Assembly: GCF_026427595.1 (NCBI RefSeq)
Contig: NZ_CP101527.1
Location: forward strand, 1,683,001 to 1,747,000
Reading direction: 5' to 3'
Origin: Alkalimarinus sediminis
GTDB lineage: Bacteria; Pseudomonadota; Gammaproteobacteria; Pseudomonadales; Oleiphilaceae
DNA: 64,000 bases
The position numbers and the translations under genes are program-made. Positions 1 through 64,000 of this stretch are shown piece after piece. Numbering within the stretch: the first letter of the stretch is position 1; every line of letters begins with the position of its first letter. The notes under the pieces are model-generated. The model was given only the letters and a program-made list of their open reading frames with translations. It searched no databases and had not been told where the DNA came from.

Positions 1-60
1 TCGAACCCCGGATTCTAGCGACTCTCACCTTACTTAACGCCTAAACAACCTCGCACCTCT

Positions 61-744
61 ATGGAACATTCTCTACAGTTCACGACAGCTCTGATTATTG
101 GCCTCTTAGGTGGTACCCACTGCATAGGTATGTGCGGAGGCATTACCGGTGCGCTATCTATGGCGATCCCAACAGGAGAAGGGTATCGAAAACGACTATG
201 GTTCACCCTACTCTCTTACAACGCTGGACGGATATTTAGTTATTCTTTAGCAGGCCTAATTGCCGGAACATTCGGCTGGCTGCTCGCTGATCAAAGCTCA
301 TCTGTATTTATCATATTACGTTCGTTTGCCGCATGCCTACTTATTCTCATGGGGATATATATCGCTGGGTGGGGTAACGGTTTAACCTTGTTAGAAAAAG
401 CTGGTGGTGGACTATGGAAACTACTTCAACCTCTGTCTAAGAAAGTACTTCCCGTAAAGAACTTGAGGGGGGCCCTACTCTTAGGTACTTTATGGGGCTG
501 GCTGCCCTGCGGACTTGTATACTCAACACTTGTCTGGTCTAGCATGGCCAGTTCTCCATTAGCCTCTGCATCGTTAATGATGGCTTTTGGTATAGGCACG
601 CTTCCAGCAATACTCACCACTGGACTATTGGCAGAGAGAGCTTCGGGCTTATTAAAGAATAAGCGTTTCAAAGCACTATCCGGCACGCTATTAATAACCT
701 ACGGTATTTGGACACTACCATTTATTCAATCGTTGATACCATAG
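61..744 (+). CDS. TauE/SafE (UreH-like) family membrane protein of the cco-hemN neighbourhood
   Basis: This is an integral membrane protein of 227 residues with about six hydrophobic segments. Near residues 16-28 it carries the motif GTHCIGMCGG, a His-Cys-x-x-x-Cys-Gly-Gly signature typical of the UreH/TauE-SafE-like proteins found beside cytochrome cbb3 assembly genes. Those relatives are usually annotated as sulfite exporters, but a role in metal (copper or nickel) handling for cbb3 oxidase biogenesis is the more common suggestion. In many gammaproteobacteria the order is ccoG-ccoH-ccoI-ccoS, this gene, hemN, and here hemN does follow in the same direction. The start ATG lies 60 bases from the window edge, so the expected upstream ccoS gene is not visible. 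Family membership is confident; the substrate is unknown. Confidence 0.8.
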   Translation: MEHSLQFTTALIIGLLGGTHCIGMCGGITGALSMAIPTGEGYRKRLWFTLLSYNAGRIFSYSLAGLIAGTFGWLLADQSSSVFIILRSFAACLLILMGIYIAGWGNGLTLLEKAGGGLWKLLQPLSKKVLPVKNLRGALLLGTLWGWLPCGLVYSTLVWSSMASSPLASASLMMAFGIGTLPAILTTGLLAERASGLLKNKRFKALSGTLLITYGIWTLPFIQSLIP

Positions 745-775
745 TTTGCAGCTGTATAGAGCCAAAAGAGATCCG

Positions 776-816
776 TTGATACATATCAACGACCAGAAGA
801 AGTAACACGCTATACT
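776..816 (+). promoter_or_regulatory. FNR/Anr-activated class II promoter of hemN
   Basis: Positions 776-789 read TTGATACATATCAA, a perfect match to the FNR/Anr consensus TTGAT-N4-ATCAA, inside a longer 8+2+8 palindrome at 774-791. A good -10 hexamer, TATACT, lies at 811-816. If transcription starts near 824, the centre of the box (782.5) falls at -41.5, the exact position for class II FNR activation. hemN encodes the oxygen-independent enzyme and is a known Anr/FNR target in pseudomonads, so the biology agrees. Confidence 0.85.
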
Positions 817-869
817 GTGCAGCATATTGTATTTATTCGTTTTCACCTCTTATCGGGTTTGCCTTCTCT

Positions 870-2261
870 ATGAACAATATCGACAAGTTAATTTGGAATG
901 AAGATCTAATCAGACGCTACGATCTATCAGGCCCAAGATACACGTCATACCCAACAGCCGTTCAGTTTGATGGTGAGTTTGGCGCTAAAGACTGCATTTC
1001 AGCTGCTGAAATGTGTAAAGATAGCACTGCGCCATTGTCTCTGTATGTCCACATACCATTTTGCGCTCATGTTTGTTACTACTGTGCGTGCAACAAAGTT
1101 ATTACCAAGCACCGTGACAGAGCGCAGCCTTATCTTGACCGCCTTTACAAAGATATTAAGATGCAATCAGACCTGTTCGCCCAAGACCGAATCGTTGAGC
1201 AGCTGCACTGGGGCGGTGGTACACCGACTTTCATCGCCGATGAGCAGATGCGAGAGTTAATGGCCGAATTGCGAAAACATTTTAAACTGCTAGATGATGA
1301 TAGCGGTGATTACTCGATAGAGATTGACCCAAGAGAAGCTAGCGAAGAGACACTAAAAACCCTGAGAGAAGTTGGATTCAACCGAATTTCTTTAGGGGTT
1401 CAAGATTTCAATCCAAAGGTACAAAAAGCGGTTAATCGTGTCCAGTCTGAAGAGGAAACACGGTTCGTTTTAGATACCGGCCGCGCTCTGGGCTTTAAGT
1501 CAATAAATATTGACCTTATCTATGGTTTGCCTTTCCAAACGCCAGAAACCTTTGCAGAGACAGTTTCCCGCGTGCTGGATATGAGCCCTGATAGACTTTC
1601 AGTATTTAATTATGCGCATATGCCACAGCGTTTTATGCCACAAAGAAGAATCAATGAAGATGAGCTACCTACGCCCGATCAGAAGCTTATTATACTTCAT
1701 GAAACTATCGAAACCTTGTTGCAGGCCGGTTACGTTTATATCGGCATGGATCACTTTGCTAAGCCTGATGATGAATTAGCCATCGCGCAGCAACAAGGCA
1801 AACTGCATAGAAACTTCCAAGGCTATACGACACATAGTGACTGTGACCTGATCAGTATGGGAGTATCTTCGATTAGCCAAGTGGGTAAATGCTACTACCA
1901 AAATCATCATGACCTAGAAGATTATAATAAAGCAATTGATGACAACCTACTTCCTGTAAAACGTGGTGTCTGGTTGACCGATGACGACCTGATAAGAAAA
2001 GACGCTATTATGCAGCTAATCTGCCACTTTAGCCTGAATATGAAGACATTTGGTCAGCAACACTCGTTAGACTTTGCAGAATACTTTGAAGACGAAATGA
2101 GTCGCTTAGCACAATATGTTACCGACGACTTAATTCAGATTGAGGGTGACACAATCGAAGTGCAGCCAGGTGGACGCTTACTAATTCGGGCAATCTGTAA
2201 AGTATTTGATAAATACATACCTGCTGAAGAGATCCAAAAAGGTTATTCTAGGATAATATAA
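870..2261 (+). CDS. hemN: oxygen-independent coproporphyrinogen III oxidase HemN
   Basis: This is a radical SAM enzyme that decarboxylates two propionate side chains of coproporphyrinogen III to give protoporphyrinogen IX, allowing heme synthesis without oxygen. The cluster-binding motif is visible as C65-x3-C69-x2-C72-x-C74 in HIPFCAHVCYYCACN. The fourth cysteine separates true HemN from HemW-like homologues. The length of 463 residues is normal for HemN (about 457 in E. coli). The GGGTPTF motif of radical SAM proteins follows near residue 115. Transcription is probably driven by the FNR/Anr box about 87 bases upstream, so expression should rise when oxygen falls. A C13 run and a strong hairpin follow the stop codon directly. 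Confidence 0.96.
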   Translation: MNNIDKLIWNEDLIRRYDLSGPRYTSYPTAVQFDGEFGAKDCISAAEMCKDSTAPLSLYVHIPFCAHVCYYCACNKVITKHRDRAQPYLDRLYKDIKMQSDLFAQDRIVEQLHWGGGTPTFIADEQMRELMAELRKHFKLLDDDSGDYSIEIDPREASEETLKTLREVGFNRISLGVQDFNPKVQKAVNRVQSEEETRFVLDTGRALGFKSINIDLIYGLPFQTPETFAETVSRVLDMSPDRLSVFNYAHMPQRFMPQRRINEDELPTPDQKLIILHETIETLLQAGYVYIGMDHFAKPDDELAIAQQQGKLHRNFQGYTTHSDCDLISMGVSSISQVGKCYYQNHHDLEDYNKAIDDNLLPVKRGVWLTDDDLIRKDAIMQLICHFSLNMKTFGQQHSLDFAEYFEDEMSRLAQYVTDDLIQIEGDTIEVQPGGRLLIRAICKVFDKYIPAEEIQKGYSRII

Positions 2262-2274
2262 CCCCCCCCCCCCC
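2262..2274 (+). repeat. 13-base poly-C tract directly after the hemN stop codon
   Basis: Thirteen consecutive C residues follow the TAA stop at 2259-2261. The tract is outside any coding sequence and overlaps the 5' side of the hairpin at 2272-2307. Tracts of this length usually vary by slippage in cells and in sequencing. Confidence 0.9.
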
Positions 2275-2307
2275 TAAGTGGTGTATTCTTAAATACGCCA
2301 CTTAGGG
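2272..2307 (+). terminator. strong hairpin after hemN (probable transcript 3' end)
   Basis: A 16-bp inverted repeat (CCCTAAGTGGTGTATT against AATACGCCACTTAGGG, one G-U pair) closes a CTTA tetraloop. No U-run follows, so this is either a non-canonical terminator or an RNA 3'-end stabiliser for the hemN transcript. The preceding poly-C run extends the 5' arm but has no matching G tract. Confidence 0.65.
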
Positions 2308-2422
2308 TATCCCTATACCCCTTTCCCAAAACTTGTCCTAAACTTAAACTAATCAATAAAAGAACCGTCTATACACCCTATTGCCTCTGTAACGCTTTAA
2401 CAAAAAGATGAAGGTGAGCAAA

Positions 2423-2953
2423 ATGGTATTTGATGAGTATTTGATAAAATCGTTAATTACACGCTATAACGACTTCCCGTCAGCTGGCCAAAGCTGCATT
2501 GACCTCGCTAACGTAATCTCGTCCACTAAGGCATTTAGAATGGTGGTCGATACCATTGCGCAACACTATATAGATGCAAACATAGATCGAATAGTGGCGA
2601 TTGAGACCAATGCACTCCCTTTTGCTTCAGCGGTAGCTTATACCCTAAATTGCCCTCTTTCATCTATCAGAAAATATAAAAGAACACCTGGGGAGTGGTA
2701 TGAAGAGCCCCATAAAGGAGTTAATCATACTTCACTCTATATAAGAAAAGACGAGTGCAACAGCACCGATAATATTCTTCTATTTGATGACGTTATTTTG
2801 TCGGGACAAACCGTCAACACCGCATCAGCTCTTATCAGAAGAAGCGGCGCTACCATCAATGAAATTTGCTGTATAGTCGCGATTGCAGATGGCGGTGGTG
2901 TGGCAAATACACAATCATTAGATTTGAACCTGTACCCCCTGATTGTCCTCTAG
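2423..2953 (+). CDS. phosphoribosyltransferase (adenine/orotate PRT-like), substrate unknown
   Basis: This is a type I phosphoribosyltransferase-fold protein of about 176 residues. The PRPP-binding loop is recognisable as NILLFDDVILSGQT, equivalent to the hhhhDD-hh-TGGT motif of adenine phosphoribosyltransferase, with Ser-Gly-Gln in place of Thr-Gly-Gly. An earlier segment, RIVAIETNALPFASAVA, matches the region before the loop in Apt-like proteins. The ATG at 2423 is preferred over one at 2408 because AAGGTGAG at 2411-2418 is a good ribosome-binding site for it, whereas the earlier ATG has none. The gene stands alone between hemN and an unrelated gene. It could act on purines or pyrimidines, or be a regulator. 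It is not close enough to Apt to be named apt. Confidence 0.75.
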   Translation: MVFDEYLIKSLITRYNDFPSAGQSCIDLANVISSTKAFRMVVDTIAQHYIDANIDRIVAIETNALPFASAVAYTLNCPLSSIRKYKRTPGEWYEEPHKGVNHTSLYIRKDECNSTDNILLFDDVILSGQTVNTASALIRRSGATINEICCIVAIADGGGVANTQSLDLNLYPLIVL

Positions 2954-3244
2954 AGTACGTGATAGCACTCATATAAACACATCTTGCAAAGCTTCAAAAT
3001 ATTCGCTTAAAGCACCGTTTGGCTGCTTGGTGCCCCTGGCTCTTTTGTCATTTAATTGCCGCTTTGCGGCGTTTACACTTAGTAACAATATTTTTAAGTT
3101 TATTGGCACACCAAAGTCAATTCAATCCTATACTATAATTAACAGTATGTTAGAGCAGTTAATTAATTTGTATTTTATAAAGTAAAGCTAACTTAATGGC
3201 CTAATAATTGCGGTTAACAGGTAAATTGAGTGATAGGTTAAATT

Positions 3245-3778
3245 ATGTCTTTAGACGCCCAAAGCTTAAAAGAACAAGTGATCAAACCAACGCTCAACTA
3301 CTTGAATGAGCGTAATCAGGCAACCGTCGATCTTCTCTTGGGGACTGCAGCCGTTGAAACCCAATTGAGGCCACTAGGAATCTATAGCCGCGTTGACGAA
3401 ATCTGTGGCATTGGCTTATACAGCATTACTCAACAGCAACACTTGGATATTTGGGATAACTTTTTAGCCTTTGATCCGGAGTTGGCAAGCCAAATCAGGG
3501 GGCTGGCTAGTCAACGGAGCTTCTTGACTAACCCTCATGAAGAGTTGAATACAAATTTAGCATACGCAACCGCCATTGCGTGGTGCATTTATAAACGGGC
3601 TAGGTGTTTATTGAGTGGCAGCGATGTTAACGACCTGGCTTCTTGCTGGAGCCGTTATTTTCGACATCAGGACTCAACCAAAAGCTTGGCATTATTCTGT
3701 GATAGTTATAATGAATTAGTCTTGCTAAAACCGGTTAAGGCTGCACACCAAAAGCATCAGGCTGCAGATGCAGCCTAA
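3245..3778 (+). CDS. lysozyme-like conserved hypothetical protein
   Basis: This is a 177-residue soluble protein without a signal peptide. Residues 30-75 contain LLLGTAAVETQLRPLG followed by GIGLYSITQQQHLDIWDN. This layout (a helix ending in A-x-E-T/S, then a G-hG-hh-h segment, then DIWDN) resembles small lysozyme-fold or transglycosylase-like proteins found in phages and bacterial genomes, in which the Glu is the putative catalytic residue. There is no export signal and no phage gene nearby, so a cell-wall role is unproven. Two Cys residues and a charged C-terminus are the other visible features. Function is unknown. Confidence 0.6.
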   Translation: MSLDAQSLKEQVIKPTLNYLNERNQATVDLLLGTAAVETQLRPLGIYSRVDEICGIGLYSITQQQHLDIWDNFLAFDPELASQIRGLASQRSFLTNPHEELNTNLAYATAIAWCIYKRARCLLSGSDVNDLASCWSRYFRHQDSTKSLALFCDSYNELVLLKPVKAAHQKHQAADAA

Positions 3779-3792
3779 GCCACTCTGCTCTA

Positions 3793-4641
3793 CTACAAAT
3801 TAAGCACATCAAGCTTTTCGAACGGCTCTACGGATTCTGAGTGAGTCATTTCATCAAAGTCATATCGTGTTGTATCAGCAAGATGCGAAGGCACGACATT
3901 TTGAATCGCCCTGAACATGTTCTCCAAACGACCAGGGTGTTGCTTATCCCACTCCTGAAACATCGCTTTTATCTTTTTGCGCTGCATGTTTTCTTGTGAG
4001 CCACAAAGGTTACAAGGAATAATTGGAAACTCTTTATACTCAGCATAACGCGCAATGTCTTTTTCGCGGCAATAAGCCATCGGACGAATCACAGTATTAC
4101 GTCCATCATCACTTTTGAGCTTAGGCGGCATAGACTTCAACTTGCCCCCATAAAACATATTCAAGAATAGGGTCTCTAATATGTCATCACGGTGGTGCCC
4201 CAATGCAATTTTTGTCACGCCATGCTCAGCGGCAAAGTTGTATAAAATTCCTCGTCTCAGCCTTGAACAGAGCCCACAGGTTGTTTTTCCTTCAGGGATC
4301 TTATCTTTAACAATACTATAGGTGTCTTTCTCGATAATATGATACTCAACATCTTGTTTTGTAAGATAGTTAGGCAAAATAGTATCGGGGAAGCCTGGCT
4401 GCTTTTGATCGAGGTTAACCGCAATAATTTCGAACGAAATCGGCGCTCTACGCTGTAGATTCATCAAGATATCCAGCATCGCGTAGGAGTCTTTTCCTCC
4501 ACTAAGACAACACATGACTTTATCGCCATCACTAATCATATTGAAATCAGCGATAGCTTTACCAACTTCACGTCTTAGAAGTTTTTGTAGCTTATTTTTT
4601 TCAAGCTGAACCTTTTTGTCTACGCTTACCGAAACCGTCAT
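3793..4641 (-). CDS. ttcA: tRNA 2-thiocytidine(32) synthetase TtcA
   Basis: TtcA thiolates cytidine 32 of certain tRNAs using ATP and an iron-sulfur cluster. The PP-loop SGGKDS is at residues 47-52. The Fe-S cysteines are C122 and C125 (TCGLCSRL) and the pair C210/C213 (PCNLCG). The spacing matches the E. coli enzyme, and the length of 282 residues is within the family range. It is transcribed divergently from the neighbouring TetR-type gene across a 250-base gap. It converges with the lysozyme-like gene, leaving 14 bases between the stop codons. Confidence 0.96.
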
Positions 4642-4891
4642 AACGCTATATTAACCTGCAATTTTGGCATAATTTTAAAGGCGCTGATTATATGCCAATT
4701 CTAAGGGAAACGATAATTTAAGATAACCCCCTTCAAGACCCCAACTTAGCGCCATCAGGCTCTACTTAGCTGATTTTAAGAGAATTATTAGGTCAAGATC
4801 ACAGTTTCTAAAATTCAACAGACTCACACTATGTGCAAAAAAAAACAATCGTTATATAATCCCCCTGCTCTAATTCATAAAGGATATAAGG

Positions 4892-5521
4892 ATGATTAAA
4901 GAGAACTTAGGGAAGAGAGAGCAGAATCGCATTAACAACCGTAAAGCGATTATCTCTGCTGCAAGGGAATGTTTCAGCGAAAAGGGCTACGACCAGGTCA
5001 CAGTAAGGGACATTATTCGCCGCACAGGGTTGGCCTCTGGCACTTTTTACAACTACTTCGAAGACAAGCAATCTATTTTTTCTGCTTTACTATCTGATTA
5101 TATCGAGCGATTAAGCTCTCATCTTCTAGAACTCAGAAAAAGTTCCGATTCGCTAGAGTCATTTATCCACTCTACTTATTTAGCAGTTTTTACTGCCATA
5201 TCCGAAGACCCTGTTGTGTATCAACTCGCTCATACCAACAATCGAGTAATTCGCGAACTATTTGGTGAGAGTATTATTGGTACTAATATCGCAACACTTG
5301 AAAACGATATTGAAGATGCAATTCAGCGGGGAGTCATACCTCAAATTGATACGACCCTACTCTCTGCCGCCTTTTTTGGGGTTGCTTACGAAATAGGGCT
5401 TAGAGTCGCTAACACTTCAATGCCTAACCCTGCTCAAGCCGCAAAATTCGCAACAGGCCTGTTTATGGGTGGAATAAAAGAAATTACAGCAACAACATTA
5501 CATTCAGAGACCGCATCTTAG
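4892..5521 (+). CDS. TetR/AcrR family transcriptional regulator
   Basis: This 209-residue protein has an N-terminal TetR helix-turn-helix at about residues 14-60, with the typical pattern I-x-x-A-A-R-E-C-F-x-x-K-G-Y-D-x-V-T-V-R-D-I followed by GLASGTFYNYFEDK. The C-terminal ligand domain is unclassified. A good -10 hexamer (TATAAT, 4855-4860) and ribosome-binding sequence (AAAGGA) lie just upstream of the ATG. Regulators of this family often act on the divergent neighbour, but here that is ttcA, a housekeeping gene, so the target is probably elsewhere. The ligand is unknown. Confidence 0.88.
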   Translation: MIKENLGKREQNRINNRKAIISAARECFSEKGYDQVTVRDIIRRTGLASGTFYNYFEDKQSIFSALLSDYIERLSSHLLELRKSSDSLESFIHSTYLAVFTAISEDPVVYQLAHTNNRVIRELFGESIIGTNIATLENDIEDAIQRGVIPQIDTTLLSAAFFGVAYEIGLRVANTSMPNPAQAAKFATGLFMGGIKEITATTLHSETAS

Positions 5522-5537
5522 GCTCAAGTTAACACCC

Positions 5538-5583
5538 TATAACCTTTCAATCTGGCTTTTTAACGCCTTCTTGAAAGGTTATA
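5538..5583. terminator. 13-bp inverted repeat between convergent genes
   Basis: TATAACCTTTCAA at 5538-5550 pairs perfectly with TTGAAAGGTTATA at 5571-5583 across a 20-base loop. It lies between the stop codons of the TetR gene and the convergent DUF547 gene, and could serve as a transcript end for both. There is no long U-run. Confidence 0.5.
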
Positions 5584-5630
5584 ACTTAACTACGTCAATG
5601 GCTTAAATAAAAGAACGGTATGCATAAAGC

Positions 5631-6443
5631 CTACTTTTTCTCGTTTAGTTTCCAATCATACTGATATTCGATCTCACCAGAGTATGATTGCAACTGCTGA
5701 TACAGCGGCCCTTCATAATAATTCAATAAATGCTGAATAAGTGATTTCTCATCCCCAAAATCAACTGCATACCAGTTATATATCTCAGACAGTATTAGCT
5801 TCCCGTTAATAAACTGAACGGCTTTGTCAGAATTAATAAATGTTCGAGTGGCTGACTCGAGCTGACTTTCCAACTTAGAAGATTGAAAAGCCTCAACATA
5901 GAGATTTGGACAACCAATACTCGCACAATTTACCGCGTAGTGAATCCTTTTGTCCTTCCATATCGGTCTGAGTATACGGTGCTCTATATCATTTAGCGTT
6001 ATGGCTTCTCCAGAAACCTCAACGATCTCTTCATTCCAAGGCCCAAATGAGAAAAATCCTCCTAGCTTGGTAATACTCTTTACAGGATAGTTATCTAAGA
6101 TTAAATCAACCGTTGCAGCATTATATAAATTCACCCAATAAGCAAACTGCTCGGCCTTATTGAGTGATAGTGGGTCAATATCCGTAAGCATTGAGATATA
6201 AGCTTTTAACACTCTATGATCTTTATGACTTACTGCTGAATAATCTACAAGCCTTGTGTTTGTCGCTGGGTCAACATAGGCTGCATATTTTGAAAGAAAG
6301 ATACTCCATTGAGCGTGCGAGACTTGCACATCGCTTGCCTCATTAGATAGATCCCATCGCTCCCATAAGTCAGATTTAGGAGCCGCACTGGCAGTCGACA
6401 CGAAAAACAAAATTGAAATAGCAAATGATATAAATTTAGCCAT
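5631..6443 (-). CDS. exported DUF547 domain protein
   Basis: This is a 270-residue protein with an N-terminal signal peptide (hydrophobic to about residue 20, with AAP at the likely cleavage site). It is followed by a DUF547 domain, recognised by QFAYWVNLYNAATV, by the segment ending ITKLGG, and by HYAVNCASIGCPNL with its conserved Cys residues. DUF547 proteins are secreted or periplasmic and their activity is not established. The gene is divergent from the J-domain gene with about 60 bases between them, and ends next to an inverted repeat shared with the TetR gene. Confidence 0.85.
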   Translation of the reverse strand: MAKFISFAISILFFVSTASAAPKSDLWERWDLSNEASDVQVSHAQWSIFLSKYAAYVDPATNTRLVDYSAVSHKDHRVLKAYISMLTDIDPLSLNKAEQFAYWVNLYNAATVDLILDNYPVKSITKLGGFFSFGPWNEEIVEVSGEAITLNDIEHRILRPIWKDKRIHYAVNCASIGCPNLYVEAFQSSKLESQLESATRTFINSDKAVQFINGKLILSEIYNWYAVDFGDEKSLIQHLLNYYEGPLYQQLQSYSGEIEYQYDWKLNEKK

Positions 6444-6505
6444 ACTAATAGATAATCCTTTGTTGAATTAAAACCACTTAAAACATAACAATCTACGGTT
6501 TATCA

Positions 6506-7144
6506 ATGCTTGAATCAGAATACGAGATTTCAACCACTTTTATACAGGAACTACGCAACACTCTTAGAGACATCTTAACTCAGCCACAGTTCCCGTCTGT
6601 GTCTGAATATAAACTCATAAAACTCTTACAGTCAGAGCGTTACAATACACTAAACAACCTAAACATGAACCAATCAGAGCAACTGTTTCAATTGCACTTC
6701 TTGGTTTTTCATGCACTGTACCAATTGCAACAAGAGTTGCTATCCCAAGGAGTTGGGCTTCTGCAAATCACACCGTTAGCAATCTGCGTCACATCGATTC
6801 CGTTAAATGATAAACCCAATAGCAGCCTTCAAGAGCAAGATAAGCTAGCAGAGTACTATCTCGACCTAGATAACCTAACGATCACAACAGCGGAAGATAT
6901 CGAACAGTTGATCTTATCTTTCTGGAAATCTTTTAATCAGCCTAACAGTCACCTAGAATCCCTTAAAATACTTCAATTGAAGCCGCCAGTGACCTACAGC
7001 GAAATAAAAAAGCAATATAAACGTCTAGCATCACAGCACCACCCAGACAAAGGGGGGTCGAAAGAATCAATTCAACAGATAAACCAAGCAATGGCGACCA
7101 TCAATCGACATCATAGAAATGGACAATTAACCAACATATCATGA
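6506..7144 (+). CDS. DnaJ-related protein with C-terminal J-domain
   Basis: This 212-residue protein has an N-terminal DNAJ-related region (about residues 10-145) and a C-terminal J-domain at about residues 160-205. The HPD tripeptide that stimulates Hsp70 ATPase is at 179-181 in SQHHPDKGG. It lacks the Gly/Phe and zinc-finger regions of true DnaJ, so it is a specialised co-chaperone. Its stop codon overlaps the start of the next gene by 4 bases (ATGA), which implies translational coupling with the polysaccharide deacetylase. The client is unknown. Confidence 0.88.
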   Translation: MLESEYEISTTFIQELRNTLRDILTQPQFPSVSEYKLIKLLQSERYNTLNNLNMNQSEQLFQLHFLVFHALYQLQQELLSQGVGLLQITPLAICVTSIPLNDKPNSSLQEQDKLAEYYLDLDNLTITTAEDIEQLILSFWKSFNQPNSHLESLKILQLKPPVTYSEIKKQYKRLASQHHPDKGGSKESIQQINQAMATINRHHRNGQLTNIS

Positions 7145-8253
7145 AACAGTTAACTATATTCATATTAAGAACATTAACTTATCTTAATATTTCAGCATTG
7201 CTACTGTCGTTTAGTCTATCTGCACAGGCCGCTGTTGTTCTTCAATACCATCATATTGATACTAATACCCCTTTTAGTACTAGTACCGACCCAGCACTTT
7301 TTAAGCAGCATATAGAGTATCTTGTTAATAATGGTTTTAATGTTGTTTCTCTACCAGCATTAATCGAAGGTCTTAATAACCAAGAGGTTAACCACGACAA
7401 GAGTGTCGCTATTACGTTTGATGACGGGTTTATTTCGATTTATACCCATGCATACCCTACCCTTAAAGCGCACAACTTACCGTTTACGATATTTGTTAAT
7501 ACCGACCCGATACAAGCTAAAAGACCTACCCATTTATCATGGGATCATTTAAGGGAGATGAAACAGCACGGTGCGACTATAGCCAACCACACACACAGGC
7601 ATAGCTATCTTATTAACCCAGATGGGCTAACTTCGGTAAAAAATGAGATAAATAGTCACCAAAATAGCAACGACGTTAGTGAGAGTAACTGGAAAAGTGC
7701 GTTTATTGAAGAGATAGAGACAACACAAAAACTGCTAAAGACCGAGTTAAACCAAGATATCAAACTATTTGCGTACCCATACGGGGAGTTCGATCAGCAA
7801 ACTAATACGCTTTTAGCTGAAATGGGCTATATTGGATTTGGTCAACATTCGGGAGCCATACGAGCAGGTATGGACATGCAAAGCCTACCTCGCTACCCAG
7901 CATCAAACCAGTATGGAAAATTCCCGCTATTTGCGACAAAGCTGAATACTATTGCATTTGATGAAACGACACATTTTACCCCAAACTACGGGGTCATTGA
8001 TGAGAGTAGTGAGAACCCACCCTCTTTATATATAAGCGGGTCAGAAGCATTACTTAACAGCATTAATTGCTTCGGCTCCTCAGTAGGCGCATTGCCAAAA
8101 GTAAAAATAAACAACACAACACTAATGATCACACCAGAGCAGCCTTTTACAAGCAGGCGGTTTCGATACAACTGCACAGCCAAATCTCATGAAACCGGGC
8201 ATTTCAGGTGGGTGTCTATTCCATGGGTTAACCTAGGAGTAGATGCCAAATAA
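7141..8253 (+). CDS. exported polysaccharide deacetylase (PgaB/NodB-like)
   Basis: This is a 370-residue protein with a signal peptide (cleavage near AQA, residue 30) and a NodB-type carbohydrate esterase 4 domain. The catalytic motif TFDDGF is at residues 92-97. The metal-binding His motif is NHTHRH at 149-154 (H150 and H154). A third motif, FAYPYGEFD, follows near residue 205. The N-terminal part, VVLQYHHID with the later HLSWDHLREM, resembles the deacetylase half of PgaB, which removes acetyl groups from surface poly-N-acetylglucosamine. The C-terminal 100 residues are not recognised. It is coupled to the upstream J-domain gene. It converges with the fil-like operon, leaving only 5 bases between the stops. 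Confidence 0.85.
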   Translation: MKQLTIFILRTLTYLNISALLLSFSLSAQAAVVLQYHHIDTNTPFSTSTDPALFKQHIEYLVNNGFNVVSLPALIEGLNNQEVNHDKSVAITFDDGFISIYTHAYPTLKAHNLPFTIFVNTDPIQAKRPTHLSWDHLREMKQHGATIANHTHRHSYLINPDGLTSVKNEINSHQNSNDVSESNWKSAFIEEIETTQKLLKTELNQDIKLFAYPYGEFDQQTNTLLAEMGYIGFGQHSGAIRAGMDMQSLPRYPASNQYGKFPLFATKLNTIAFDETTHFTPNYGVIDESSENPPSLYISGSEALLNSINCFGSSVGALPKVKINNTTLMITPEQPFTSRRFRYNCTAKSHETGHFRWVSIPWVNLGVDAK

Positions 8254-8258
8254 CATAA

Positions 8259-9539
8259 CTAATTCTTTAGCGCTTCTAATTCGAATGAGCCGGTGACTTG
8301 ATTATTAAGTAATATCACTTTAGAGCTTTCTATACTATTTCTTGCTCTTAAGCTCTCCTTCGTTGTGTTAATTAGCATAAAGCGCTCTTTATCACGCCCG
8401 TCTATCTTGAATAATCCTTTAAGATAGCCGTGGCGACGCCAGTTTTCGGGGACATACTCAAGCACCGGGTTTCTGATTATTCGTAATACTTCATAGCTTT
8501 CATCTAAGAATATTATTTGAGGGAAAAACACCCCATTTTTTACCCCTGTCTTACTGCTAGACTTAACAAACGTTTTAAGCTTTAGGCTATAGGTATTCTT
8601 TACGTGTGGTAGCTCTATTAGTTTATAAGGGCTTTTACCTTCTGAAAAAAGATAAGCCTCTGCATCTCGATCAAACTCTACATATACAGAATCTTCAAAC
8701 CCCAAAACGCTAGGACTCTCTTTGGGGAGGTCAACGCAACAAGCACTTTCAAATGTTTCTATAAAACTATCAGCACTGTCTTGGAAAAAAAGTTTTTGAG
8801 CAAAACCGTCTACTTTTTGCGTGCTAGCCAATTGAGTGTTGACCGGCTGAATAGCCCGTCGATATTCATCGTAAACACTATAAACAACCGGCTTTTTGGT
8901 ATTTTTGACTTTGGAACCTTTAGCTGAAGTAGAAGGTCCAGTAGGTCGATATGGCGTGTTTCTTACAATACCTTGCTCATCTGTCCAAGTGTAATAAGGT
9001 AGATCATTTTCATCCCTTATATTGCCTTGCTCTAAAAGGAGGTCACCGTCTATATAATCTTCTTCGTTTATCTCTACTTTTCTAGCTACGGGTAACTCTG
9101 AAGGAACAGCCTGACCCTTGGTAGTTGGTCTGCTGATTGTAGAACTAGGCGTTTCTTTAGGTATTGACCCGGCAGAAGCGCCCACAGCTACACCCAATGA
9201 ACCTACAGGCTGTTCTTTCTCTGCGCCTATATTTCCTTTAGCGGCGACTTTATCTGCAGGCTCTACTCGCTCTGCTTCAGTTTTACTTGTATTGGTTGGT
9301 TTTTCAGGTTGTCGTAACTCCGAAACCTCATTATCTTTGGCGTGAGATTCTAAACTAGCCTCTGTCTTTTCCGGTTTTTCTGGCTTAATAAGTGGGTTTT
9401 CTTCTTCGGGTATTAAAGTGTGATTAACACGCCCCATCTCATCAACCCAAGTAAAGTACTTTTCTGCAAATGCTTGAGTAGAGGTAATAGATATTAGAAA
9501 GCAACCAATGAAGGTTGCTCTACGTGCAATAGTTTTCAA
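8259..9539 (-). CDS. DUF4124-type envelope protein, FilE-like
   Basis: This 426-residue exported protein has a signal peptide ending near AFA (residue 25). Two short DUF4124-like stretches follow: KYFTWVDEMGRVNH (about residues 28-41) and a second YYTWTDEQGIVRN near residue 183. Between them is a low-complexity linker rich in Glu, Lys, Pro and Ser. The C-terminal half is predicted mostly beta. This layout matches the protein called FilE in Acinetobacter, and the three genes before it match FilB, FilC and FilD. The start codon appears to be TTG: it is preceded by AGGTGG, gives a complete signal peptide, and no ATG is available. It is the last gene of a four-gene operon. Function is not established. 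Confidence 0.65.
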   Translation of the reverse strand: MKTIARRATFIGCFLISITSTQAFAEKYFTWVDEMGRVNHTLIPEEENPLIKPEKPEKTEASLESHAKDNEVSELRQPEKPTNTSKTEAERVEPADKVAAKGNIGAEKEQPVGSLGVAVGASAGSIPKETPSSTISRPTTKGQAVPSELPVARKVEINEEDYIDGDLLLEQGNIRDENDLPYYTWTDEQGIVRNTPYRPTGPSTSAKGSKVKNTKKPVVYSVYDEYRRAIQPVNTQLASTQKVDGFAQKLFFQDSADSFIETFESACCVDLPKESPSVLGFEDSVYVEFDRDAEAYLFSEGKSPYKLIELPHVKNTYSLKLKTFVKSSSKTGVKNGVFFPQIIFLDESYEVLRIIRNPVLEYVPENWRRHGYLKGLFKIDGRDKERFMLINTTKESLRARNSIESSKVILLNNQVTGSFELEALKN

Positions 9540-9559
9540 ACTTTCTAACCACCTAATTA

Positions 9560-11188
9560 TTAGAACTTAGTTCTAAAGGAAAACCCAAGTGAGGCAAATC
9601 TGACAGATGTTTTCACATCTAGCCCTGCGTATGGGTTATAGATAATATTGGTAAGATTATCACAGTTTAAGTTACAACTCCCGTTAGCAGGAATGTATTC
9701 AATTGATTGCAAATAGGATATATGGAAGTCAACTACACTATCCTTATCCCACTGATAACCTAAACCTGCACCCCATAAAATTGAGTCCCCAAAGACGCCA
9801 ATTAAGCTTCGTTGGTCATCGGGAGTTATTGAGTCTCGTATTTCTGCACCAACACGCAAGTCTAGACGTGAAGTGACATGGTGCTCTAAGCCAATACCTA
9901 TGTTCCATTCATCCGTCCAGTTAAGAGGTAGACTTAACGTATTAGAGGTCGCGTTATCAGGAGACAAAATTTTAGCAGCCCCCAAAAACTCAAGATTTCG
10001 ATCGAACTGGAGGTTAAGAGCCTTAAATGTACTCCAATCGTAATAACCTACATCAGCATTGACGGTCAATTTAGGGTGAACTTTAAGACTCATACCTGAC
10101 TTAAAGTGTTGAGGGTATGTAAGCCTCATCGAAACATTCCCAGCCTCTCGAGGCGCGCCTGAAGGCAAACCCAAGATAGCTGCACTTATTGCCCCAATTA
10201 TTGAGCCATTTAAACCTTGCCAAAAGCCCGACCAATCCTTGGTATAATTAAGTTCAAACGTCCCTTTGAGGTGCATATCGGCTTCACTGTAGTAGGAAGC
10301 CCCCCAAGAAAACCAGTCATTGGGTTCCCACAAAACACCAAGAGAGTATGTTGGTGATAGCGTTTCTTGCAGGTCTAGACTCATTGCACCCACATCATCC
10401 CAAGGACCAACATTACCACCACACAACGCAATAAATGGCGCAAGTGGTTCGTTACCACTCTCACAGTTAAACGCGTCCTGAAGAATTTCTGCAACCCCTA
10501 ACAACATATTAGGAGCTCTCATCCATTGGTCAGCTGCAACAGCCTGATGAGAAAATTGAATACCGGCACCCACTGACCACTCATCATTAATTTCATAACC
10601 CACAGTCGGCGACAGATACGTCACACGTTGCATAGCAGTGGCTTTAGGCATGTATTTACCTGGGTCGCTCTCTTTACGATAAAAACCTACTGGCATCGGA
10701 ATATAGAAGGCATTACCAAAGGTAAATTTTGATCCAGGTGAATTAATCGAGAAACCCATGGTAGGCAATACACCAGGTCCTTTTGGCAATTGCTGAATAC
10801 CGTGTCCTGGCAAATAAACAGCCAGTGTATTGGTGTGACTATGGTTATTCGCAACCCAATCTTTTTGCTGACCCGTCACTGGATCAGTTGCTAGACCATC
10901 AATGCCGAATATTTCATATCCAGGAGGTGCTATAAAGTCAGCATCAACATCCATATAGGCGTTCATTAAGTTAAATTGAAACTGACGCCCCTTTAACTTG
11001 GTTAGACCTGCAGGGTTGTATTGGATAGCAAATACTCCAGGAGTATCGGCAGTTACTGCATTACCTAATGCAACAGCTTTAGAGGGGCCAAGTATATTGG
11101 TGGTCATTTGCGCCATTGCTGGCGCCCCCAAACTCACTAACGCTATAGCCTGTAATAGCTTACAGCTTTTACGTCTAACACTAATCAT
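9560..11188 (-). CDS. FadL/OmpP1-family outer-membrane porin, FilD-like
   Basis: This is a 542-residue outer-membrane beta-barrel with a signal peptide (cleavage near AMAQ, residue 26). Directly after it comes the FadL-type N-terminal hatch region, NILGPSKAVALGNAVTA and AIQYNPAGLTKLKG. The protein ends in an aromatic terminal strand, SFRTKF, typical of outer-membrane proteins. FadL-family proteins move hydrophobic molecules such as long-chain fatty acids or hydrocarbons across the outer membrane. It is longer than E. coli FadL (446), with inserted loops near residues 80-110 and 225-260. Within this operon it takes the position of FilD. The cargo is unknown. Confidence 0.8.
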   Translation of the reverse strand: MISVRRKSCKLLQAIALVSLGAPAMAQMTTNILGPSKAVALGNAVTADTPGVFAIQYNPAGLTKLKGRQFQFNLMNAYMDVDADFIAPPGYEIFGIDGLATDPVTGQQKDWVANNHSHTNTLAVYLPGHGIQQLPKGPGVLPTMGFSINSPGSKFTFGNAFYIPMPVGFYRKESDPGKYMPKATAMQRVTYLSPTVGYEINDEWSVGAGIQFSHQAVAADQWMRAPNMLLGVAEILQDAFNCESGNEPLAPFIALCGGNVGPWDDVGAMSLDLQETLSPTYSLGVLWEPNDWFSWGASYYSEADMHLKGTFELNYTKDWSGFWQGLNGSIIGAISAAILGLPSGAPREAGNVSMRLTYPQHFKSGMSLKVHPKLTVNADVGYYDWSTFKALNLQFDRNLEFLGAAKILSPDNATSNTLSLPLNWTDEWNIGIGLEHHVTSRLDLRVGAEIRDSITPDDQRSLIGVFGDSILWGAGLGYQWDKDSVVDFHISYLQSIEYIPANGSCNLNCDNLTNIIYNPYAGLDVKTSVRFASLGFSFRTKF

Positions 11189-11215
11189 TGGCTACTTCTC
11201 TTCCCAGTTTATTTA

Positions 11216-12229
11216 TTATTCGTCCTTTAACCCAGCTAAATTAATAGGCAGGGAGAATCCAATTAGGACATCAGGGGAGTCTTCGGTTAAGCCGAAGCCA
11301 ACGTTAGTGTTAAGAATGGTTTTTTCACTAATTCGGTTTCCTAACGAGAAGTTAATAATACTGCTAACCTGGTCTTGGGCTTTTGCAGCAGAACCGTCGT
11401 TGAACTTTAGTGTTGTTTCATCTGAGTAACTAATTTGTACCGAAGCACTCAAAGAGGTGTCGTAAGATAGTGAGTAAGAGTAACCACCGGATAAAGAAAA
11501 GCTAACACCAGGCTCTACAGAGGTTAACAATCTGGCTCCACGAACCTGATTGAGGTCTTCTTGCTCGAAGTTATAAGTGATACTTGCAGATCCAAATAAA
11601 ACTACTGGGTCGATAACTTTAGAGGTACTTATACCACCGGATATAGAATAGTAGCCACTTCCTGAAGAGAGTTCTCTATTTACGTCGATCTCATAAGGGC
11701 TTACACCTGTTTTAGTTTTAACTGAGCTAAACAGGGTCATAGATGGTTTGCCGGGTATATATGCCAATGGTTGCCAGCGAAACGTAAAACTAATATCTCC
11801 TATATTAGTAGCTGAGAGCTCATCCTGAGTATCAAACTTAGAAGACAAAGGCACTCTTGTGCTGAGGGTAAGGTTATTTAACAAACCATAATCATATGAG
11901 AATGAGTTAGTAAAAGTATGGGTTGCAGCAGGTGTCACATCAAGGTTTCTGACGGAATTGTTAACTATTTGAACATCAAATCGCTGATCGCCAAAATAGC
12001 TATAGTCAAAACTATAGTTTAGTGACTGCTTACCCTTCTTAAGCAACGAGTAGTTCTTTTCAGCCGCCTGAAAGACCTCTTCTAACTGCTTGGCAGAGTC
12101 AGAGTCACCTTCTTGTTTAGTAAGCGCTTCCCTGGCTTTATCAACGCTGGTTTTATCCTCAGCCCATGAGGCTGCTGAAGGAAGAATTGACGCAAATAAG
12201 AAACAACATGGTACTACCCAACGATTCAT
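11216..12229 (-). CDS. predicted outer-membrane beta-barrel protein, FilC-like
   Basis: This 337-residue exported protein has a signal peptide ending near SWA (residue 23), then a short helical segment (about residues 26-68), then repeated amphipathic beta strands with alternating Ser/Tyr/Leu up to the C-terminus. There is no known catalytic motif. The strand pattern and terminal segment suggest an 8- to 14-strand barrel. It is flanked by a C39 peptidase and a FadL-like porin in the same order as FilB-FilC-FilD of Acinetobacter. A good ribosome-binding site (AGGGATCAGGA) precedes the ATG. Confidence 0.6.
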   Translation of the reverse strand: MNRWVVPCCFLFASILPSAASWAEDKTSVDKAREALTKQEGDSDSAKQLEEVFQAAEKNYSLLKKGKQSLNYSFDYSYFGDQRFDVQIVNNSVRNLDVTPAATHTFTNSFSYDYGLLNNLTLSTRVPLSSKFDTQDELSATNIGDISFTFRWQPLAYIPGKPSMTLFSSVKTKTGVSPYEIDVNRELSSGSGYYSISGGISTSKVIDPVVLFGSASITYNFEQEDLNQVRGARLLTSVEPGVSFSLSGGYSYSLSYDTSLSASVQISYSDETTLKFNDGSAAKAQDQVSSIINFSLGNRISEKTILNTNVGFGLTEDSPDVLIGFSLPINLAGLKDE

Positions 12230-12278
12230 TCCTGATCCCTTTTAATAATTAATTATAATAAGTGTGAAATATATTTTT

Positions 12279-13079
12279 TTATTGTCTTCTGTAATGAAGA
12301 TGTTTCACGGTGTTATCTACTGATCCATCTGGATTATTCTTTTGACGCTCTAGCTCATTCTGAATTTTATTTTCAAGCGGCTCGTTAAAGTCTGGGAACT
12401 GTTGAAACGCAAGATACGTTATAGTCTGATCATCTATATAACGTAAATCCTCCTCTCTCAACTCTAAGCCATCTATAGGCTTTGAGTTTCCAGGGAAAAC
12501 TACAAACAATACGTTTTGATCCCACTTTTCTTTGAAGAGCTCAATAGTAAACGTAATATTCCCTTGTGAAGGATCGGCAATATAGACCCGACCATCTTTT
12601 ATTGTTCTCACCACCACGAAGTGCTTAAACCCAGCATGATTTATCGGAACTATTGCAGGGTGATCTAGCTCTATCAAATCTTCTATTTCAGCTTTAAAGC
12701 CGCCTGCTGGATAGCCTAGTGCAGTCACAAGTCGCTTCATATCAAGCATAGAAAAACCACGACGCTCTACAATCCGCTCACTTTCTCCATAATGAAGCAA
12801 ACCCTCCATTACTTGTCTTTCCTGAAACTTACGTCCTAAATAGAACTCAAGTACAGTAGTAAGCGCTGCTGAACCGCAACTGTAATCATATGCTTGTCTT
12901 GTAATATTACGAAACCTTAGCTCCGATAGAGGTTCTACAACGACACGCTCTTGAATGAAGGTTGACTCATTATTGATAGAGCGCTCATAAATAACCAAAC
13001 CCTTTCTATGAGGTTCGATTACACTAGCCTCTTGAACCATGGTAAAGGCCAACACTGAGCCCACAAGTACTAGAATCAT
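12279..13079 (-). CDS. exported C39-family cysteine peptidase, FilB-like
   Basis: This 266-residue protein has an N-terminal hydrophobic signal and a papain-like C39 peptidase domain. The catalytic Cys is C68 in YDYSCGSAAL, the His is H153 in GFKHFVVVR, and the Asp is D169 in YIADPSQG, giving the full C-H-D triad. C39 peptidases usually process leader peptides after a double-Gly motif. Stand-alone exported forms like this one occur in the fil operon of Acinetobacter (FilB). It is the first gene of a four-gene minus-strand operon, so the operon promoter should lie in 13080-13200. The expected FilA gene is not upstream. Confidence 0.75.
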   Translation of the reverse strand: MILVLVGSVLAFTMVQEASVIEPHRKGLVIYERSINNESTFIQERVVVEPLSELRFRNITRQAYDYSCGSAALTTVLEFYLGRKFQERQVMEGLLHYGESERIVERRGFSMLDMKRLVTALGYPAGGFKAEIEDLIELDHPAIVPINHAGFKHFVVVRTIKDGRVYIADPSQGNITFTIELFKEKWDQNVLFVVFPGNSKPIDGLELREEDLRYIDDQTITYLAFQQFPDFNEPLENKIQNELERQKNNPDGSVDNTVKHLHYRRQ

Positions 13080-13328
13080 AAGATTCGAGAATCCTTTTGT
13101 TTAAAATTAGAAGTCAATTTTTATTGTATATATTGAAGGTGTCTACTCAATTACCTTAGTAACTTGCTGTTACTTAAAGATACATTATTTCGCTTAGTGT
13201 TAAAGATAACCAGTACACAAAACTATATGGGGGAACACACGTAACGTGAAGAGTGTCTCGCTATTAGTACTTTTTAACAGATTTATCGATAGAAATAATC
13301 ACCCTGCATTTACATGTGTACAAAAAAA

Positions 13329-13346
13329 ACGAGGCAAAGGCCTCGT
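13329..13346 (-). terminator. rho-independent terminator of ppiD
   Basis: ACGAGGC at 13329-13335 pairs with GCCTCGT at 13340-13346. An A8 tract on its left (13322-13329) reads as a U-run on the minus strand, and a T5 run on the right gives bidirectional capacity. It sits about 20 bases past the ppiD stop. The rest of the roughly 290-base gap to the C39 peptidase gene holds only AT-rich sequence and a small CACGTAACGTG palindrome. Confidence 0.85.
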
Positions 13347-13367
13347 TTTTATCATCGATTAATAGAT

Positions 13368-15236
13368 CTATATTTTTTCGATGCTTGCTTTTTCTTTTAT
13401 CGCTTTTTGAAAGACTTGGTATTCAGCGCTTCCAAAGCCATTACCAACAACCTGCTCTATTGTCTTAAGCTCACTTTCGTTTATCTCAGATATAGAAGCA
13501 ACATTAACAGCGTCTAGCTTAGCGACATAGTAATCTCCATTAACATCAACCCCTGCCAAAACCAGCTGATCTTGACTGTTCGGCTTAGGCATTGAAAATA
13601 CTACCTTGATAAGTTCTGGATCCTTACTTGGGTCACTTCTGTTAACCTCTTCGAATGACTCCCATGTGATATCAACCGGTTCACCTGCCTCTAGCGCTGC
13701 AATTGCTTGCTTAGCCGCTTCGCTTGCTTTCTCTGTCGCTTTTTGTGCTCTTAGCTTTGCTATCACATCATCACGAACCGCCTCAAAAGGCTGTTGAGAA
13801 GATGGGTAATGATTAGCAACACGCACAACCACGACACTATCTGCATTGAGTTCTATCAGTTCACTATTATTGCCATCTTTTAGCACGTCATCAGAGAAAA
13901 TCGCTTGCTGTACCTTATTATTGGCAAAAATACTTTCGCCAGTCTGTGCGGTTACTTTTGCTTGAGAGTTAATGGCTAGACCAAGCTCCTCAGCAGGCTC
14001 TGATAGGTCAGATGAAGCATAGCTAAGATCTGCCAGCTGCTCAGTAAGCTCAACAAACAACAATTCTACTTTTTCAGCCTTGGCGCTAATCTCAAGAGAA
14101 AACCGCATTTCGTCAAACGTAGGTATTGGCTGCGCCTGAATTTCATGTAGTTTAATCAGGTGGTAACCATATTCGGTTAATATTGGTTTAGAAACTTCAC
14201 CCTTACTTAATGTGAAAAGCGCTTCATCAAACTCCGGTAAATAAGCACCTCTTGCCGCAAAACCTAAACTGCCGCCCTGTGCAGCTGAGCCAATATCGTC
14301 AGAGTGCTCTTTTGCCAAAGATTCGAAAGACTCACCAGACTCAATTCGAGCACTTAATTCTTCTGCCTTTTCTTTAGCTTGGGCTTCACTTACCTTGTCA
14401 TTAACTTCAATTAGAATATGAGAAGAGTTTCTCTCTTCAGCGGCCTGATAATCTTCCATTTCTAGCTCATACAGCTTAGCCAACTCTTCTTCAGATACGC
14501 TTACTTTCTCGAGCAGGTTATTTTTATCTAACTGTATATATTCAACATCTACCGATTCACTAATAGCATAATCTGCTACATTGCTTTCGTAAAAAGCCAT
14601 CAATTCACTATCGTCGATCTCGACTTGATCAACATAGTCGGCTTGGTTAAACGCAGCTAAAGAGTAGCTTCGCGTCTGCCTGTCGATATCAATAACTCTT
14701 TTAAATTCGTCTTCTAAAATGAATGCTGTCGAAACAATCGCATTTCTCGGTTGAGAAATTAACACTTCTTTTTTGATTGCTTCTTTATATTTATTAGTTG
14801 TCATACCGAAATTGCGGATAGATGCAAGAAACAGATCGTTATTAAATTGACCGTCAACTTGAAACTGACCGAAGCTCGTAATCAACCCATCAATTGACTG
14901 ATCAGAAACATAGAGCCCCAAGGCTTCTGCATCTTGTAACAGTATCTCTTGATCAATCAGGCCTTCCAGTACTGATTGCTTAAGCAATTGATCATCAATC
15001 AAAGTCGGGTCTGCATTCTCTCCCATTTGATTAAGGATCTGACGCCTCTTAACTTCTACCGCTCGAACAAAATCAATTTCTTTGATCTCATTATCATTAA
15101 CGACGGCCACCTCAGGCTCACCACCAAAACCACCAACAATAGAGTCAACCCCAAACAAGGCAAACGTAAGTACTATAAGCCCTACAATCACTTTCGCGAC
15201 CGTACTCTGAGCGTTATCTCTTATATCTTGAAGCAT
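13368..15236 (-). CDS. ppiD: periplasmic folding chaperone / peptidyl-prolyl isomerase PpiD
   Basis: PpiD is an inner-membrane-anchored periplasmic chaperone that meets proteins emerging from the Sec translocon. Here it is 622 residues: a short cytoplasmic N-terminus, one membrane anchor (about residues 15-35, ending DSIVGG), a SurA-N-like chaperone region (about 36-200) and a parvulin (rotamase) domain at about 265-360 with the typical HILIEV and GGSLGFAARGAYLPEFDEALF segments. The C-terminal region is a second chaperone lobe. It lies downstream of hupB in the order lon-hupB-ppiD shared by many gammaproteobacteria, but a terminator after hupB suggests a separate transcript. Confidence 0.95.
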   Translation of the reverse strand: MLQDIRDNAQSTVAKVIVGLIVLTFALFGVDSIVGGFGGEPEVAVVNDNEIKEIDFVRAVEVKRRQILNQMGENADPTLIDDQLLKQSVLEGLIDQEILLQDAEALGLYVSDQSIDGLITSFGQFQVDGQFNNDLFLASIRNFGMTTNKYKEAIKKEVLISQPRNAIVSTAFILEDEFKRVIDIDRQTRSYSLAAFNQADYVDQVEIDDSELMAFYESNVADYAISESVDVEYIQLDKNNLLEKVSVSEEELAKLYELEMEDYQAAEERNSSHILIEVNDKVSEAQAKEKAEELSARIESGESFESLAKEHSDDIGSAAQGGSLGFAARGAYLPEFDEALFTLSKGEVSKPILTEYGYHLIKLHEIQAQPIPTFDEMRFSLEISAKAEKVELLFVELTEQLADLSYASSDLSEPAEELGLAINSQAKVTAQTGESIFANNKVQQAIFSDDVLKDGNNSELIELNADSVVVVRVANHYPSSQQPFEAVRDDVIAKLRAQKATEKASEAAKQAIAALEAGEPVDITWESFEEVNRSDPSKDPELIKVVFSMPKPNSQDQLVLAGVDVNGDYYVAKLDAVNVASISEINESELKTIEQVVGNGFGSAEYQVFQKAIKEKASIEKI

Positions 15237-15327
15237 GGCTCCCCCGACAGCTGTTTTTGCATATCAAACTGTAATGTTGACTGTGACTTATTTTCGTTTT
15301 GAAACACTTATTTTTTGTTTAAAGTAA

Positions 15328-15355
15328 AAAGGCGCACTCCAAAGAATGCGCCTTT
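15328..15355 (-). terminator. rho-independent terminator of hupB
   Basis: AAAGGCGCA (15328-15336) pairs with TGCGCCTTT (15347-15355) around a 10-base loop. On the minus strand the A-rich left flank provides the U-run. It lies 23 bases past the hupB stop codon. Confidence 0.85.
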
Positions 15356-15378
15356 CTATTTAAGACTTAAAAGTTTGC

Positions 15379-15651
15379 TTAGTTTACAGCATCCTTAAGA
15401 GCCTTACCTGCTTTAAAGCTAGGCACTTTAGCTGCTTTTATTTGAATTTCAGCACCCGTCTGCGGATTACGGCCAGTACGTGCAGCTCTATCCTTTACAG
15501 AAAACGTTCCGAAACCGATAAGAGTAACTTGATCACCACCCTTAAGAGCAGAAGTAACAGAATCAGTCATCGCATCTAATGCACGTCCTGCTGCTGCTTT
15601 AGAAATGTCTGCTGATGCTGCGATTGCGTCGATAAGTTCAGACTTGTTCAC
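15379..15651 (-). CDS. hupB: DNA-binding protein HU-beta
   Basis: HU is a small dimeric nucleoid protein that bends and compacts DNA. This is 90 residues, the standard length. The DNA-binding arm signature is present as [21 protein letters not shown] (about residues 46-66), including the Pro that intercalates (RNPQTG). The position next to lon identifies it as the beta type (HupB) rather than the alpha type or IHF. It has its own terminator and a gap of about 250 bases to lon, so it is probably transcribed from its own promoter. Confidence 0.95.
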
Positions 15652-15899
15652 ACTTAACCCCTTTTTTTATATCTTAATTAACAGAATTCGAATTAAAAGT
15701 CGTATATCTCCAAGCAGTAACAATTACCACAGAAGCGTTGTGTTATACGTATTTATTTCAGTTTTCGGTTTCTACTATTTCTATTTGATTTTTGTAATAG
15801 AAAATTTTTTGAATGAGCCCCCGAGGCCTTATTTTGGCTGCTTAACGGCGTTTTATTTTATACCAACTTGTAGAAAGGCCTGTCAAGCAACCAAAGCAT

Positions 15900-18326
15900 C
15901 TAATGTGTATTTATTCGCTCCTTTCCTTCCAAATCATCGTCAGAGCCGCCATCTTTTGGTTTTCCGGCTTTATTTTCAGGTTTTATAGGCTCTGGCTGAT
16001 ACGCGAGTGCCACATCCAAAACCTCATCTATCCACTTAACAGGAATGACATTGAGCGATTGTTTTATATTGTCAGGAATCTCTTTTAGGTCTTTCTTATT
16101 CTCATCAGGAATAACAACAGTCTTAATTCCGCCACGGTGAGCAGCCAATAATTTCTCTTTCAAGCCACCAATCGCTAACACTTGCCCTCGGAGCGTAATT
16201 TCTCCCGTCATTGCCACTTCTGAACGAACGGGTATGCCCGTTAATGATGAAACAAGAGCAGTGCACATAGCTATACCTGCACTAGGTCCATCTTTCGGTG
16301 TTGCACCTTCAGGTACATGAATATGAATATCATTTTTTTCATGGAAGTCTTCTTCAATCCCTAAGCCTATTGATCGACTGCGTACCACCGTCAACGCCGC
16401 CTGAATTGACTCCTGCATTACATCACCGAGTGATCCGGTTTTAATCGTCTTTCCTTTTCCTTTTACAGACGTACACTCAATAGTTAGCAGCTCACCTCCT
16501 ACCTGAGTCCAAGCAAGCCCGGTAACCTGCCCCACGCTATCTTCTTCGTCAGCCACGCCATAACTAAATTTACGGACGCCTGAGTACTGCTCTAGGTTCT
16601 GCTCTGTAATGGCTACAAGCTCATTGCTATGTCGTAACGTATTTTCCTTGACAACTTTTCTGCATACTTTTGCGATCTCACGCTCTAAACCTCTAACGCC
16701 TGCCTCACGAGTATAGTAACGAATAATCTCTTTAACAGCTTGCTCGCTTATCGATATCTCATCAGCCTTAAGACCATTGTTCTCTTGCTGCTTAGGAATC
16801 AGGTAACGTTGAGCAATATTGACCTTTTCATCTTCCGTATAACCCGGGATACGAATAATCTCCATTCTATCTAGGAGCGCAGACGGTATATTCATTGAGT
16901 TAGAGGTGCAGACAAACATCACATCAGAGAGATCATAATCAACTTCCAGGTAATGATCGTTAAACGTATGATTTTGCTCTGGGTCTAGAACTTCTAATAA
17001 TGCTGAGGCTGGGTCGCCTCGTTGATCCATCCCCATTTTGTCAATTTCATCCAGCAGGAACAGAGGATTTTTGACACCCGCTTTAGATATCTTCTGAACC
17101 AACTTACCTGGCATTGAGCCAATATAAGTTCTTCGATGCCCTCTTATTTCAGCTTCGTCCCTGACTCCCCCTAATGCCATTCGAGTGTACTTTCGGTTGG
17201 TCGCCTTGGCGATAGACTGGCCCAAAGAGGTTTTACCCACACCAGGAGGCCCGACTAAGCAAAGCACAGGCCCTTTTAGTTTTTTAACACGCCCCTGAAC
17301 AGCTAAATACTCAAGTATACGATCTTTGACTTCCTCTAGACCGTAATGATCAGCATCGAGTATCTCTCTTGCTTTATCGATATCGTGGCGAACCTTGCTT
17401 CGCTTTTTCCAAGGAAGACCGATCAACCAGTCGATATAGCCCCTCACAACAGTTGCCTCCGCTGACATAGGAGACATCATCTTTAGTTTATTAAGCTCAG
17501 ATTCTGCTTTATCTTTAGCCTCAGAGGTCATACCTGATGTTGAGATTTTCTTCTCAATATCGTCAAACTCGTTGCCAGTTTCACCTAGAGAGCCCATTTC
17601 TTTTTGAATCGCTTTCATCTGCTCATTCAGGTAGTACTCGCGCTGACTTTTCTCCATCTGCTTCTTAACGCGACCACGAATGCGTTTCTCGACCTTTATC
17701 AAATCAAGCTCACCTTCAATTCGTGCCAACAGCAGCTCAACCCGATCGGTAATACTTAACTCTTCTAACAGTTCTTGCTTTTCTGGTATCTTCAGCTCTA
17801 AGTGAGCCGCTATGGTGTCAACCAACCTACCTGGATCGCTAATACTAGAAAGAGAAGAACTTATTTCTGCGGGGATTTTTTTGCTTAGCTTACCGTACTG
17901 CTCAAACTGACTCGATAACGTGCGTAACAAGGCACTAGAGTCCTCTTCTGAAAGCTCTGTTTCATCAAGAACAGATACATTTGCCGTATAAAAGCCCTCT
18001 TCTTCTATTGAGTTAATCTGCGCACGGGCGCCTCCCTCAACCAAGACTTTTACGGTTCCATCTGGAAGTTTTAACATCTGCAGGATGGTTGAAACAGTAC
18101 CAATATCAAACACATCATCCTGTTTAGGGTCATCTTTACCCGCGTCTTTCTGGGCAACCAGCAAAATCTGCTTACTGCCTTCCATTGCATACTCTAACGC
18201 CTCAATTGATTTCTCTCTACCCACAAATAGTGGTATTACCATATGAGGAAAAACGACCACATCTCGAAGTGGCAAAACCGGTAGCTCTTGGGATGTTAGA
18301 GTCTCTGGATTATCAATATCTGTCAT
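15900..18326 (-). CDS. lon: ATP-dependent protease La (Lon)
   Basis: Lon is a hexameric AAA+ serine protease that removes misfolded proteins and short-lived regulators. It is 808 residues: an N-terminal substrate-binding domain opening with [16 protein letters not shown], a coiled-coil middle, an AAA+ module with Walker A GPPGVGKT at 359-366, and a C-terminal protease domain with the catalytic Ser in PKDGPSAG (S682) and Lys in the [14 protein letters not shown] segment. The C-terminus is extended by a short charged tail. A sigma32-like promoter lies about 50-80 bases upstream. It forms part of the clpP-clpX-lon-hupB block. Confidence 0.98.
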
Positions 18327-18377
18327 AGATGTCCCCTGGACGACTTATTATTTAGCAAATTCCATACATTGAAACCT

Positions 18378-18404
18378 AGATGGGGGCAAAGATGGAGATT
18401 ACAA
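18378..18404 (-). promoter_or_regulatory. sigma32-like heat-shock promoter of lon
   Basis: On the minus strand the sequence reads TTGTAA (18404-18399), then 13 bases, then CCCCATCT (18385-18378). The second box matches the sigma32 -10 consensus CCCCATNT perfectly; the first is an imperfect match to CTTGAA. Transcription would start about 45 bases before the lon ATG, as expected for a heat-shock protease. Confidence 0.7.
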
Positions 18405-18483
18405 CTGTAAAAATTATGAGATAGTTGAGTTTAACTATAGACGGACTAGCAACACTACACACAATAAAAAAATACGAACATAA

Positions 18484-18507
18484 AAAAAGGGCCTAAAGGC
18501 CCTTTTT
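18484..18507 (-). terminator. rho-independent terminator of clpX
   Basis: AAAAAGGGCC (18484-18493) pairs with GGCCCTTTTT (18498-18507) around a TAAA loop. The flanking A and T runs allow termination in both directions. It separates clpX from lon. Confidence 0.9.
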
Positions 18508-18526
18508 TCTTTACTATAACTAGATA

Positions 18527-19810
18527 TTAATCATCAGGAACAGCTTTAGCTTGCTCCGAACTTTCATATATCTTTATCGGATCAGACTCACCCTTAATCA
18601 CACTCTCATCGATAACAACCTTAGAAACACCAACTTCTGAAGGTATATGGTACATTGTATCGAGCAGAACGTTCTCTAGGATAGATCTCAACCCACGAGC
18701 ACCTGTTTTACGGTCCATTGCCTTCTTAGCAACAGCTCTCAATGCATCTTCTCTAAAGTCAACCTCAACACCTTCCATCTCAAACAGTTTATGATACTGT
18801 TTTGTTAGAGAGTTTTTAGGCTCAGTTAAGATTTGAATCAACGCATCCTCATCAAGCTCTGTAAGGGTTGCAACAACCGGCAAACGGCCCACAAACTCAG
18901 GGATCAACCCGTAACGCACCAAGTCTTCAGTCTCGACATCTTTAAGCATGTCACCGACACTTTTAACATCGTCCTTACCTTTGACGACTGCAGAAAAGCC
19001 AATACTACTTTTCTCGGAGCGATCGCTAATTACCTTATCTAACCCAGCAAAAGCACCACCACAGATAAACAGGATATTCGAAGTATCTACCTGCAGAAAC
19101 TCTTGCTGAGGATGCTTACGACCACCTTGGGGTGGCACTGATGCGACTGTACCCTCAATAAGTTTCAACAGCGCTTGCTGTACACCCTCCCCCGACACAT
19201 CTCTTGTGATAGAAGGGTTGTCAGACTTGCGAGAGATTTTATCGATTTCATCAATATAAACGATACCACGCTGAGCCTTTTCAACATCATAATCACATTT
19301 CTGCAGCAATTTCTGAATGATGTTTTCTACATCCTCACCCACATAACCCGCTTCAGTTAGTGTTGTTGCATCAGCAATAGTGAACGGCACGTTAAGCAGG
19401 CGCGCTAAAGTCTCCGCCAACAGAGTCTTACCACTCCCTGTAGGGCCAATCAATAGAATGTTACTTTTACCGAGCTCAATATCCGACTTTTTATCGTCGA
19501 ATCGTAAGCGCTTATAGTGATTGTAAACAGCAACAGCTAAAACGACCTTAGCTCGATCCTGTCCAATGACATAGTCATCGAGTGTGGTTTTGATCTCTTG
19601 TGGAGCAGGCAGACGATCGCTACTTTCTTCTGTACTACTCTCCTGAATCTCTTCGCGAATAATATCATTACAGAGATCCACACATTCGTCGCATATAAAA
19701 ACAGAAGGCCCAGCAATAAGCTTTCTGACCTCATGCTGACTTTTTCCGCAAAAAGAACAGTAAAGCAATTTACCGTTATCTTCGCCTTTACCGTTTTTAT
19801 CGTCAGCCAT
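18527..19810 (-). CDS. clpX: ATP-dependent Clp protease ATP-binding subunit ClpX
   Basis: ClpX is the AAA+ unfoldase that recognises tagged substrates (for example ssrA) and feeds them to ClpP. From the ATG at 19810 the protein is 427 residues. The N-terminal zinc-binding domain has C18, C21, C40 and C43. Walker A is GPTGSGKT at 122-129 and Walker B is YIDEIDKI near residue 185. The pore loop (GYVGED) and the ClpP-binding IGF loop (SSIGFSA) are also present. The ATG at 19810 is chosen over an upstream in-frame start because GAGGTAG precedes it and the protein then begins where the family does. It follows clpP after about 200 bases. Confidence 0.97.
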
Positions 19811-20010
19811 TCGACTACCTCTAAATTCTTTGTTGCCTTGCGCTAGTGTCACCAAATTAACCGCTTTAAGCAGTAACATCACTAGACAAAACCATTATTC
19901 TTAGATTGCGGTCAACACCTTTATTACTCTGTTGACTGCAATTTACGTAAACTAAAGGCCTATTGAATACATCAGGTCATAATAAGCCGTACTTACTAAT
20001 ATTGGCTACA

Positions 20011-20643
20011 CTAGCCCCTTTTTTCAAGTACAGAATCTATCAATCCGTACTCAACAGCGGCATTTCCATCCATAAAGTTGTCACGATCGGTATCTTTGGC
20101 AATCGTCTCCATGTCCTGACCAGTATGCCCGGCCAACACACGATTCAACTTCTCACGAATCGTTAGAATTTCTTTTGTGTGAATTTCAATATCAGTTGCC
20201 TGACCTTGATACCCTCCCAGAGGTTGATGAATCATCATTCTGGAGTGAGGTAGGCAGTAGCGTTTACCCTTCGCACCACCGGTCAATAAAAGCGCCCCCA
20301 TACTAGCGGCCTGACCGATACACATCGTAGATACGTCAGGCTTGATAAACTGCATAGTGTCGTAAATAGACATACCAGCAGTCACTGAACCACCTGGAGA
20401 ATTGATATATAAATGAATATCCTTATCTGGGTTTTCTGATTCAAGGAACAATAACTGAGCAACCACCAAATTTGCCATATGATCCTCTACCTGACCGACG
20501 AGAAATATAACTCGCTCTTTAAGTAGACGGGAATAGATATCGAAAGAACGTTCCCCTCTCGCAGTTTGCTCAATAACCATTGGAACCAAACCACTACTTG
20601 TCACAATACTTGAACCGTCTCCGATAATCTTCTGATTACTCAT
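20011..20643 (-). CDS. clpP: ATP-dependent Clp protease proteolytic subunit ClpP
   Basis: ClpP is the tetradecameric serine peptidase that partners ClpX (and ClpA). From the ATG at 20643 it is 210 residues, the usual size. The catalytic triad is S114 (GQAASMGA), H139 (MMIHQPLGG) and D188 (DTDRDNF). An upstream TTG would add 13 residues not typical of the family, so the ATG is preferred. The mature N-terminus would form after removal of a short propeptide, giving LVPMVIEQ near residue 19. It lies between tig and clpX. A hairpin after tig may uncouple the two transcripts. Confidence 0.97.
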
Positions 20644-20704
20644 ATTTTTATAATTCCCCCAAAAAACAGAAAAAAGCGACAAATAAACACTGCCCCTAAA
20701 ATAG

Positions 20705-20733
20705 AAAACAGCCGGATACTCACCGGCTGTTTT
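20705..20733 (-). terminator. hairpin between tig and clpP
   Basis: AAAACAGCCGG (20705-20715) pairs with CCGGCTGTTTT (20723-20733), a perfect 11-bp stem with a 7-base loop, followed on the minus strand by a short U-rich stretch. It is probably the tig terminator, possibly leaky into clpP. Confidence 0.8.
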
Positions 20734-20790
20734 AATTTTAGCTAAATTCTAAAAATATTCAGCATTTTCTTCGCTTGTTTTAGATTACAA

Positions 20791-22101
20791 TTAAGCAACT
20801 GTTTGTGCAGCAGGCTTAACAGCATCTTCATAGCTTACTTTTTTATCTACAACTTTCGCTTTTTCTAATACAAGCTCTACAACTTGATCTTCTAAAACGA
20901 CAGACTGAACCTGAGCCATCTGCTCTTGATTACCGTTATAGTACTCAATTACCTGCTCTGGATCTTGATAGGTACTCGCTATTTGAGCAATCTTGTCGTT
21001 GACTTTGTCTGCATCAACTGACAACTCATTTGCCTTAACAATAGCAGAGAAAATTAGACCTGTACGAACGCGCTTTTCAGCCTGATCTTTGAAAAGTTCA
21101 GCAGGGAGATCGGACGCTTTCATCTGACCGCCACCAAACTGACGAACCGCATCTTCGCGCATACGATCAATCTCTTGATCAACCATTGCACCAGGGACAT
21201 CAAACTCGTTAATCTCAACCAGCTGATCGACAATTTGCTGCTTAACTTTAGTATTGATCGCTTGAGCTAGCTCACGCTCCATATTCTTCAGTATTTCAGC
21301 AGTAAACTTCTCTTCATCAGCATCTTCGATACCGTACTTAGAGAAGAATTCCTGATCCATCTCAGGCAGAACCAACTCTTCGTTCGCTTTAACAGTTACT
21401 GCAAACTGCGCTGCCTTACCAGCAAGTTCTTTGTTTTGGTAGTCTTCTGGGAATGTTACATCAAGAGTAAGTTCATCCTCAGGCTTAGCACCGATCAGAC
21501 CGTCTTCAAAACCAGGAATCATCTGACCTGAACCTAAAGTCACCTTCGAATCAACTGCACTTCCGCCGGCAAACTCTTCGCCATCAATAGTACCTTTAAA
21601 ATCGATAGTTAAGATATCTTTCTTCTTGGCCTTACGTTTAACTGACTTCGGTGTACCATGCTGACGACGCAGAACGTCAATCATATTCTTAATGTCAGTC
21701 TTTTTGATTTCCGCAGTTTCACGTTCAATAGAAATACCAGACATATCTGCTGGCTCAAACTCTGGATAGATATCAAAAACCGCTACAAACTCCAGATCTT
21801 GACCTTCCTCTACTGATTTAGTCTCAAATTTTGGGTAGCCAGCTGGATTGATCTTTTCTTCTGCTAACGCCTCAACATAAGCGTTACGCATCACTTCACC
21901 AAGAACTTCTTGGCGAACGCCCTGACCATAGCGTTTTTTAACAACGCTAAAAGGTACTTTACCTGGACGGAAACCGTTAATTTTTACAGTCTTAGCTGTT
22001 TGCTGTAGACGTTTTTGTACTTCGCTTTCTACCTGCTCCGCAGGAACACCGATAGTCATGCGACGTTCGATTGAAGAGGTCGTTTCAACTGAAACTTGCA
22101 T
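20791..22101 (-). CDS. tig: trigger factor (ribosome-bound chaperone)
   Basis: Trigger factor binds near the ribosome exit tunnel and shields nascent chains. It is 436 residues: an N-terminal ribosome-binding domain with the signature GFRPGKVPFSVVKKRYG (about residues 44-60; the family signature is GFRxGKxP), a middle FKBP-like prolyl isomerase domain (about 155-245, with GSGQMIPGFEDGLIG), and a C-terminal helical chaperone domain. The order tRNA operon-tig-clpP-clpX-lon is conserved. A sigma70-like promoter about 220 bases upstream predicts a long untranslated leader. Confidence 0.97.
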   Translation of the reverse strand: MQVSVETTSSIERRMTIGVPAEQVESEVQKRLQQTAKTVKINGFRPGKVPFSVVKKRYGQGVRQEVLGEVMRNAYVEALAEEKINPAGYPKFETKSVEEGQDLEFVAVFDIYPEFEPADMSGISIERETAEIKKTDIKNMIDVLRRQHGTPKSVKRKAKKKDILTIDFKGTIDGEEFAGGSAVDSKVTLGSGQMIPGFEDGLIGAKPEDELTLDVTFPEDYQNKELAGKAAQFAVTVKANEELVLPEMDQEFFSKYGIEDADEEKFTAEILKNMERELAQAINTKVKQQIVDQLVEINEFDVPGAMVDQEIDRMREDAVRQFGGGQMKASDLPAELFKDQAEKRVRTGLIFSAIVKANELSVDADKVNDKIAQIASTYQDPEQVIEYYNGNQEQMAQVQSVVLEDQVVELVLEKAKVVDKKVSYEDAVKPAAQTVA

Positions 22102-22328
22102 GGAAGATCCTCGAATCTAATTTCTAATTATTACTTAAAATGTAAAGCCTAGCCTCTCGCCCACCAGGAAGAGAGATCACCACCAAACACCCACAGCTAA
22201 AATATATCGAAAAAGCGATATACCCCACATATCGTCATCCGCCAACCAAATTATCAATCGGCAGAAATCGGACTCAGTGGAAATGCACTGACTGCGATTA
22301 CGCTAAACCACGTATGATAAAACAGGCG

Positions 22329-22358
22329 ATTATATTTTAAATCACCACCTAGACACAA
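22329..22358 (-). promoter_or_regulatory. predicted sigma70 promoter of tig with a long leader
   Basis: On the minus strand, TTGTGT (22358-22353), 18 bases, then a perfect TATAAT (22334-22329). Transcription near 22322 would give a leader of roughly 220 bases before tig. The leader contains an imperfect hairpin at about 22272-22293 (CAGTG and CACTG arms). Apart from this promoter and hairpin, nothing else is recognised in the 390 bases between tig and the tRNA-Leu gene. Confidence 0.6.
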
Positions 22359-22491
22359 CCTAAAAGGCACACAAATGAGCACTACAGAACAGATAAATAA
22401 GGAGTGTGTAGAATTTAATTTTTAAATGAATGATTAGCTTAGTTTGAGCTGAACGCTCTTGATTTTACCTGGAGGGTTACCACGCAAAGCG

Positions 22492-22577
<86 letters not shown>

Positions 22578-22629
22578 TTTCTTACTAACTATATACCAAT
22601 TTATATTCTCGTTAAAGAGCATTTTAAAT

Positions 22630-22706
22630 TGGGGTGGGCGACGGGGATTGAACCCGCGACCGCAGGAATCACAATCCTGAGCTCTACCAACTGAGCTACG
22701 CCCACC
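22630..22706 (-). tRNA. tRNA-His (anticodon GTG)
   Basis: A complete cloverleaf with acceptor GTGGGCG/CGCCCAC, anticodon arm CAGGA-TTGTGAT-TCCTG (GTG), T-loop GTTCAATC and an encoded CCA. The extra 5' G (G-1) opposite the discriminator C that marks tRNA-His is present at 22706. Confidence 0.97.
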
Positions 22707-22744
22707 ATCTTTTTTTACTACATATCTTGTGATTAGCACCTAAC

Positions 22745-22821
<77 letters not shown>

Positions 22822-22906
22822 TTAGACCCCAATCCCAGAAACACTTCATAACTTATTTAGAAAGCGAACTATACACTACAAGTAATATATAAAACACCAA
22901 CTAAAT

Positions 22907-22983
22907 TGGTCGGGGTAGAGAGATTCGAACTCCCGACATCCTGCTCCCAAAGCAGGCGCGCTACCAGACTGCGCTATACCCCG
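22907..22983 (-). tRNA. tRNA-Pro (anticodon TGG)
   Basis: A 77-base cloverleaf with an encoded CCA. The acceptor is CGGGGTA/TACCCCG, the anticodon arm is CCTGC-TTTGGGA-GCAGG giving TGG, and the T-loop is GTTCGAATC. It is the first gene of the four-tRNA operon, so the promoter should lie in 22984-23225, divergent from folD. Confidence 0.97.
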
Positions 22984-23225
22984 TCTCGTTCTTCTGTGTC
23001 TCAACAAGATGGCGCGAATAATACAGTCGGTTTTTGCATCCGTCAACTACTCAATCAATATTTATTTACACAATTTAAAATACTATCAACAACCCACAAG
23101 TATTCTTATCATTCTTTTATGTATAACGATTAATCAACTCTTTTTATTAGTTCAACAGCATGAGAAAATAAGTCATCGACTTATTATATATTTCCAACCA
23201 CTACTAAACAGGCGAAGACACTCAC

Positions 23226-24080
23226 ATGAGCGCAAAACTCATTGACGGCAAAGCAATTGCCGCATCAGTCAGAAAAAAAGTAGCTAGCGGAGTTCAGGAG
23301 CGAATTGCAAAAGGCTTGAGAGCACCCGGCCTAGCAGTAGTCCTTGTTGGCCAAGACCCTGCTTCTCAGGTTTACGTCAAAAATAAGACCAACGCGTGTG
23401 AAGAAGTAGGCTTTAACTCTCGCTCATACAAGCTTGACTCAACTGCCACCCAAGAAGAACTAGAGGTATTAGTCGACAGGCTTAACGAAGACAGAGAGAT
23501 CGACGGCATACTGGTACAACTCCCCCTCCCTAACCACCTTAATGCTGACAAAATACTAGAACAGATTCGCCCAGATAAAGATGTTGACGGTTTTCACCCT
23601 TTCAATTTAGGAAAACTAGCCCAAAGACTACCTCTTCTTAGACCCTGCACACCTAAAGGGATAATGACCCTACTAGAGAGCACAGGTGAGAACATTAGAG
23701 GAAAAGACGCCGTTATTGTTGGAGCATCCAACATCGTCGGCAGACCAATGGGGCTTGAACTGTTACTTGCAGGCTGCACAGTTACAACGACTCACCGCTT
23801 CACCCAGAACCTAGACAAAAAAGTATCACAAGCAGACATAGTAGTGGTAGCAGTTGGCAAACCTGGCATAGTCAAAGGTGAATGGATCAAGCCCGGTGCA
23901 ATCGTCATCGATGTTGGTATTAACCGACTAGATTCAGGACAACTCGTAGGAGATATTGAGTTTAACACAGCAAAAGAGAGGGCTAGCTGGATTACACCAG
24001 TTCCCGGCGGTGTAGGACCAATGACCGTCGCCACACTTATGGAAAACACACTCTACGCAGCAGACACCCTTCACTCATAA
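23226..24080 (+). CDS. folD: methylenetetrahydrofolate dehydrogenase / methenyltetrahydrofolate cyclohydrolase FolD
   Basis: FolD is a bifunctional cytoplasmic enzyme that interconverts 5,10-methylene-, 5,10-methenyl- and 10-formyl-tetrahydrofolate with NADP. It is 284 residues, standard length. The family signatures are visible: [13 protein letters not shown] with the catalytic Lys (about residues 52-64), [11 protein letters not shown] (about 98-108), a dinucleotide-binding region around [11 protein letters not shown] (about 166-176), and [10 protein letters not shown] near the C-terminus. It is divergent from the tRNA-Pro gene and followed by a strong terminator. Confidence 0.97.
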
Positions 24081-24102
24081 AACTAGAAAGTATCAAGACA
24101 AC

Positions 24103-24133
24103 AAAAAAGAGCGCCAAATTGGCGCTCTTTTTT
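24103..24133. terminator. strong bidirectional terminator of folD (and possibly cysS)
   Basis: AAAAAAGAGCGCC (24103-24115) pairs with GGCGCTCTTTTTT (24121-24133) around a 5-base loop, followed by a T-run. The A-rich left flank gives a U-run for minus-strand transcripts coming from cysS through the repeat at 24146-24220. Confidence 0.9.
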
Positions 24134-24145
24134 TGCTTACTAACT

Positions 24146-24220
24146 CAAACATTACTCATTCAAACAATACTTATTCAAACAATACTTATTCAAACAATAC
24201 TTATTCAAACAATACTTATT
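24146..24220. repeat. 15-bp tandem repeat between folD and cysS
   Basis: Four perfect copies of CAAACAATACTTATT occupy 24161-24220. A degenerate copy (CAAACATTACTCATT) precedes them at 24146-24160 and a partial copy follows at 24221. The array ends 8 bases from the cysS stop codon, so it forms part of the cysS 3' untranslated region. It has no spacers and is not a CRISPR. Confidence 0.95.
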
Positions 24221-24228
24221 AAAACAAT

Positions 24229-25635
24229 CTAACCGCGACGCCAAACAGTACCTTCTTTTCTGTCATCAAGAATAACGCCCTGCTCTTTTAGATAATCCCT
24301 TATTCTATCTGATTCAGCCCAGTCTTTGTTGGCTCTGGCATTAATACGATCGACGATTAATGACTCAATCTCCGACTCACCAATAACCTCAACACCAAAC
24401 CCACCACTCGACTTCAGAAACTCCTCGGCATCCAACTGCAGAATACCCAACACCTCTCCAAGCTCACGAAGCAACAATGCAAGCCCGCCTACAGAAGTAT
24501 CACCGCTGGATTTAGCTCGATTAAGCTCTTTTACCAAGTCGAACATTACAGCTAACGCGACTGGAGTATTAAAATCATCATCCATCGCTTTTTTGAAACG
24601 CGCTCGATACTCGCTCGCCAACCCTTCTTCAGCAACTTCACCGGCGCTGAGCTGTACATCGCGCAAAGCGGTATAAAGACGAGAAAGAGCAGATTGAGCC
24701 TCTTTCAAGCTCTCCTCAGAATAGTCCACCTGGCTACGATAGTGACTAGATACTAAAAAGTACCTCACCACCTCAGCGGGGTAACTCTCCAAAACATCCC
24801 TAATGGTAAAGAAATTACCAAGAGATTTAGACATTTTCTCTTTATTTACCCGAATAGCGCCAGCGTGCATCCAATAATTAACATATTTTTGACCAGTAGC
24901 GCCTTCTGATTGTGCTATTTCATTTTCATGATGCGGAAAAGGCAGGTCAGGCCCCCCACCATGTATATCAAATGTATCTCCTAAACAACAAGTAGACATT
25001 GCAGAACACTCAATATGCCACCCAGGCCGCCCCTCACCCCAAGGGCTATTCCAACTAACCTCGCCTGACTTTGCAGATTTCCATAGTGCAAAGTCTCTCG
25101 GGTCTTTCTTGGCATCCTCTACCCCAATACGTGCTCCTGCAAGCAACTCTTCAGGGTTCTTCTTAGATAACTGACCATAGGCAGCAAACTTCTCAACAGC
25201 GTAATAGACATCGCCATTAGTAGCCACATAAGCAAAGCCATTATCAATTAGCTGCTCTATCATCGTGATTATTTCGCTTATATGAGCAGTAGCCTTGGGT
25301 TCATAATCAGGTTTTTTAACACTTAACTTTGCTTCATCCTCATGCATAGCATCAATAAAGCGCTCGGTTAATGCCGTAAACGACTCACCGTTTTCATTCG
25401 CACGATTTAAGATCTTGTCATCAATATCAGTAATATTACGAACATAAGTCACATCGTAACCCTGAGATCGTAAATACCGCACTATCACATCAAATGACAC
25501 TAACACTCTCGCATGGCCAAGATGACAGTAATCGTAAACCGTCATACCACACACATACATCTTTACCTTGTTCTCCTCAATCGGGGTAAAGATCTCTTTT
25601 TTGCGAGTTAACGTATTAAATATTTGAAGCGACAT
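24229..25635 (-). CDS. cysS: cysteinyl-tRNA synthetase
   Basis: This class I aminoacyl-tRNA synthetase charges tRNA-Cys. It is 468 residues, close to the 461 of E. coli. The HIGH signature appears as HLGHAR (about residues 37-42) and the KMSKS loop is exact (KMSKSLGN, about 266-273). Zinc ligands are in [10 protein letters not shown] (Cys), HIECSAMS (Cys) and the FPHHENE segment (His and Glu). The anticodon-binding C-terminal region ends with VWRRG. It is transcribed in the same direction as glnS, about 80 bases downstream of it. Confidence 0.97.
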
Positions 25636-25713
25636 TAATCAAAGTCCTAAATAAAACAACTATTACGCCGAGGCGAGGCCTCACTATTATTGATTGAAAA
25701 TTAAAAAACCTTA

Positions 25714-27390
25714 CTACTTACCTGCCCACGTATCACGGAGGCCAATCGTCATATTGAAAACCGGTTTTTCTGGAGTGTGATCATAACGATCTGCTACAAA
25801 ATAACCTTCCCGCTCAAACTGAAACGATGTTTCAGCCGCACAACTAGCAACGGAAGGTTCTGCAACAGCAGTTATAACCGATAAGCTTTCGGAGTTAATA
25901 TAGGTCATAAAGTCCTCACCACCCTGATCAGGGGATTCATGACTAAACAATCGGTCATAACGCCTTACCTCAACAGGGACGCCATGACTTGCAGAAACCC
26001 AGTGAATAACTCCTCTTGGTCGAACACCTTCCGGGGCGTCTTTACCTACAGTATCAGGAATAAGCGATGCATTGATGTGCATAATCTCTCCATTGCTGTC
26101 TTTTACGACCTCGTCAGCCTTAATAATATAAGCGCCGCGGAGCCGTATCCACTCACCTAACACCAGTCGTTTAAATTTCTTTCTCGACAGAGAGCTATCT
26201 TCACTAAAGTCACTACGATCGATCAAAATCTCCCGCGTGAATGGAAGCGTCCTCTCCCCTAATTCGGGTTTGCTTGGGTGAGCGGCAGCAATCATATCCT
26301 CTACCTTGCCATCAACGACATTTGTGATAACCACTTTTAGCGGATTCATCACACACATTGCCCTGGGCGCATGGTCATTGAGATCATCCCTAATAGCGCG
26401 CTCTAGGATAGAAACATCTATCACGCTATTACTTTTGCTCACCGGCACCATGTCACAAAATGTTTTTAGCGAGCGCGGGGTATACCCTCTTCTACGCATG
26501 CCAGATACAGTAGGCATTCGCGGATCATCCCAACCATCAACACACTTTTCATCAACAAGCTGCTTCAGCTTGCGCTTACTGGTGACGGTATAGTTTAGAT
26601 TAAGACGCCCAAACTCATATTGTTTCGGCTGATGAGGCACGGGTAGGTTATCTAGAAACCACTCATATAATGGACGATGATCTTGAAACTCCAAAGTGCA
26701 GATTGAATGAGTTATACCTTCGATTGAGTCTTCCTGCCCATGGGCAAAGTCATAACTTGGATAGATACACCACTTGTCACCCGTTTGATGGTGGGAAGCC
26801 TTCCTGATTCGATATAAAATTGGGTCACGCATATTCATATTAGGAGACGCCATATCGATTTTAGCCCGAAGAACACAACTACCTTCTTCAAACTCCCCTA
26901 CACGCATTTTTTCTATTAAAGCTAAATTCTCTTCAACTGAGCGACTGCGGTAAGGACTTTCTTTACCAGGTTTAGTTGCCCACCCGCGGTATTCACTAGA
27001 CTCTTGCGCAGACAAGTGACAGACATAAGCTTTGCCAGCTTTGATTAGATGTAGCGCCCACTCGTAAAACTGATCAAAGTAATCTGAAGCGTATTTAACA
27101 TCACCACTCCATTTATAACCCAACCACAAAACATCTTCTTTAATCGAGTCAACATATTCCTGCTCTTCTTTCTCAGGATTTGTATCATCAAACCTTAGAT
27201 TACACGCCCCACCAAACTCTTCAGCCATCCCAAAATTAAGCCAAATAGAACGTGCATGACCAATATGGAGATAACCATTTGGCTCAGGCGGAAAACGAGT
27301 AACTATCTTTGCCTGCTTACCAGCTTTTACATCTTCTTCTATAATGTTTCGAATAAAATTACTTGATGCTTTAGTCTCAGAGGTTGCCAT
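25714..27390 (-). CDS. glnS: glutaminyl-tRNA synthetase
   Basis: This class I synthetase charges tRNA-Gln directly. It is 558 residues, typical of the gammaproteobacterial enzyme. The motif [13 protein letters not shown] is present at about residues 33-45 and the KMSKS-equivalent loop is VTSKRKL. C-terminal beta-barrel anticodon domains are present, with [20 protein letters not shown]. Its presence implies that this organism does not depend on the GatCAB route for Gln-tRNA. It is divergent from ppiB across a 254-base gap. Confidence 0.97.
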
Positions 27391-27644
27391 ATATTTTTAC
27401 TTGTTTCGTGCGTAATGAGTAGAAGCGCAATATTCGCTTATGTTGATTAAGAGACATTATATACAATAAAAAAAAACAATACTTGGCCTGTTTTAACTAA
27501 AGAACGATGGAATTGCTGATAATCAGCCATTTTTTTTATGCTTTAGATTAACTACAATAACTAACTTAAGGGTAGTAGCAGCGCAAACACCCAAAGCAGA
27601 CAGCAACAAGACACTTTTTAACAACCAAAACAAAGGTAGAATCG

Positions 27645-28154
27645 ATGATTGAATTAAAAACCAACTTTGGCGACATTACACTTGAGCTTGATTATGAAAA
27701 TGCACCTATAACAGCCAAGAATTTTGAACAGAATGTCCGCGACGGTTTTTACAACGGTCTTATCTTTCATCGTGTTATCAGTAATTTCATGATTCAGGGT
27801 GGCGGTTTCGGGCCTGGCATGACCCCTCAAGAGACTAAGGCCACTATCAAAAACGAAGCAAACAACGGCCTTAGCAACCTAAATGGTACTATTGCCATGG
27901 CCAGAACCATGGATCCTCACTCTGCATCTGCACAGTTCTTCATCAACGTAAAAGACAATGGTTTTCTCGACCACACATCTGAAACGACAGAGGGCTGGGG
28001 TTACGCTGTCTTTGGTAAAGTTACCAAAGGCATGGAAGTCGTTGAAAAAATTAAAAACGTTCAAACAACAATGGCCGCAGGGCACCAAGATGTGCCAGTA
28101 GAAGATGTTATTATTGAGTCTGCACAGGTAGTCGAAGAAGATCAGGCGAGTTAA
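27645..28154 (+). CDS. ppiB: cytoplasmic peptidyl-prolyl cis-trans isomerase B (cyclophilin)
   Basis: Cyclophilin-type prolyl isomerase of 169 residues without a signal peptide, so the cytoplasmic PpiB rather than periplasmic PpiA. Conserved segments are [15 protein letters not shown] (about residues 46-60, with the catalytic Arg), [21 protein letters not shown] and [18 protein letters not shown]. Its TAA stop shares one base with the lpxH ATG (TAATG), so the two are translationally coupled. Confidence 0.96.
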
Positions 28155-28879
28155 TGACAACACTATTCATCTCAGATCTACACCTTGAGGAGAAACGCCC
28201 CGAAATAATCGAGGCGTTTTTTACTTTCCTCAAACAAAAAGCTCTAAATATTGATGCACTCTATATTCTTGGCGATTTCTTTGAGGCCTGGATCGGGGAT
28301 GACGAAAACACCCCACTTCAGGTAAGCGTCAAAGACAGGTTAAAAGAAGTAACCGAATCTGGCACTCTGCTTTTTATCATGCATGGTAACCGAGACTTCT
28401 TAATGGGTTCGCTTTTTTGCCAAGAAACAGGGGCTCAATTACTCAATGACCCAACAGTAATCAGCCTTTACGATCATAGCGTACTACTCATGCATGGCGA
28501 CAGCCTCTGTACACAAGACGTTGAATACATGAAGTTTCGCAAAAACATGAGAGACCCTCAGTGGCAAACACTGTTTTTACAACGAAGCCTGCCAGAAAGA
28601 CAACTGGTTGCACAACAACTCAGAACAATCAGTCAAGCTAAGAACAAAGGCAAAACCCAAGAGATAATGGATGTCACACCAGCGGAAGTTGTAGGTTCTA
28701 TGAAAGAGCATGCGGTTGACACTTTAATTCACGGTCATACCCACCGTCCAGACACCCACGAGATATTGGTAGATGGCAAGCCAGCCACCCGAATAGTACT
28801 GGGCGACTGGGACACCCATGTCTGGTTTATTCAAGCAGAGCCAAATGGTGAGATCGAACTACTTAAATACCCTATTTAA
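28154..28879 (+). CDS. lpxH: UDP-2,3-diacylglucosamine diphosphatase LpxH
   Basis: LpxH is a peripheral inner-membrane metallophosphoesterase that hydrolyses UDP-2,3-diacylglucosamine to lipid X in lipid A synthesis. It is 241 residues. The metal-binding motifs of the family are all visible in order: SDLHLEEKRPE (about 6-16), GDFFEAWIGDD, MHGNRDFLMG, LMHGDSLCTQD and HGHTHRPDTHE. It begins one base before the end of ppiB, a common pairing in gammaproteobacteria. Confidence 0.96.
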   Translation: MTTLFISDLHLEEKRPEIIEAFFTFLKQKALNIDALYILGDFFEAWIGDDENTPLQVSVKDRLKEVTESGTLLFIMHGNRDFLMGSLFCQETGAQLLNDPTVISLYDHSVLLMHGDSLCTQDVEYMKFRKNMRDPQWQTLFLQRSLPERQLVAQQLRTISQAKNKGKTQEIMDVTPAEVVGSMKEHAVDTLIHGHTHRPDTHEILVDGKPATRIVLGDWDTHVWFIQAEPNGEIELLKYPI

Positions 28880-28967
28880 CCATAACCTTAACAGCGCACT
28901 TATGCGTAGCAGCCTCGTCCCGCAACAAAAACACCCCAGAAAAACGAAGCACTGAAACCAAGAACAC

Positions 28968-28995
28968 CTGTAGCGCCAAAGTGTTGGCGCTACAG
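28968..28995. terminator. 12-bp perfect hairpin overlapping the miaE stop codon
   Basis: CTGTAGCGCCAA (28968-28979) pairs with TTGGCGCTACAG (28984-28995) around a 4-base loop. The miaE stop (28990-28992) lies inside the stem. It is between convergent lpxH and miaE. No U-run is present, so it may be an mRNA 3' stabiliser as much as a terminator. Confidence 0.6.
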
Positions 28996-29601
28996 CATAA
29001 CACCACTATGAAATCTAAACTCAGTATCCTCATCTAATATGAGTGACTTCTCAACTTCAGCAAACTCAGCCACCCTTTCATCTATTGAACCATTAGCAGC
29101 ATCACGCGCTAGCTTTAGGTAATCCTGATAGTGCCGGGCTTCTGATTTAAGCAACGATAAATAAAACTTCTTTAACTCTTCATCCAAAAACGGTGACAAC
29201 TTAGCGAAACGCTCACATGACCTAGCCTCTATAAACGCACCAATTATCAACACATCAACTAACTGCCCAGGCTCTGTTTTTCTTACATGCTGCCGCATTC
29301 CACCCGCATAACGAGAAGCAGACAACCCCCTAAATGGGATATCTCTTTTTTTGAGAATGGCCAACACCTGCTCGAAGTGTCTTAACTCTTCGCGAGCCAA
29401 TCTCGACATCTTCGCTTGAAGATCCAACCTATCTGGATAGCGATACATCAAATTGATCGCAGTCGAGGCTGCCTTTCTTTCGCAGTGAGCATGATCAATA
29501 AGCAGTATGGACTGATTATCGAGCGCAGCCTCTATCCACCGCTGGGGTGTTTCGCAAGGTAGAAATAAGTGAATATCCGATAAGTCTTGTTGCTGAGTCA
29601 C
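28990..29601 (-). CDS. miaE: tRNA-(ms2io6A)-hydroxylase MiaE
   Basis: MiaE is a ferritin-like di-iron monooxygenase that hydroxylates the isopentenyl group of ms2i6A at position 37 of certain tRNAs, giving ms2io6A. It is 203 residues. The two Glu-x-x-His iron-binding motifs typical of the fold are present as HAHCERKAAS and LAREELRHFEQV, with further ligands in IEARSCERFAKL and LLKSEARHYQDY. It converges with lpxH and its stop codon is enclosed in a hairpin. Confidence 0.94.
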   Translation of the reverse strand: MTQQQDLSDIHLFLPCETPQRWIEAALDNQSILLIDHAHCERKAASTAINLMYRYPDRLDLQAKMSRLAREELRHFEQVLAILKKRDIPFRGLSASRYAGGMRQHVRKTEPGQLVDVLIIGAFIEARSCERFAKLSPFLDEELKKFYLSLLKSEARHYQDYLKLARDAANGSIDERVAEFAEVEKSLILDEDTEFRFHSGVML

Positions 29602-29735
29602 AAACTACTCCAAATTATTGTGATAGCGGAGAACGCCCGAAAAAGGTGCAATTATATCGCCTAATCAACCGATTAACCATCTGACAATATTAGTGAATGT
29701 CGACTAATTGGTAGCAATACAGTTAGATTCCAATC

Positions 29736-29764
29736 TTAACATTTTCATTAAAACACTGTAGAAT
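29736..29764 (+). promoter_or_regulatory. predicted sigma70 promoter of acnB
   Basis: TTAACA (29736-29741), a 17-base spacer, then TAGAAT (29759-29764): both hexamers are one mismatch from consensus with ideal spacing. The resulting leader of about 130 bases ends at a GTG start with GAGGG at a suitable distance. This and the leader account for the 300-base gap between miaE and acnB. Confidence 0.65.
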
Positions 29765-29900
29765 ATTGCCGCTTAAAAAAATTAAGACTGATGCATCCCA
29801 AACCTAAACGGAAACGTTTCGATACGGATATGTCATTCAACAACTCCCGAGATGTCTATACTTAGCCATCCGGGTTCAGGAACTGATGAGGGTTTAAATC

Positions 29901-32498
29901 GTGCTAGAAGCATATCGTAAACACGTAGCAGAGCGTGCAGCTGAAGGAGTACCACCTAAGGCGCTTAACGCTGAACAAGTAGCTAGTTTGGTAGAACTAA
30001 TTAAAAATCCACCAGCTGGCGAAGAAGACGTTCTGGTTGACCTACTTGAAAACCGTATCCCTCCCGGTGTAGACGAAGCCGCTTATGTAAAAGCCGCTTT
30101 CTTGACCGCTATCGTTAAAGGCGAAGCAGAGTCTCCTCTAGTCAGCAAAGAAAAAGCTGTACAGCTATTAGGCATGATGCAAGGTGGATACAACATCTCT
30201 ACTTTGGTTGAGTTGCTAGATGACGCAGACTTGGCAGAATTAGCAAGCAAAGAACTCAAGCACACATTGCTAATGTTTGACGCATTCAACGACGTTGAAG
30301 AAAAGATGAAAGCCGGCAACGCTGCAGCGAAGGCTGTAATGGAATCTTGGGCTAACGCTGAGTGGTTCACAAGCCGCGATAAAGTTGCTGAAAGCATTAA
30401 GATGGCCATCTTTAAAGTAACTGGCGAAATTAACACAGATGACCTTTCACCTGCTCCAGATGCTTGGTCTCGTCCTGATATCCCATTACACGCTCGCGCT
30501 GCATTCAAGATGACTCGCGACGGTCTAACACCAGAAGAGCACGGTGTCGTTGGCCCAATGAGCCAAATCGAAGAGATCAAATCTAAAGGCCTTCCGGTTG
30601 CATTTATCGGTGATGTTGTAGGTACAGGTTCTTCTCGTAAATCTGCTACCAACTCTGTACTTTGGTTCTTCGGTGAAGACATGCCAGGCACACCAAATAA
30701 GCGTACTGGTGGTGTTTGTTTTGGTTCTAAAGTCGCTCCTATCTTCTTCAACACCATGGAAGATGCAGGCGCACTTGTTTTTGAAGCACCTGTAGACAAG
30801 ATCAACATGGGCGACATTGTTGAAATTCGTCCATATGATCGTAAAATTCTAAATGAAGCTGGCGAAGTAATTTCTGAAATCTACATCAAGTCAGATGTGA
30901 TTTTTGACGAGGTTCAAGCAGGTGGACGTATCAACCTAATTATCGGTCGTGGTCTAACGGCTAAAGCCCGTGAATCTCTAGGTTTAGGCGCTACTGACAT
31001 TTTCCGCTTACCTGTTGACCCTGCCGGCTCTTCAAAAGGCTTCTCATTGGCTCAAAAGATGGTTGGTCGTGCTTGTGGCCTTCCAGAAGGTCAAGGCGTA
31101 CGTCCAGGTACATACTGCGAACCTAAAATGACAACCGTTGGTTCTCAGGATACAACGGGTCCAATGACGCGTGACGAGCTTAAAGATTTAGCATGTCTGG
31201 GCTTCCAAGCAGACTTAGTTATGCAGTCTTTCTGCCATACCGCCGCTTACCCTAAGCCTGTCGACGTTGAAATGCAGCACACAATGCCAGACTTTATTCA
31301 GACTCGTGGTGGTGTAGCACTTCGTCCAGGAGACGGTGTAATCCACTCTTGGTTAAACCGTATGCTACTTCCTGATACTGTTGGTACTGGTGGTGACTCT
31401 CACACTCGTTTCCCAATGGGCATCTCTTTCCCAGCGGGTTCTGGCTTGGTTGCTTTTGCAGCAGCGACGGGTGTTATGCCTCTTGATATGCCAGAGTCAA
31501 TCTTGGTTCGCTTCAAAGGTAAGCTAAACAAAGGCATCACTCTTCGTGACCTAGTACATGCGATCCCTTATTACGGCATTAAGCAAGGTCTTCTAACTGT
31601 TGAGAAAGCAGGAAAGATCAACGAATTCTCAGGTCGCGTACTTGAAATCGAAGGTTTGGACGATCTAACAGTAGAGCAAGCATTTGAATTATCTGATGCG
31701 TCAGCTGAACGCTCTGCAGCGGGCTGCTCTATCAAGCTTTCAGAAGAAGCAGTGACCGAGTACTTAAAATCTAACATCGTTATGTTACGCTGGATGATTG
31801 CAGAAGGTTACGGTGACCCTCGTACTCTAGAGCGTCGCGCGAAGTCAATGGAAGCATGGTTAGAAAACCCAAGCCTTCTAGAAGCCGATGCAGATGCAGA
31901 ATACAAGCATATCATCGAGATTGATCTAGCAGACATCAAAGAGCCTATCGTATGCTGCCCTAACGACCCTGATGATGCGAAACTGCTTTCTGAAGCGGCT
32001 GGCACTAAGGTTGACGAGGTATTCATCGGTTCTTGTATGACCAACATTGGTCATTTCCGTGCTGCCGGTAAACTTCTTGCGGCTAACAAAGAGCCTCTAA
32101 AGACTCGTTTCTGGATGACGCCTCCAACTAAGATGGATGCAGCTCAGCTAATGGAAGAAGGTTACTACAATACATTCGGAACAGCCGGCGTACGTACAGA
32201 AGTACCAGGGTGTTCACTATGTATGGGTAACCAGGCGCGTGTAGCAGCTAACTCTACAGTGCTATCGACCTCTACTCGTAACTTCCCTAACCGTTTAGGG
32301 GATGGCGCAAACGTTTACCTGACATCTGCAGAGCTAGCATCTGTTGGTGCTATTATGGGTAAATTACCTACACCTGCTGAGTACCTAGAGTACGTAGAAG
32401 GTCTAGAAGGCGTTTCTGATGAAGTTTACAAGTACTTGAACTTCGACCAGATGAATGACTACACGAGCAAAGCAGCTACAGCTTCAATCGAAGACTAA
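29901..32498 (+). CDS. acnB: aconitate hydratase B (also 2-methylisocitrate dehydratase)
   Basis: AcnB isomerises citrate and isocitrate in the TCA cycle through a [4Fe-4S] cluster. In its apo form it can bind mRNA. It is 865 residues with the AcnB domain order: an N-terminal HEAT-like domain opening with LEAYRKHVAERAAEG, then the swivel domain (about 165-370), then the three aconitase core domains. Cluster cysteines are seen in GSCMTNIGH and GCSLCMGNQ. The start codon is GTG with GAGGG upstream. It is followed by two hairpins, the second a clear terminator, so it is monocistronic. Confidence 0.98.
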   Translation: MLEAYRKHVAERAAEGVPPKALNAEQVASLVELIKNPPAGEEDVLVDLLENRIPPGVDEAAYVKAAFLTAIVKGEAESPLVSKEKAVQLLGMMQGGYNISTLVELLDDADLAELASKELKHTLLMFDAFNDVEEKMKAGNAAAKAVMESWANAEWFTSRDKVAESIKMAIFKVTGEINTDDLSPAPDAWSRPDIPLHARAAFKMTRDGLTPEEHGVVGPMSQIEEIKSKGLPVAFIGDVVGTGSSRKSATNSVLWFFGEDMPGTPNKRTGGVCFGSKVAPIFFNTMEDAGALVFEAPVDKINMGDIVEIRPYDRKILNEAGEVISEIYIKSDVIFDEVQAGGRINLIIGRGLTAKARESLGLGATDIFRLPVDPAGSSKGFSLAQKMVGRACGLPEGQGVRPGTYCEPKMTTVGSQDTTGPMTRDELKDLACLGFQADLVMQSFCHTAAYPKPVDVEMQHTMPDFIQTRGGVALRPGDGVIHSWLNRMLLPDTVGTGGDSHTRFPMGISFPAGSGLVAFAAATGVMPLDMPESILVRFKGKLNKGITLRDLVHAIPYYGIKQGLLTVEKAGKINEFSGRVLEIEGLDDLTVEQAFELSDASAERSAAGCSIKLSEEAVTEYLKSNIVMLRWMIAEGYGDPRTLERRAKSMEAWLENPSLLEADADAEYKHIIEIDLADIKEPIVCCPNDPDDAKLLSEAAGTKVDEVFIGSCMTNIGHFRAAGKLLAANKEPLKTRFWMTPPTKMDAAQLMEEGYYNTFGTAGVRTEVPGCSLCMGNQARVAANSTVLSTSTRNFPNRLGDGANVYLTSAELASVGAIMGKLPTPAEYLEYVEGLEGVSDEVYKYLNFDQMNDYTSKAATASIED

Positions 32499-32517
32499 GC
32501 CTAGTTAGTCACATACT

Positions 32518-32550
32518 ACTCATAAATCCGCCTTTGGCAGATTTATGAGT
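32518..32550 (+). terminator. first hairpin after acnB
   Basis: ACTCATAAATC (32518-32528) pairs with GATTTATGAGT (32540-32550), with a small inner GCC/GGC pairing. It directly precedes the true terminator and may protect the mRNA 3' end. Confidence 0.6.
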
Positions 32551-32555
32551 AATCT

Positions 32556-32583
32556 AATACCCGCTAATTGCGGGTATTTTTTT
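32556..32583 (+). terminator. rho-independent terminator of acnB
   Basis: AATACCCGC (32556-32564) pairs with GCGGGTATT (32570-32578), followed by a run of T residues to 32583. This is a classic intrinsic terminator. Confidence 0.92.
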
Positions 32584-32767
32584 GTCTTTATTCTGCTCAT
32601 CATCTGCTTATACCTTTTTCACCAGACCCGAGAGATGATTTATTTTTCTAGCTTCTCATGAGATTGGTCAACTACACCTTTCAACAAGACTGCTATGCTA
32701 GAGTTATAAGAATCAAACAAGTTAATAATCAAAAAATAAAAATGGTCAATTATCAAAGGAATAAAAA

Positions 32768-33253
32768 ATGGCTTTAGTAAAAAAAGTAATGAAAACCAGC
32801 CTTGTTACCGCTACTTCTGAAGAGACTGTTTCTAATGTCTGCCAGCGGATGAAAGAAGAGCGCCTTGGGGCAATACTCATTATTAATAACAACAAACTAT
32901 CCGGAATCTTTACCGAACGAGATCTATTAAACCGCGTTATCGCTGAAGGATTAAACCCTGCAACAACAAACGTAATGGATGTTGCGACTCCAAACCCAAT
33001 AGTTGTGAAGGATGACACCCATATTAAAGAGTGTGCTGAGATACTGCGCGACCAGGGGTTTCGCCACCTACCCGTTACTGATCAAGAAGGTAACCCTGCT
33101 GGAATAGTCTCTTCCCGTGACTTCTTCCAATACATGGCGAATGAATTAGAACAAGTTATTGATAGAATGCGCGGAACCGATGAGAAAGTTGATGAGAGCT
33201 TCGACATCTATGAGTACTTAGGTGCAGGAGGCTGCGGTCTACCAAGACTCTAA
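32768..33253 (+). CDS. tandem CBS-domain protein
   Basis: This is a 161-residue protein made of two CBS domains (about residues 8-58 and 70-125), a module that senses adenosine nucleotides. The typical motif ILIINNNKLSGIFTERDLL is in the first, and GFRHLPVTDQEGNPAGIVSSRDF in the second. The C-terminus ends with a Gly-rich tail (GAGGCGL). No catalytic domain is attached. It is monocistronic between acnB and a convergent thioesterase gene. A clear ribosome-binding site (AAAGGA) precedes the ATG. The regulated partner is unknown. Confidence 0.88.
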   Translation: MALVKKVMKTSLVTATSEETVSNVCQRMKEERLGAILIINNNKLSGIFTERDLLNRVIAEGLNPATTNVMDVATPNPIVVKDDTHIKECAEILRDQGFRHLPVTDQEGNPAGIVSSRDFFQYMANELEQVIDRMRGTDEKVDESFDIYEYLGAGGCGLPRL

Positions 33254-33305
33254 TCTAAAGTTCTAGGCTCTAATCTTCAAGCTCTAAGCTCATGAGGATT
33301 CAATA

Positions 33306-33330
33306 GCATAGCCTTGCTATAAGGCTATGC
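33306..33330. terminator. 10-bp perfect hairpin overlapping the thioesterase stop codon
   Basis: GCATAGCCTT (33306-33315) pairs with AAGGCTATGC (33321-33330) around GCTAT. The stop codon of the minus-strand thioesterase gene (33325-33327) lies in the stem, the same arrangement as at miaE. Confidence 0.6.
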
Positions 33331-33771
33331 CACTACCACGTAATTCGCCTCTAGATAACCACACTTCTTGCCTTTAGAGTAAATATTGACGATAAGTGGA
33401 AAATCAATTCTCCCCTTTGAAAATAACTGCTCTTTAAGCGCATCATTCGATACATCAGAATCAATATTTGCTGCCAGCTCAATATCAGCCATAACAGGCC
33501 TTTTATAATGAATGACCGCTTTTTTGACCACTAACTGTCCCGACAAGCAAGCGAGATCAACCCTGTTATGTACTAGCGCCCACCCTGTAGCAACAGCTAA
33601 TGAATAAAGAGAGCCAGCAAAACCAGTTCCGTGCATATTGCGATTAGGCTCAAGTGGAGCTGATGTAGTGATTGAAACAGCATCTAAAGACCCTATTTTT
33701 AGCTCCATAAACCTACATAACGGTATATGCTCTTGTAACAACTGATTCATTTCTTCAATATTCATAAACAC
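33325..33771 (-). CDS. YiiD C-terminal-type hotdog thioesterase
   Basis: This 148-residue single-domain protein matches the hotdog thioesterase domain found at the C-terminus of YiiD-like acetyltransferases. Visible features are the N-terminal HIPLCRFMELKI, the central NRNMHGTGFAGSLYSLAVATGW with the conserved H-G-x-G-F-A-G-S-L-Y helix that lines the hotdog active site, and a C-terminal strand region. The substrate is unknown; an acyl-CoA or acyl-ACP is likely. It starts at 33771 or two codons later at a second ATG. The fused acetyltransferase domain of YiiD is absent. Confidence 0.75.
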   Translation of the reverse strand: MFMNIEEMNQLLQEHIPLCRFMELKIGSLDAVSITTSAPLEPNRNMHGTGFAGSLYSLAVATGWALVHNRVDLACLSGQLVVKKAVIHYKRPVMADIELAANIDSDVSNDALKEQLFSKGRIDFPLIVNIYSKGKKCGYLEANYVVVA

Positions 33772-33960
33772 CTATTATCTTAATAACTAAAACCGAGTCG
33801 CGACAGTCATACATGACTAACGTAAAAGTATACACGCTATCAAATTACGAAGTGATGTGTTTGCAAGCTTTCAATTGTATTAAACTTGAGACAACTAATA
33901 GAAAACAGGAAGTTATAACCTGTAGTCATATAAAAATTACAGAATAAGAGCAAAACACTT

Positions 33961-34947
33961 ATGAAATTTATCGACATAAAAGAGTTTGGTGGCCCAGAAG
34001 TACTCACCCTAAAAACAACTTCCTCTCCCACCCCCTCTGAAAATGAAGTATTAATCAACGTGGTTGCAGCGGGCGTTAATCGTCCCGACGTTATTCAAAG
34101 GCAAGGGCATTACCCTGCCCCTCCAGGCGCCTCACCGATTTTGGGTTTAGAGGTTTCTGGAGAGGTCATTCAAATCGGTAAAAACGTAACTGGACTTGCC
34201 GTTGGCGATAAAGTCTGTGCTCTAGCAAATGGAGGTGGTTACGCCGAACAAGTATGCGTACCAGCATCTCAATGCTTACCGATACCTAGAGGGTTAACCA
34301 TGGTTGAGGCTGCCGCATTGCCAGAGACATTTTTCACAGTATGGAGCAACGTTTTTGATCGCGGCCATCTACAGCCAGGTGAGTCACTGCTAATACATGG
34401 CGGGTCTAGTGGCATTGGTACTACAGCCATTCAAATGGGCAAAGCAATGGGGGCAAAAGTATTTATCACCGCAGGAAGCCAAGAAAAATGCGACGCATGC
34501 ATAGCCCTCGGTGCTGATGTCGCGATTAACTACCATGAGTCAGACTTTGTAGAAGTAATAAAAGAGGCAACAGGCGCTAAGGGTGTTGATGTCATTCTAG
34601 ATATGGTGGGTGGCGATTACATTCCCAAAAACTTCAAGATAGCGGCATTAGAAGGGCGCATAATCAATATTGCGTTTTTACAAGGTCCTGTCATAAAGGC
34701 AAATTTTTTACCTGTGATGCTAAAAAGACTAACCGTAACAGGCTCCACATTGCGCCCTCAAACAGAGGCGACGAAAGCGGCAATAGCCACCCATTTAAGA
34801 AATACTATTTGGCCTAAAATTGAGACAGGCGAGATCAAACCCGTTATTGCTAAAGTGTTTCCACTTGAAGAGGCAGAAAATGCCCACAGACTTATGGAAA
34901 GCAATCAACACATTGGAAAAATCGTATTAAAAGTCGCTGCAGAATAG
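33961..34947 (+). CDS. PIG3-family NAD(P)H quinone oxidoreductase (zinc-free MDR)
   Basis: This 328-residue medium-chain dehydrogenase/reductase has no structural zinc cysteines. The segment GVNRPDVIQRQGHYPAPPGASPILGLEVSG (about residues 39-68) is typical of the PIG3/TP53I3-like quinone oxidoreductases, and the nucleotide-binding motif is HGGSSGIGTTAIQ (about 143-155). These enzymes reduce quinones or alpha,beta-unsaturated carbonyls with NADPH. It borders the ethylmalonyl-CoA-type gene island and is separated from the lyase gene by a long hairpin, so it is not co-transcribed. A role in enoyl-CoA chemistry is possible but not shown. Confidence 0.85.
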   Translation: MKFIDIKEFGGPEVLTLKTTSSPTPSENEVLINVVAAGVNRPDVIQRQGHYPAPPGASPILGLEVSGEVIQIGKNVTGLAVGDKVCALANGGGYAEQVCVPASQCLPIPRGLTMVEAAALPETFFTVWSNVFDRGHLQPGESLLIHGGSSGIGTTAIQMGKAMGAKVFITAGSQEKCDACIALGADVAINYHESDFVEVIKEATGAKGVDVILDMVGGDYIPKNFKIAALEGRIINIAFLQGPVIKANFLPVMLKRLTVTGSTLRPQTEATKAAIATHLRNTIWPKIETGEIKPVIAKVFPLEEAENAHRLMESNQHIGKIVLKVAAE

Positions 34948-34976
34948 ATTGTAGTAACAATTAGCGTTATTAAACT

Positions 34977-35025
34977 ATTCATACAGTAGTCACGGCTCAT
35001 ATTTAGCAATGACTACTGTATGAAT
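34977..35025. terminator. 16-bp perfect inverted repeat between convergent genes
   Basis: ATTCATACAGTAGTCA (34977-34992) pairs perfectly with TGACTACTGTATGAAT (35010-35025) across a 17-base loop. It is midway between the PIG3-type gene and the convergent lyase gene, so it probably ends both transcripts. Confidence 0.7.
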
Positions 35026-35053
35026 GGTTAGCATTATCAATTATTAACCGGTT

Positions 35054-35956
35054 TTAAGGGGCGCAGCCATTAATTTTCTCAAACCGCGCAATCAGCTCCC
35101 GGGCGCTAATGACGACAGGCATATCAATCATTTTGCCTTTAAACTCTACCGCGCCACGCCCTTCAGCTAACCCTTTTTCAAAAGCATCAATCAGCCCTCT
35201 GGCATGCTCAATCGCATCAGCGCTTGGCATTAACTCTTCATTCAAGATAGCAGCTTGCTTGGGATGAATACAAAATGCCCCGACAAACCCTAGCTGATTT
35301 GCAAATTGAACAGTTTTTCTGAAGGCCTCTATATCACTATAGTCTGCAATCGAACCCGGAAAACCTAGCGGCGAAATACCCGCTCGCCGACAAGCATAAG
35401 CGATCATCTGGTTGGGCATAAGCAGTGTTTCAGGGATCGAATGCATACCTGCTGACGCAGAAAAATCTTCGGACCCCAACGTAATTGAGATCACTCGAGG
35501 GTTTGCACTGGCAATTTCATCTAACCTAGGAAGCGCCTCTACCGACTCAATCATGGCAATCAAAAGAGTATGGCCGGATTCAATCCCCCGCTCGCGCTCC
35601 AGTTTATCGATCTTAGTCGCGATAGAGATAACTTGTTCAGCGCTTTCAACCTTTGGTATTACGATGGCTGCCACCGATGCATCTATCGAAGCCTGCAAGT
35701 CTAGCATAGCCATTTCTTCATCAAGGTTTATCCTAACTAACGCTGCCGCCCCCTCTACGGAGACTTGCTTAGCTGCATTAACAACCTTTGTTCGTGCAAG
35801 CTCTTTTTCCGCTAAAGGGACGCTATCTTCTAAATCGAGAATATAAGCGTCAGCCCCTCTACTGTGAGCCTTAGCCACAAACTTATCGACATGAACTGGT
35901 ATAAATAATAGCGACCGCCAACCAGGGTAAGCAGCATGATCCGTTTTCGTTTCCAT
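35054..35956 (-). CDS. CitE/HpcH-family CoA-ester lyase, probable (S)-citramalyl-CoA lyase
   Basis: This 300-residue HpcH/HpaI aldolase (CitE-like) opens with RSLLFIPVHVDKFVAKA and carries DAYILDLEDSVP (acidic metal-site region), IPKVESAEQV, IAMIESVEAL and LGSEDFSASAG, the normal order for malyl-, beta-methylmalyl- and citramalyl-CoA lyases. It is the third gene of a minus-strand operon behind the hydratase and the mct-like transferase. There are 4 bases between hydratase stop and lyase ATG, and GGGGTAGG serves as ribosome-binding site. With those partners the best prediction is cleavage of citramalyl-CoA to acetyl-CoA and pyruvate. Cleavage of beta-methylmalyl-CoA to glyoxylate and propionyl-CoA is the alternative. 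Sequence alone does not separate them. The ATG at 35956 is used; a TTG one codon upstream is less likely. Confidence 0.7.
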   Translation of the reverse strand: METKTDHAAYPGWRSLLFIPVHVDKFVAKAHSRGADAYILDLEDSVPLAEKELARTKVVNAAKQVSVEGAAALVRINLDEEMAMLDLQASIDASVAAIVIPKVESAEQVISIATKIDKLERERGIESGHTLLIAMIESVEALPRLDEIASANPRVISITLGSEDFSASAGMHSIPETLLMPNQMIAYACRRAGISPLGFPGSIADYSDIEAFRKTVQFANQLGFVGAFCIHPKQAAILNEELMPSADAIEHARGLIDAFEKGLAEGRGAVEFKGKMIDMPVVISARELIARFEKINGCAP

Positions 35957-35960
35957 CAAC

Positions 35961-36812
35961 CTACCCCTTAATCTTCGCGTCGATTTTCATACACATGGCA
36001 TTATCACTATCTACCGACCATAGTTGCAAAGTCTCACCTTCAGATTTTGCCTCAACCTTAAAGGGAGCGGTATCAAAAGTGGGTCGCACGGCTCTAAACT
36101 TAATATAGGACACCGATTCGTTAGGTAATTCAGATCGAGCCAACTCTAGTAGCAACGTAACTAATAAAGGTCCATGAACAACTAAAGCAGGATATAACTC
36201 CTCTTGTACAGCATAAGTTCTATCGTAATGAATACGGTGACCATTGAACGTGAGTGCAGAGTAACGAAATAATAATACTGGGTCAGGAGTAATGGTTTTA
36301 CTCCAAGTCGCGTCTGCAGGTGGAGCCTTCACAGGCGGTAGCGGTGAGTCTGCTGCAGGCTGCTCTCGGTAAACAATATTCTGTAGCTGGCTTATACATA
36401 AGTTATCAAACTGATAAATCTCATGCTTAACCGTAACAAATATAAGCGTACCAGTACTCCCCTCTTTTAAATCGACGGACTGGATCGTTGATACTCGTTT
36501 AGCAGGGCTACCGATCACAACAGGTTTTATATACTGAGCCTCACCCGCTGCCCACATTCTTCTCGGTAAAGGAACGGGAGGTAAAAACCCCCCTTTACTT
36601 GGGTGTCCATCAACACCAGTCGCTGAGGCTTTTGGTGTCGGCAGAAAATACATCCACTCCCAGAAAGGCGGTAATGGATCGCCTTTTTCTGGCAATAATT
36701 CGTTATCCAATGCTGCAGCAAGTGCCTGAGCTGGAAACAGAGCAATATCATCATTCAGAGTTTCTTGCTTACCAATCCATGTTTGTAAATATGCTATATC
36801 TATTGCTGACAT
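35961..36812 (-). CDS. meh: mesaconyl-C4-CoA / itaconyl-CoA-type hydratase (two-hotdog MaoC family)
   Basis: This is a 283-residue double-hotdog hydratase of the FAS1/HTD2-like branch. It has the N-terminal stretch PFWEWMYFLP and SKGGFLPPVPLPRRMWAAGE (about residues 49-91) and the catalytic-type motif FNGHRIHYDRTYA (about 189-201) in the second hotdog. Relatives include mesaconyl-C4-CoA hydratase of the Chloroflexus bicycle and itaconyl-CoA hydratase of itaconate degraders. Both yield citramalyl-CoA. It is clearly shorter than, and different from, the mesaconyl-C1-CoA hydratase used in the standard ethylmalonyl-CoA pathway. ATG 36812 is preferred to a GTG at 36890 because AAGGG precedes it and the length then fits the family. 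Confidence 0.75.
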   Translation of the reverse strand: MSAIDIAYLQTWIGKQETLNDDIALFPAQALAAALDNELLPEKGDPLPPFWEWMYFLPTPKASATGVDGHPSKGGFLPPVPLPRRMWAAGEAQYIKPVVIGSPAKRVSTIQSVDLKEGSTGTLIFVTVKHEIYQFDNLCISQLQNIVYREQPAADSPLPPVKAPPADATWSKTITPDPVLLFRYSALTFNGHRIHYDRTYAVQEELYPALVVHGPLLVTLLLELARSELPNESVSYIKFRAVRPTFDTAPFKVEAKSEGETLQLWSVDSDNAMCMKIDAKIKG

Positions 36813-36898
36813 ATAATGCCCTTTTAAAATGTCTTTACCAAAAAATAAGATCGTGTGACGTTCTGCTACCGTTAGACAGTAGCTAAACACACTATGGA

Positions 36899-38110
36899 TT
36901 AAGCGCCGGCAATCACACCCTTATCATGCAGCTTACCTATCTGACCTGAGTCTAACCCTAGCACCTCTGACAATACTTCGTCAGTATGCTCTCCTAATTG
37001 CGGAGCAGGTCTTGCTGGCTCTCTCTCGAAAGCAGAAAAACTCCAAGGTGCTCCCGCAGCCAAGTGACTTCCTACACCTGCTTGCTCTATTTCATTGAAC
37101 ATAGGGTTATCTACAGAGCAATCTGGGTTGGTTTCTACCATCTGCTTAACAGTCTGGTAACGACTCCAACAAACCCCATTCGCGTTAAAGACCTTCTCTA
37201 CCTCGGCAAATGAGTGCCGTGCGATCCAAGCACCAATCAACGCTGAAATATGATCTCTCGCTTCAAAACGATTACCTTCTTGAGAGAGATCCAACCCCAG
37301 TTCTTGCCCTAATGCGACCATCGCTTCGGTAGTATCTGTTGCGGCACAGAGAGACTTCCATTGTCGACCTGTTAACCCAATCACCATAACGCGAGCCCCA
37401 TCATTGCATAAAAAGTCTCGCCCAAATGCACCAAACAGGTAATTTCCATATCGAGGCCGCTCTTTACCTAATTGAGCTTCTGCTATAAAACCTAGATGCC
37501 CCATAACCGCCATAGCTGCATCAGCCAATGCCAGCTTGATATGTTGGCCTTCACCGCTTCTATACCGGTGTCTTTCTGCTGCTAACAAACCTAACGCTGC
37601 CATCTGCCCAGTTACCAAATCCCAAGCGGGTAACACATGATTTGAAGGTTCGTTACTCTCGGCACTACCGGTTAAAAATGGCAAGCCAATGGCAGGGTTC
37701 ACGGTGTAGTCAACGGCTGACCCACCATGCCGGTCTCCTTGAATGGTTAACTGTATTAAGTCTGGTCGATGAATAGTTAACTCTTCGAATGAGAGCCAGC
37801 CCTTAGGTGGAAAGTTGGTGAGTAGCATGCCTGCTTCTTTTCCGGGTGCGGTGATGATTTCCCGTGCTAACTCAGAACCTTCAGGGGATCTAAAGTTCAA
37901 TGCAACCGAGCGCTTTGACTTATTTAATCCAGCCCAGAAGAGGCTGACATTGTCATCGGTAACCGGCCAACGACGATAATCAAGGCCACCACCAATAGCA
38001 TCAATACGAATAACATCCGCCCCTAACTGAGCTAACGTCATACCACCTAATGGTGCTGCTACAAAAGCCGACGCCTCAACAACACGCATACCTGAAAGAA
38101 TACCTTTCAT
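36899..38110 (-). CDS. mct: mesaconyl-CoA C1-C4 CoA-transferase (CaiB/BaiF family)
   Basis: This is a 403-residue class III CoA transferase. The N-terminus (GMRVVEASAFVAAPLGGMT, then GADVIR and GGGLDYRRWPV) and the segment VDYTVNPAIGLPF closely resemble, from memory, the Chloroflexus enzyme that moves CoA within mesaconate from the C1 to the C4 carboxyl. The catalytic Asp of the family is D164 in VLPAWDLVTGQM. It is the first gene of the mct-hydratase-lyase operon and is divergent from the oxidoreductase and mcd side of the island. Itaconate CoA-transferase is the nearest alternative. The coupling to mcd, which makes mesaconyl-C1-CoA, favours mct. Confidence 0.8.
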   Translation of the reverse strand: MKGILSGMRVVEASAFVAAPLGGMTLAQLGADVIRIDAIGGGLDYRRWPVTDDNVSLFWAGLNKSKRSVALNFRSPEGSELAREIITAPGKEAGMLLTNFPPKGWLSFEELTIHRPDLIQLTIQGDRHGGSAVDYTVNPAIGLPFLTGSAESNEPSNHVLPAWDLVTGQMAALGLLAAERHRYRSGEGQHIKLALADAAMAVMGHLGFIAEAQLGKERPRYGNYLFGAFGRDFLCNDGARVMVIGLTGRQWKSLCAATDTTEAMVALGQELGLDLSQEGNRFEARDHISALIGAWIARHSFAEVEKVFNANGVCWSRYQTVKQMVETNPDCSVDNPMFNEIEQAGVGSHLAAGAPWSFSAFEREPARPAPQLGEHTDEVLSEVLGLDSGQIGKLHDKGVIAGA

Positions 38111-38225
38111 CCTTCACTCCCTTAAAAATTTTCCAGAATCATAAACCACAGTATGCTATAAATCCATGTTTCAATGGATTAACCAACATTTAAAGAATTA
38201 CTTTTAATTCAAACGGGACCTGCTT

Positions 38226-39251
38226 ATGCGAGCGCTTACTTTTAAGCAACTCGGCCCAATTGAGGCCATAGAACTTAGCCAAATACCGCTCCAAAGACCA
38301 GGCAAAGGCCAGGTTCGTATTAAACTAACCTCAGCGGGTTTAAATCGCGCCGACACACTTTTTCCAGAGGGTCGTTATTTCTTCAAGCCCGCTTTTACTA
38401 GCGCATATTCACAGAATACCACTGCTGAAGCGTTATTTTGTCGATTAGGGTTCGAAGGAGCAGGCATCATCGATGAGGTAGGCGAACAAGTCGACTACCA
38501 AGTTGGAGATCGAGTCGCCATCACCCCTCTTGCACTAGATGTCTGTCAGCAAGGCTGCTTTGCTGAATATGGCATCTACGAAGCGTCTTCATTAATACCG
38601 ACACCCGAAGCACTTTCAGATCAAGAGGCGGCAGCGATTTGGATGCAGTACCTCACAGCATGGGGCGGTTTGGTTTTAGATGGCAATTTACAAGCTGGAC
38701 AATCAGTTGTCATTACTGCAGCGTCTAGCTCTGTCGGCATCGCGGCGATACAAATTGGCAATATGTTAGGTGCAACAACCATTGCAACCACAACTAACGT
38801 AGACAAAGTGCAGCAACTTAAACAGTTAGGCGCTCAATATGTTATTAACATGAAGAGTGATGACTATGTAGAGCAGATTAAAGCTATCACCAATGATAAA
38901 GGAACAGACTTGGTATTTGATGCGGTAGCAGGCCCTGACATCCGCTACTTGGTACAGGGGTCTTCCAGAGGTGGTAAAATTATTATTCAAGGGATGCTTG
39001 ATAGACGCCCAATGGAAATCCACCCTGGTGTGCTAATGAAACGGCTATTAACCATTACTGGGTTTACCTTAGATAAGCTAATAGAGAACAAAGAACAGTT
39101 GCAAAAAGCCATAGATCAGATCACTAATGGCATCAATCAACAACAACTCACACCCGTCATCGCTCAAATGTTTAAACTAGATCAGTTTAATGAAGCGTTT
39201 GCGCTGCTTAAATCAAACAAACATACCGGAAAAATAGTAATAACTCCGTAA
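38226..39251 (+). CDS. zinc-free MDR-family oxidoreductase (quinone oxidoreductase-like)
   Basis: This 341-residue medium-chain reductase lacks the Cys set of zinc alcohol dehydrogenases. Features are SAGLNRADTLFPEGRYF (about residues 37-53), LGFEGAGIIDEVG (substrate-cleft region), WMQYLTAWGGL and the NADPH-binding motif AASSSVGIAAIQIG (about 161-174). It is divergent from mct and lies 200-300 bases before mcd. It is related to, but clearly different from, the PIG3-type gene at 33961. Genes of this type often reduce activated double bonds, so a role in enoyl-CoA or aldehyde side reactions of the pathway is a guess. Its substrate is unknown. Confidence 0.75.
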   Translation: MRALTFKQLGPIEAIELSQIPLQRPGKGQVRIKLTSAGLNRADTLFPEGRYFFKPAFTSAYSQNTTAEALFCRLGFEGAGIIDEVGEQVDYQVGDRVAITPLALDVCQQGCFAEYGIYEASSLIPTPEALSDQEAAAIWMQYLTAWGGLVLDGNLQAGQSVVITAASSSVGIAAIQIGNMLGATTIATTTNVDKVQQLKQLGAQYVINMKSDDYVEQIKAITNDKGTDLVFDAVAGPDIRYLVQGSSRGGKIIIQGMLDRRPMEIHPGVLMKRLLTITGFTLDKLIENKEQLQKAIDQITNGINQQQLTPVIAQMFKLDQFNEAFALLKSNKHTGKIVITP

Positions 39252-39357
39252 CCAGTTAAAAGAATATATTCCTGCAATTACGTTTAAACGAGTAAATATT
39301 TGCACCAAAATGCCTCTAATTTTTGATAAAAATCACATAGATGCTCGTTTTTAGAGC

Positions 39358-39376
39358 AAGAAATCTAGATTTTCTT
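39358..39376. promoter_or_regulatory. palindrome upstream of mcd, possible operator
   Basis: The 12-base perfect palindrome AAATCTAGATTT (39361-39372) is extended to near-symmetry by flanking AAG and TCTT. It sits within the roughly 300-base gap before mcd, which otherwise shows AT-rich promoter-like sequence. It could bind a dimeric regulator of the island. No regulator gene is adjacent. Confidence 0.35.
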
Positions 39377-39544
39377 TAGTTATATTCGTAATTCATATAG
39401 GATAGTTTGATCAATTTACTAATACTTTAGGCTAATACCGCTACGACAAATAGTATGTTTATTGAGCGCTATTTTTTATCAAATAGCGCTCAATATGTTA
39501 GCCCATTTAAAAATACTCTAGTTACTCCCTACTTAAACTACTTA

Positions 39545-39556
39545 GGAGGCCTCTTG
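39545..39556 (+). promoter_or_regulatory. strong ribosome-binding site that decides the mcd start (TTG)
   Basis: GGAGG at 39545-39549 is followed after four bases by an in-frame TTG at 39554. The first in-frame ATG, at 39455, has no such sequence. Starting at the TTG gives 562 residues, nearer the usual length of the family (about 550). Confidence 0.6.
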
Positions 39557-41242
39557 TCTCAGCATCCATCACAACTAATTGACCAAGCGCTGGCGGCAGT
39601 CGATTCGGGCCAGCAGCTTTTGAATCAATCATTGAGTTTTGTTAAGCGCAACTGCTTGAACGAAGCGGGACGAATATCAGCATCCAAGCTAGACAGTTAT
39701 CAGTTGGTCTCTTATGACTTAGCATTTTCTGCCGCAGAACTCACCGGTGCAAAGGTCATGATAGATTATGCTCGCAAGATCAGAGCAACTAGGGGTGACG
39801 AGTCAGATCTGCAAATAGAAGAGCGCATCACACTGCAATTCTGTGCAGAAGTACTGCAGAACATTCGTGGACGCCTAGCACCAAGAAAGGCCGAGTTTGG
39901 TCTCTCAAGAGAAGACTTTAACGGGTCACTAGATTCAGAAACAGTACAACAGTTTTGTGACCAACACTTGTCGACCGAAAAGTTAGTAGAACTAGGTCAA
40001 TTAGCACTTCGTGAAGATGGTCGCACAGGCGACTACGTGCTAGAAGAAGACAAAGAAATCATGCGTGAAACTTTCAGAAACTTTGCGACAGACGTTGTTA
40101 TGCCTCTCGCAGAAGAGATTCACCGCCACGACCTTATCGTACCTGATGAAATACTAAACACCCTAATCGAAATGGGCTGTTTTGGTCTATCTATTCCTGA
40201 AAAGTATGATGGCCTTCAGCCAGATGACCAAGAAGACAATATGGGAATGATCGTGGTGACAGAAGAGCTCTCCAGAGGCTCTCTAGCTGCAGCAGGCAGT
40301 TTAATCACGCGACCAGAAATTCTTTCCAGAGCTCTGTTAGCGGGCGGTACAGAAGAACAAAAGCAGTACTGGTTACCAAAACTCGCTGCCGCAGACCCTT
40401 TCTGTGCAGTTGCCATCACTGAGCCAGATTATGGCTCAGATGTAGCGGGTATGAAACTGAAAGCCGAACGCGTAGAGGGTGGTTGGTTGCTTAATGGCGC
40501 CAAAACCTGGTGTACCTTTGGAGGAAAAGCAGGTGTCCTACTTACTCTAGCCAGAACAGATCCCGACCCAAGCTTAGGCCATAAGGGGCTAAGTATGTTT
40601 TTAGTCGAAAAGCCCTCTTTTGATGGCCATGACTTCGAGTATCAACAAGAAGGTGGCGGTAAACTGACCGGCAAAGCGATACCCACTATCGGCTACCGTG
40701 GAATGCACTCATTTGATGTATTTTATGATGACGTATTTGTCCCGGATTCTAACCTACTAGGTGGTGAAGCGGGTTTAGGTAAAGGCTTCTATTACACCAT
40801 GGCGGGTTTTTCAGGGGGACGCATCCAAACCGCAGCGCGTGCTAACGGGTTAATGCAAGCAGCGTTTGAAGCCGGCATCAATTACGCTAAAGAACGTAAA
40901 GTATTTGGTGCTCCTATCGGTGACTACCAATTAACACTGGTTAAGTTAGCAAAAATGGCGACACTGTTAACTGCTTCAAGACAATTTACCTACTCTGTTG
41001 GTCGTCTAATGGATGAAGGTAAGGGGCAGATGGAAGCGAGCCTCGTCAAGTTATTTGCTTGTAAGAGTTCAGAGTGGCTAAGCAGAGAAGCAATGCAGAT
41101 TCATGGCGGAATGGGCTACGCTGAGGAGTCATCAGTGAGTCGTTACTGGATCGATGCCCGAGTACTATCAATCTTTGAGGGTGCAGAAGAGACGTTAGCC
41201 CTAAAAGTTATCGCCCGATCACTGATTGAGAATGCAGCTTAA
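39554..41242 (+). CDS. mcd: (2S)-methylsuccinyl-CoA dehydrogenase
   Basis: Mcd is an FAD acyl-CoA dehydrogenase specific for methylsuccinyl-CoA, giving mesaconyl-C1-CoA and passing electrons to ETF. It has the long N-terminal helical extension that marks this subfamily (about residues 1-165, including RKIRATRGDESDLQIEER), then the normal dehydrogenase domains. Typical segments are AVAITEPDYGSDVAGMK (flavin region), GAKTWCTFGGKAG, IGYRGMHSFDVFYDDVFVP, and GRIQTAARANGLMQ. The catalytic Glu is in SIFEGAEETLALK. The next gene, ecm, follows after 15 bases. An in-frame ATG at 39455 would add 33 residues without clear family resemblance. Confidence 0.88.
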   Translation: MSQHPSQLIDQALAAVDSGQQLLNQSLSFVKRNCLNEAGRISASKLDSYQLVSYDLAFSAAELTGAKVMIDYARKIRATRGDESDLQIEERITLQFCAEVLQNIRGRLAPRKAEFGLSREDFNGSLDSETVQQFCDQHLSTEKLVELGQLALREDGRTGDYVLEEDKEIMRETFRNFATDVVMPLAEEIHRHDLIVPDEILNTLIEMGCFGLSIPEKYDGLQPDDQEDNMGMIVVTEELSRGSLAAAGSLITRPEILSRALLAGGTEEQKQYWLPKLAAADPFCAVAITEPDYGSDVAGMKLKAERVEGGWLLNGAKTWCTFGGKAGVLLTLARTDPDPSLGHKGLSMFLVEKPSFDGHDFEYQQEGGGKLTGKAIPTIGYRGMHSFDVFYDDVFVPDSNLLGGEAGLGKGFYYTMAGFSGGRIQTAARANGLMQAAFEAGINYAKERKVFGAPIGDYQLTLVKLAKMATLLTASRQFTYSVGRLMDEGKGQMEASLVKLFACKSSEWLSREAMQIHGGMGYAEESSVSRYWIDARVLSIFEGAEETLALKVIARSLIENAA

Positions 41243-41257
41243 ATCTAGGAAGGATCT

Positions 41258-43288
41258 ATGACCGAACAAAATAGCCATACTATCTATGACAAAAACGGAA
41301 ACCCGACCATAGATAGACCTTGGATTTTCCGTACTTACGCTGGGCATACTAACGTGTGGGCAACCAACGCACTTTACCGTGAGAACCTCTCAAAGGGACA
41401 AACCGGTCTTAGTATCGCAATGGACTTGGCTACTCAGTGCGGTTATAGCTCCGACCACCCTATTGCTAAACCAGAGATCGGAAAAGTGGGTGTACCTATC
41501 AACTCACTAGATGATTTCCATATCCTCTTCGACAATATCCCACTTGAAGAGATGAACACCTCAATGACCATAAACGGCACTGCCATGTGGTTGCTTTCGC
41601 TCTATGTGGCCCTAGCCGAAGAGCGTGGCGTTGATATCAGTAAGCTAAAAGGCACTACACAAAACGACCTGATCAAAGAGTACCTTGCACGTGGAACCTA
41701 TATATTTCCACCTGAAGACTCGATGCGATTAATCGTCGACATGTATGAGTTTTGTTTACATAACATTCCTAGTTGGAATGCATCAAATATATGCTCGTAC
41801 CACCTTCAAGAAGCAGGTGCAACGCCAGTTCAAGAACTCGCATTTGCACTTGTTACTTCTATAACTATTCTTGATGCTATCAAAGAGCGTGACTGCTTTA
41901 CTGAGGAAGAGTTCGAGCGATGCGTAGGCCGTATCTCATTTTTTGTTAATGCAGGTATGCGCTTTGTAGAGGAAGTCTCAAAAATGCGCGCATTTTGTGA
42001 AATGTGGGATGAGATCACTCAAGAACGTTACGGTGTTAAAAACGCTAAATACCGCCGTTTTAGATATGGTGTGCAGGTAAACTCGCTGGGGTTAACAGCA
42101 GAGCAACCCGAGAACAATGCATGGCGTATTCTCATTGAGACACTCGGTGTTACCCTGAGCCGAAAGGCGCGATGTCGAGCACTTCAGCTGCCTGCTTGGA
42201 ATGAGGCGCTATCGCTACCTCGTCCTTGGGATCAACAGTGGTCATTAAGAATTCAACAAATCCTGGCTTACGAAACGGACTTACTCGAATACCCTGACCT
42301 TCTTGAAGGCTCAGTCGTGATTGAGTCCAAAGTAAAACAACTTAAAGAAGAAGCCTACGCCGAAATAAATCGGGTATTAGACCTGGGTGGCGGAGTAGAA
42401 GCCGTAAAAAGCGGTTATATGAAGTCGGCACTAGTCTCCTCTCAAAGTCAACGCATGGGTAAACTAGCCAACGGCGAGCAGATAGTTGTTGGTAAAAATA
42501 AGTGGATTGAAGGTTTGGATTCACCGCTTGTAAGTGACAGCGACGGCGGTATATTCATGGTCGATGCAAAAGCGGCTCAAAAGACATTAGACGCCCTGGC
42601 TGAAACAAAGCGGACGCGAGATGACGCCAGAGTAAAAGCTGCATTAGCACGCTTAGCAGAAGACGCCAAAACTAATCAAAACCTCATGGAAGCCTCTATT
42701 GAGTGTGCAAAAGCACGAGTCACAACCGGTGAATGGTCTGAAACGCTGCGCAATGTCTTTGGCGAGTACCGACCGCCTACAGGTGTAGATGGCCAATCCA
42801 TGTCTATTAACGAAGATAGCGAAAGCCTAGCCTCTGTTCGTAAAAAAATAGCGGACTTTATCGAGACTTACGGCTACCGCCCTCGCATAGTAGTTGGCAA
42901 GCCAGGTCTTGATGGCCACTCAAATGGCGCTGAAATGATCGCAGTAGCAGCTAAACACGCAGGTTTTGACGTCGTTTATTTTGGTATTAGATTAAGTGCC
43001 TCAGACATCGTTCAGTCAGCGTTAGAAGAGAACGTAGATCTAATCGGCATATCTCTACTTTCAGGCTCGCACAACGAAATCATCACTCAGTTGTTTGATG
43101 AGCTTGAAAAGAATGGCGCTAAAGAAGCAATGCCCGTAATACTCGGCGGCATAATTCCAGAGCCTGATTATGACGGTCTGCTAGCTCAAGGCATTAAACG
43201 CATTTTTACACCCAAGGACTTTGACCCAATGGTAGTAATGGGCGAGATCATGGATGTGATCAATGAGCAAAAATCAAAACAGCATTGA
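41258..43288 (+). CDS. ecm: ethylmalonyl-CoA mutase (coenzyme B12)
   Basis: Ecm converts (2R)-ethylmalonyl-CoA to (2S)-methylsuccinyl-CoA with adenosylcobalamin. It is 676 residues in one chain: a TIM-barrel substrate domain and a C-terminal B12-binding domain. The Ecm-specific substrate segment NASNICSYHLQEAGATPVQEL (about residues 174-194) differs from the NT-x-SISGYH form of methylmalonyl-CoA mutase. The cobalamin motif is D552-G-H554-S-N-G557 in GLDGHSNGAE, followed by SLLSGSH and ILGGIIPEPD. A good ribosome-binding site (AGGAAGGA) is present. It overlaps meaB by 26 bases. Confidence 0.93.
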   Translation: MTEQNSHTIYDKNGNPTIDRPWIFRTYAGHTNVWATNALYRENLSKGQTGLSIAMDLATQCGYSSDHPIAKPEIGKVGVPINSLDDFHILFDNIPLEEMNTSMTINGTAMWLLSLYVALAEERGVDISKLKGTTQNDLIKEYLARGTYIFPPEDSMRLIVDMYEFCLHNIPSWNASNICSYHLQEAGATPVQELAFALVTSITILDAIKERDCFTEEEFERCVGRISFFVNAGMRFVEEVSKMRAFCEMWDEITQERYGVKNAKYRRFRYGVQVNSLGLTAEQPENNAWRILIETLGVTLSRKARCRALQLPAWNEALSLPRPWDQQWSLRIQQILAYETDLLEYPDLLEGSVVIESKVKQLKEEAYAEINRVLDLGGGVEAVKSGYMKSALVSSQSQRMGKLANGEQIVVGKNKWIEGLDSPLVSDSDGGIFMVDAKAAQKTLDALAETKRTRDDARVKAALARLAEDAKTNQNLMEASIECAKARVTTGEWSETLRNVFGEYRPPTGVDGQSMSINEDSESLASVRKKIADFIETYGYRPRIVVGKPGLDGHSNGAEMIAVAAKHAGFDVVYFGIRLSASDIVQSALEENVDLIGISLLSGSHNEIITQLFDELEKNGAKEAMPVILGGIIPEPDYDGLLAQGIKRIFTPKDFDPMVVMGEIMDVINEQKSKQH

Positions 43289-44312
43289 TTCCATGATGAT
43301 GACTGAACTTAACGATATGATTGAACGAGCGACGAGGTTGGAAAAGTGGCCTCTAGCTCGGCTAATTTCGCTATTCGAAACCAGTACCCCGAAAGCGAAA
43401 CAAGAACGTCATAACGTAATCGACTTGCTCAATAAGCGCCCGGATCAGCTTAAGAAAAGTGGTTTGGTATTGGGCATTACCGGCACGCCTGGTGCCGGTA
43501 AATCAAGCCTTATTGGTGAAGTATGTTTAAATATGCTGCAACAAAACCCGCAGCTTTCTATCGCCGTTTTAGCAGTAGACCCTTCTAGTCAGCGTTCAGG
43601 AGGCTCTCTATTAGGCGATCGAACACGCACCAACTTCCCGGTTAACGATAAGCGCTTGTTTTTCCGCTCTCAGGCATCAGACCTCGATTTAGGTGGAGTA
43701 GGCAAGAAAACCTATCAGGTAACCCGTCTATTAAGACACCTATTCGACATAATTATTATAGAAACCGTTGGCATCGGCCAAAGTGAGATTGAAGTAGAAC
43801 AATTGAGCGATCACACCTGTCTGATACTTCAACCCTTTGCGGGTGACCAGGTTCAGTTTATGAAAGCCGGTATCATGGAGGTGCCAGATACCTTTGTGGT
43901 CAACAAGTGCGATGAAGACAGTCTAGCCAAAAAAAGTTACCACCTTCTAAAATCAAGCTTAAAACTGGTAAACATCTCACTAGACCAAAGTGACGCCCCT
44001 GCGAAAGAGATATTTCTTACTAGCGCTCTCAAGCAAAAAGGCATAGATGAATTGGCTCGATTTCTACTAACGCTTCATTCTGACCTCTCGACAAGAAAAA
44101 ACAAAGACGAGCAGGAAATGTATTACCTAAGGAAGTGGGTTCAACAAGAATTCGGCCGGTTTGGCACAACAAAGTTTGACCAATTACTTCATGACACACT
44201 CTGGAATGAGAGAAGTTATGAAGAGAAGGAACGCATTATAATTGATGACATGCAAACCTTTATTCCTTCACTTGCGGCATCAAATGACTCAAATTTTAAA
44301 TGTTTAACTTAA
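43263..44312 (+). CDS. meaB: MeaB/ArgK-type G-protein chaperone of the B12 mutase
   Basis: MeaB-family GTPases load and protect the cobalamin of acyl-CoA mutases. It is 349 residues with Walker A GTPGAGKS at 74-81, the family segment [21 protein letters not shown] (about 102-122), [13 protein letters not shown] (about 165-177) and the base-recognition motif NKCD. The gene begins inside the last codons of ecm (26-base overlap), so the mutase and its chaperone should be made together. It therefore most probably serves Ecm. The C-terminal dimerisation arm is present. Confidence 0.92.
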
Positions 44313-44331
44313 TAATAATAGGGAAAGTGTG

Positions 44332-45582
44332 ATGACAGAAATCAAAAACCTCTACGAAATTGGCGAAACTCCACCACTAGGAGTCGTGCCAGAAAAAATG
44401 CATGCATGGCTTATTAGACCTGAGCGTTTCGGTGAGCCAATGCAAGCCTTTCAGAAAGAAGTCATTGACGTTCCAGCCATCAAAGACGATGAAGTGCTAG
44501 TGTATGTAATGGCTGCAGGCGTAAACTACAATAACGTATGGGCAGGCCTAGGCGTGCCTATAAACGTTATCGCTGCACGAAACAAAGCAGGTGAGACAGA
44601 AGAGTTTCACATCGGTGGCTCAGATGCTTCGGGAATCGTCTACGCTGTTGGTAAAGACGTTACCAATGTAAAAGTAGGTGACGAAGTAGTTGCTCATTGC
44701 GGAAGCTGGAAGAAAAACTGCCCTATGGAGCAGGCTGGCAAAGACCCAATGTACGATGATAGCTTCCGCATTTGGGGCTATGAAACTAACTATGGTAGCT
44801 TTGCACAGTTCACCAAGGTGCAAGACCACCAGTTGCTACCCAAGCCTAAACACTTGAACTGGGAAGCCGCTGCTACCTACATGCTAGTAGGCGCTACGTC
44901 CTATCGTATGCTAATGGGTTGGCAGCCCAACACCGTTAAGAAAGATGACGTTGTATTGGTCTGGGGTGGTTCTGGCGGTATCGGATCGATGGCCATTCAA
45001 ATTGCAAAAGCACAAGGTGCCAAGCCTATTGCTGTTATATCTGATGACAGCAAGATCGACTTCTGTATGAAACTAGGAGCAATTGGTTGCATCAACCGTA
45101 ACGACTTTGATCATTGGGGCATGATGCCGCACTGGAAGGATCAAGAGGGTTATGGTCAATGGGTTAAAGGTGCCCGTAAATTTGGTAAAGCGATTTGGGA
45201 TATTCTAGGTGAGAAACGCGGTGTAGATATCGTGTTTGAACACCCAGGTGAAACCACGCTACCCACATCGGTATTTGTATGTGAGACCGGTGGCATGGTA
45301 GTAATATGTGCAGGTACTACAGGCTTTAATGCAACTCTCGACTTGCGCTACCACTGGATGCGCCAGAAACGCTTGCAGGGTTCTCACTTTGCAAATGATG
45401 ATCAAGCAAAAGGTATAAACGATCTTGTAGCAGCCGGAAAGGTTGACCCATGCCTGGGCAATACTTATACCTACGATCAACTACCAGACGCACACCAGTT
45501 GATGTATGAAAATAAACACCCTGCAGGGAATATGTCTGTTCTAGTTGGTGCACAAGACACCAACATGGGCATTAGTGAATAA
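44332..45582 (+). CDS. ccr: crotonyl-CoA carboxylase/reductase
   Basis: Ccr is the key enzyme of the ethylmalonyl-CoA pathway: it reduces crotonyl-CoA with NADPH and adds CO2, giving (2S)-ethylmalonyl-CoA. It is 416 residues. The NADPH motif is [12 protein letters not shown] (about 212-223). The residues known to hold CO2 in this family are recognisable: Asn in GVNYNNVW (65-68), the aromatic-Glu pair Y150-E151 in WGYETNYG, and H352 in GSHFAND. These and the long N-terminal part separate it from plain enoyl reductases. The ATG at 44332, behind GGGAAAG, is used; a GTG one codon earlier is less likely. Confidence 0.95.
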
Positions 45583-45589
45583 TCCCCTT

Positions 45590-45615
45590 CCCCCTCTTCT
45601 ATGCGGATGAGGGGG
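45590..45615 (+). other. intercistronic hairpin between ccr and epi
   Basis: CCCCCTC (45590-45596) pairs with GAGGGGG (45609-45615) around a 12-base loop. No U-run follows, and epi starts 23 bases later, so this is more likely an mRNA processing or stabilising element within the operon than a terminator. Confidence 0.5.
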
Positions 45616-45638
45616 ACCTTCACTTAGAGCTTTAAATC

Positions 45639-46043
45639 ATGATTAAGAAAATTGACCATCTAGGTATAGCCGTTACCGACCTAAACGAAGCTATTGAGAT
45701 TTATAAAAACATTGGCCTTGAATTTGTCGGCACTGAAGTTGTTGATGAGCAAAAAGTAGAAACTGCATTCTTTAAGGTAGGCGAGTCTTATTTTGAGCTT
45801 TTGGCAGCAACTGACCCCGCTAGCCCTATCGCAAAATTTATCGATAAAAACGGAGGCCGCATGCACCACATTGCGCTTGCCGTTGACGATATTGAAGCAG
45901 AGATAGAGCGCTTGTTAGGGCTAGACTTCGAAATGATTGATACGGTTCCAAGAAAGGGGGCCCACGGCAATCTAATCGCCTTTATGCACCCGAGATCAAC
46001 AAAAGGGACATTGTTAGAAATATGTTCTAAAGCAAACTCTTAA
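45639..46043 (+). CDS. epi: methylmalonyl/ethylmalonyl-CoA epimerase
   Basis: This is a 134-residue vicinal-oxygen-chelate (glyoxalase-fold) protein. Metal ligands expected for the family are visible: H7 (IDHLGIAV), a Glu around E53 (YFELL), His in GGRMHHIAL (H76/H77) and E127 (GTLLEIC). It inverts the acidic C2 centre of (2S)-ethylmalonyl-CoA to the 2R form needed by Ecm, and also accepts methylmalonyl-CoA. Its position directly after ccr supports the ethylmalonyl role. It is the last gene of the plus-strand set. Confidence 0.92.
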   Translation: MIKKIDHLGIAVTDLNEAIEIYKNIGLEFVGTEVVDEQKVETAFFKVGESYFELLAATDPASPIAKFIDKNGGRMHHIALAVDDIEAEIERLLGLDFEMIDTVPRKGAHGNLIAFMHPRSTKGTLLEICSKANS

Positions 46044-46059
46044 GTGGTTCAAACAGAAA

Positions 46060-46081
46060 TTTTCGGACTATTTTCGGACTA
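46060..46081. repeat. 11-bp direct repeat after epi
   Basis: TTTTCGGACTA occurs twice in tandem, at 46060-46070 and 46071-46081, between the epi stop and the hairpin at 46081-46139. Its function is unknown. Confidence 0.8.
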
Positions 46082-46139
46082 AAGTGGCACCCTACGAAAA
46101 CAGAAAAACATTTCGTTCCTCCTGTAGGGTTACCACTTT
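46081..46139. terminator. long imperfect hairpin ending the ethylmalonyl-CoA gene set
   Basis: AAAGTGG and CCCTAC (46081-46095) pair with GTAGGG and CCACTTT (46124-46139), with short unpaired bases between the two blocks and an inner CGAAA/TTTCG extension. It lies between epi and the convergent htpX gene and is the likely transcript end of the plus-strand operon. Confidence 0.6.
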
Positions 46140-46231
46140 GGCGCGAATCCCTGTTACATTAGCTGTTATATTAAGTGTTACAGTAGGAGTTGTAAGATAG
46201 CGAACACACCAATGTAAACACTTTAAGGGTT

Positions 46232-47083
46232 TTACATCTGCCCCTGTAACGCAGCGATTCGTTTTTCAAGTGGTGGGTGACTCATAAACAACTCAGACAC
46301 AGACCTCTTACCGCTAATACCAAACGCTGTTAGCTGCCCATCTAATTGACTCTCATTTTTGTCACCCTGCAGCCGTCTCAATGCGTTAATCATCTTTTGC
46401 TTACCTGCCAAGTTTGCTCCACCTTCATCTGCGCGAAACTCTCGGTAACGAGAAAACCACATCACGATAATACTTGCAAGCGCGCCAAACACCACCTGGA
46501 AAAACATGACGGTCATAAAGTATACAAACCGGTTGTCACTTCCTCTACTGATAGCGCTAGCTGCAATTCGAGCAAAGAAAAATACAAAGGTGTTCATCAC
46601 CCCTTGAAGTAGCGTCATGGTAACCATATCACCATTTGCAACGTGGCTAACCTCATGCCCTAAAACCGCCTCAGCTTCGTCCTGCGTCATGCTTTGAAGA
46701 AGACCAGTACTGACAGCAACCAACGCATTGTTTTTATTCATACCAGTAGCAAACGCGTTTATTTCAGGAGAGTTATACATCGCCACCTCTGGCATACCAA
46801 TACCAGCAGCATCGGCTTGCTTTTTCACGGTTTCTAAAAGCCAGTTCTCCTGAGCGTTACGTGGTTGCTCTATGACATACGCCCCTACACTTCTTTTGGC
46901 AACCCACTTCGAAATAGCCAATGAGATGAATGAGCCACCCATGCCAAACACTGCCGATATGACTAGAAGACCACTCGTACCTTCTGGATGTATACCTAGG
47001 ATGGGTAAAACCACATTCAGTACGATACCCAGAACAATTAATATCGCGAAGTTAGTCGCAATAAACAGCAAAACTCGTTTCAT
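46232..47083 (-). CDS. htpX: membrane zinc metalloprotease HtpX
   Basis: HtpX is an inner-membrane M48 protease that degrades misfolded membrane proteins, working beside FtsH. It is 283 residues with two N-terminal membrane helices (about 4-28 and 38-58), two further hydrophobic segments after the active site, and the zinc motif HEVSH at 143-147. The third ligand Glu is in [12 protein letters not shown]. The ribosome-binding site AGGAGAG precedes the ATG. It sits between the ethylmalonyl-CoA island and the fatty acid synthesis block, where holB is often found in relatives. Confidence 0.96.
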
Positions 47084-47137
47084 ACTCTCTCCTGAAAAAT
47101 ATCTTCAACGTTGAACACTAACATCAACCGCTTTGTG

Positions 47138-47779
47138 CTAACTTGATACTTCAACAATCCCTTCGATAACACGCTTCAGTTGGAGTTGAACCGTCTCCAA
47201 ATCCTTAGATGCGTCAATTAGCTCAAATCGTTGAGGGTCTTTTTTCATCCTGTCTAAATATACGTTACGTACACGTTCAAAAAATGCTGATTTTTCATTT
47301 TCAAAACGATCAAGCTCCCCTCTTTTATGGGCTCTTGCCATGCCAATTTCAACGGGCGCATCTAATAATATTGTTTTATCTGGACGAAAGTCGTCCTGTA
47401 CAAATGTCTCTAAAATTCCGATCTTTTCGAAAGCTACACCTCGACCGCCGCCTTGATAGGCATAGGTTGCATCAGTAAAACGATCAGAAATAACCCATTT
47501 ACCCGCAACCAATGCCGGTTTGATTAAGCTTTCTATATGTTGGGCTCTCGCCGCAAACATCAATAATAGCTCAGCGCTTTCAGCAACCATTTCTGTTCGG
47601 TTTTTAAGCAGCACCTCTCTAATCTCTTCAGCCATTTCAGTACCACCGGGCTCTCGAGTAACTACGACCTCTATCCCCATCGACTCTAATGTACTGCGAA
47701 TAAACGCGATATTAGTGGATTTACCTACCCCTTCTGCGCCTTCTACCGTTATAAAAAGACCGTTATTCAATATGACCAC
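47138..47779 (-). CDS. tmk: thymidylate kinase
   Basis: Tmk phosphorylates dTMP to dTDP. It is 213 residues. The P-loop is GAEGVGKST at 14-22, preceded by LFITVE. The DRY-type motif is SDRFTDATYAYQGGGRG (about residues 96-112), and the LID region carries Arg residues (MARAHKRGELDRFE). The start codon appears to be GTG with AGGAG close upstream; no ATG is available in frame. It follows mltG with 23 bases between, at the end of the fab-pabC-mltG-tmk chain. Confidence 0.96.
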   Translation of the reverse strand: MVILNNGLFITVEGAEGVGKSTNIAFIRSTLESMGIEVVVTREPGGTEMAEEIREVLLKNRTEMVAESAELLLMFAARAQHIESLIKPALVAGKWVISDRFTDATYAYQGGGRGVAFEKIGILETFVQDDFRPDKTILLDAPVEIGMARAHKRGELDRFENEKSAFFERVRNVYLDRMKKDPQRFELIDASKDLETVQLQLKRVIEGIVEVSS

Positions 47780-47802
47780 CTACTCCTGCACTGGAAAAAT
47801 TA

Positions 47803-48834
47803 CTACTTGGTAGAACGATAATTCTTTTCACGTTTATAAATCTGATACTTATTCACCGCATTAACATGCTCTTTTAAGGTCTCTGAAAAGTAATGCTGGC
47901 CATTTCCCTTGGCAACAAAATACAACGTCTTTGAAGAGTCTGGATGCAGCGTTGCATGTATAGCCTCTCGCCCTGCCAACGCAATAGGGGTTGGAGGAAG
48001 ACCGTTAATACGATATGTATTGTATGGCGTATATTGTTTTAAGTGCGCTCTGGTAATATTGCCTTTGTATTTATCACCCAACCCATAAATCACAGTAGGG
48101 TCGGTCTGCAGCCGCATACCCTTGTTAATACGTCTAACAAACACTCCTGCTATTTGGGCCCTCTCAGACGCGTCTCCTGTTTCTTTCTCAACTATCGATG
48201 CCAGGATTAATGCCTCATAAGGTGATGCTAAAGGTACACTTTTATCCCGTAACGCCCATTCTGCCTGCAATACTTTTTGCATGCGATTATAAGAGCGAAC
48301 CAGAATACTCAAGTCTGTATCATTTTTTCTATAGGTATAAGTATCTGGAAAGAACAATCCTTCAGGGTGCTGATACTCATCGGTGACCGCTTTTAATATA
48401 TCAAGCGGAGCTCTTTCACTGATGACTTTTTTTAGTTTTTCGTGGCGAGATAGCTCTTTGAGGATATCTTTAAAAGTCCAACCTTCAACTAGCGTAATCT
48501 GATAGCTAATGGAGTTTCCTGATACAAAAAGCTCAACCACCTGCGGAATAGTTAAAGGGCCTTCCAACCTATATTCACCCGCTTTGAGCTTTGCACTTAA
48601 ACCACTCACGCGACCGTAAGCTTTCATAATCCATGGAGTCTCGAGCACTCCCTCGGATAAAAGCAGTTGAGTTATAGCATTAAAAGATTGGCCTGTACGA
48701 ATTTCAACTACAGTAACCTCGCCTTCGCCAATCACCGGCTCATTCAGCTTATGATAATAATAAGCCCCTACAGATATCGCGCTAAGAGACAACAGTAAAG
48801 CAAGCGCTACTAAAACAGTTATTAGCTTATTCAA
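47803..48834 (-). CDS. mltG: endolytic peptidoglycan transglycosylase MltG
   Basis: MltG is an inner-membrane lytic transglycosylase thought to terminate glycan chain growth. It is 343 residues: one N-terminal membrane anchor (about 5-27), a LysM-like region, and the YceG catalytic domain with the Glu in LASIVEKETGD and the segments LQTDPTVIYGLG and YNTYRINGLPPTPI. The start appears to be TTG overlapping the pabC stop (TTGA, 4 bases shared), which implies translational coupling. No ATG is available before the membrane anchor. Confidence 0.95.
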   Translation of the reverse strand: MNKLITVLVALALLLSLSAISVGAYYYHKLNEPVIGEGEVTVVEIRTGQSFNAITQLLLSEGVLETPWIMKAYGRVSGLSAKLKAGEYRLEGPLTIPQVVELFVSGNSISYQITLVEGWTFKDILKELSRHEKLKKVISERAPLDILKAVTDEYQHPEGLFFPDTYTYRKNDTDLSILVRSYNRMQKVLQAEWALRDKSVPLASPYEALILASIVEKETGDASERAQIAGVFVRRINKGMRLQTDPTVIYGLGDKYKGNITRAHLKQYTPYNTYRINGLPPTPIALAGREAIHATLHPDSSKTLYFVAKGNGQHYFSETLKEHVNAVNKYQIYKREKNYRSTK

Positions 48835-49736
48835 ACCTTATACTCATACATTAGTTTCTCATTCAACAATTGCTGAATATGGTAAACAACTGGGTTAATC
48901 GGTAGTTTAACCCCGTCTAACTCTTTGACAGGATATATTCCCATCACACTATTGGTTATTGCCATACCACTATATTTAAAAATAGCGGAAGGCAGTATCT
49001 TGTCGGTACGTGTGTTTAACCCTAGAGACTTAGCACAATCAAAAATATAGTTTTTCGCAACACCATCAACGCCACATTTGTTCAAACAAGGAGAAATAAT
49101 AGTATCTTTTTCAAACAAGAGGATATTGGACTTAGTTCCCTCTACCATGTAACCGGACTGGTCTAACATTAAACCTTCAAAAACAAGGTTCTCTGTACCA
49201 GAAGAGACTCTAGCACTGGATAGTAGCTCCCTGCTAGCGAGCACCTGATCTAGCCTGTTAAGATGTTTAATGCCCGCCAAATAAGGGTTCTCAGAAAGTC
49301 GGTGTCGACAAGTTACTAATGAAACGCCATCAAGCCCAAAAGATTGTGGAAACTCAGGAGCGGGATAGCAAATAACAACTTCGGTTAGATTAACCTTCTC
49401 TGGTAGTTGATAACCACGGCCACCTACGCCCCTGGATATGACAATCTTAACAATGCATATTTCGGTGCTTCTGCCCGCTTCTTTTACGACACTTTCCAGC
49501 CCAGACCGAAGCCGCTCAAACAGTTGCGAGTCAATGGGTAAACCAAGCTTTTCACACCCCAGTTGCAACCTCTTGAGGTGATATCGCCACAATAAAGGCT
49601 CCCCATTGACCACTCTAATCGTCTCAAATAGACCGTCTCCATACATAAAACCTCTATCAAAGACATCAACAGAGTGGCTTAATACGCCGTTGACTAGTAT
49701 GGGAGACAGTGGTGTTTGATTAGCCGTGGAGTGCAT
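48831..49736 (-). CDS. pabC: aminodeoxychorismate lyase
   Basis: PabC is a PLP enzyme of fold type IV that converts 4-amino-4-deoxychorismate to p-aminobenzoate and pyruvate for folate synthesis. It is 301 residues, a little longer than E. coli PabC (269). Recognisable segments are DRGFMYGDGLFETIRV (about 23-38), the PLP-Lys region IKHLNRLDQVLASREL, and EGTKSNILLFE. It starts two bases after the end of fabF and overlaps mltG by four bases. Confidence 0.94.
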   Translation of the reverse strand: MHSTANQTPLSPILVNGVLSHSVDVFDRGFMYGDGLFETIRVVNGEPLLWRYHLKRLQLGCEKLGLPIDSQLFERLRSGLESVVKEAGRSTEICIVKIVISRGVGGRGYQLPEKVNLTEVVICYPAPEFPQSFGLDGVSLVTCRHRLSENPYLAGIKHLNRLDQVLASRELLSSARVSSGTENLVFEGLMLDQSGYMVEGTKSNILLFEKDTIISPCLNKCGVDGVAKNYIFDCAKSLGLNTRTDKILPSAIFKYSGMAITNSVMGIYPVKELDGVKLPINPVVYHIQQLLNEKLMYEYKV

Positions 49737-49738
49737 AT

Positions 49739-50989
49739 TTAACCATTAAATTTAGCAAATAATAGCGACCCATTAGTACCTCCAAACCCAAAGGAGTTAG
49801 AGAGCGCATAATTGATTGCACCCTCCTGCGCCTGATGAGGTACAAAGTTCAGGTCACATTCACTATCTGGATTGTCTAAATTAATAGTCGGTGCGACAAC
49901 ACTATTCACAATACTATTAATACAGAAAATAGCCTCAACAGCACCTGCAGCACCGAGCAAATGACCCGTCATAGATTTTGTTGCACTAATTTTTAACCGT
50001 TTAGCATCGCCACCAAATACAGCTTTGATAGCTCGACATTCTGCGATATCGCCTTGTAGCGTTGAAGTACCGTGAGCATTAATATAATCGACTTGGGAGC
50101 TATTTAAACCGGCATCAGCAATTGCACGCTTCATTGATAGTTGTGCGCCGTCTCCGTTCTCAGGGGGTGATGTAATATGAAATGCATCATCACTCATACC
50201 AAAGCCCACAAGCTCACATAAGATATTGGCTCCGCGACGTTTCGCTGACTCCAACTCCTCTAATACAATTACGCCTGCGCCATCCCCAAGAACAAAACCA
50301 TCTCTGTCTTTATCCCACGGGCGACTCGCTCTCTGAGGATCATCATTACGGGTAGACAGCGCTCTTGCTGAGCAAAACGATGCAACACCGGTCGGAGTAG
50401 TCGCCATTTCGGCGCCACCTGCAATCATAATCTCTGCATCGCCATAAGCGATCGTTCTAGCTGCATAACCAATATTATGAGTGCCTGTCGTACAAGCAGT
50501 GGTGATAGCGATATTTGGCCCATGAAACCCAAACATAATAGCCAAGTTCCCTGCAATCATATTGATTACAGAACCTGGAACAAAAAACGGCGATACTTTT
50601 CTGGGGCCGCTTTCAAGCAGTGCTTTGTAGTTGTTCTCGATGGTTTCGAGGCCGCCAATACCTGACCCAATGGCAACCCCCACTTTTTCTAATAAAGCAG
50701 CATCTTTACAGTCATCTAGCCCGGCAGATCTAACAGCCTGTATAGCTGCGATTAAGCCATACTGCATAAACCGGTCTATTTTGCGTATATCTTTTTTACT
50801 AAGGTACTGTTCGATATCGAGCCCTTTAACAGCACCCCCTATCTTGGTTGCGTATTGCTCAGTATCAAAACTTTCAATTAGGCCAATACCACTTACACCG
50901 TTGATAGCAGCATCCCATGATTCTGCTACATTGCTACCCAATGGAGATACCATACCAGTGCCAGTAACAACTACTCTCCTTGATGCCAT
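49739..50989 (-). CDS. fabF: 3-oxoacyl-ACP synthase II
   Basis: FabF condenses malonyl-ACP with acyl-ACP in fatty acid elongation and controls the C16:1 to C18:1 step. From the ATG at 50989 it is 416 residues. The catalytic triad of the KAS I/II family is visible: C166 in [12 protein letters not shown], His in INAHGTST and His in [12 protein letters not shown]. An upstream in-frame start would add 11 residues unlike the family, so [10 protein letters not shown] is taken as the N-terminus. A hairpin separates it from acpP. Confidence 0.97.
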
Positions 50990-51088
50990 TTGAAACCCCA
51001 CTCTACTCGGTATAATAAACAACTCATTCTCAAATAAAGAAAGAGCATACGGTGCTCTGCAAACTAAACCGCCGCCTAGAAACTAAAA

Positions 51089-51117
51089 AGCCGCTCGAAG
51101 TTTAAATTCGTGCGGCT
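51089..51117 (-). terminator. hairpin between acpP and fabF
   Basis: AGCCGC (51089-51094) pairs with GCGGCT (51112-51117), and CGAA with TTCG inside, with a T-T mismatch between. On the minus strand it is followed by a short U-run. It probably releases part of the very abundant acpP transcript before fabF. Confidence 0.75.
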
Positions 51118-51145
51118 ATGGCTTGGCTAAGATGATACTAATTAT

Positions 51146-51379
51146 TTATTGATTAGAAATAATATAGTCAATTGCATTCTGAACGGTCGCCAGTTTCTCA
51201 GCTTCCTCATCAGGGATTTCAGTTTCAAACTCTTCTTCAAGCGCCATTACCAACTCGACGGTGTCGAGAGAGTCTGCACCCAAATCTTCTACAAAAGAAG
51301 AAGTATTTTGAACTTCAGATTCTTTAACACCCAGTTGTTCACAAACAATTTTTTTAACGCGCTCTTCGACAGTACTCAT
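51146..51379 (-). CDS. acpP: acyl carrier protein
   Basis: This is a 77-residue acidic four-helix protein. The phosphopantetheine attachment Ser is S37 in the DSL motif of [18 protein letters not shown]. It carries the growing acyl chain for fatty acid and lipid A synthesis. It lies between fabG and fabF as usual. A terminator-like hairpin after it fits its need for much higher expression than fabF. Confidence 0.98.
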
Positions 51380-51497
51380 ACTTTCCTCTCTATATATAAA
51401 CCAAGCACTTAGTTGCGTGCTAGTCTAGTAGAATATAACCCCTTAAACAAGCGTGATTTCAACATAAAAGCCCAGGTTGGACACATATCCAACTCTA

Positions 51498-52241
51498 TTA
51501 GCCCATGTACATCCCGCCATTTACATTGATTGTTTCGCCCGTTACATAACCAGCTTCATCGCTTGCCAAAAAGCCGACCACCGCCGCAACCTCTTCAGGA
51601 CTGCCGAGTCTATTCGCTGGAATAATTGAACGCATAGATTCAACTTGTGACTCTGTAAGCTCTTTGGTCATATCAGTCTCAATAAAGCCTGGTGCAACAG
51701 CGTTAACAGTAATCCCTCTTCCAGCCATCTCTTTAGCCAAAGAGCGGGTAAAACCTTCGACGCCAGCCTTTGCAGCTGCATAATTAACCTGCCCAGCATT
51801 ACCCATAGACGCAACGACTGAACTAACATTAATAATTCTACCAAATTTAGCCTTCGACATACCCCGCAATACTGCCTTGGAGGTACGATACATAGATGAT
51901 AGGTTGGTATTTAAAACAGCATCCCACTCATCGGCCTTCATTCTAAGCAGTAGATTATCCTTAGTTATACCCGCATTGTTTACAAGTACCACCGGTACTC
52001 CATAAGCGGACTTAACCTGATCAATACCGCTTTCAACTGACTCTGTATTTGATACATCCATTACAATGCCATCACCACTTAAACCCCAAAGCGCAAAGTA
52101 ATGAGATATGTCTGATGCTCCCTCTTCAGTTGTAGCAGTTCCAATTACGGTATACCCTTGCGTAGCCAGAGTCTTTGCTATCGCCTTTCCTATTCCTCGA
52201 CTCGCCCCCGTAATTAGTGCAACCTTATTATCTAACGACAT
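51498..52241 (-). CDS. fabG: 3-oxoacyl-ACP reductase
   Basis: FabG is an NADPH short-chain dehydrogenase that reduces 3-oxoacyl-ACP. It is 247 residues with the nucleotide motif TGASRGIGKAIA (about 11-22), NNAG, and the Ser-Tyr-Lys triad in NVSSVVAS and YAAAKAG. The position between fabD and acpP secures the assignment over other members of this large family. The C-terminus VNGGMYMG is typical. Confidence 0.96.
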   Translation of the reverse strand: MSLDNKVALITGASRGIGKAIAKTLATQGYTVIGTATTEEGASDISHYFALWGLSGDGIVMDVSNTESVESGIDQVKSAYGVPVVLVNNAGITKDNLLLRMKADEWDAVLNTNLSSMYRTSKAVLRGMSKAKFGRIINVSSVVASMGNAGQVNYAAAKAGVEGFTRSLAKEMAGRGITVNAVAPGFIETDMTKELTESQVESMRSIIPANRLGSPEEVAAVVGFLASDEAGYVTGETINVNGGMYMG

Positions 52242-52341
52242 TTACAAACTCCCTTGTAGTTAAGCCAAAACTAAAACAGATAAACTAGCCCAACTTAATC
52301 ATGTATATCTAAACCCAAATTGTAAAACAGACGAATTTATA

Positions 52342-53277
52342 CTACTTAGCTGTTTCAGCAATTGCTTCGCGAAGTTTATCGGGGCTCTCTATATTAAAGC
52401 CCGCCAAACTTCGATCAATCCTCTTAACTAAACCGGATAACACCTTACCTGGGCCACATTCTACTATTGCTGTTACTCCTTGCTCTGCCACACATTTCAC
52501 ACTCTGAGTCCATAGCACCGGAGAGTACAGTTGTTTTACTAAATTATCGATCAGTACGCTTTTATCACTTTCTAGTGTGGCCGTAACGTTTTGCACAACC
52601 GGAATTACTGCGTCATTAAAATCAATTGAACGAAGTTCCTGCTCTAAGCGCTCGGCTGCCTGCTTCATTAGAGCACTATGTGCTGGAACACTAACAGGGA
52701 GAGGCATTGCTCGCTTTGCTCCACCATCTTTACAAGCAACGATAGCTCGCTCAACTGCATCTTTGCTACCTGCAATAACGACTTGACCAGGGGCGTTAAA
52801 GTTAACTGCTGACACCACATCACCCTGAGATGCGGTTTCACATGCCGCCACAACACCCTCATCATCAAGACCAATAATAGCCGCCATCGCACCTTCACCG
52901 AGAGGTACAGCTTTTTGCATTAACTGCCCACGCAATTGAACTAATTTAACAGCATCTGCAAACGACAACGCTCCCGCTGCAACCAATGCGCTATACTCGC
53001 CTAGACTGTGCCCTGCCACACAACTCGGCACGCTGCCCTCTAATGATTGCCATACCCTATATAATGCAACACTCGCAATAAGCACTGCCGGTTGAGTGTT
53101 TTCGGTTTTATTTAACTCTTCTAGGGGCCCATTAGTTATGAGCGACCACATATCAAAACCCAAAACATCGGAAGCTTCAGCAAAGCTATCTCTAACCTGT
53201 TTAAACTCAACATATGCCTCAGAAAGCATACCGATAGATTGAGAACCCTGACCTGGAAATAAAATTGAAGTTTTCAT
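52342..53277 (-). CDS. fabD: malonyl-CoA:ACP transacylase
   Basis: FabD loads malonyl groups from CoA onto ACP. It is 311 residues. The N-terminal FPGQGSQSIGML motif and the nucleophile Ser in AGHSLGEYSALVAAG are present, the active-site His is in the SVPAHSALM segment, and the Gln of the oxyanion hole is in VVQNVTA. It follows plsX after a 132-base gap. fabH, which lies between plsX and fabD in enterics, is absent here. Confidence 0.97.
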   Translation of the reverse strand: MKTSILFPGQGSQSIGMLSEAYVEFKQVRDSFAEASDVLGFDMWSLITNGPLEELNKTENTQPAVLIASVALYRVWQSLEGSVPSCVAGHSLGEYSALVAAGALSFADAVKLVQLRGQLMQKAVPLGEGAMAAIIGLDDEGVVAACETASQGDVVSAVNFNAPGQVVIAGSKDAVERAIVACKDGGAKRAMPLPVSVPAHSALMKQAAERLEQELRSIDFNDAVIPVVQNVTATLESDKSVLIDNLVKQLYSPVLWTQSVKCVAEQGVTAIVECGPGKVLSGLVKRIDRSLAGFNIESPDKLREAIAETAK

Positions 53278-53409
53278 AATTGCAGCGTAATTGATTAGAT
53301 TTATTAACGCGATTAGCTATTGGTATAGTTGATTAACAGCTTAATACCCTAACTAACCCCCGGAGTAGCAATGCGCCACTAACGCACTAAAGTACAGAAT
53401 ACACAGAAC

Positions 53410-54561
53410 TTAAAACAACAACTCATCTAAGCGGCTGTTAATCATATCAGGGACTTTTCGTTCCACCTCTTCAGCCGCCTGCTCTATTGCATATTCAAAC
53501 GCTTGGGCATCAGCATTGCCGTGACTTTTCACAACAACGCCCTGCAGACCCACAAACAAAGCACCATTATATCTAGAAGGATCAATACTCTTTAGAAAAC
53601 GTTTGAACACTGGCATCATAAGTTTGCCAAGTAACCGCATATACCAAGGGCCATCAAAACGACGAAGGAGCGTTTGGTAAAGTAATTTAGCGACGCCTTC
53701 ACCTGTTTTAAGTGCAACATTGCCTACAAAGCCATCACATACAACCACATCCGCCACGTCATTGAATAAGTCGCCACCTTCTATGTAACCAACATAATTA
53801 ACACCTTCGCACTCTGCCAACATTCTAGAGGCTAACCTGACCTGCTCACTCCCTTTTATCTCCTCTTCGCCTACATTGATGAGCGCTACTCGAGGTTTTT
53901 CAATCCCCTCCATTGCCTCAACCAATATAGAGCCCATTAAAGAGAATTGATAAAGGTGCTCAGCTGTACTATCGACATTCGCACCAAGGTCCAATACGTA
54001 GCACCCCCCTTTTGGAGCAGGAAGTTTTTTAGTAATCGCTGGACGATCGATACCTGGACACATTCCTAGTATTGATCTTGCGAGTAACATCAGTGCGCCG
54101 GTGTTACCAGCACTAACACATCCGCCTGCCACACCATCTTTTACCAATTGAAGCGCAACAGCCATCGAAGAGTTTTGCTTTCTTCTTAGGGCTCTTGAAG
54201 GCCTATCGCTCATTAAGACAACATCAGGGGCATGGTGAATGGCCAAGCGTCCACTATCTTTAAAGGTTGAAGCAAGGGTTTTTAAATGAGGTGGGACCGG
54301 AGAGATATCAGAACATTCGGTAGGTTTTTGCGGCTGATCCCCATTACTACAGGATTGGGGAATGGACTTTTTGGAGTCCAGATACAACAAAGCCTCAAGC
54401 ATTTTCTGATCACCAACCAGAATAATACCTAAGGCCTCATTTTTTTTGAGACTTTCTAATGCTGCGATGACTGTTGCCTGGGGAGCGAAGTCCCCACCCA
54501 TTGCATCAACAGCAACAGTGACTCGGCCAACCAAAGCAGTATTAGTCGTCAGAAGACTCAA
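53410..54561 (-). CDS. plsX: phosphate acyltransferase PlsX
   Basis: PlsX makes acyl-phosphate from acyl-ACP for phospholipid synthesis. It is 383 residues, longer than many (about 350), because of an insertion near residues 60-85 ([18 protein letters not shown] region). The hallmarks [21 protein letters not shown] and [15 protein letters not shown] are present. The start appears to be TTG at 54561, with AAAAGG just upstream, and it overlaps the end of rpmF by 20 bases. No ATG or GTG exists before the conserved N-terminal strand. Confidence 0.93.
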
Positions 54562-54721
54562 TTACCTTTTTACCACGTAGGAAACCATCAGGAGTCACGT
54601 GATGACGACGATGAACTTCACCAGTAGTAGGATCAGTAGATAGCGTAGCTGCATTCAATGAATCGTGTGAACGACGCTGCCCACGTCTAGATCGAGTTAC
54701 TTTACTCTTTTGAACTGCCAT
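54542..54721 (-). CDS. rpmF: 50S ribosomal protein L32
   Basis: This is a small basic ribosomal protein of 59 residues, beginning [21 protein letters not shown] after the ATG at 54721. The upstream in-frame extension is not part of the family. The usual C-terminal zinc-binding cysteines are absent ([13 protein letters not shown]), as in most gammaproteobacterial L32. It lies between yceD and plsX, a conserved order. Confidence 0.97.
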
Positions 54722-54761
54722 TGGTTTTTTACTCCAAGTAATCTCAGATAAGAATACTACA

Positions 54762-55301
54762 TTACTTATCAAATTTAATGTTAGACAAAACCCCAAAAGG
54801 GTTTGGCTTTGTATCTTTAACTGCTTCAGCTTCTAATTCTTGATCATAAAAATCGACGATAGAAGCGTCCACTTTGCAGTCTTTTGGCTCATGGTAAGCA
54901 AACATCGGAACACTCAAGAGCAACTCTTCATCAAGTATATCAGAGAGTTCCATATTGTCATCTAGCTCAACCATAAGCGGCTCATAAACCTTTGGAAGAT
55001 TCATGGCTTGCTCATCAGTTAGCACAAGTCCTAAAACAAATTCTGAACGAATTGATTTAGTAACCGGCTCCAGACAACGCTGACAAGTCATGGAAACATC
55101 ACATGATAACTTGCCACTCAATATTCTTAACCTTTGCTCATCGCGACCAAACACTAACTCTGCATTCACGTCACCCTCAGAGCTAACTAGCAGCTCTGAC
55201 ACTCTTGGTAACTTACTTAAGGGAATTGAACCGGTTAGTTCGGTCCCCTGCTCAGCAAGTTTTACTGGGTTAACAGTTAATGGTAAGGGCATCTTTGACA
55301 T
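54762..55301 (-). CDS. yceD: YceD family protein (DUF177), 23S rRNA accumulation protein
   Basis: This is a 179-residue protein with the DUF177 signature: [14 protein letters not shown] (about residues 68-81, with the conserved C-x-x-C), then the acidic [13 protein letters not shown] and the C-terminal [10 protein letters not shown]. YceD homologues are linked to normal 23S rRNA levels and always precede rpmF. There is a gap of 40 bases to rpmF, consistent with one transcript. Confidence 0.93.
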
Positions 55302-55415
55302 AAGCGCGCAATTTTAGGGGCGAATTTAGATATTGTCAAAACATTATGCTGAATTTAGCATATATTCTAATGATCTCATTCAAATACAGATTAAATCTTA
55401 CCAACAGGATCAAAA

Positions 55416-56027
55416 ATGAGCCCAATCCCTCTCGTTTTAGCGTCATCATCTCCTTATAGAAAACAAATTCTCGAAAGAATCAATATTCCTTTTACTACCT
55501 ATTCGCCAGATATTGACGAAAGCGCGCACAAAAACGAAAGCGCAAAAGAGTTAGTAACCAGACTGACAGGAGAAAAGGCATGGGCCACTAAGGAAAATTT
55601 CCCAAATCACCTTATTATCTCATCAGACCAAGTGGCGACATTAGATGATGGCACTATTCTCACCAAACCTCACACCCATGAAAACGCTATAAAGCAACTC
55701 AAAAAGTGCAACAGCAAAACCATCACCTTTTTGACGGGCTTATCCCTACTTAACAGCAACACAAATAAGCAACAATTAATAGTAGAACCATTTGAGGTTA
55801 CGTTCAGGTCGCTCTCAGATAGTGAGATCGAAAACTATTTAAGAATCGAAAAGCCTTATGACTGCGCTGGCAGTTTCAAAGTTGAGGGGTTGGGGATATG
55901 TTTATTTGAAAAACTCAACGGCAACGACATTAATGCCCTAGTCGGCCTCCCCCTTATCCGCTTACTTGAACTATTACGAAACGAGTCAATCAACCCACTG
56001 ATAATACCCCCACCTAGACACATATAG
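55416..56027 (+). CDS. Maf-family nucleoside triphosphate pyrophosphatase (YceF type)
   Basis: This 203-residue protein removes pyrophosphate from non-canonical nucleotides. The N-terminal LASSSPYRKQILERINIPF motif (S-S-x-x-R) is diagnostic of Maf proteins. The acidic active-site segment DIDESA, SSDQVATLDDG and YDCAGSFKVEG match the YceF subgroup (7-methyl-GTP pyrophosphatase) rather than YhdE (dTTP/UTP). It is divergent from yceD across a 114-base promoter region, an arrangement seen in many relatives. Confidence 0.9.
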   Translation: MSPIPLVLASSSPYRKQILERINIPFTTYSPDIDESAHKNESAKELVTRLTGEKAWATKENFPNHLIISSDQVATLDDGTILTKPHTHENAIKQLKKCNSKTITFLTGLSLLNSNTNKQQLIVEPFEVTFRSLSDSEIENYLRIEKPYDCAGSFKVEGLGICLFEKLNGNDINALVGLPLIRLLELLRNESINPLIIPPPRHI

Positions 56028-56090
56028 GGTGCGCTTTCGCACCATGGGAGGCACAGGGAACATTCAAGTCGGTGCGCAAGCGCACCCTAT
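56024..56090. repeat. REP-like pair of GC-rich palindromes in inverted orientation
   Basis: ATAGGGTGCGC (56024-56034) and GCGCACCCTAT (56080-56090) are perfect reverse complements. Each is also half of its own small hairpin (GGTGCG-CTTT-CGCACC at 56028-56043; GGTGCGC-AA-GCGCACC at 56071-56086). GC-rich palindromes paired head-to-head between genes are the build of REP/BIME elements. The pair lies between the convergent maf and sppA-like genes and starts inside the last codons of maf. Confidence 0.75.
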
Positions 56091-56146
56091 CACTATTGCG
56101 AGAGAGTTTGCTGCTCACCAAGAAGCAGCAAACTCTATCTTTAACA

Positions 56147-57139
56147 CTACTGAAGCTTCATCGCCCCGCTAACAACATTATTTGAAATAGCGCCTCCAAT
56201 TGAAGCACCTAATCGTTGAGTAAATCTTTCAAAAGGATCGGGCTTCGGCGTAAAGTCGACGATATTTTCTTCGCCAACAATCTCTCTCGCCACATAACCC
56301 GGACTCCCTAACCCATCTACTAACCCCAACTCCAATGCCTGCTCACCACTCCAGACCAACCCACTAAAGAGTTTTGGGTCATCTTTTAGGCGGTCTCCAC
56401 GCCCTTCTTTAACCTTACCGATAAACTGGTTGTGTGTAGTTGACAGTACCGTTTTCCAAAACTCTACCTCATCTTTGTTTTCAGGAGAGAATGGATCCAA
56501 AAAACCTTTATGCTCACCAGACGTATAACTGCGGCGCTTAACACCCAGCTTATCCAAAGCATCTACAAAACCAAAACCAGCTGCAGTTACCCCTATAGAC
56601 CCGACTAAACTAGCTTTATCAGCATAAATCTCATCAGCAGCAGCTGCTATATAGTAGGCGCCCGAGGCACCAATATCACCTATAACCGCATACAACTTAA
56701 TATCAGGATAGATCGCCCTTAAACGCTTAATCTCATCATAAACATAACCTGACTGCACGGGACTGCCACCCGGGCTATTAATCCTCAGGATAATACCCTT
56801 GGTATTTTGATCCTCAAATGCACCTCGCAGACCAGTAACAATAACATCCGCGGCGGCATCTTCATTAGCGGCAATAACACCATTTACATCTACTATGGCA
56901 GTGTGCGCGCCACCTTTGTTGATTGCACTCGTATCAACACTCATATTGAACAGATAGAGCAAGACAAACAAATAGGTAAACGTTAACAGCTTGAAGAAAA
57001 TCCCCCACCTTCTAGAGCGCCGACTCTCAGCACTCATCTGGAGCATTGTCTTCTCAATAATCTTCCATTCTTTACTACTTTCAGGCCGCATATCGCTCAA
57101 CTGATCATCCCCTAAATTTACATTTACCGCACTTAACAT
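56147..57139 (-). CDS. S49-family signal peptide peptidase (SppA/SohB-like)
   Basis: This membrane-bound serine protease is about 330 residues with one N-terminal membrane helix (FFKLLTFTYLFVLLYLFNM) and a single S49 domain, so it is the short SppA type. The Ser nucleophile is in GDIGASGAYYIAAAADE and the Lys base of the Ser-Lys dyad is in EHKGFLDPF; NSPGGSP precedes them. The start is uncertain: ATG 57139 is used, a GTG at 57166 or an ATG at 57091 are alternatives, and none has a strong ribosome-binding site. The order rluC-HAD-sppA is standard. Confidence 0.88.
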   Translation of the reverse strand: MLSAVNVNLGDDQLSDMRPESSKEWKIIEKTMLQMSAESRRSRRWGIFFKLLTFTYLFVLLYLFNMSVDTSAINKGGAHTAIVDVNGVIAANEDAAADVIVTGLRGAFEDQNTKGIILRINSPGGSPVQSGYVYDEIKRLRAIYPDIKLYAVIGDIGASGAYYIAAAADEIYADKASLVGSIGVTAAGFGFVDALDKLGVKRRSYTSGEHKGFLDPFSPENKDEVEFWKTVLSTTHNQFIGKVKEGRGDRLKDDPKLFSGLVWSGEQALELGLVDGLGSPGYVAREIVGEENIVDFTPKPDPFERFTQRLGASIGGAISNNVVSGAMKLQ

Positions 57140-57196
57140 TCGTTTTGCTAAAGTTATATAAAACACTGAGCAAGTTCAACGTTTTATATCTGATAA

Positions 57197-57844
57197 CTAA
57201 ACAACCAACAATGCTCGCAACTCATCTAAACTGTCGACTATCTCTAATGGCTTATATTTCTCCAGCCTGGAACCAGGCTGAGCACCAAATGACACACCTA
57301 TACGGTCAACACCTGCTCTTTGGGCCATATGCATATCAAAATCGGTATCCCCCACCATTAACAGCTCATCGGGCTTTACATTAAGTACCGACATTATTTG
57401 AAACAACATAAGGGGGTGTGGCTTAGATTTGGTTTCATCAGCACAACGCTCTACATCGAAATATGATTTTAACCCCGTTGTCTGAAGAGCTATATCAAGC
57501 CCATTTCGGCTTTTACCCGTAGCAACAGCGAGCCTAACACCATCTTCAGATAAACCTTTTAAAAGGTTGTTAACCCCAGGAAAAAGCTGCTTGGGCCCAA
57601 CCTCAGTGGCAAAAAACGCCTTTTTATAATGCATCTTAAAAACATCTATATCTGCATCACTGATATCTGAGTATAGAGTTCTGATAGCCTCGCCCATCCC
57701 CAAACCAATGATATTTCGTATGTTTGCATCAGGAAGCAGGTCAAAAGCCATTTTTTCCGCTGCATACTTCATACTTTGAACAATATGGCTAACCGAGTTG
57801 ACCAACGTGCCATCCCAATCAAAAGCAATCGCCTTATATTTCAT
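57197..57844 (-). CDS. HAD-superfamily IA hydrolase (phosphoglycolate phosphatase-like)
   Basis: This is a 215-residue haloacid dehalogenase-type phosphatase. Motif I is FDWDGTLVNS near the N-terminus, motif II is AVATGKSRNGLD, and motifs III and IV are the Lys in KPHPLMLF and MVGDTDFDMHMA. The cap domain is of subclass IA. The ATG at 57844 is chosen because GAGGAAGA precedes it. It is the usual companion of rluC, and its physiological substrate is unknown. Confidence 0.9.
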   Translation of the reverse strand: MKYKAIAFDWDGTLVNSVSHIVQSMKYAAEKMAFDLLPDANIRNIIGLGMGEAIRTLYSDISDADIDVFKMHYKKAFFATEVGPKQLFPGVNNLLKGLSEDGVRLAVATGKSRNGLDIALQTTGLKSYFDVERCADETKSKPHPLMLFQIMSVLNVKPDELLMVGDTDFDMHMAQRAGVDRIGVSFGAQPGSRLEKYKPLEIVDSLDELRALLVV

Positions 57845-57945
57845 TCTTCCTCGACCTTTGAGCAACATACGAGTGGAAGGTTACCTAAACATAACAGCCT
57901 AACAACACAAAATGTCTATTTAAACGTTCAAAACACCTGCCGTTT

Positions 57946-58968
57946 TTATTTCTCAAGCGCTTTTAAACCATCGACAACCCTGTCAAAGCTAGCTTCATAA
58001 GGAGCTTTAAATACTGTAGCCTTACGCTCTGAGGGTAACTTGACAGTCAACTCTGCTGCATGAAGCATCAACCTTCGAGCCCCAAACTTTTTCATATTTT
58101 TATTTAGATCATCCACCCCATACTTTTCATCTCCTAATATGGGGTAACCCGCAAAGGCTGCATGCACACGAATTTGATGTGTTCGCCCAGTAATAGGGCT
58201 TGCCTCAACTAAAGTGTAGCCTTTATAACGCTCTATTAAGCGAAACTTGGTCAATGAAGGCTTGCCCTCTTTTGTGACTGTTACAACACGCTCTCCGGAC
58301 TTTAATTCATTCTTCTGCAAAGGTGCATTAACCTCTCGCACATGACTAGGCCACTTACCAACCACAACGGTATGATAGATTTTCTTCATCGTATCTTCTC
58401 TTAAACACTGGTGAAGATACTTCAACATAGGTCTCTTTTTTGCTATCAACAAACAGCCTGACGTATCGCGATCTAAACGATGAACCAACTCCAAAAACTT
58501 CTCTTCTGGCCTTATCGCACGAAAAGCCTCTATAACGCCCAGATTAATCCCACTCCCACCGTGTACAGCCAAACCTGAAGGTTTATTGATCACCAGCAGC
58601 TCGCTATTTTCAAATATAACCGACTGCTGCAGCAATGAAGCAATCTTATCACTCGGTTTAACTGTGGCACTCTCTTCACGCACTGAGACCGGAGGAACAC
58701 GCACAACATCACCAACTGCCAGCTTATACTCAGGCTTTACCCTACCTTTATTAACCCGAACCTCACCCTTTCTGATAATTCTATAAATCTTACTTTTTGG
58801 GACCCCTTTTAACGTCAATAACAGAAAGTTATCGATACGTTGCGATTCATTATTCTCTGTAACCGTTACAAATTTTACTTTTGACCCACCAGGCGAGGTA
58901 GATTGAGGTGACACATTCGGCTTCTCCGAACTATTGCTGGCGTCAGAAGCAGTAACTTTATCAATCAT
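57946..58968 (-). CDS. rluC: 23S rRNA pseudouridine synthase RluC
   Basis: RluC makes pseudouridines at 955, 2504 and 2580 of 23S rRNA. The ATG at 58968 gives 340 residues: an N-terminal S4 RNA-binding domain (about 35-95, with RIDNFLLLTLKGVPKSKIYRIIRKGEVRVN) and a catalytic RluA-type domain with the Asp in HRLDRDTSGCLL and the GRTHQIRVH segment. The first 30 residues are a Ser-rich tail. It is divergent from rne, as in most gammaproteobacteria, but the intervening gap is unusually long. Confidence 0.95.
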   Translation of the reverse strand: MIDKVTASDASNSSEKPNVSPQSTSPGGSKVKFVTVTENNESQRIDNFLLLTLKGVPKSKIYRIIRKGEVRVNKGRVKPEYKLAVGDVVRVPPVSVREESATVKPSDKIASLLQQSVIFENSELLVINKPSGLAVHGGSGINLGVIEAFRAIRPEEKFLELVHRLDRDTSGCLLIAKKRPMLKYLHQCLREDTMKKIYHTVVVGKWPSHVREVNAPLQKNELKSGERVVTVTKEGKPSLTKFRLIERYKGYTLVEASPITGRTHQIRVHAAFAGYPILGDEKYGVDDLNKNMKKFGARRLMLHAAELTVKLPSERKATVFKAPYEASFDRVVDGLKALEK

Positions 58969-60001
58969 ATTTAGAGGACTTAAGTTAGAAATTGAGATGA
59001 AGTAAATGAACACTAACTATACAGCAAAGTACCAAAATAGACGCTTATTACCTTAAACGGCCAGAGAATATGCCTCTCAGGTTTGCCGCGCTATAGAAAT
59101 ACTGTTATATTCTGTAAGTGCTCGAAAAAACGCCCATTCTATCAGATTGAGTCGATTATTTCAGACGAAATATTGTGGGTGATTAGCGTAGAGCAGCGTA
59201 AATACCATTTAGATCTATTAATTGGATAGTGTTTCTCAGCAAACTGAAGGCAATTATTTAAAAACCTTCCAGTATAAAGAGAGCACTTAGGCGGACAAGC
59301 GTACCTGAGCATAAGTGTGTCAGGTTACAGTTTGGTCAGCATTTAAGCCTTCAACTATATGGGGGCTTCAGAGGTGAATATCATTCCGCTCGATTCTGTG
59401 TTTAGAATACGCTTTTAGAATCAAGCTCATGATAGTCACCCTGTAAAACAGGACGTCTTAATAAGTGTTCTAACATGAACATATAAATATAAGACTTTTA
59501 TTGATCCGCACTGAAGTTAAATGCGAGATAGAGTACAGTTTTCGAATTTGTAGTGTAGTCAGTCGGCAGCCCAAAAGTGCTTTATATTATGTATAAGCAG
59601 TGGGATGTAAGACCATACTTACCGCACATGTAATAGCAAGTAGATGATTGAGTCAGGAAAGTAGCAACGAATTAGCGAATATAGTGAAGTGGTTCCTTCA
59701 TTATTATCAGTTCCGCAGAACACTGGAAGACGTTAAGTGCTATGCAAACTCCGAAAGGCGGACTGAAAAAGTCCATTCGTAGTTAATAATTTTCCCGATC
59801 TAAACTGATCTAGTATCAGTCAAGAAGTTGATATTATTCCCATCAACTCACCAAAACGCTGGCAGTAGACCACGCTATTTGGTTTTGAAAAAGACATCAC
59901 AAGTGTGTTTTTCCCGATAGTTATATAATTATCAATCATCGTTCGAATACCGCCCTCCTTCCGCCACTGACTTCAGTGCAAAACTGGAAAACAATCCTTA
60001 C
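58969..60001 (+). promoter_or_regulatory. long non-coding leader / promoter region of rne
   Basis: About 1 kb between divergent rluC and rne holds no credible gene. The rne transcript of enterics has a long structured 5' untranslated region through which RNase E limits its own level, and this region probably contains an equivalent. Visible elements are a hairpin with GGACT/AGTCC arms at 59760-59774 and a TATAAT hexamer at 59924-59929. The last 30 bases before the rne ATG contain no ribosome-binding site, which fits a leader that controls translation. Confidence 0.6.
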
Positions 60002-63000
60002 ATGAAGAGAATGCTAATTAACGCGACTCAGGCAGAAGAGTTACGCGTTGCGCTTGTAGATGGTCAGAAGCTATATGATCTTGACATAGAATCAAGTACC
60101 CGCGAGCAGAAAAAAGCAAACGTCTATAAGGGCAGAATCACTCGAGTTGAGCCGAGCCTAGAAGCAGCTTTTGTTGACTTTGGCGCAGAACGCCACGGCT
60201 TTCTACCCCTTAAAGAGATTTCTAAAGAGTACTTTAAAAAGCAACCTTCAAGAGGCGAAGGCCGAATCAACATCAAAGATGTGATTTCAGAAGGTCAAGA
60301 AATCATCGTTCAAGTTGATAAAGAAGAACGAGGAAATAAAGGCGCAGCGTTAACTACATTTGTTAGTCTTGCAGGCCGCTATCTTGTATTAATGCCAAAT
60401 AACCCTCGGGCGGGAGGAATCTCGCGCCGCATTGAAGGTGAGGACCGCAATCAACTTCGAGAAGCGATCGCCGGCCTTGAGATACCTAAACAGATGGGTG
60501 CAATTGTGCGAACAGCAGGCGTTGGTCGCAACACTGAAGAGCTTCAATGGGATCTAGACTACCTGCACCAATTTTGGGAGTCTATCACTCATGCAGCTGA
60601 AAGCCGCAAAGCACCATTTTTAATCTATCAAGAAAGCAACGTCATCATTCGCGCTATTCGAGACTACCTACGCCAAGATATTGGTGAAGTATTAGTTGAC
60701 TCTCCAGAAGTTTACGAAGATGTTGTTAATTTCGTGCAGTCTGTTATGCCTGCATACGAAAACAAAATTAAACTTTATGAAGACGATATACCGCTATTTA
60801 GTCGCTACCAGATTGAAGCGCAAATCGAGACTGCATTCCAGAGAGAAGTCAAACTGCCTTCAGGTGGCTCTATCGTAATCGATCCAACTGAAGCATTGGT
60901 TTCTATCGATATTAACTCAGCCCGAGCAACAAAAGGCAGTGATATCGAAGAGACCGCGTTAAATACAAACCTTGAAGCTGCCGATGAAATCGCTAGACAG
61001 CTTCGCCTAAGAGATATGGGCGGGTTAGTTGTAATCGACTTTATCGATATGACCCCAGCCAGAAACCAGCGCGAAGTTGAGTCCCGAATGAGACAAGCGC
61101 TTGAATTAGACAGAGCTCGAGTACAGGTCGGTAAAATTTCAAGATTTGGCCTGTTAGAGATGTCTCGTCAACGATTAAGACCTTCATTGGGCGAAACCCG
61201 TAATGAAGTGTGCCCTCGATGTAGTGGACAAGGCTCAATCAGAAGCATCGACTCAATGGCTCTATCTATCATGCGCCTAATGTATGAAGAGTCATCTAAG
61301 GAAAAAACCAGCGAAGTTAGGGCTCTTCTACCTATCTCTGTTGCGACATTCCTGCTGAATGAAAAACGTGCCCAGATAGCCGAAATCGAAAAGAACCAAG
61401 GTGTGACCATTGTTATCGTACCAACGGAAAGCATGGAAACGCCCCACTATGAAGTTTTAAGAATGCGTGACGACGAGTCAATTGATGACACAGTCAGCTA
61501 CGAACTTAAATCTGAAGTGGTAGAACAGCAGGCAACTACGGCACCTAGCGTTAAACAAGCAGTTAGAGAGGAAGCGGCCGTTAAAACACTTAAGCCAAGC
61601 GCCCCCTCACCTGCACCAACCTCTGAAGAGATCGGCTTACTTAAGAAACTTTCTTTAAAAGTTGCCGCATTATTTGGTGGGAACGCGGAAGAAGAAGAGA
61701 AGAAAGCGGAAACCAAGCCAAACACAAGACCTCGTCAACAGGCGCCTCGCAACACTCAGCGCAACCGCCCTGAGCGCGGAGGCAAGCCTTCAAACCGAGG
61801 ACGCCAAAAACAGAACCGAAATGAAGCGCCTGCGAAGAACAATAGAAATTCGCAGCAAGAGACCGGCTCTCAAACCAGCTCTTCAAATGCGTCAAACACC
61901 TCTACAGATGAAAATCGCAGACCGAGACGTAATAGAAATGCGTCATCACGAAACCGTGATTCAGCGAACCGTAATGACAATAAGCAATCTGATCAGCGTC
62001 CACGCTCAAATAGAAACACTGACAACAAGAGTGATGATCGCAACACATCATCTCGTGCAGCTGAGAGCAATCAAAAGCATAGCAGCACCACGGCTACGCC
62101 ACCCGCTCCAGTTAAAATGCAAGAGAGCGCTATAGATAAGCAAGTGTCTCAATCTTCAGAGTCATCAGTCTCTCCACAAGCGACGCAGCCTGCACAAGAG
62201 AAGAAAGAGACTCAAGAGAGAGCATCTGACAGAAAGCGCGGCTCAAGGCGCTCGTCTACTTCAAACCGCAGAAGCACCACAAGCAGCAATGCTAATCAAG
62301 CTCCAAGCAGTAATGAAGCCAAGCCAGACAACACAGAGGCAAATAGAAACGGTAACGAGATCAAGTCAATAACGACTTCAAACCCGACTGATAGAAAAGG
62401 GTCTGAACCCGTTAATGAAACAACTAAAGCTGTTGAGCCAAAAGCTACGACCTCTGACGCAAGCGTTAATGCCGCAACCTCTAAATCTGAGGTTTCTGAG
62501 AAGCCAGCTAAAGTAGAAGCAGCCAGTCATTCAGCTTCATCGAACACTGATGCGCCTAAAACCGCTAACCCAAGCATTTCGGCAGCTACTAAGACTCAAG
62601 ACACGACCAAGGCATCAGAGGCGCCTAGTACCTCAATGACACCTAACTCATCCGAGGGTGCTAACTCTTCTGAGAATGGCAAGTCTTCTGAGAGTGCTAA
62701 ATCTCCTGAAAAGGCCAAGTCGCCTGAAAGGGCTAAGTCTTCAGCAGAAACTAAGCCTTCAGGAGAACTTAAGCCTTCAGGAGAACTTAAGCCTTCAGAG
62801 CCTGTAAAATCATCTGAGCCTGTCAAGACCTTAGAAGAAATCAAGGGTTCAGACAAGCCAGCTGAGACGCCAAAAAAAGACGCGGCTAAGAGCGCAGTAG
62901 TTAAAACTGAGCAAACAACGACGGCAGAAGAAGGCACTAAAAAGCCAGCTCAAACACGTCGTAAGCGTGGCTCAAGAGCAGCAAACGACCCTCGCTTGAA

Positions 63001-63154
63001 AAGAAAGCAAGAGCAAGCAAGCGCAAAATCAGAGGTAAACTCTGACTCAAGCACTTCTAGCTCAAGCACTACTAGCTCAAACACTACTAGCTCAAACACT
63101 ACTAGCTCAAACACTACTAGCGAAAACTCAGACTCAAAACCAGTAGAGTCTTAA
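60002..63154 (+). CDS. rne: ribonuclease E
   Basis: RNase E is the central endonuclease of mRNA decay and rRNA/tRNA processing and scaffold of the degradosome. It is 1050 residues. The catalytic half (1-530) is very conserved: [20 protein letters not shown] start, S1 domain (about 37-120), catalytic Asp residues D303 and D346, and zinc-link cysteines C404 and C407 (CPRC), all at the same numbers as in E. coli. The second half is disordered and of low complexity, rich in Arg/Asn (about 575-700), then in Ser, Thr, Lys and Glu, with two tandem repeats. Degradosome partner sites cannot be recognised by eye. Confidence 0.97.
62642..62839 (+). repeat. 18-bp coding repeat in rne (hexapeptide array)
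   Basis: About eleven hexapeptides of the pattern x-K-S/P-S-E/G-x (for example [24 protein letters not shown]) occupy residues 881-946. At the DNA level, the 18-base unit AAGCCTTCAGGAGAACTT is perfect in two copies (62753-62788) and degenerate elsewhere. It lies in the disordered tail. Confidence 0.85.
63046..63120 (+). repeat. 15-bp coding repeat at the 3' end of rne
   Basis: Five copies of a 15-base unit close to CTCAAACACTACTAG, the last three perfect, encode Ser-Ser-Asn-Thr-Thr pentapeptides just before the C-terminus. Frame is kept because the unit is a multiple of three, so copy number can change without breaking the gene. Confidence 0.9.
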
Positions 63155-63160
63155 CCAGTT

Positions 63161-63195
63161 AGACCCAAGTCAAAGTAAATACTTGGCTTGGGTCT
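63161..63195 (+). terminator. hairpin after rne
   Basis: AGACCCAAG (63161-63169) pairs with CTTGGGTCT (63187-63195), with a second internal alternative (CAAGT with ACTTG). It starts six bases after the rne stop. No long U-run follows. Confidence 0.6.
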
Positions 63196-63238
63196 ACTAT
63201 TAAACCAAACCATTCTTCAATCTTCGGGACACGCATTA

Positions 63239-63808
63239 ATGAGTGAATCACTTCTATCTTCAGTCTCAGAGCACGATATTGATACACTTGAGGATATCTT
63301 GTTTGAAGATGAGTTTGCTGAAGACGCACTAGATTTTTTTGGCGTGCACGGTCTTGTCTGTGCATGTGTTGTTGGCCCTGTCGACATCAGTGACCGTGAA
63401 ATCACGGATGCTGTATTCAATAGTCATACAGAGATCAGTCCCGCCAAAATAGCTGAAGCCAATACTATTATCACAAAATTGCGCAATAGTATTTCGGCGG
63501 AGCTGTCTGCAGGAAGAACTCTGGAACTGCCAATATACGATGCAGAAGAAGAGTATTACGAAGAAGCACTGACCAACTGGTGTGCGGGGTTTGTTGAGGG
63601 TTTCTTAGATCATGAAGATAAGTGGTTTAGTCGTAGCCACGAGTTAGTGGCTGAGCTTTTATTGCCAATAATGTCGCTTTCTCAATTGTTTAATGATGAG
63701 GACTTTTCAGAAATCAATAATAACGAAAAGATTATGGAGCAGTTTCAAGAGCAGCTTCCTGAACTCATGACTGATCTGTTTCTATTCTTCCATTCAGATA
63801 AAAAATAA
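63239..63808 (+). CDS. UPF0149 / YecA-YgfB family protein
   Basis: This is an acidic 189-residue protein. The N-terminal half (LEDILFEDE...DALDFFGVHGLVCACVVGP, about residues 16-48) and the later NWCAGFVEGFLDHEDKWF and LFFHSDKK match the UPF0149 (YgfB/YecA) family, all-helical proteins whose function is mostly unknown; YgfB has been linked to gene regulation in Pseudomonas. The SEC-C zinc tail of YecA is absent. The ATG at 63239 is chosen over one at 63188 because GGGAC lies at a proper distance and the family starts here. Confidence 0.78.
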   Translation: MSESLLSSVSEHDIDTLEDILFEDEFAEDALDFFGVHGLVCACVVGPVDISDREITDAVFNSHTEISPAKIAEANTIITKLRNSISAELSAGRTLELPIYDAEEEYYEEALTNWCAGFVEGFLDHEDKWFSRSHELVAELLLPIMSLSQLFNDEDFSEINNNEKIMEQFQEQLPELMTDLFLFFHSDKK

Positions 63809-63844
63809 CCTTTAACTGCAATTGATAGCGGCATCACTCCAACA

Positions 63845-64000
63845 CTAACGTGTCGCTAAATCATACTTCACCACTATTGTTGACCCGCCACTCAGAAACT
63901 TAATCTCTTTGCTAAATGATTTAATCAACGCCAAGCCGCGGCCATAAGATAACTCTTCTGTATTTTCACCCAAACGACTCACAACCGCATCAATATCAAA
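63845..64000 (-). CDS. C-terminal fragment of an anti-sigma factor-type histidine-kinase-like ATPase (cut by window edge)
   Basis: The minus strand is open from the window end to a TAG at 63845-63847, giving the last 51 residues of a protein. They contain ENTEELSYGRGLALIKSF, the G2 glycine box of the GHKL ATP-binding fold, and a final strand GGSTIVVKYDLATR. This is the ending typical of RsbW/SpoIIAB-like Ser/Thr kinases that act as anti-sigma factors in partner-switching systems. Upstream domains are outside the window, so a fused response-regulator phosphatase cannot be excluded. Confidence 0.7.
   Translation of the reverse strand, partial: FDIDAVVSRLGENTEELSYGRGLALIKSFSKEIKFLSGGSTIVVKYDLATR

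What the first reader, a model, noticed from the sequence alone, without database searches (positions are those of the whole stretch)
35054..46043. Hybrid acetyl-CoA assimilation route: ethylmalonyl-CoA upper half joined to a citramalyl-CoA lower half
Seen: mcd-ecm-meaB-ccr-epi on one strand and mct, a mesaconyl-C4-CoA/itaconyl-CoA-type hydratase and a CitE-like lyase on the other. Known: in the standard ethylmalonyl-CoA pathway, mesaconyl-C1-CoA is hydrated to beta-methylmalyl-CoA and split to glyoxylate and propionyl-CoA. In the Chloroflexus bicycle, Mct and Meh take mesaconyl-C1-CoA via mesaconyl-C4-CoA to citramalyl-CoA, which is split to acetyl-CoA and pyruvate. Inference: this organism fuses the two, so that acetyl-CoA + CO2 gives pyruvate in one linear carboxylating route, without propionyl-CoA carboxylase or malate synthase. 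I do not know of a described pathway with this layout in a gammaproteobacterium.
Basis: partly seen in the sequence, partly recalled or inferred. Interest (0 to 1): 0.92.

Follow-up and report, generated by a model that had tools for sequence, protein, structure and literature searches.

The report
Hybrid pathway turning acetyl-CoA into pyruvate
A bacterial gene cluster joins the first half of one known acetate-assimilation pathway to the last steps of another, apparently giving an air-tolerant way to turn acetyl-CoA plus carbon dioxide into pyruvate, a route that had been proposed on paper as an artificial design.

Summary
At 35054-46043, mct-meh-ccl (minus strand) face an MDR gene and mcd-ecm-meaB-ccr-epi (plus strand), and homology supports each name.

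The hybrid reading gains genome support. This closed 4.23-Mb genome has no mesaconyl-C1-CoA hydratase (PF19315), and its only PF03328 lyase is the cluster's own. The layout recurs in two more genomes, one of another family, and its lower half in a third; all four lack PF19315. Trees point to a module swap: Mcd groups with Ccr-linked EMC clusters, Mct, Meh and Ccl with a methylsuccinyl-CoA catabolic module.

It is cyclic in acetyl-CoA, not linear. The lyase is CitE-like, not Chloroflexus Mcl. Accumulibacter carries a similar enzyme set beside a canonical-type EMC.

The reactions match the "reductive citramalyl/ethylmalonyl-CoA pathway" designed on paper in 2021 (PMC10521678). Ten searches of an open-access library showed me no natural case. 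There are no enzyme or flux data, and a DUF6986-type lyase was not searched for in this genome.

The parts
35054..35959 (-). ccl: CitE-like C-C lyase, proposed (S)-citramalyl-CoA lyase
   Evidence: PF03328 138 bits; Arg76, Glu138, Asp165, Asp279 align with Arg76, Glu141, Asp168, Asp299 of R. sphaeroides Mcl at a constant numbering offset of 21; groups with lyases of mcd-mct-meh-ccl modules; the only PF03328 protein found in the genome. Likely ATG start at 35956.
35961..36812 (-). meh: proposed mesaconyl-C4-CoA hydratase (MaoC-like, itaconyl-CoA-hydratase-like)
   Evidence: 217 bits to PDB 8huc and 214 to 8khg, the latter deposited as itaconyl-CoA hydratase; hybrid Meh form one clade 100/100 on the module side. 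No NCBIfam hit. That this enzyme type hydrates mesaconyl-C4-CoA: passages of PMC12290011.
36899..38110 (-). [quoted passage not shown]
   Evidence: 554 bits to PDB 8apq (deposited as 2-methylfumaryl-CoA isomerase) and 563 to 7xkg (deposited as acyl-CoA transferase); next PDB hit 102 bits. Best NCBIfam TIGR04253 563 bits, below its 725-bit cut-off; next family 113.
38111..38225 (.). 115-bp divergent intergenic region between the two operons
   Evidence: ORF coordinates
38226..39251 (+). MDR/PIG3-type oxidoreductase, role unknown
   Evidence: TIGR02824 214 bits, below cut-off 297; relatives at the same place in L061 (58%) and L062 (45%), none over threshold in L053.
39455..41242 (+). mcd: (2S)-methylsuccinyl-CoA dehydrogenase
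   Evidence: 648 bits to PDB 8ciw, 293 to 6es9; Arg286, Arg415, Arg462 and Glu575 align with the three substrate arginines and catalytic Glu535 of the P. denitrificans enzyme; Ala285, Phe287, Tyr243, Lys379 and Glu380 are not kept.
41258..43288 (+). ecm: ethylmalonyl-CoA mutase (MeaA type)
   Evidence: In the 15 listed of 424 plasmid records: 71% to two Leptospira, 54-56% to Ruegeria (annotated meaA, ccrA nearby), Paracoccus, Methylobacterium and others, then 38.7%.
43263..44312 (+). meaB: mutase-associated GTPase
   Evidence: PF03308 198 bits; overlaps ecm by 26 bp.
44329..45582 (+). ccr: crotonyl-CoA carboxylase/reductase
   Evidence: TIGR01751 560 bits, over cut-off 379; 538 bits to PDB 9kva.
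45639..46043 (+). epi: ethylmalonyl/methylmalonyl-CoA epimerase
   Evidence: TIGR03081 142 bits, over cut-off 115.

Best explanation
The cluster encodes a natural oxygen-tolerant bypass of pyruvate synthase. Two acetyl-CoA give crotonyl-CoA (genes elsewhere, not searched). Ccr reductively carboxylates it to ethylmalonyl-CoA; Epi and Ecm (with MeaB) turn that into (2S)-methylsuccinyl-CoA; Mcd oxidises it to mesaconyl-C1-CoA. Mct then moves CoA to C4, Meh hydrates mesaconyl-C4-CoA to citramalyl-CoA, and Ccl splits this into pyruvate and acetyl-CoA, which re-enters. Net: acetyl-CoA + HCO3- + 2 NADPH + quinone gives pyruvate + CoA + 2 NADP+ + quinol. It works beside the glyoxylate cycle, probably as a carbon-saving route on fatty-acid- or acetate-type substrates. 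Shown here: gene identities by homology, conserved linkage, no Mch and no second PF03328 lyase found in this genome, mixed ancestry of the parts. Inferred: substrate specificities, direction, flux, physiological role.
For: Identities. Catalytic residues kept in Mcd and Ccl. Canonical lower half not found: PF19315 none in the own genome and 0 of 4 in the genomes with the hybrid cluster or its lower half (G000, G127, G390, G391). One over-cut-off PF03328 protein each in G000, G390 and G391, the cluster's own. Conserved layout: L053, L062 whole, L061 lower half. Contrast: the Ccr operon of G011 (L055) holds Mch plus a DUF6986 CitE-like protein and no mct in the 12.5 kb held, i.e. just the two lower-half genes that the hybrid operon lacks. 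Mixed ancestry: Mcd groups with Accumulibacter and G011 EMC clusters (97/95; grouping with the full catabolic module rejected, AU p 2e-5), Meh with catabolic modules (grouping with Chloroflexi and Accumulibacter rejected, AU p 3e-63). Feasibility: delta-rG'0 -39 +/- 9 kJ/mol published for the identical net reaction (PMC10521678).
Against: No biochemistry, expression or labelling. Isocitrate lyase and malate synthase make the route dispensable for acetate growth. A DUF6986 lyase elsewhere in this genome was not searched for; the PF03328 search did not report the DUF6986 protein of Accumulibacter G392, so its absence here is not shown. Lack of PF19315 is not special to hybrids: 11 of 30 genomes had no match, seven of them without a hybrid cluster. 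Mct, Meh and Ccl could also serve imported C5 acids. G127 has three further PF03328 proteins. Some active-site residues of P. denitrificans Mcd are not kept. The crotonyl-CoA-forming genes were not located.
Confidence: 0.8

Rival explanations
1. Two unrelated neighbours: mct-meh-ccl (with mcd) degrades imported or catabolic C5 acids such as methylsuccinate or mesaconate, while ccr-ecm makes ethylmalonyl-CoA or methylsuccinyl-CoA for something else.
For: mcd-mct-(meh-ccl) modules without ccr/ecm in the flank held occur in many of the fetched beta- and gammaproteobacterial loci; in L047 they lie with beta-oxidation-type genes. Hybrid Mct, Meh and Ccl come from that lineage.
Against: No CoA ligase or other C5-acid transferase among the genes at 35054-46043. 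The Mcd here belongs to the Ccr-linked lineage, not to the full-module one. ecm is adjacent and co-oriented, and the two operons stay together in L053 and L062.
Confidence: 0.1
2. Canonical EMC after all: a missing mesaconyl-C1-CoA hydratase of another family plus the cluster's CitE-like lyase (or an unseen DUF6986 lyase) makes glyoxylate and propionyl-CoA, the latter used by the methylcitrate cycle.
For: R. sphaeroides Mcl also forms citramalyl-CoA (PMC3832036), so CitE-like lyases can be promiscuous. A prp-like cluster is present. DUF6986 was not searched for here.
Against: PF19315 absent in 4 of 4 genomes. Mct and Meh would have no role. The EMC operons with a canonical-type lower half that I saw carry Mch in the operon (L055, L187, L189).
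Confidence: 0.06
3. Reverse use: pyruvate and acetyl-CoA condensed to citramalyl-CoA and run towards methylsuccinyl-CoA or ethylmalonyl-CoA as biosynthetic units.
For: Several of the steps are reversible in principle; Mcl-type lyases can form citramalyl-CoA.
Against: Citramalyl-CoA formation was reported only with a large pyruvate excess. Ccr supplies ethylmalonyl-CoA more directly and Mcd feeds the respiratory chain (established knowledge). The net forward reaction is exergonic.
Confidence: 0.04

Closest known systems
Reductive citramalyl/ethylmalonyl-CoA pathway, designed on paper (Lowe and Kremling 2021, PMC10521678; section 15 and passages read)
   Same: Same reactions and net stoichiometry; each designed step after crotonyl-CoA has a candidate gene in the window.
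   Different: Presented as a design; the lower half there is taken from the 3-hydroxypropionate bicycle, here it is related to a methylsuccinyl-CoA catabolic module with a CitE-like lyase.
Ethylmalonyl-CoA pathway (Rhodobacter, Methylobacterium, Paracoccus)
   Same: Ccr, Epi, Ecm, MeaB, Mcd up to mesaconyl-C1-CoA.
   Different: No Mch found; no second PF03328 lyase in this genome; predicted products pyruvate and acetyl-CoA instead of glyoxylate and propionyl-CoA.
3-Hydroxypropionate bicycle, second cycle (Chloroflexus) and its partial forms in Kentron, Thiosymbion, Competibacter, Accumulibacter (PMC6593406, passages read)
   Different: There mesaconyl-C1-CoA comes from glyoxylate and propionyl-CoA and the lyase is trifunctional Mcl; Meh and Mct lie in other clades.
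Accumulibacter EMC + bicycle supercluster (L108, L115, L129, L187-L189)
   Same: ccr, ecm, mcd linked to mct and meh, so the same hybrid flux is possible on paper.
   Different: Also carries a canonical-type lower half (Mch and DUF6986 in the EMC operon) plus an Mcl-like gene and a second Mch beside mct; the hybrid route would be optional there.
Itaconate/methylsuccinate degradation cluster (PMC12290011, passages read)
   Same: Related hydratase; same products acetyl-CoA and pyruvate.
   Different: Its methylsuccinyl-CoA dehydrogenase and hydratase work on C4-CoA esters, so no Mct is needed; RipC-type lyase (NF038242), for which the window's lyase scores 147 against a cut-off of 375.
Lcm module (PMC11599936; outline, abstract and passages read)
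   Same: Engineered, oxygen-tolerant, CO2-fixing acetyl-CoA to pyruvate.
   Different: Synthetic, via 3-hydroxypropionyl-CoA and lactyl-CoA; its authors write that the reductive oxygen-tolerant routes they know (3HP bicycle, EMC) still yield a C4 compound first, to which this cluster would be a natural exception.

Membership tests
Ethylmalonyl-CoA pathway (canonical) | Ccr, Ecm, Mcd present and linked | tested here: met
   by homology:
Ethylmalonyl-CoA pathway (canonical) | mesaconyl-C1-CoA hydratase (Mch, PF19315) | tested here: not met
   0 matches in the closed own genome and in G127, G390, G391; 3 of 14 controls ring
Ethylmalonyl-CoA pathway (canonical) | Mcl1-type (PF03328) malyl-CoA/beta-methylmalyl-CoA lyase apart from the cluster's CitE-like lyase | tested here: not met
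   only one PF03328 protein in the genome
Ethylmalonyl-CoA pathway (canonical) | DUF6986-type lyase, the apparent substitute in G011 and Accumulibacter | not tested
3-hydroxypropionate bicycle, second cycle | Mct | tested here: met
   by homology:
3-hydroxypropionate bicycle, second cycle | Meh of the Chloroflexus clade | tested here: not met
   AU p 3e-63 against grouping with Chloroflexi and Accumulibacter
3-hydroxypropionate bicycle, second cycle | trifunctional Mcl | tested here: not met
   only a CitE-like lyase in the genome; it groups away from the Accumulibacter Mcl-like rows
[quoted passage not shown]
Itaconate degradation (Ict-Ich-RipC) | RipC-type lyase | tested here: not met
   NF038242 147 < 375 bits
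Reductive citramalyl/ethylmalonyl-CoA pathway (paper design) | one gene for every step from crotonyl-CoA to pyruvate + acetyl-CoA | tested here: met
   by homology only
Reductive citramalyl/ethylmalonyl-CoA pathway (paper design) | measured net acetyl-CoA + CO2 to pyruvate | not testable with these tools
   needs enzymes or labelling

The most novel reading that the evidence does not exclude
A complete natural acetyl-CoA + CO2 to pyruvate route that tolerates oxygen and needs neither pyruvate synthase nor a C4-acid intermediate. It arose in gammaproteobacteria when the hydratase/lyase half of the ethylmalonyl-CoA pathway was replaced by the end-module of methylsuccinyl-CoA catabolism. Nature thus already runs a pathway that was proposed as artificial.
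Probability: 0.72. Interest if true: 0.9.

Novelty: new variant of a known kind. Interest (0 to 1): 0.82.

Why it matters
Aerobic microbes living on acetyl-CoA (fatty acids, alkanes, acetate, stored polyester) are usually described as reaching pyruvate through C4 acids, losing CO2 on the way. A natural route that carboxylates acetyl-CoA to pyruvate would be a further acetyl-CoA assimilation pathway, would validate a design made in silico, and would hand synthetic biology a naturally matched enzyme set. It makes a sharp labelling test possible. By the reaction chemistry (my derivation), [1-13C]acetate should give pyruvate labelled at both C1 and C2, and 13CO2 should enter acetyl-CoA C1 first; the glyoxylate cycle, canonical EMC and pyruvate synthase predict other patterns. 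Every step is tractable with purified enzymes.

Tried and rejected
Canonical lower half hidden elsewhere: searched with PF19315 and PF03328, not found. That the route is the only acetate-assimilation path: rejected, isocitrate lyase and malate synthase G present. Chloroflexus-type ancestry of Meh: rejected. The three MaoC proteins elsewhere (L002-L004) as Mch: PF19315 does not match the genome, and NCBIfam at E 1e-20 gives no Mch name. Foreign base composition: cluster GC 0.45-0.46 against 0.425 for the rest of the window; uninformative.

Led nowhere: Zarzycki 2009 and 2011 papers not held, so what they say on Accumulibacter could not be checked; the main text of PMC9889269 does not mention the mesaconyl or citramalyl steps; [quoted passage not shown] My first ORF caller missed genes in GC-rich loci, so gene content was recounted by tblastn. 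In the lyase tree two comparison rows (L151, L152) have branches of 7 to 10 changes per column and are probably wrong ORF picks; hybrid support there is only 94/92. In one search, 14 of 15 P. denitrificans Mcd residues carried the letter that the paper gives; position 279 did not. Structure prediction was not used: solved relatives were close enough.


Full report
WHAT IS THERE. The window is bases 1683001-1747000 of a single-contig genome of 4,226,946 bases, 99.91% complete. Two operons face away from each other across 115 bp. Minus strand: mct, meh, ccl (38110 down to 35054). Plus strand: an MDR oxidoreductase (38226-39251), mcd, ecm, meaB, ccr, epi (to 46043). ecm and meaB overlap by 26 bp; mcd-ecm and meaB-ccr are 15-16 bp apart.

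IDENTITY OF THE PARTS. Mct: 554 bits to 8apq (deposited as 2-methylfumaryl-CoA isomerase) and 563 to 7xkg (deposited as an acyl-CoA transferase), next PDB hit 102 bits; NCBIfam TIGR04253 563 bits, under its strict cut-off of 725. Meh: 217 bits to 8huc and 214 to 8khg, the latter deposited as itaconyl-CoA hydratase, an enzyme type described as also hydrating mesaconyl-C4-CoA (PMC12290011, passages). Ccl: PF03328; the Arg, Glu, Asp and lid-Asp residues of malyl-CoA lyase are at Arg76, Glu138, Asp165, Asp279 (Glu141 and Asp168 as metal ligands of Mcl are recalled numbers); it scores far under the RipC cut-off (147 of 375). Mcd: 648 bits to a solved (2S)-methylsuccinyl-CoA dehydrogenase (8ciw), 293 to the P. 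denitrificans one (6es9). The three substrate arginines and catalytic glutamate are kept, but Ala285 and Phe287 of the methyl pocket are Val and Ile here (8ciw has Ile and Ile, by eye), and Tyr243, Lys379 and Glu380 are Ser, His and Ser, so the pocket is not identical. Ecm: in the 15 listed of 424 plasmid records, 71% to two Leptospira records, 54-56% to alphaproteobacterial and one Streptomyces relative (two annotated MeaA, one with ccrA nearby), then a drop to 38.7%. Ccr: TIGR01751 560 bits, over cut-off.

GENOME TEST. Mch (PF19315): none in this genome; three of 14 control genomes ring. PF03328: one protein, the cluster's lyase. MaoC PF01575: three proteins outside the cluster. Two large carboxyltransferases (PF01039) have neighbours that look by eye like branched-chain catabolism (neighbours not scanned), and ORFs of the sizes of prpF, acnD, prpC, prpB surround the PrpB-like hit (names by size, order and recall apart from the PF00463 hit). 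A limit: the CitE-like DUF6986 family (PF22484) was not searched in this genome, and the PF03328 search did not report the DUF6986 protein of Accumulibacter G392.

DISTRIBUTION. Within the order, Mct (E <= 1e-80) occurs in 21 of 390 sampled genomes and Ccr (E <= 1e-110) in 4 of 390; both in 2, this one and G127 of another family. Within the class sample Ccr occurs in 4 of 369, this genome included. In these searches at most four candidates per genome were scored. Of the 20 other Mct genomes I fetched 18 neighbourhoods (G137 and G113 left out), plus one Ccr neighbourhood each of G011 and G119; a further short G011 contig and those of G438, G468 and G598 came. Of the seven Ccr genomes, two are hybrids (G000, G127). 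G011 has Mch and DUF6986 in the Ccr operon. G468 and G598 show ecm-meaB-ccr without mct, but their contigs end just upstream of ecm. G438 is a 5.5-kb contig. G119 (74% complete) has a distant Ccr (44%) and long PF19315 matches. Among the 80, six have ccr or ecm within the flank held: L062 (uncultured Oleiphilus MAG) and five Accumulibacter loci. L061 (a MAG named DOLZORAL124_50_18) has mdr, mct, meh, ccl and then the contig ends. Identities of L062 to the window: mct 78, meh 67, ccl 70, mcd 76, ecm 81, meaB 52, ccr 81%; of L053: 71, 57, 58, 71, 76, 44, 78%. Five genes flanking the cluster in the window (acnB, CBS protein, thioesterase, PIG3, HtpX) were not found beside it in L053, L061 or L062 at the thresholds used, so the cluster seems to sit in different surroundings.

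THE SAME GENOME TEST IN THE OTHERS. PF19315: 0 in G000, G127, G390, G391; of the 30 genomes given, 19 had some match, many of them short single-domain proteins, and 11 had none, seven of which have no hybrid cluster, so absence alone is not special. Long matches include G011, the three Accumulibacter genomes, G119 and two Chloroploca genomes. PF03328 over cut-off: one each in G000, G390, G391, four in G127, of 17 genomes given. ICL family: 10 of 10 genomes given, with long ORFs of 531-569 aa in the four hybrids. Whether G390 holds the upper half on another contig was not tested.

ANCESTRY. Meh tree (36 rows): four hybrids 100/100; hybrids and catabolic modules on one side, Chloroflexi, Accumulibacter and four others on the other, 99/99; forcing hybrids with Chloroflexi and Accumulibacter costs 146 log units, AU p 3e-63. 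Mcd tree (63 rows quick, 28 careful): hybrids 99/98, joined to Accumulibacter and G011 EMC rows 97/95; forcing hybrids with seven full-module rows costs 262 log units, AU p 2e-5. Mct tree (54 of 99 rows, quick): hybrids 99, with modules 99, apart from Accumulibacter and Chloroflexi. Lyase tree (31 rows): hybrids 94/92 next to module lyases; two bad rows. Groups were named by gene context, but the AU groupings were chosen after the Meh and first Mcd trees were seen. The reading: an EMC operon like that of G011, in which Mch and the DUF6986 protein were replaced by Mct-Meh-Ccl from a methylsuccinyl-CoA catabolic module.

MECHANISM. Steps as in Best explanation. Carbon bookkeeping from the known reactions: pyruvate C1, C2 and C3 come from crotonyl-CoA C1, C3 and C4; the fixed CO2 becomes C1 of the released acetyl-CoA. 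Hence [1-13C]acetate should give C1+C2-labelled pyruvate. This is my derivation, not a tool result. The published estimate for the identical net reaction is -39 +/- 9 kJ/mol, without ATP.

WHY KEEP BOTH ROUTES. P. denitrificans has the EMC pathway and the glyoxylate cycle; the first gives yield, the second speed (PMC6747724, passages). The same division of labour is the simplest reading here; inference.

KNOWN OR NEW. Lowe and Kremling (PMC10521678) designed this pathway as a module assembled from reactions found in nature. PMC11599936 (2024) states that the listed acetyl-CoA assimilation pathways end in C4 compounds and that the long oxygen-tolerant ones still pass through C4. Kentron was reported to have a partial bicycle but no EMC. 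Contendobacter (Gammaproteobacteria by recall) was reported to use EMC for propionyl-CoA. I found no report of a natural EMC-citramalyl hybrid in the ten searches (listings seen; passages of twelve papers read, two of them also in outline or section). The library is open-licence PMC only, and the two Zarzycki papers most likely to discuss Accumulibacter were not held.

Noticed in passing
L055:4369-5811 (G011); L108:6735-8174; L115:6685-8124; L189:3208-4647: A 480-aa DUF6986 (PF22484) CitE-like protein sits next to mcd, in operons that also hold Mch, in G011 and Accumulibacter (64-65% identical): a candidate beta-methylmalyl-CoA lyase.
   Followed up: partly
L047, L052, L056, L072 (Pseudomonas migulae), L085 (Spongiibacter), L096, L134 and others: mcd-mct-meh-ccl modules without ccr/ecm in the flank held; in L047 next to ligase, thiolase, enoyl-CoA hydratase and 3-hydroxyacyl-CoA dehydrogenase genes. 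Probably the end-module of a degradation pathway that releases methylsuccinyl-CoA; its substrate is unknown to me.
   Followed up: partly
window 38226-39251; L061:834-1862; L062:8778-9770: An MDR/PIG3-type oxidoreductase lies between the two operons in three of the four clusters (45-58% identical); role unknown.
   Followed up: no
L194 (NZ_CP020413.2, Leptospira interrogans): The closest Ecm-type relative in the plasmid collection (71%) is on a Leptospira interrogans replicon; the gene after it is annotated 'protein kinase', in the place where the hybrids have meaB.
   Followed up: no
L188 / L129 (Accumulibacter G394): Two further CoA-transferase genes (25-28% to Mct) lie between mct and meh in this one of the three Accumulibacter genomes compared.
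   Followed up: no
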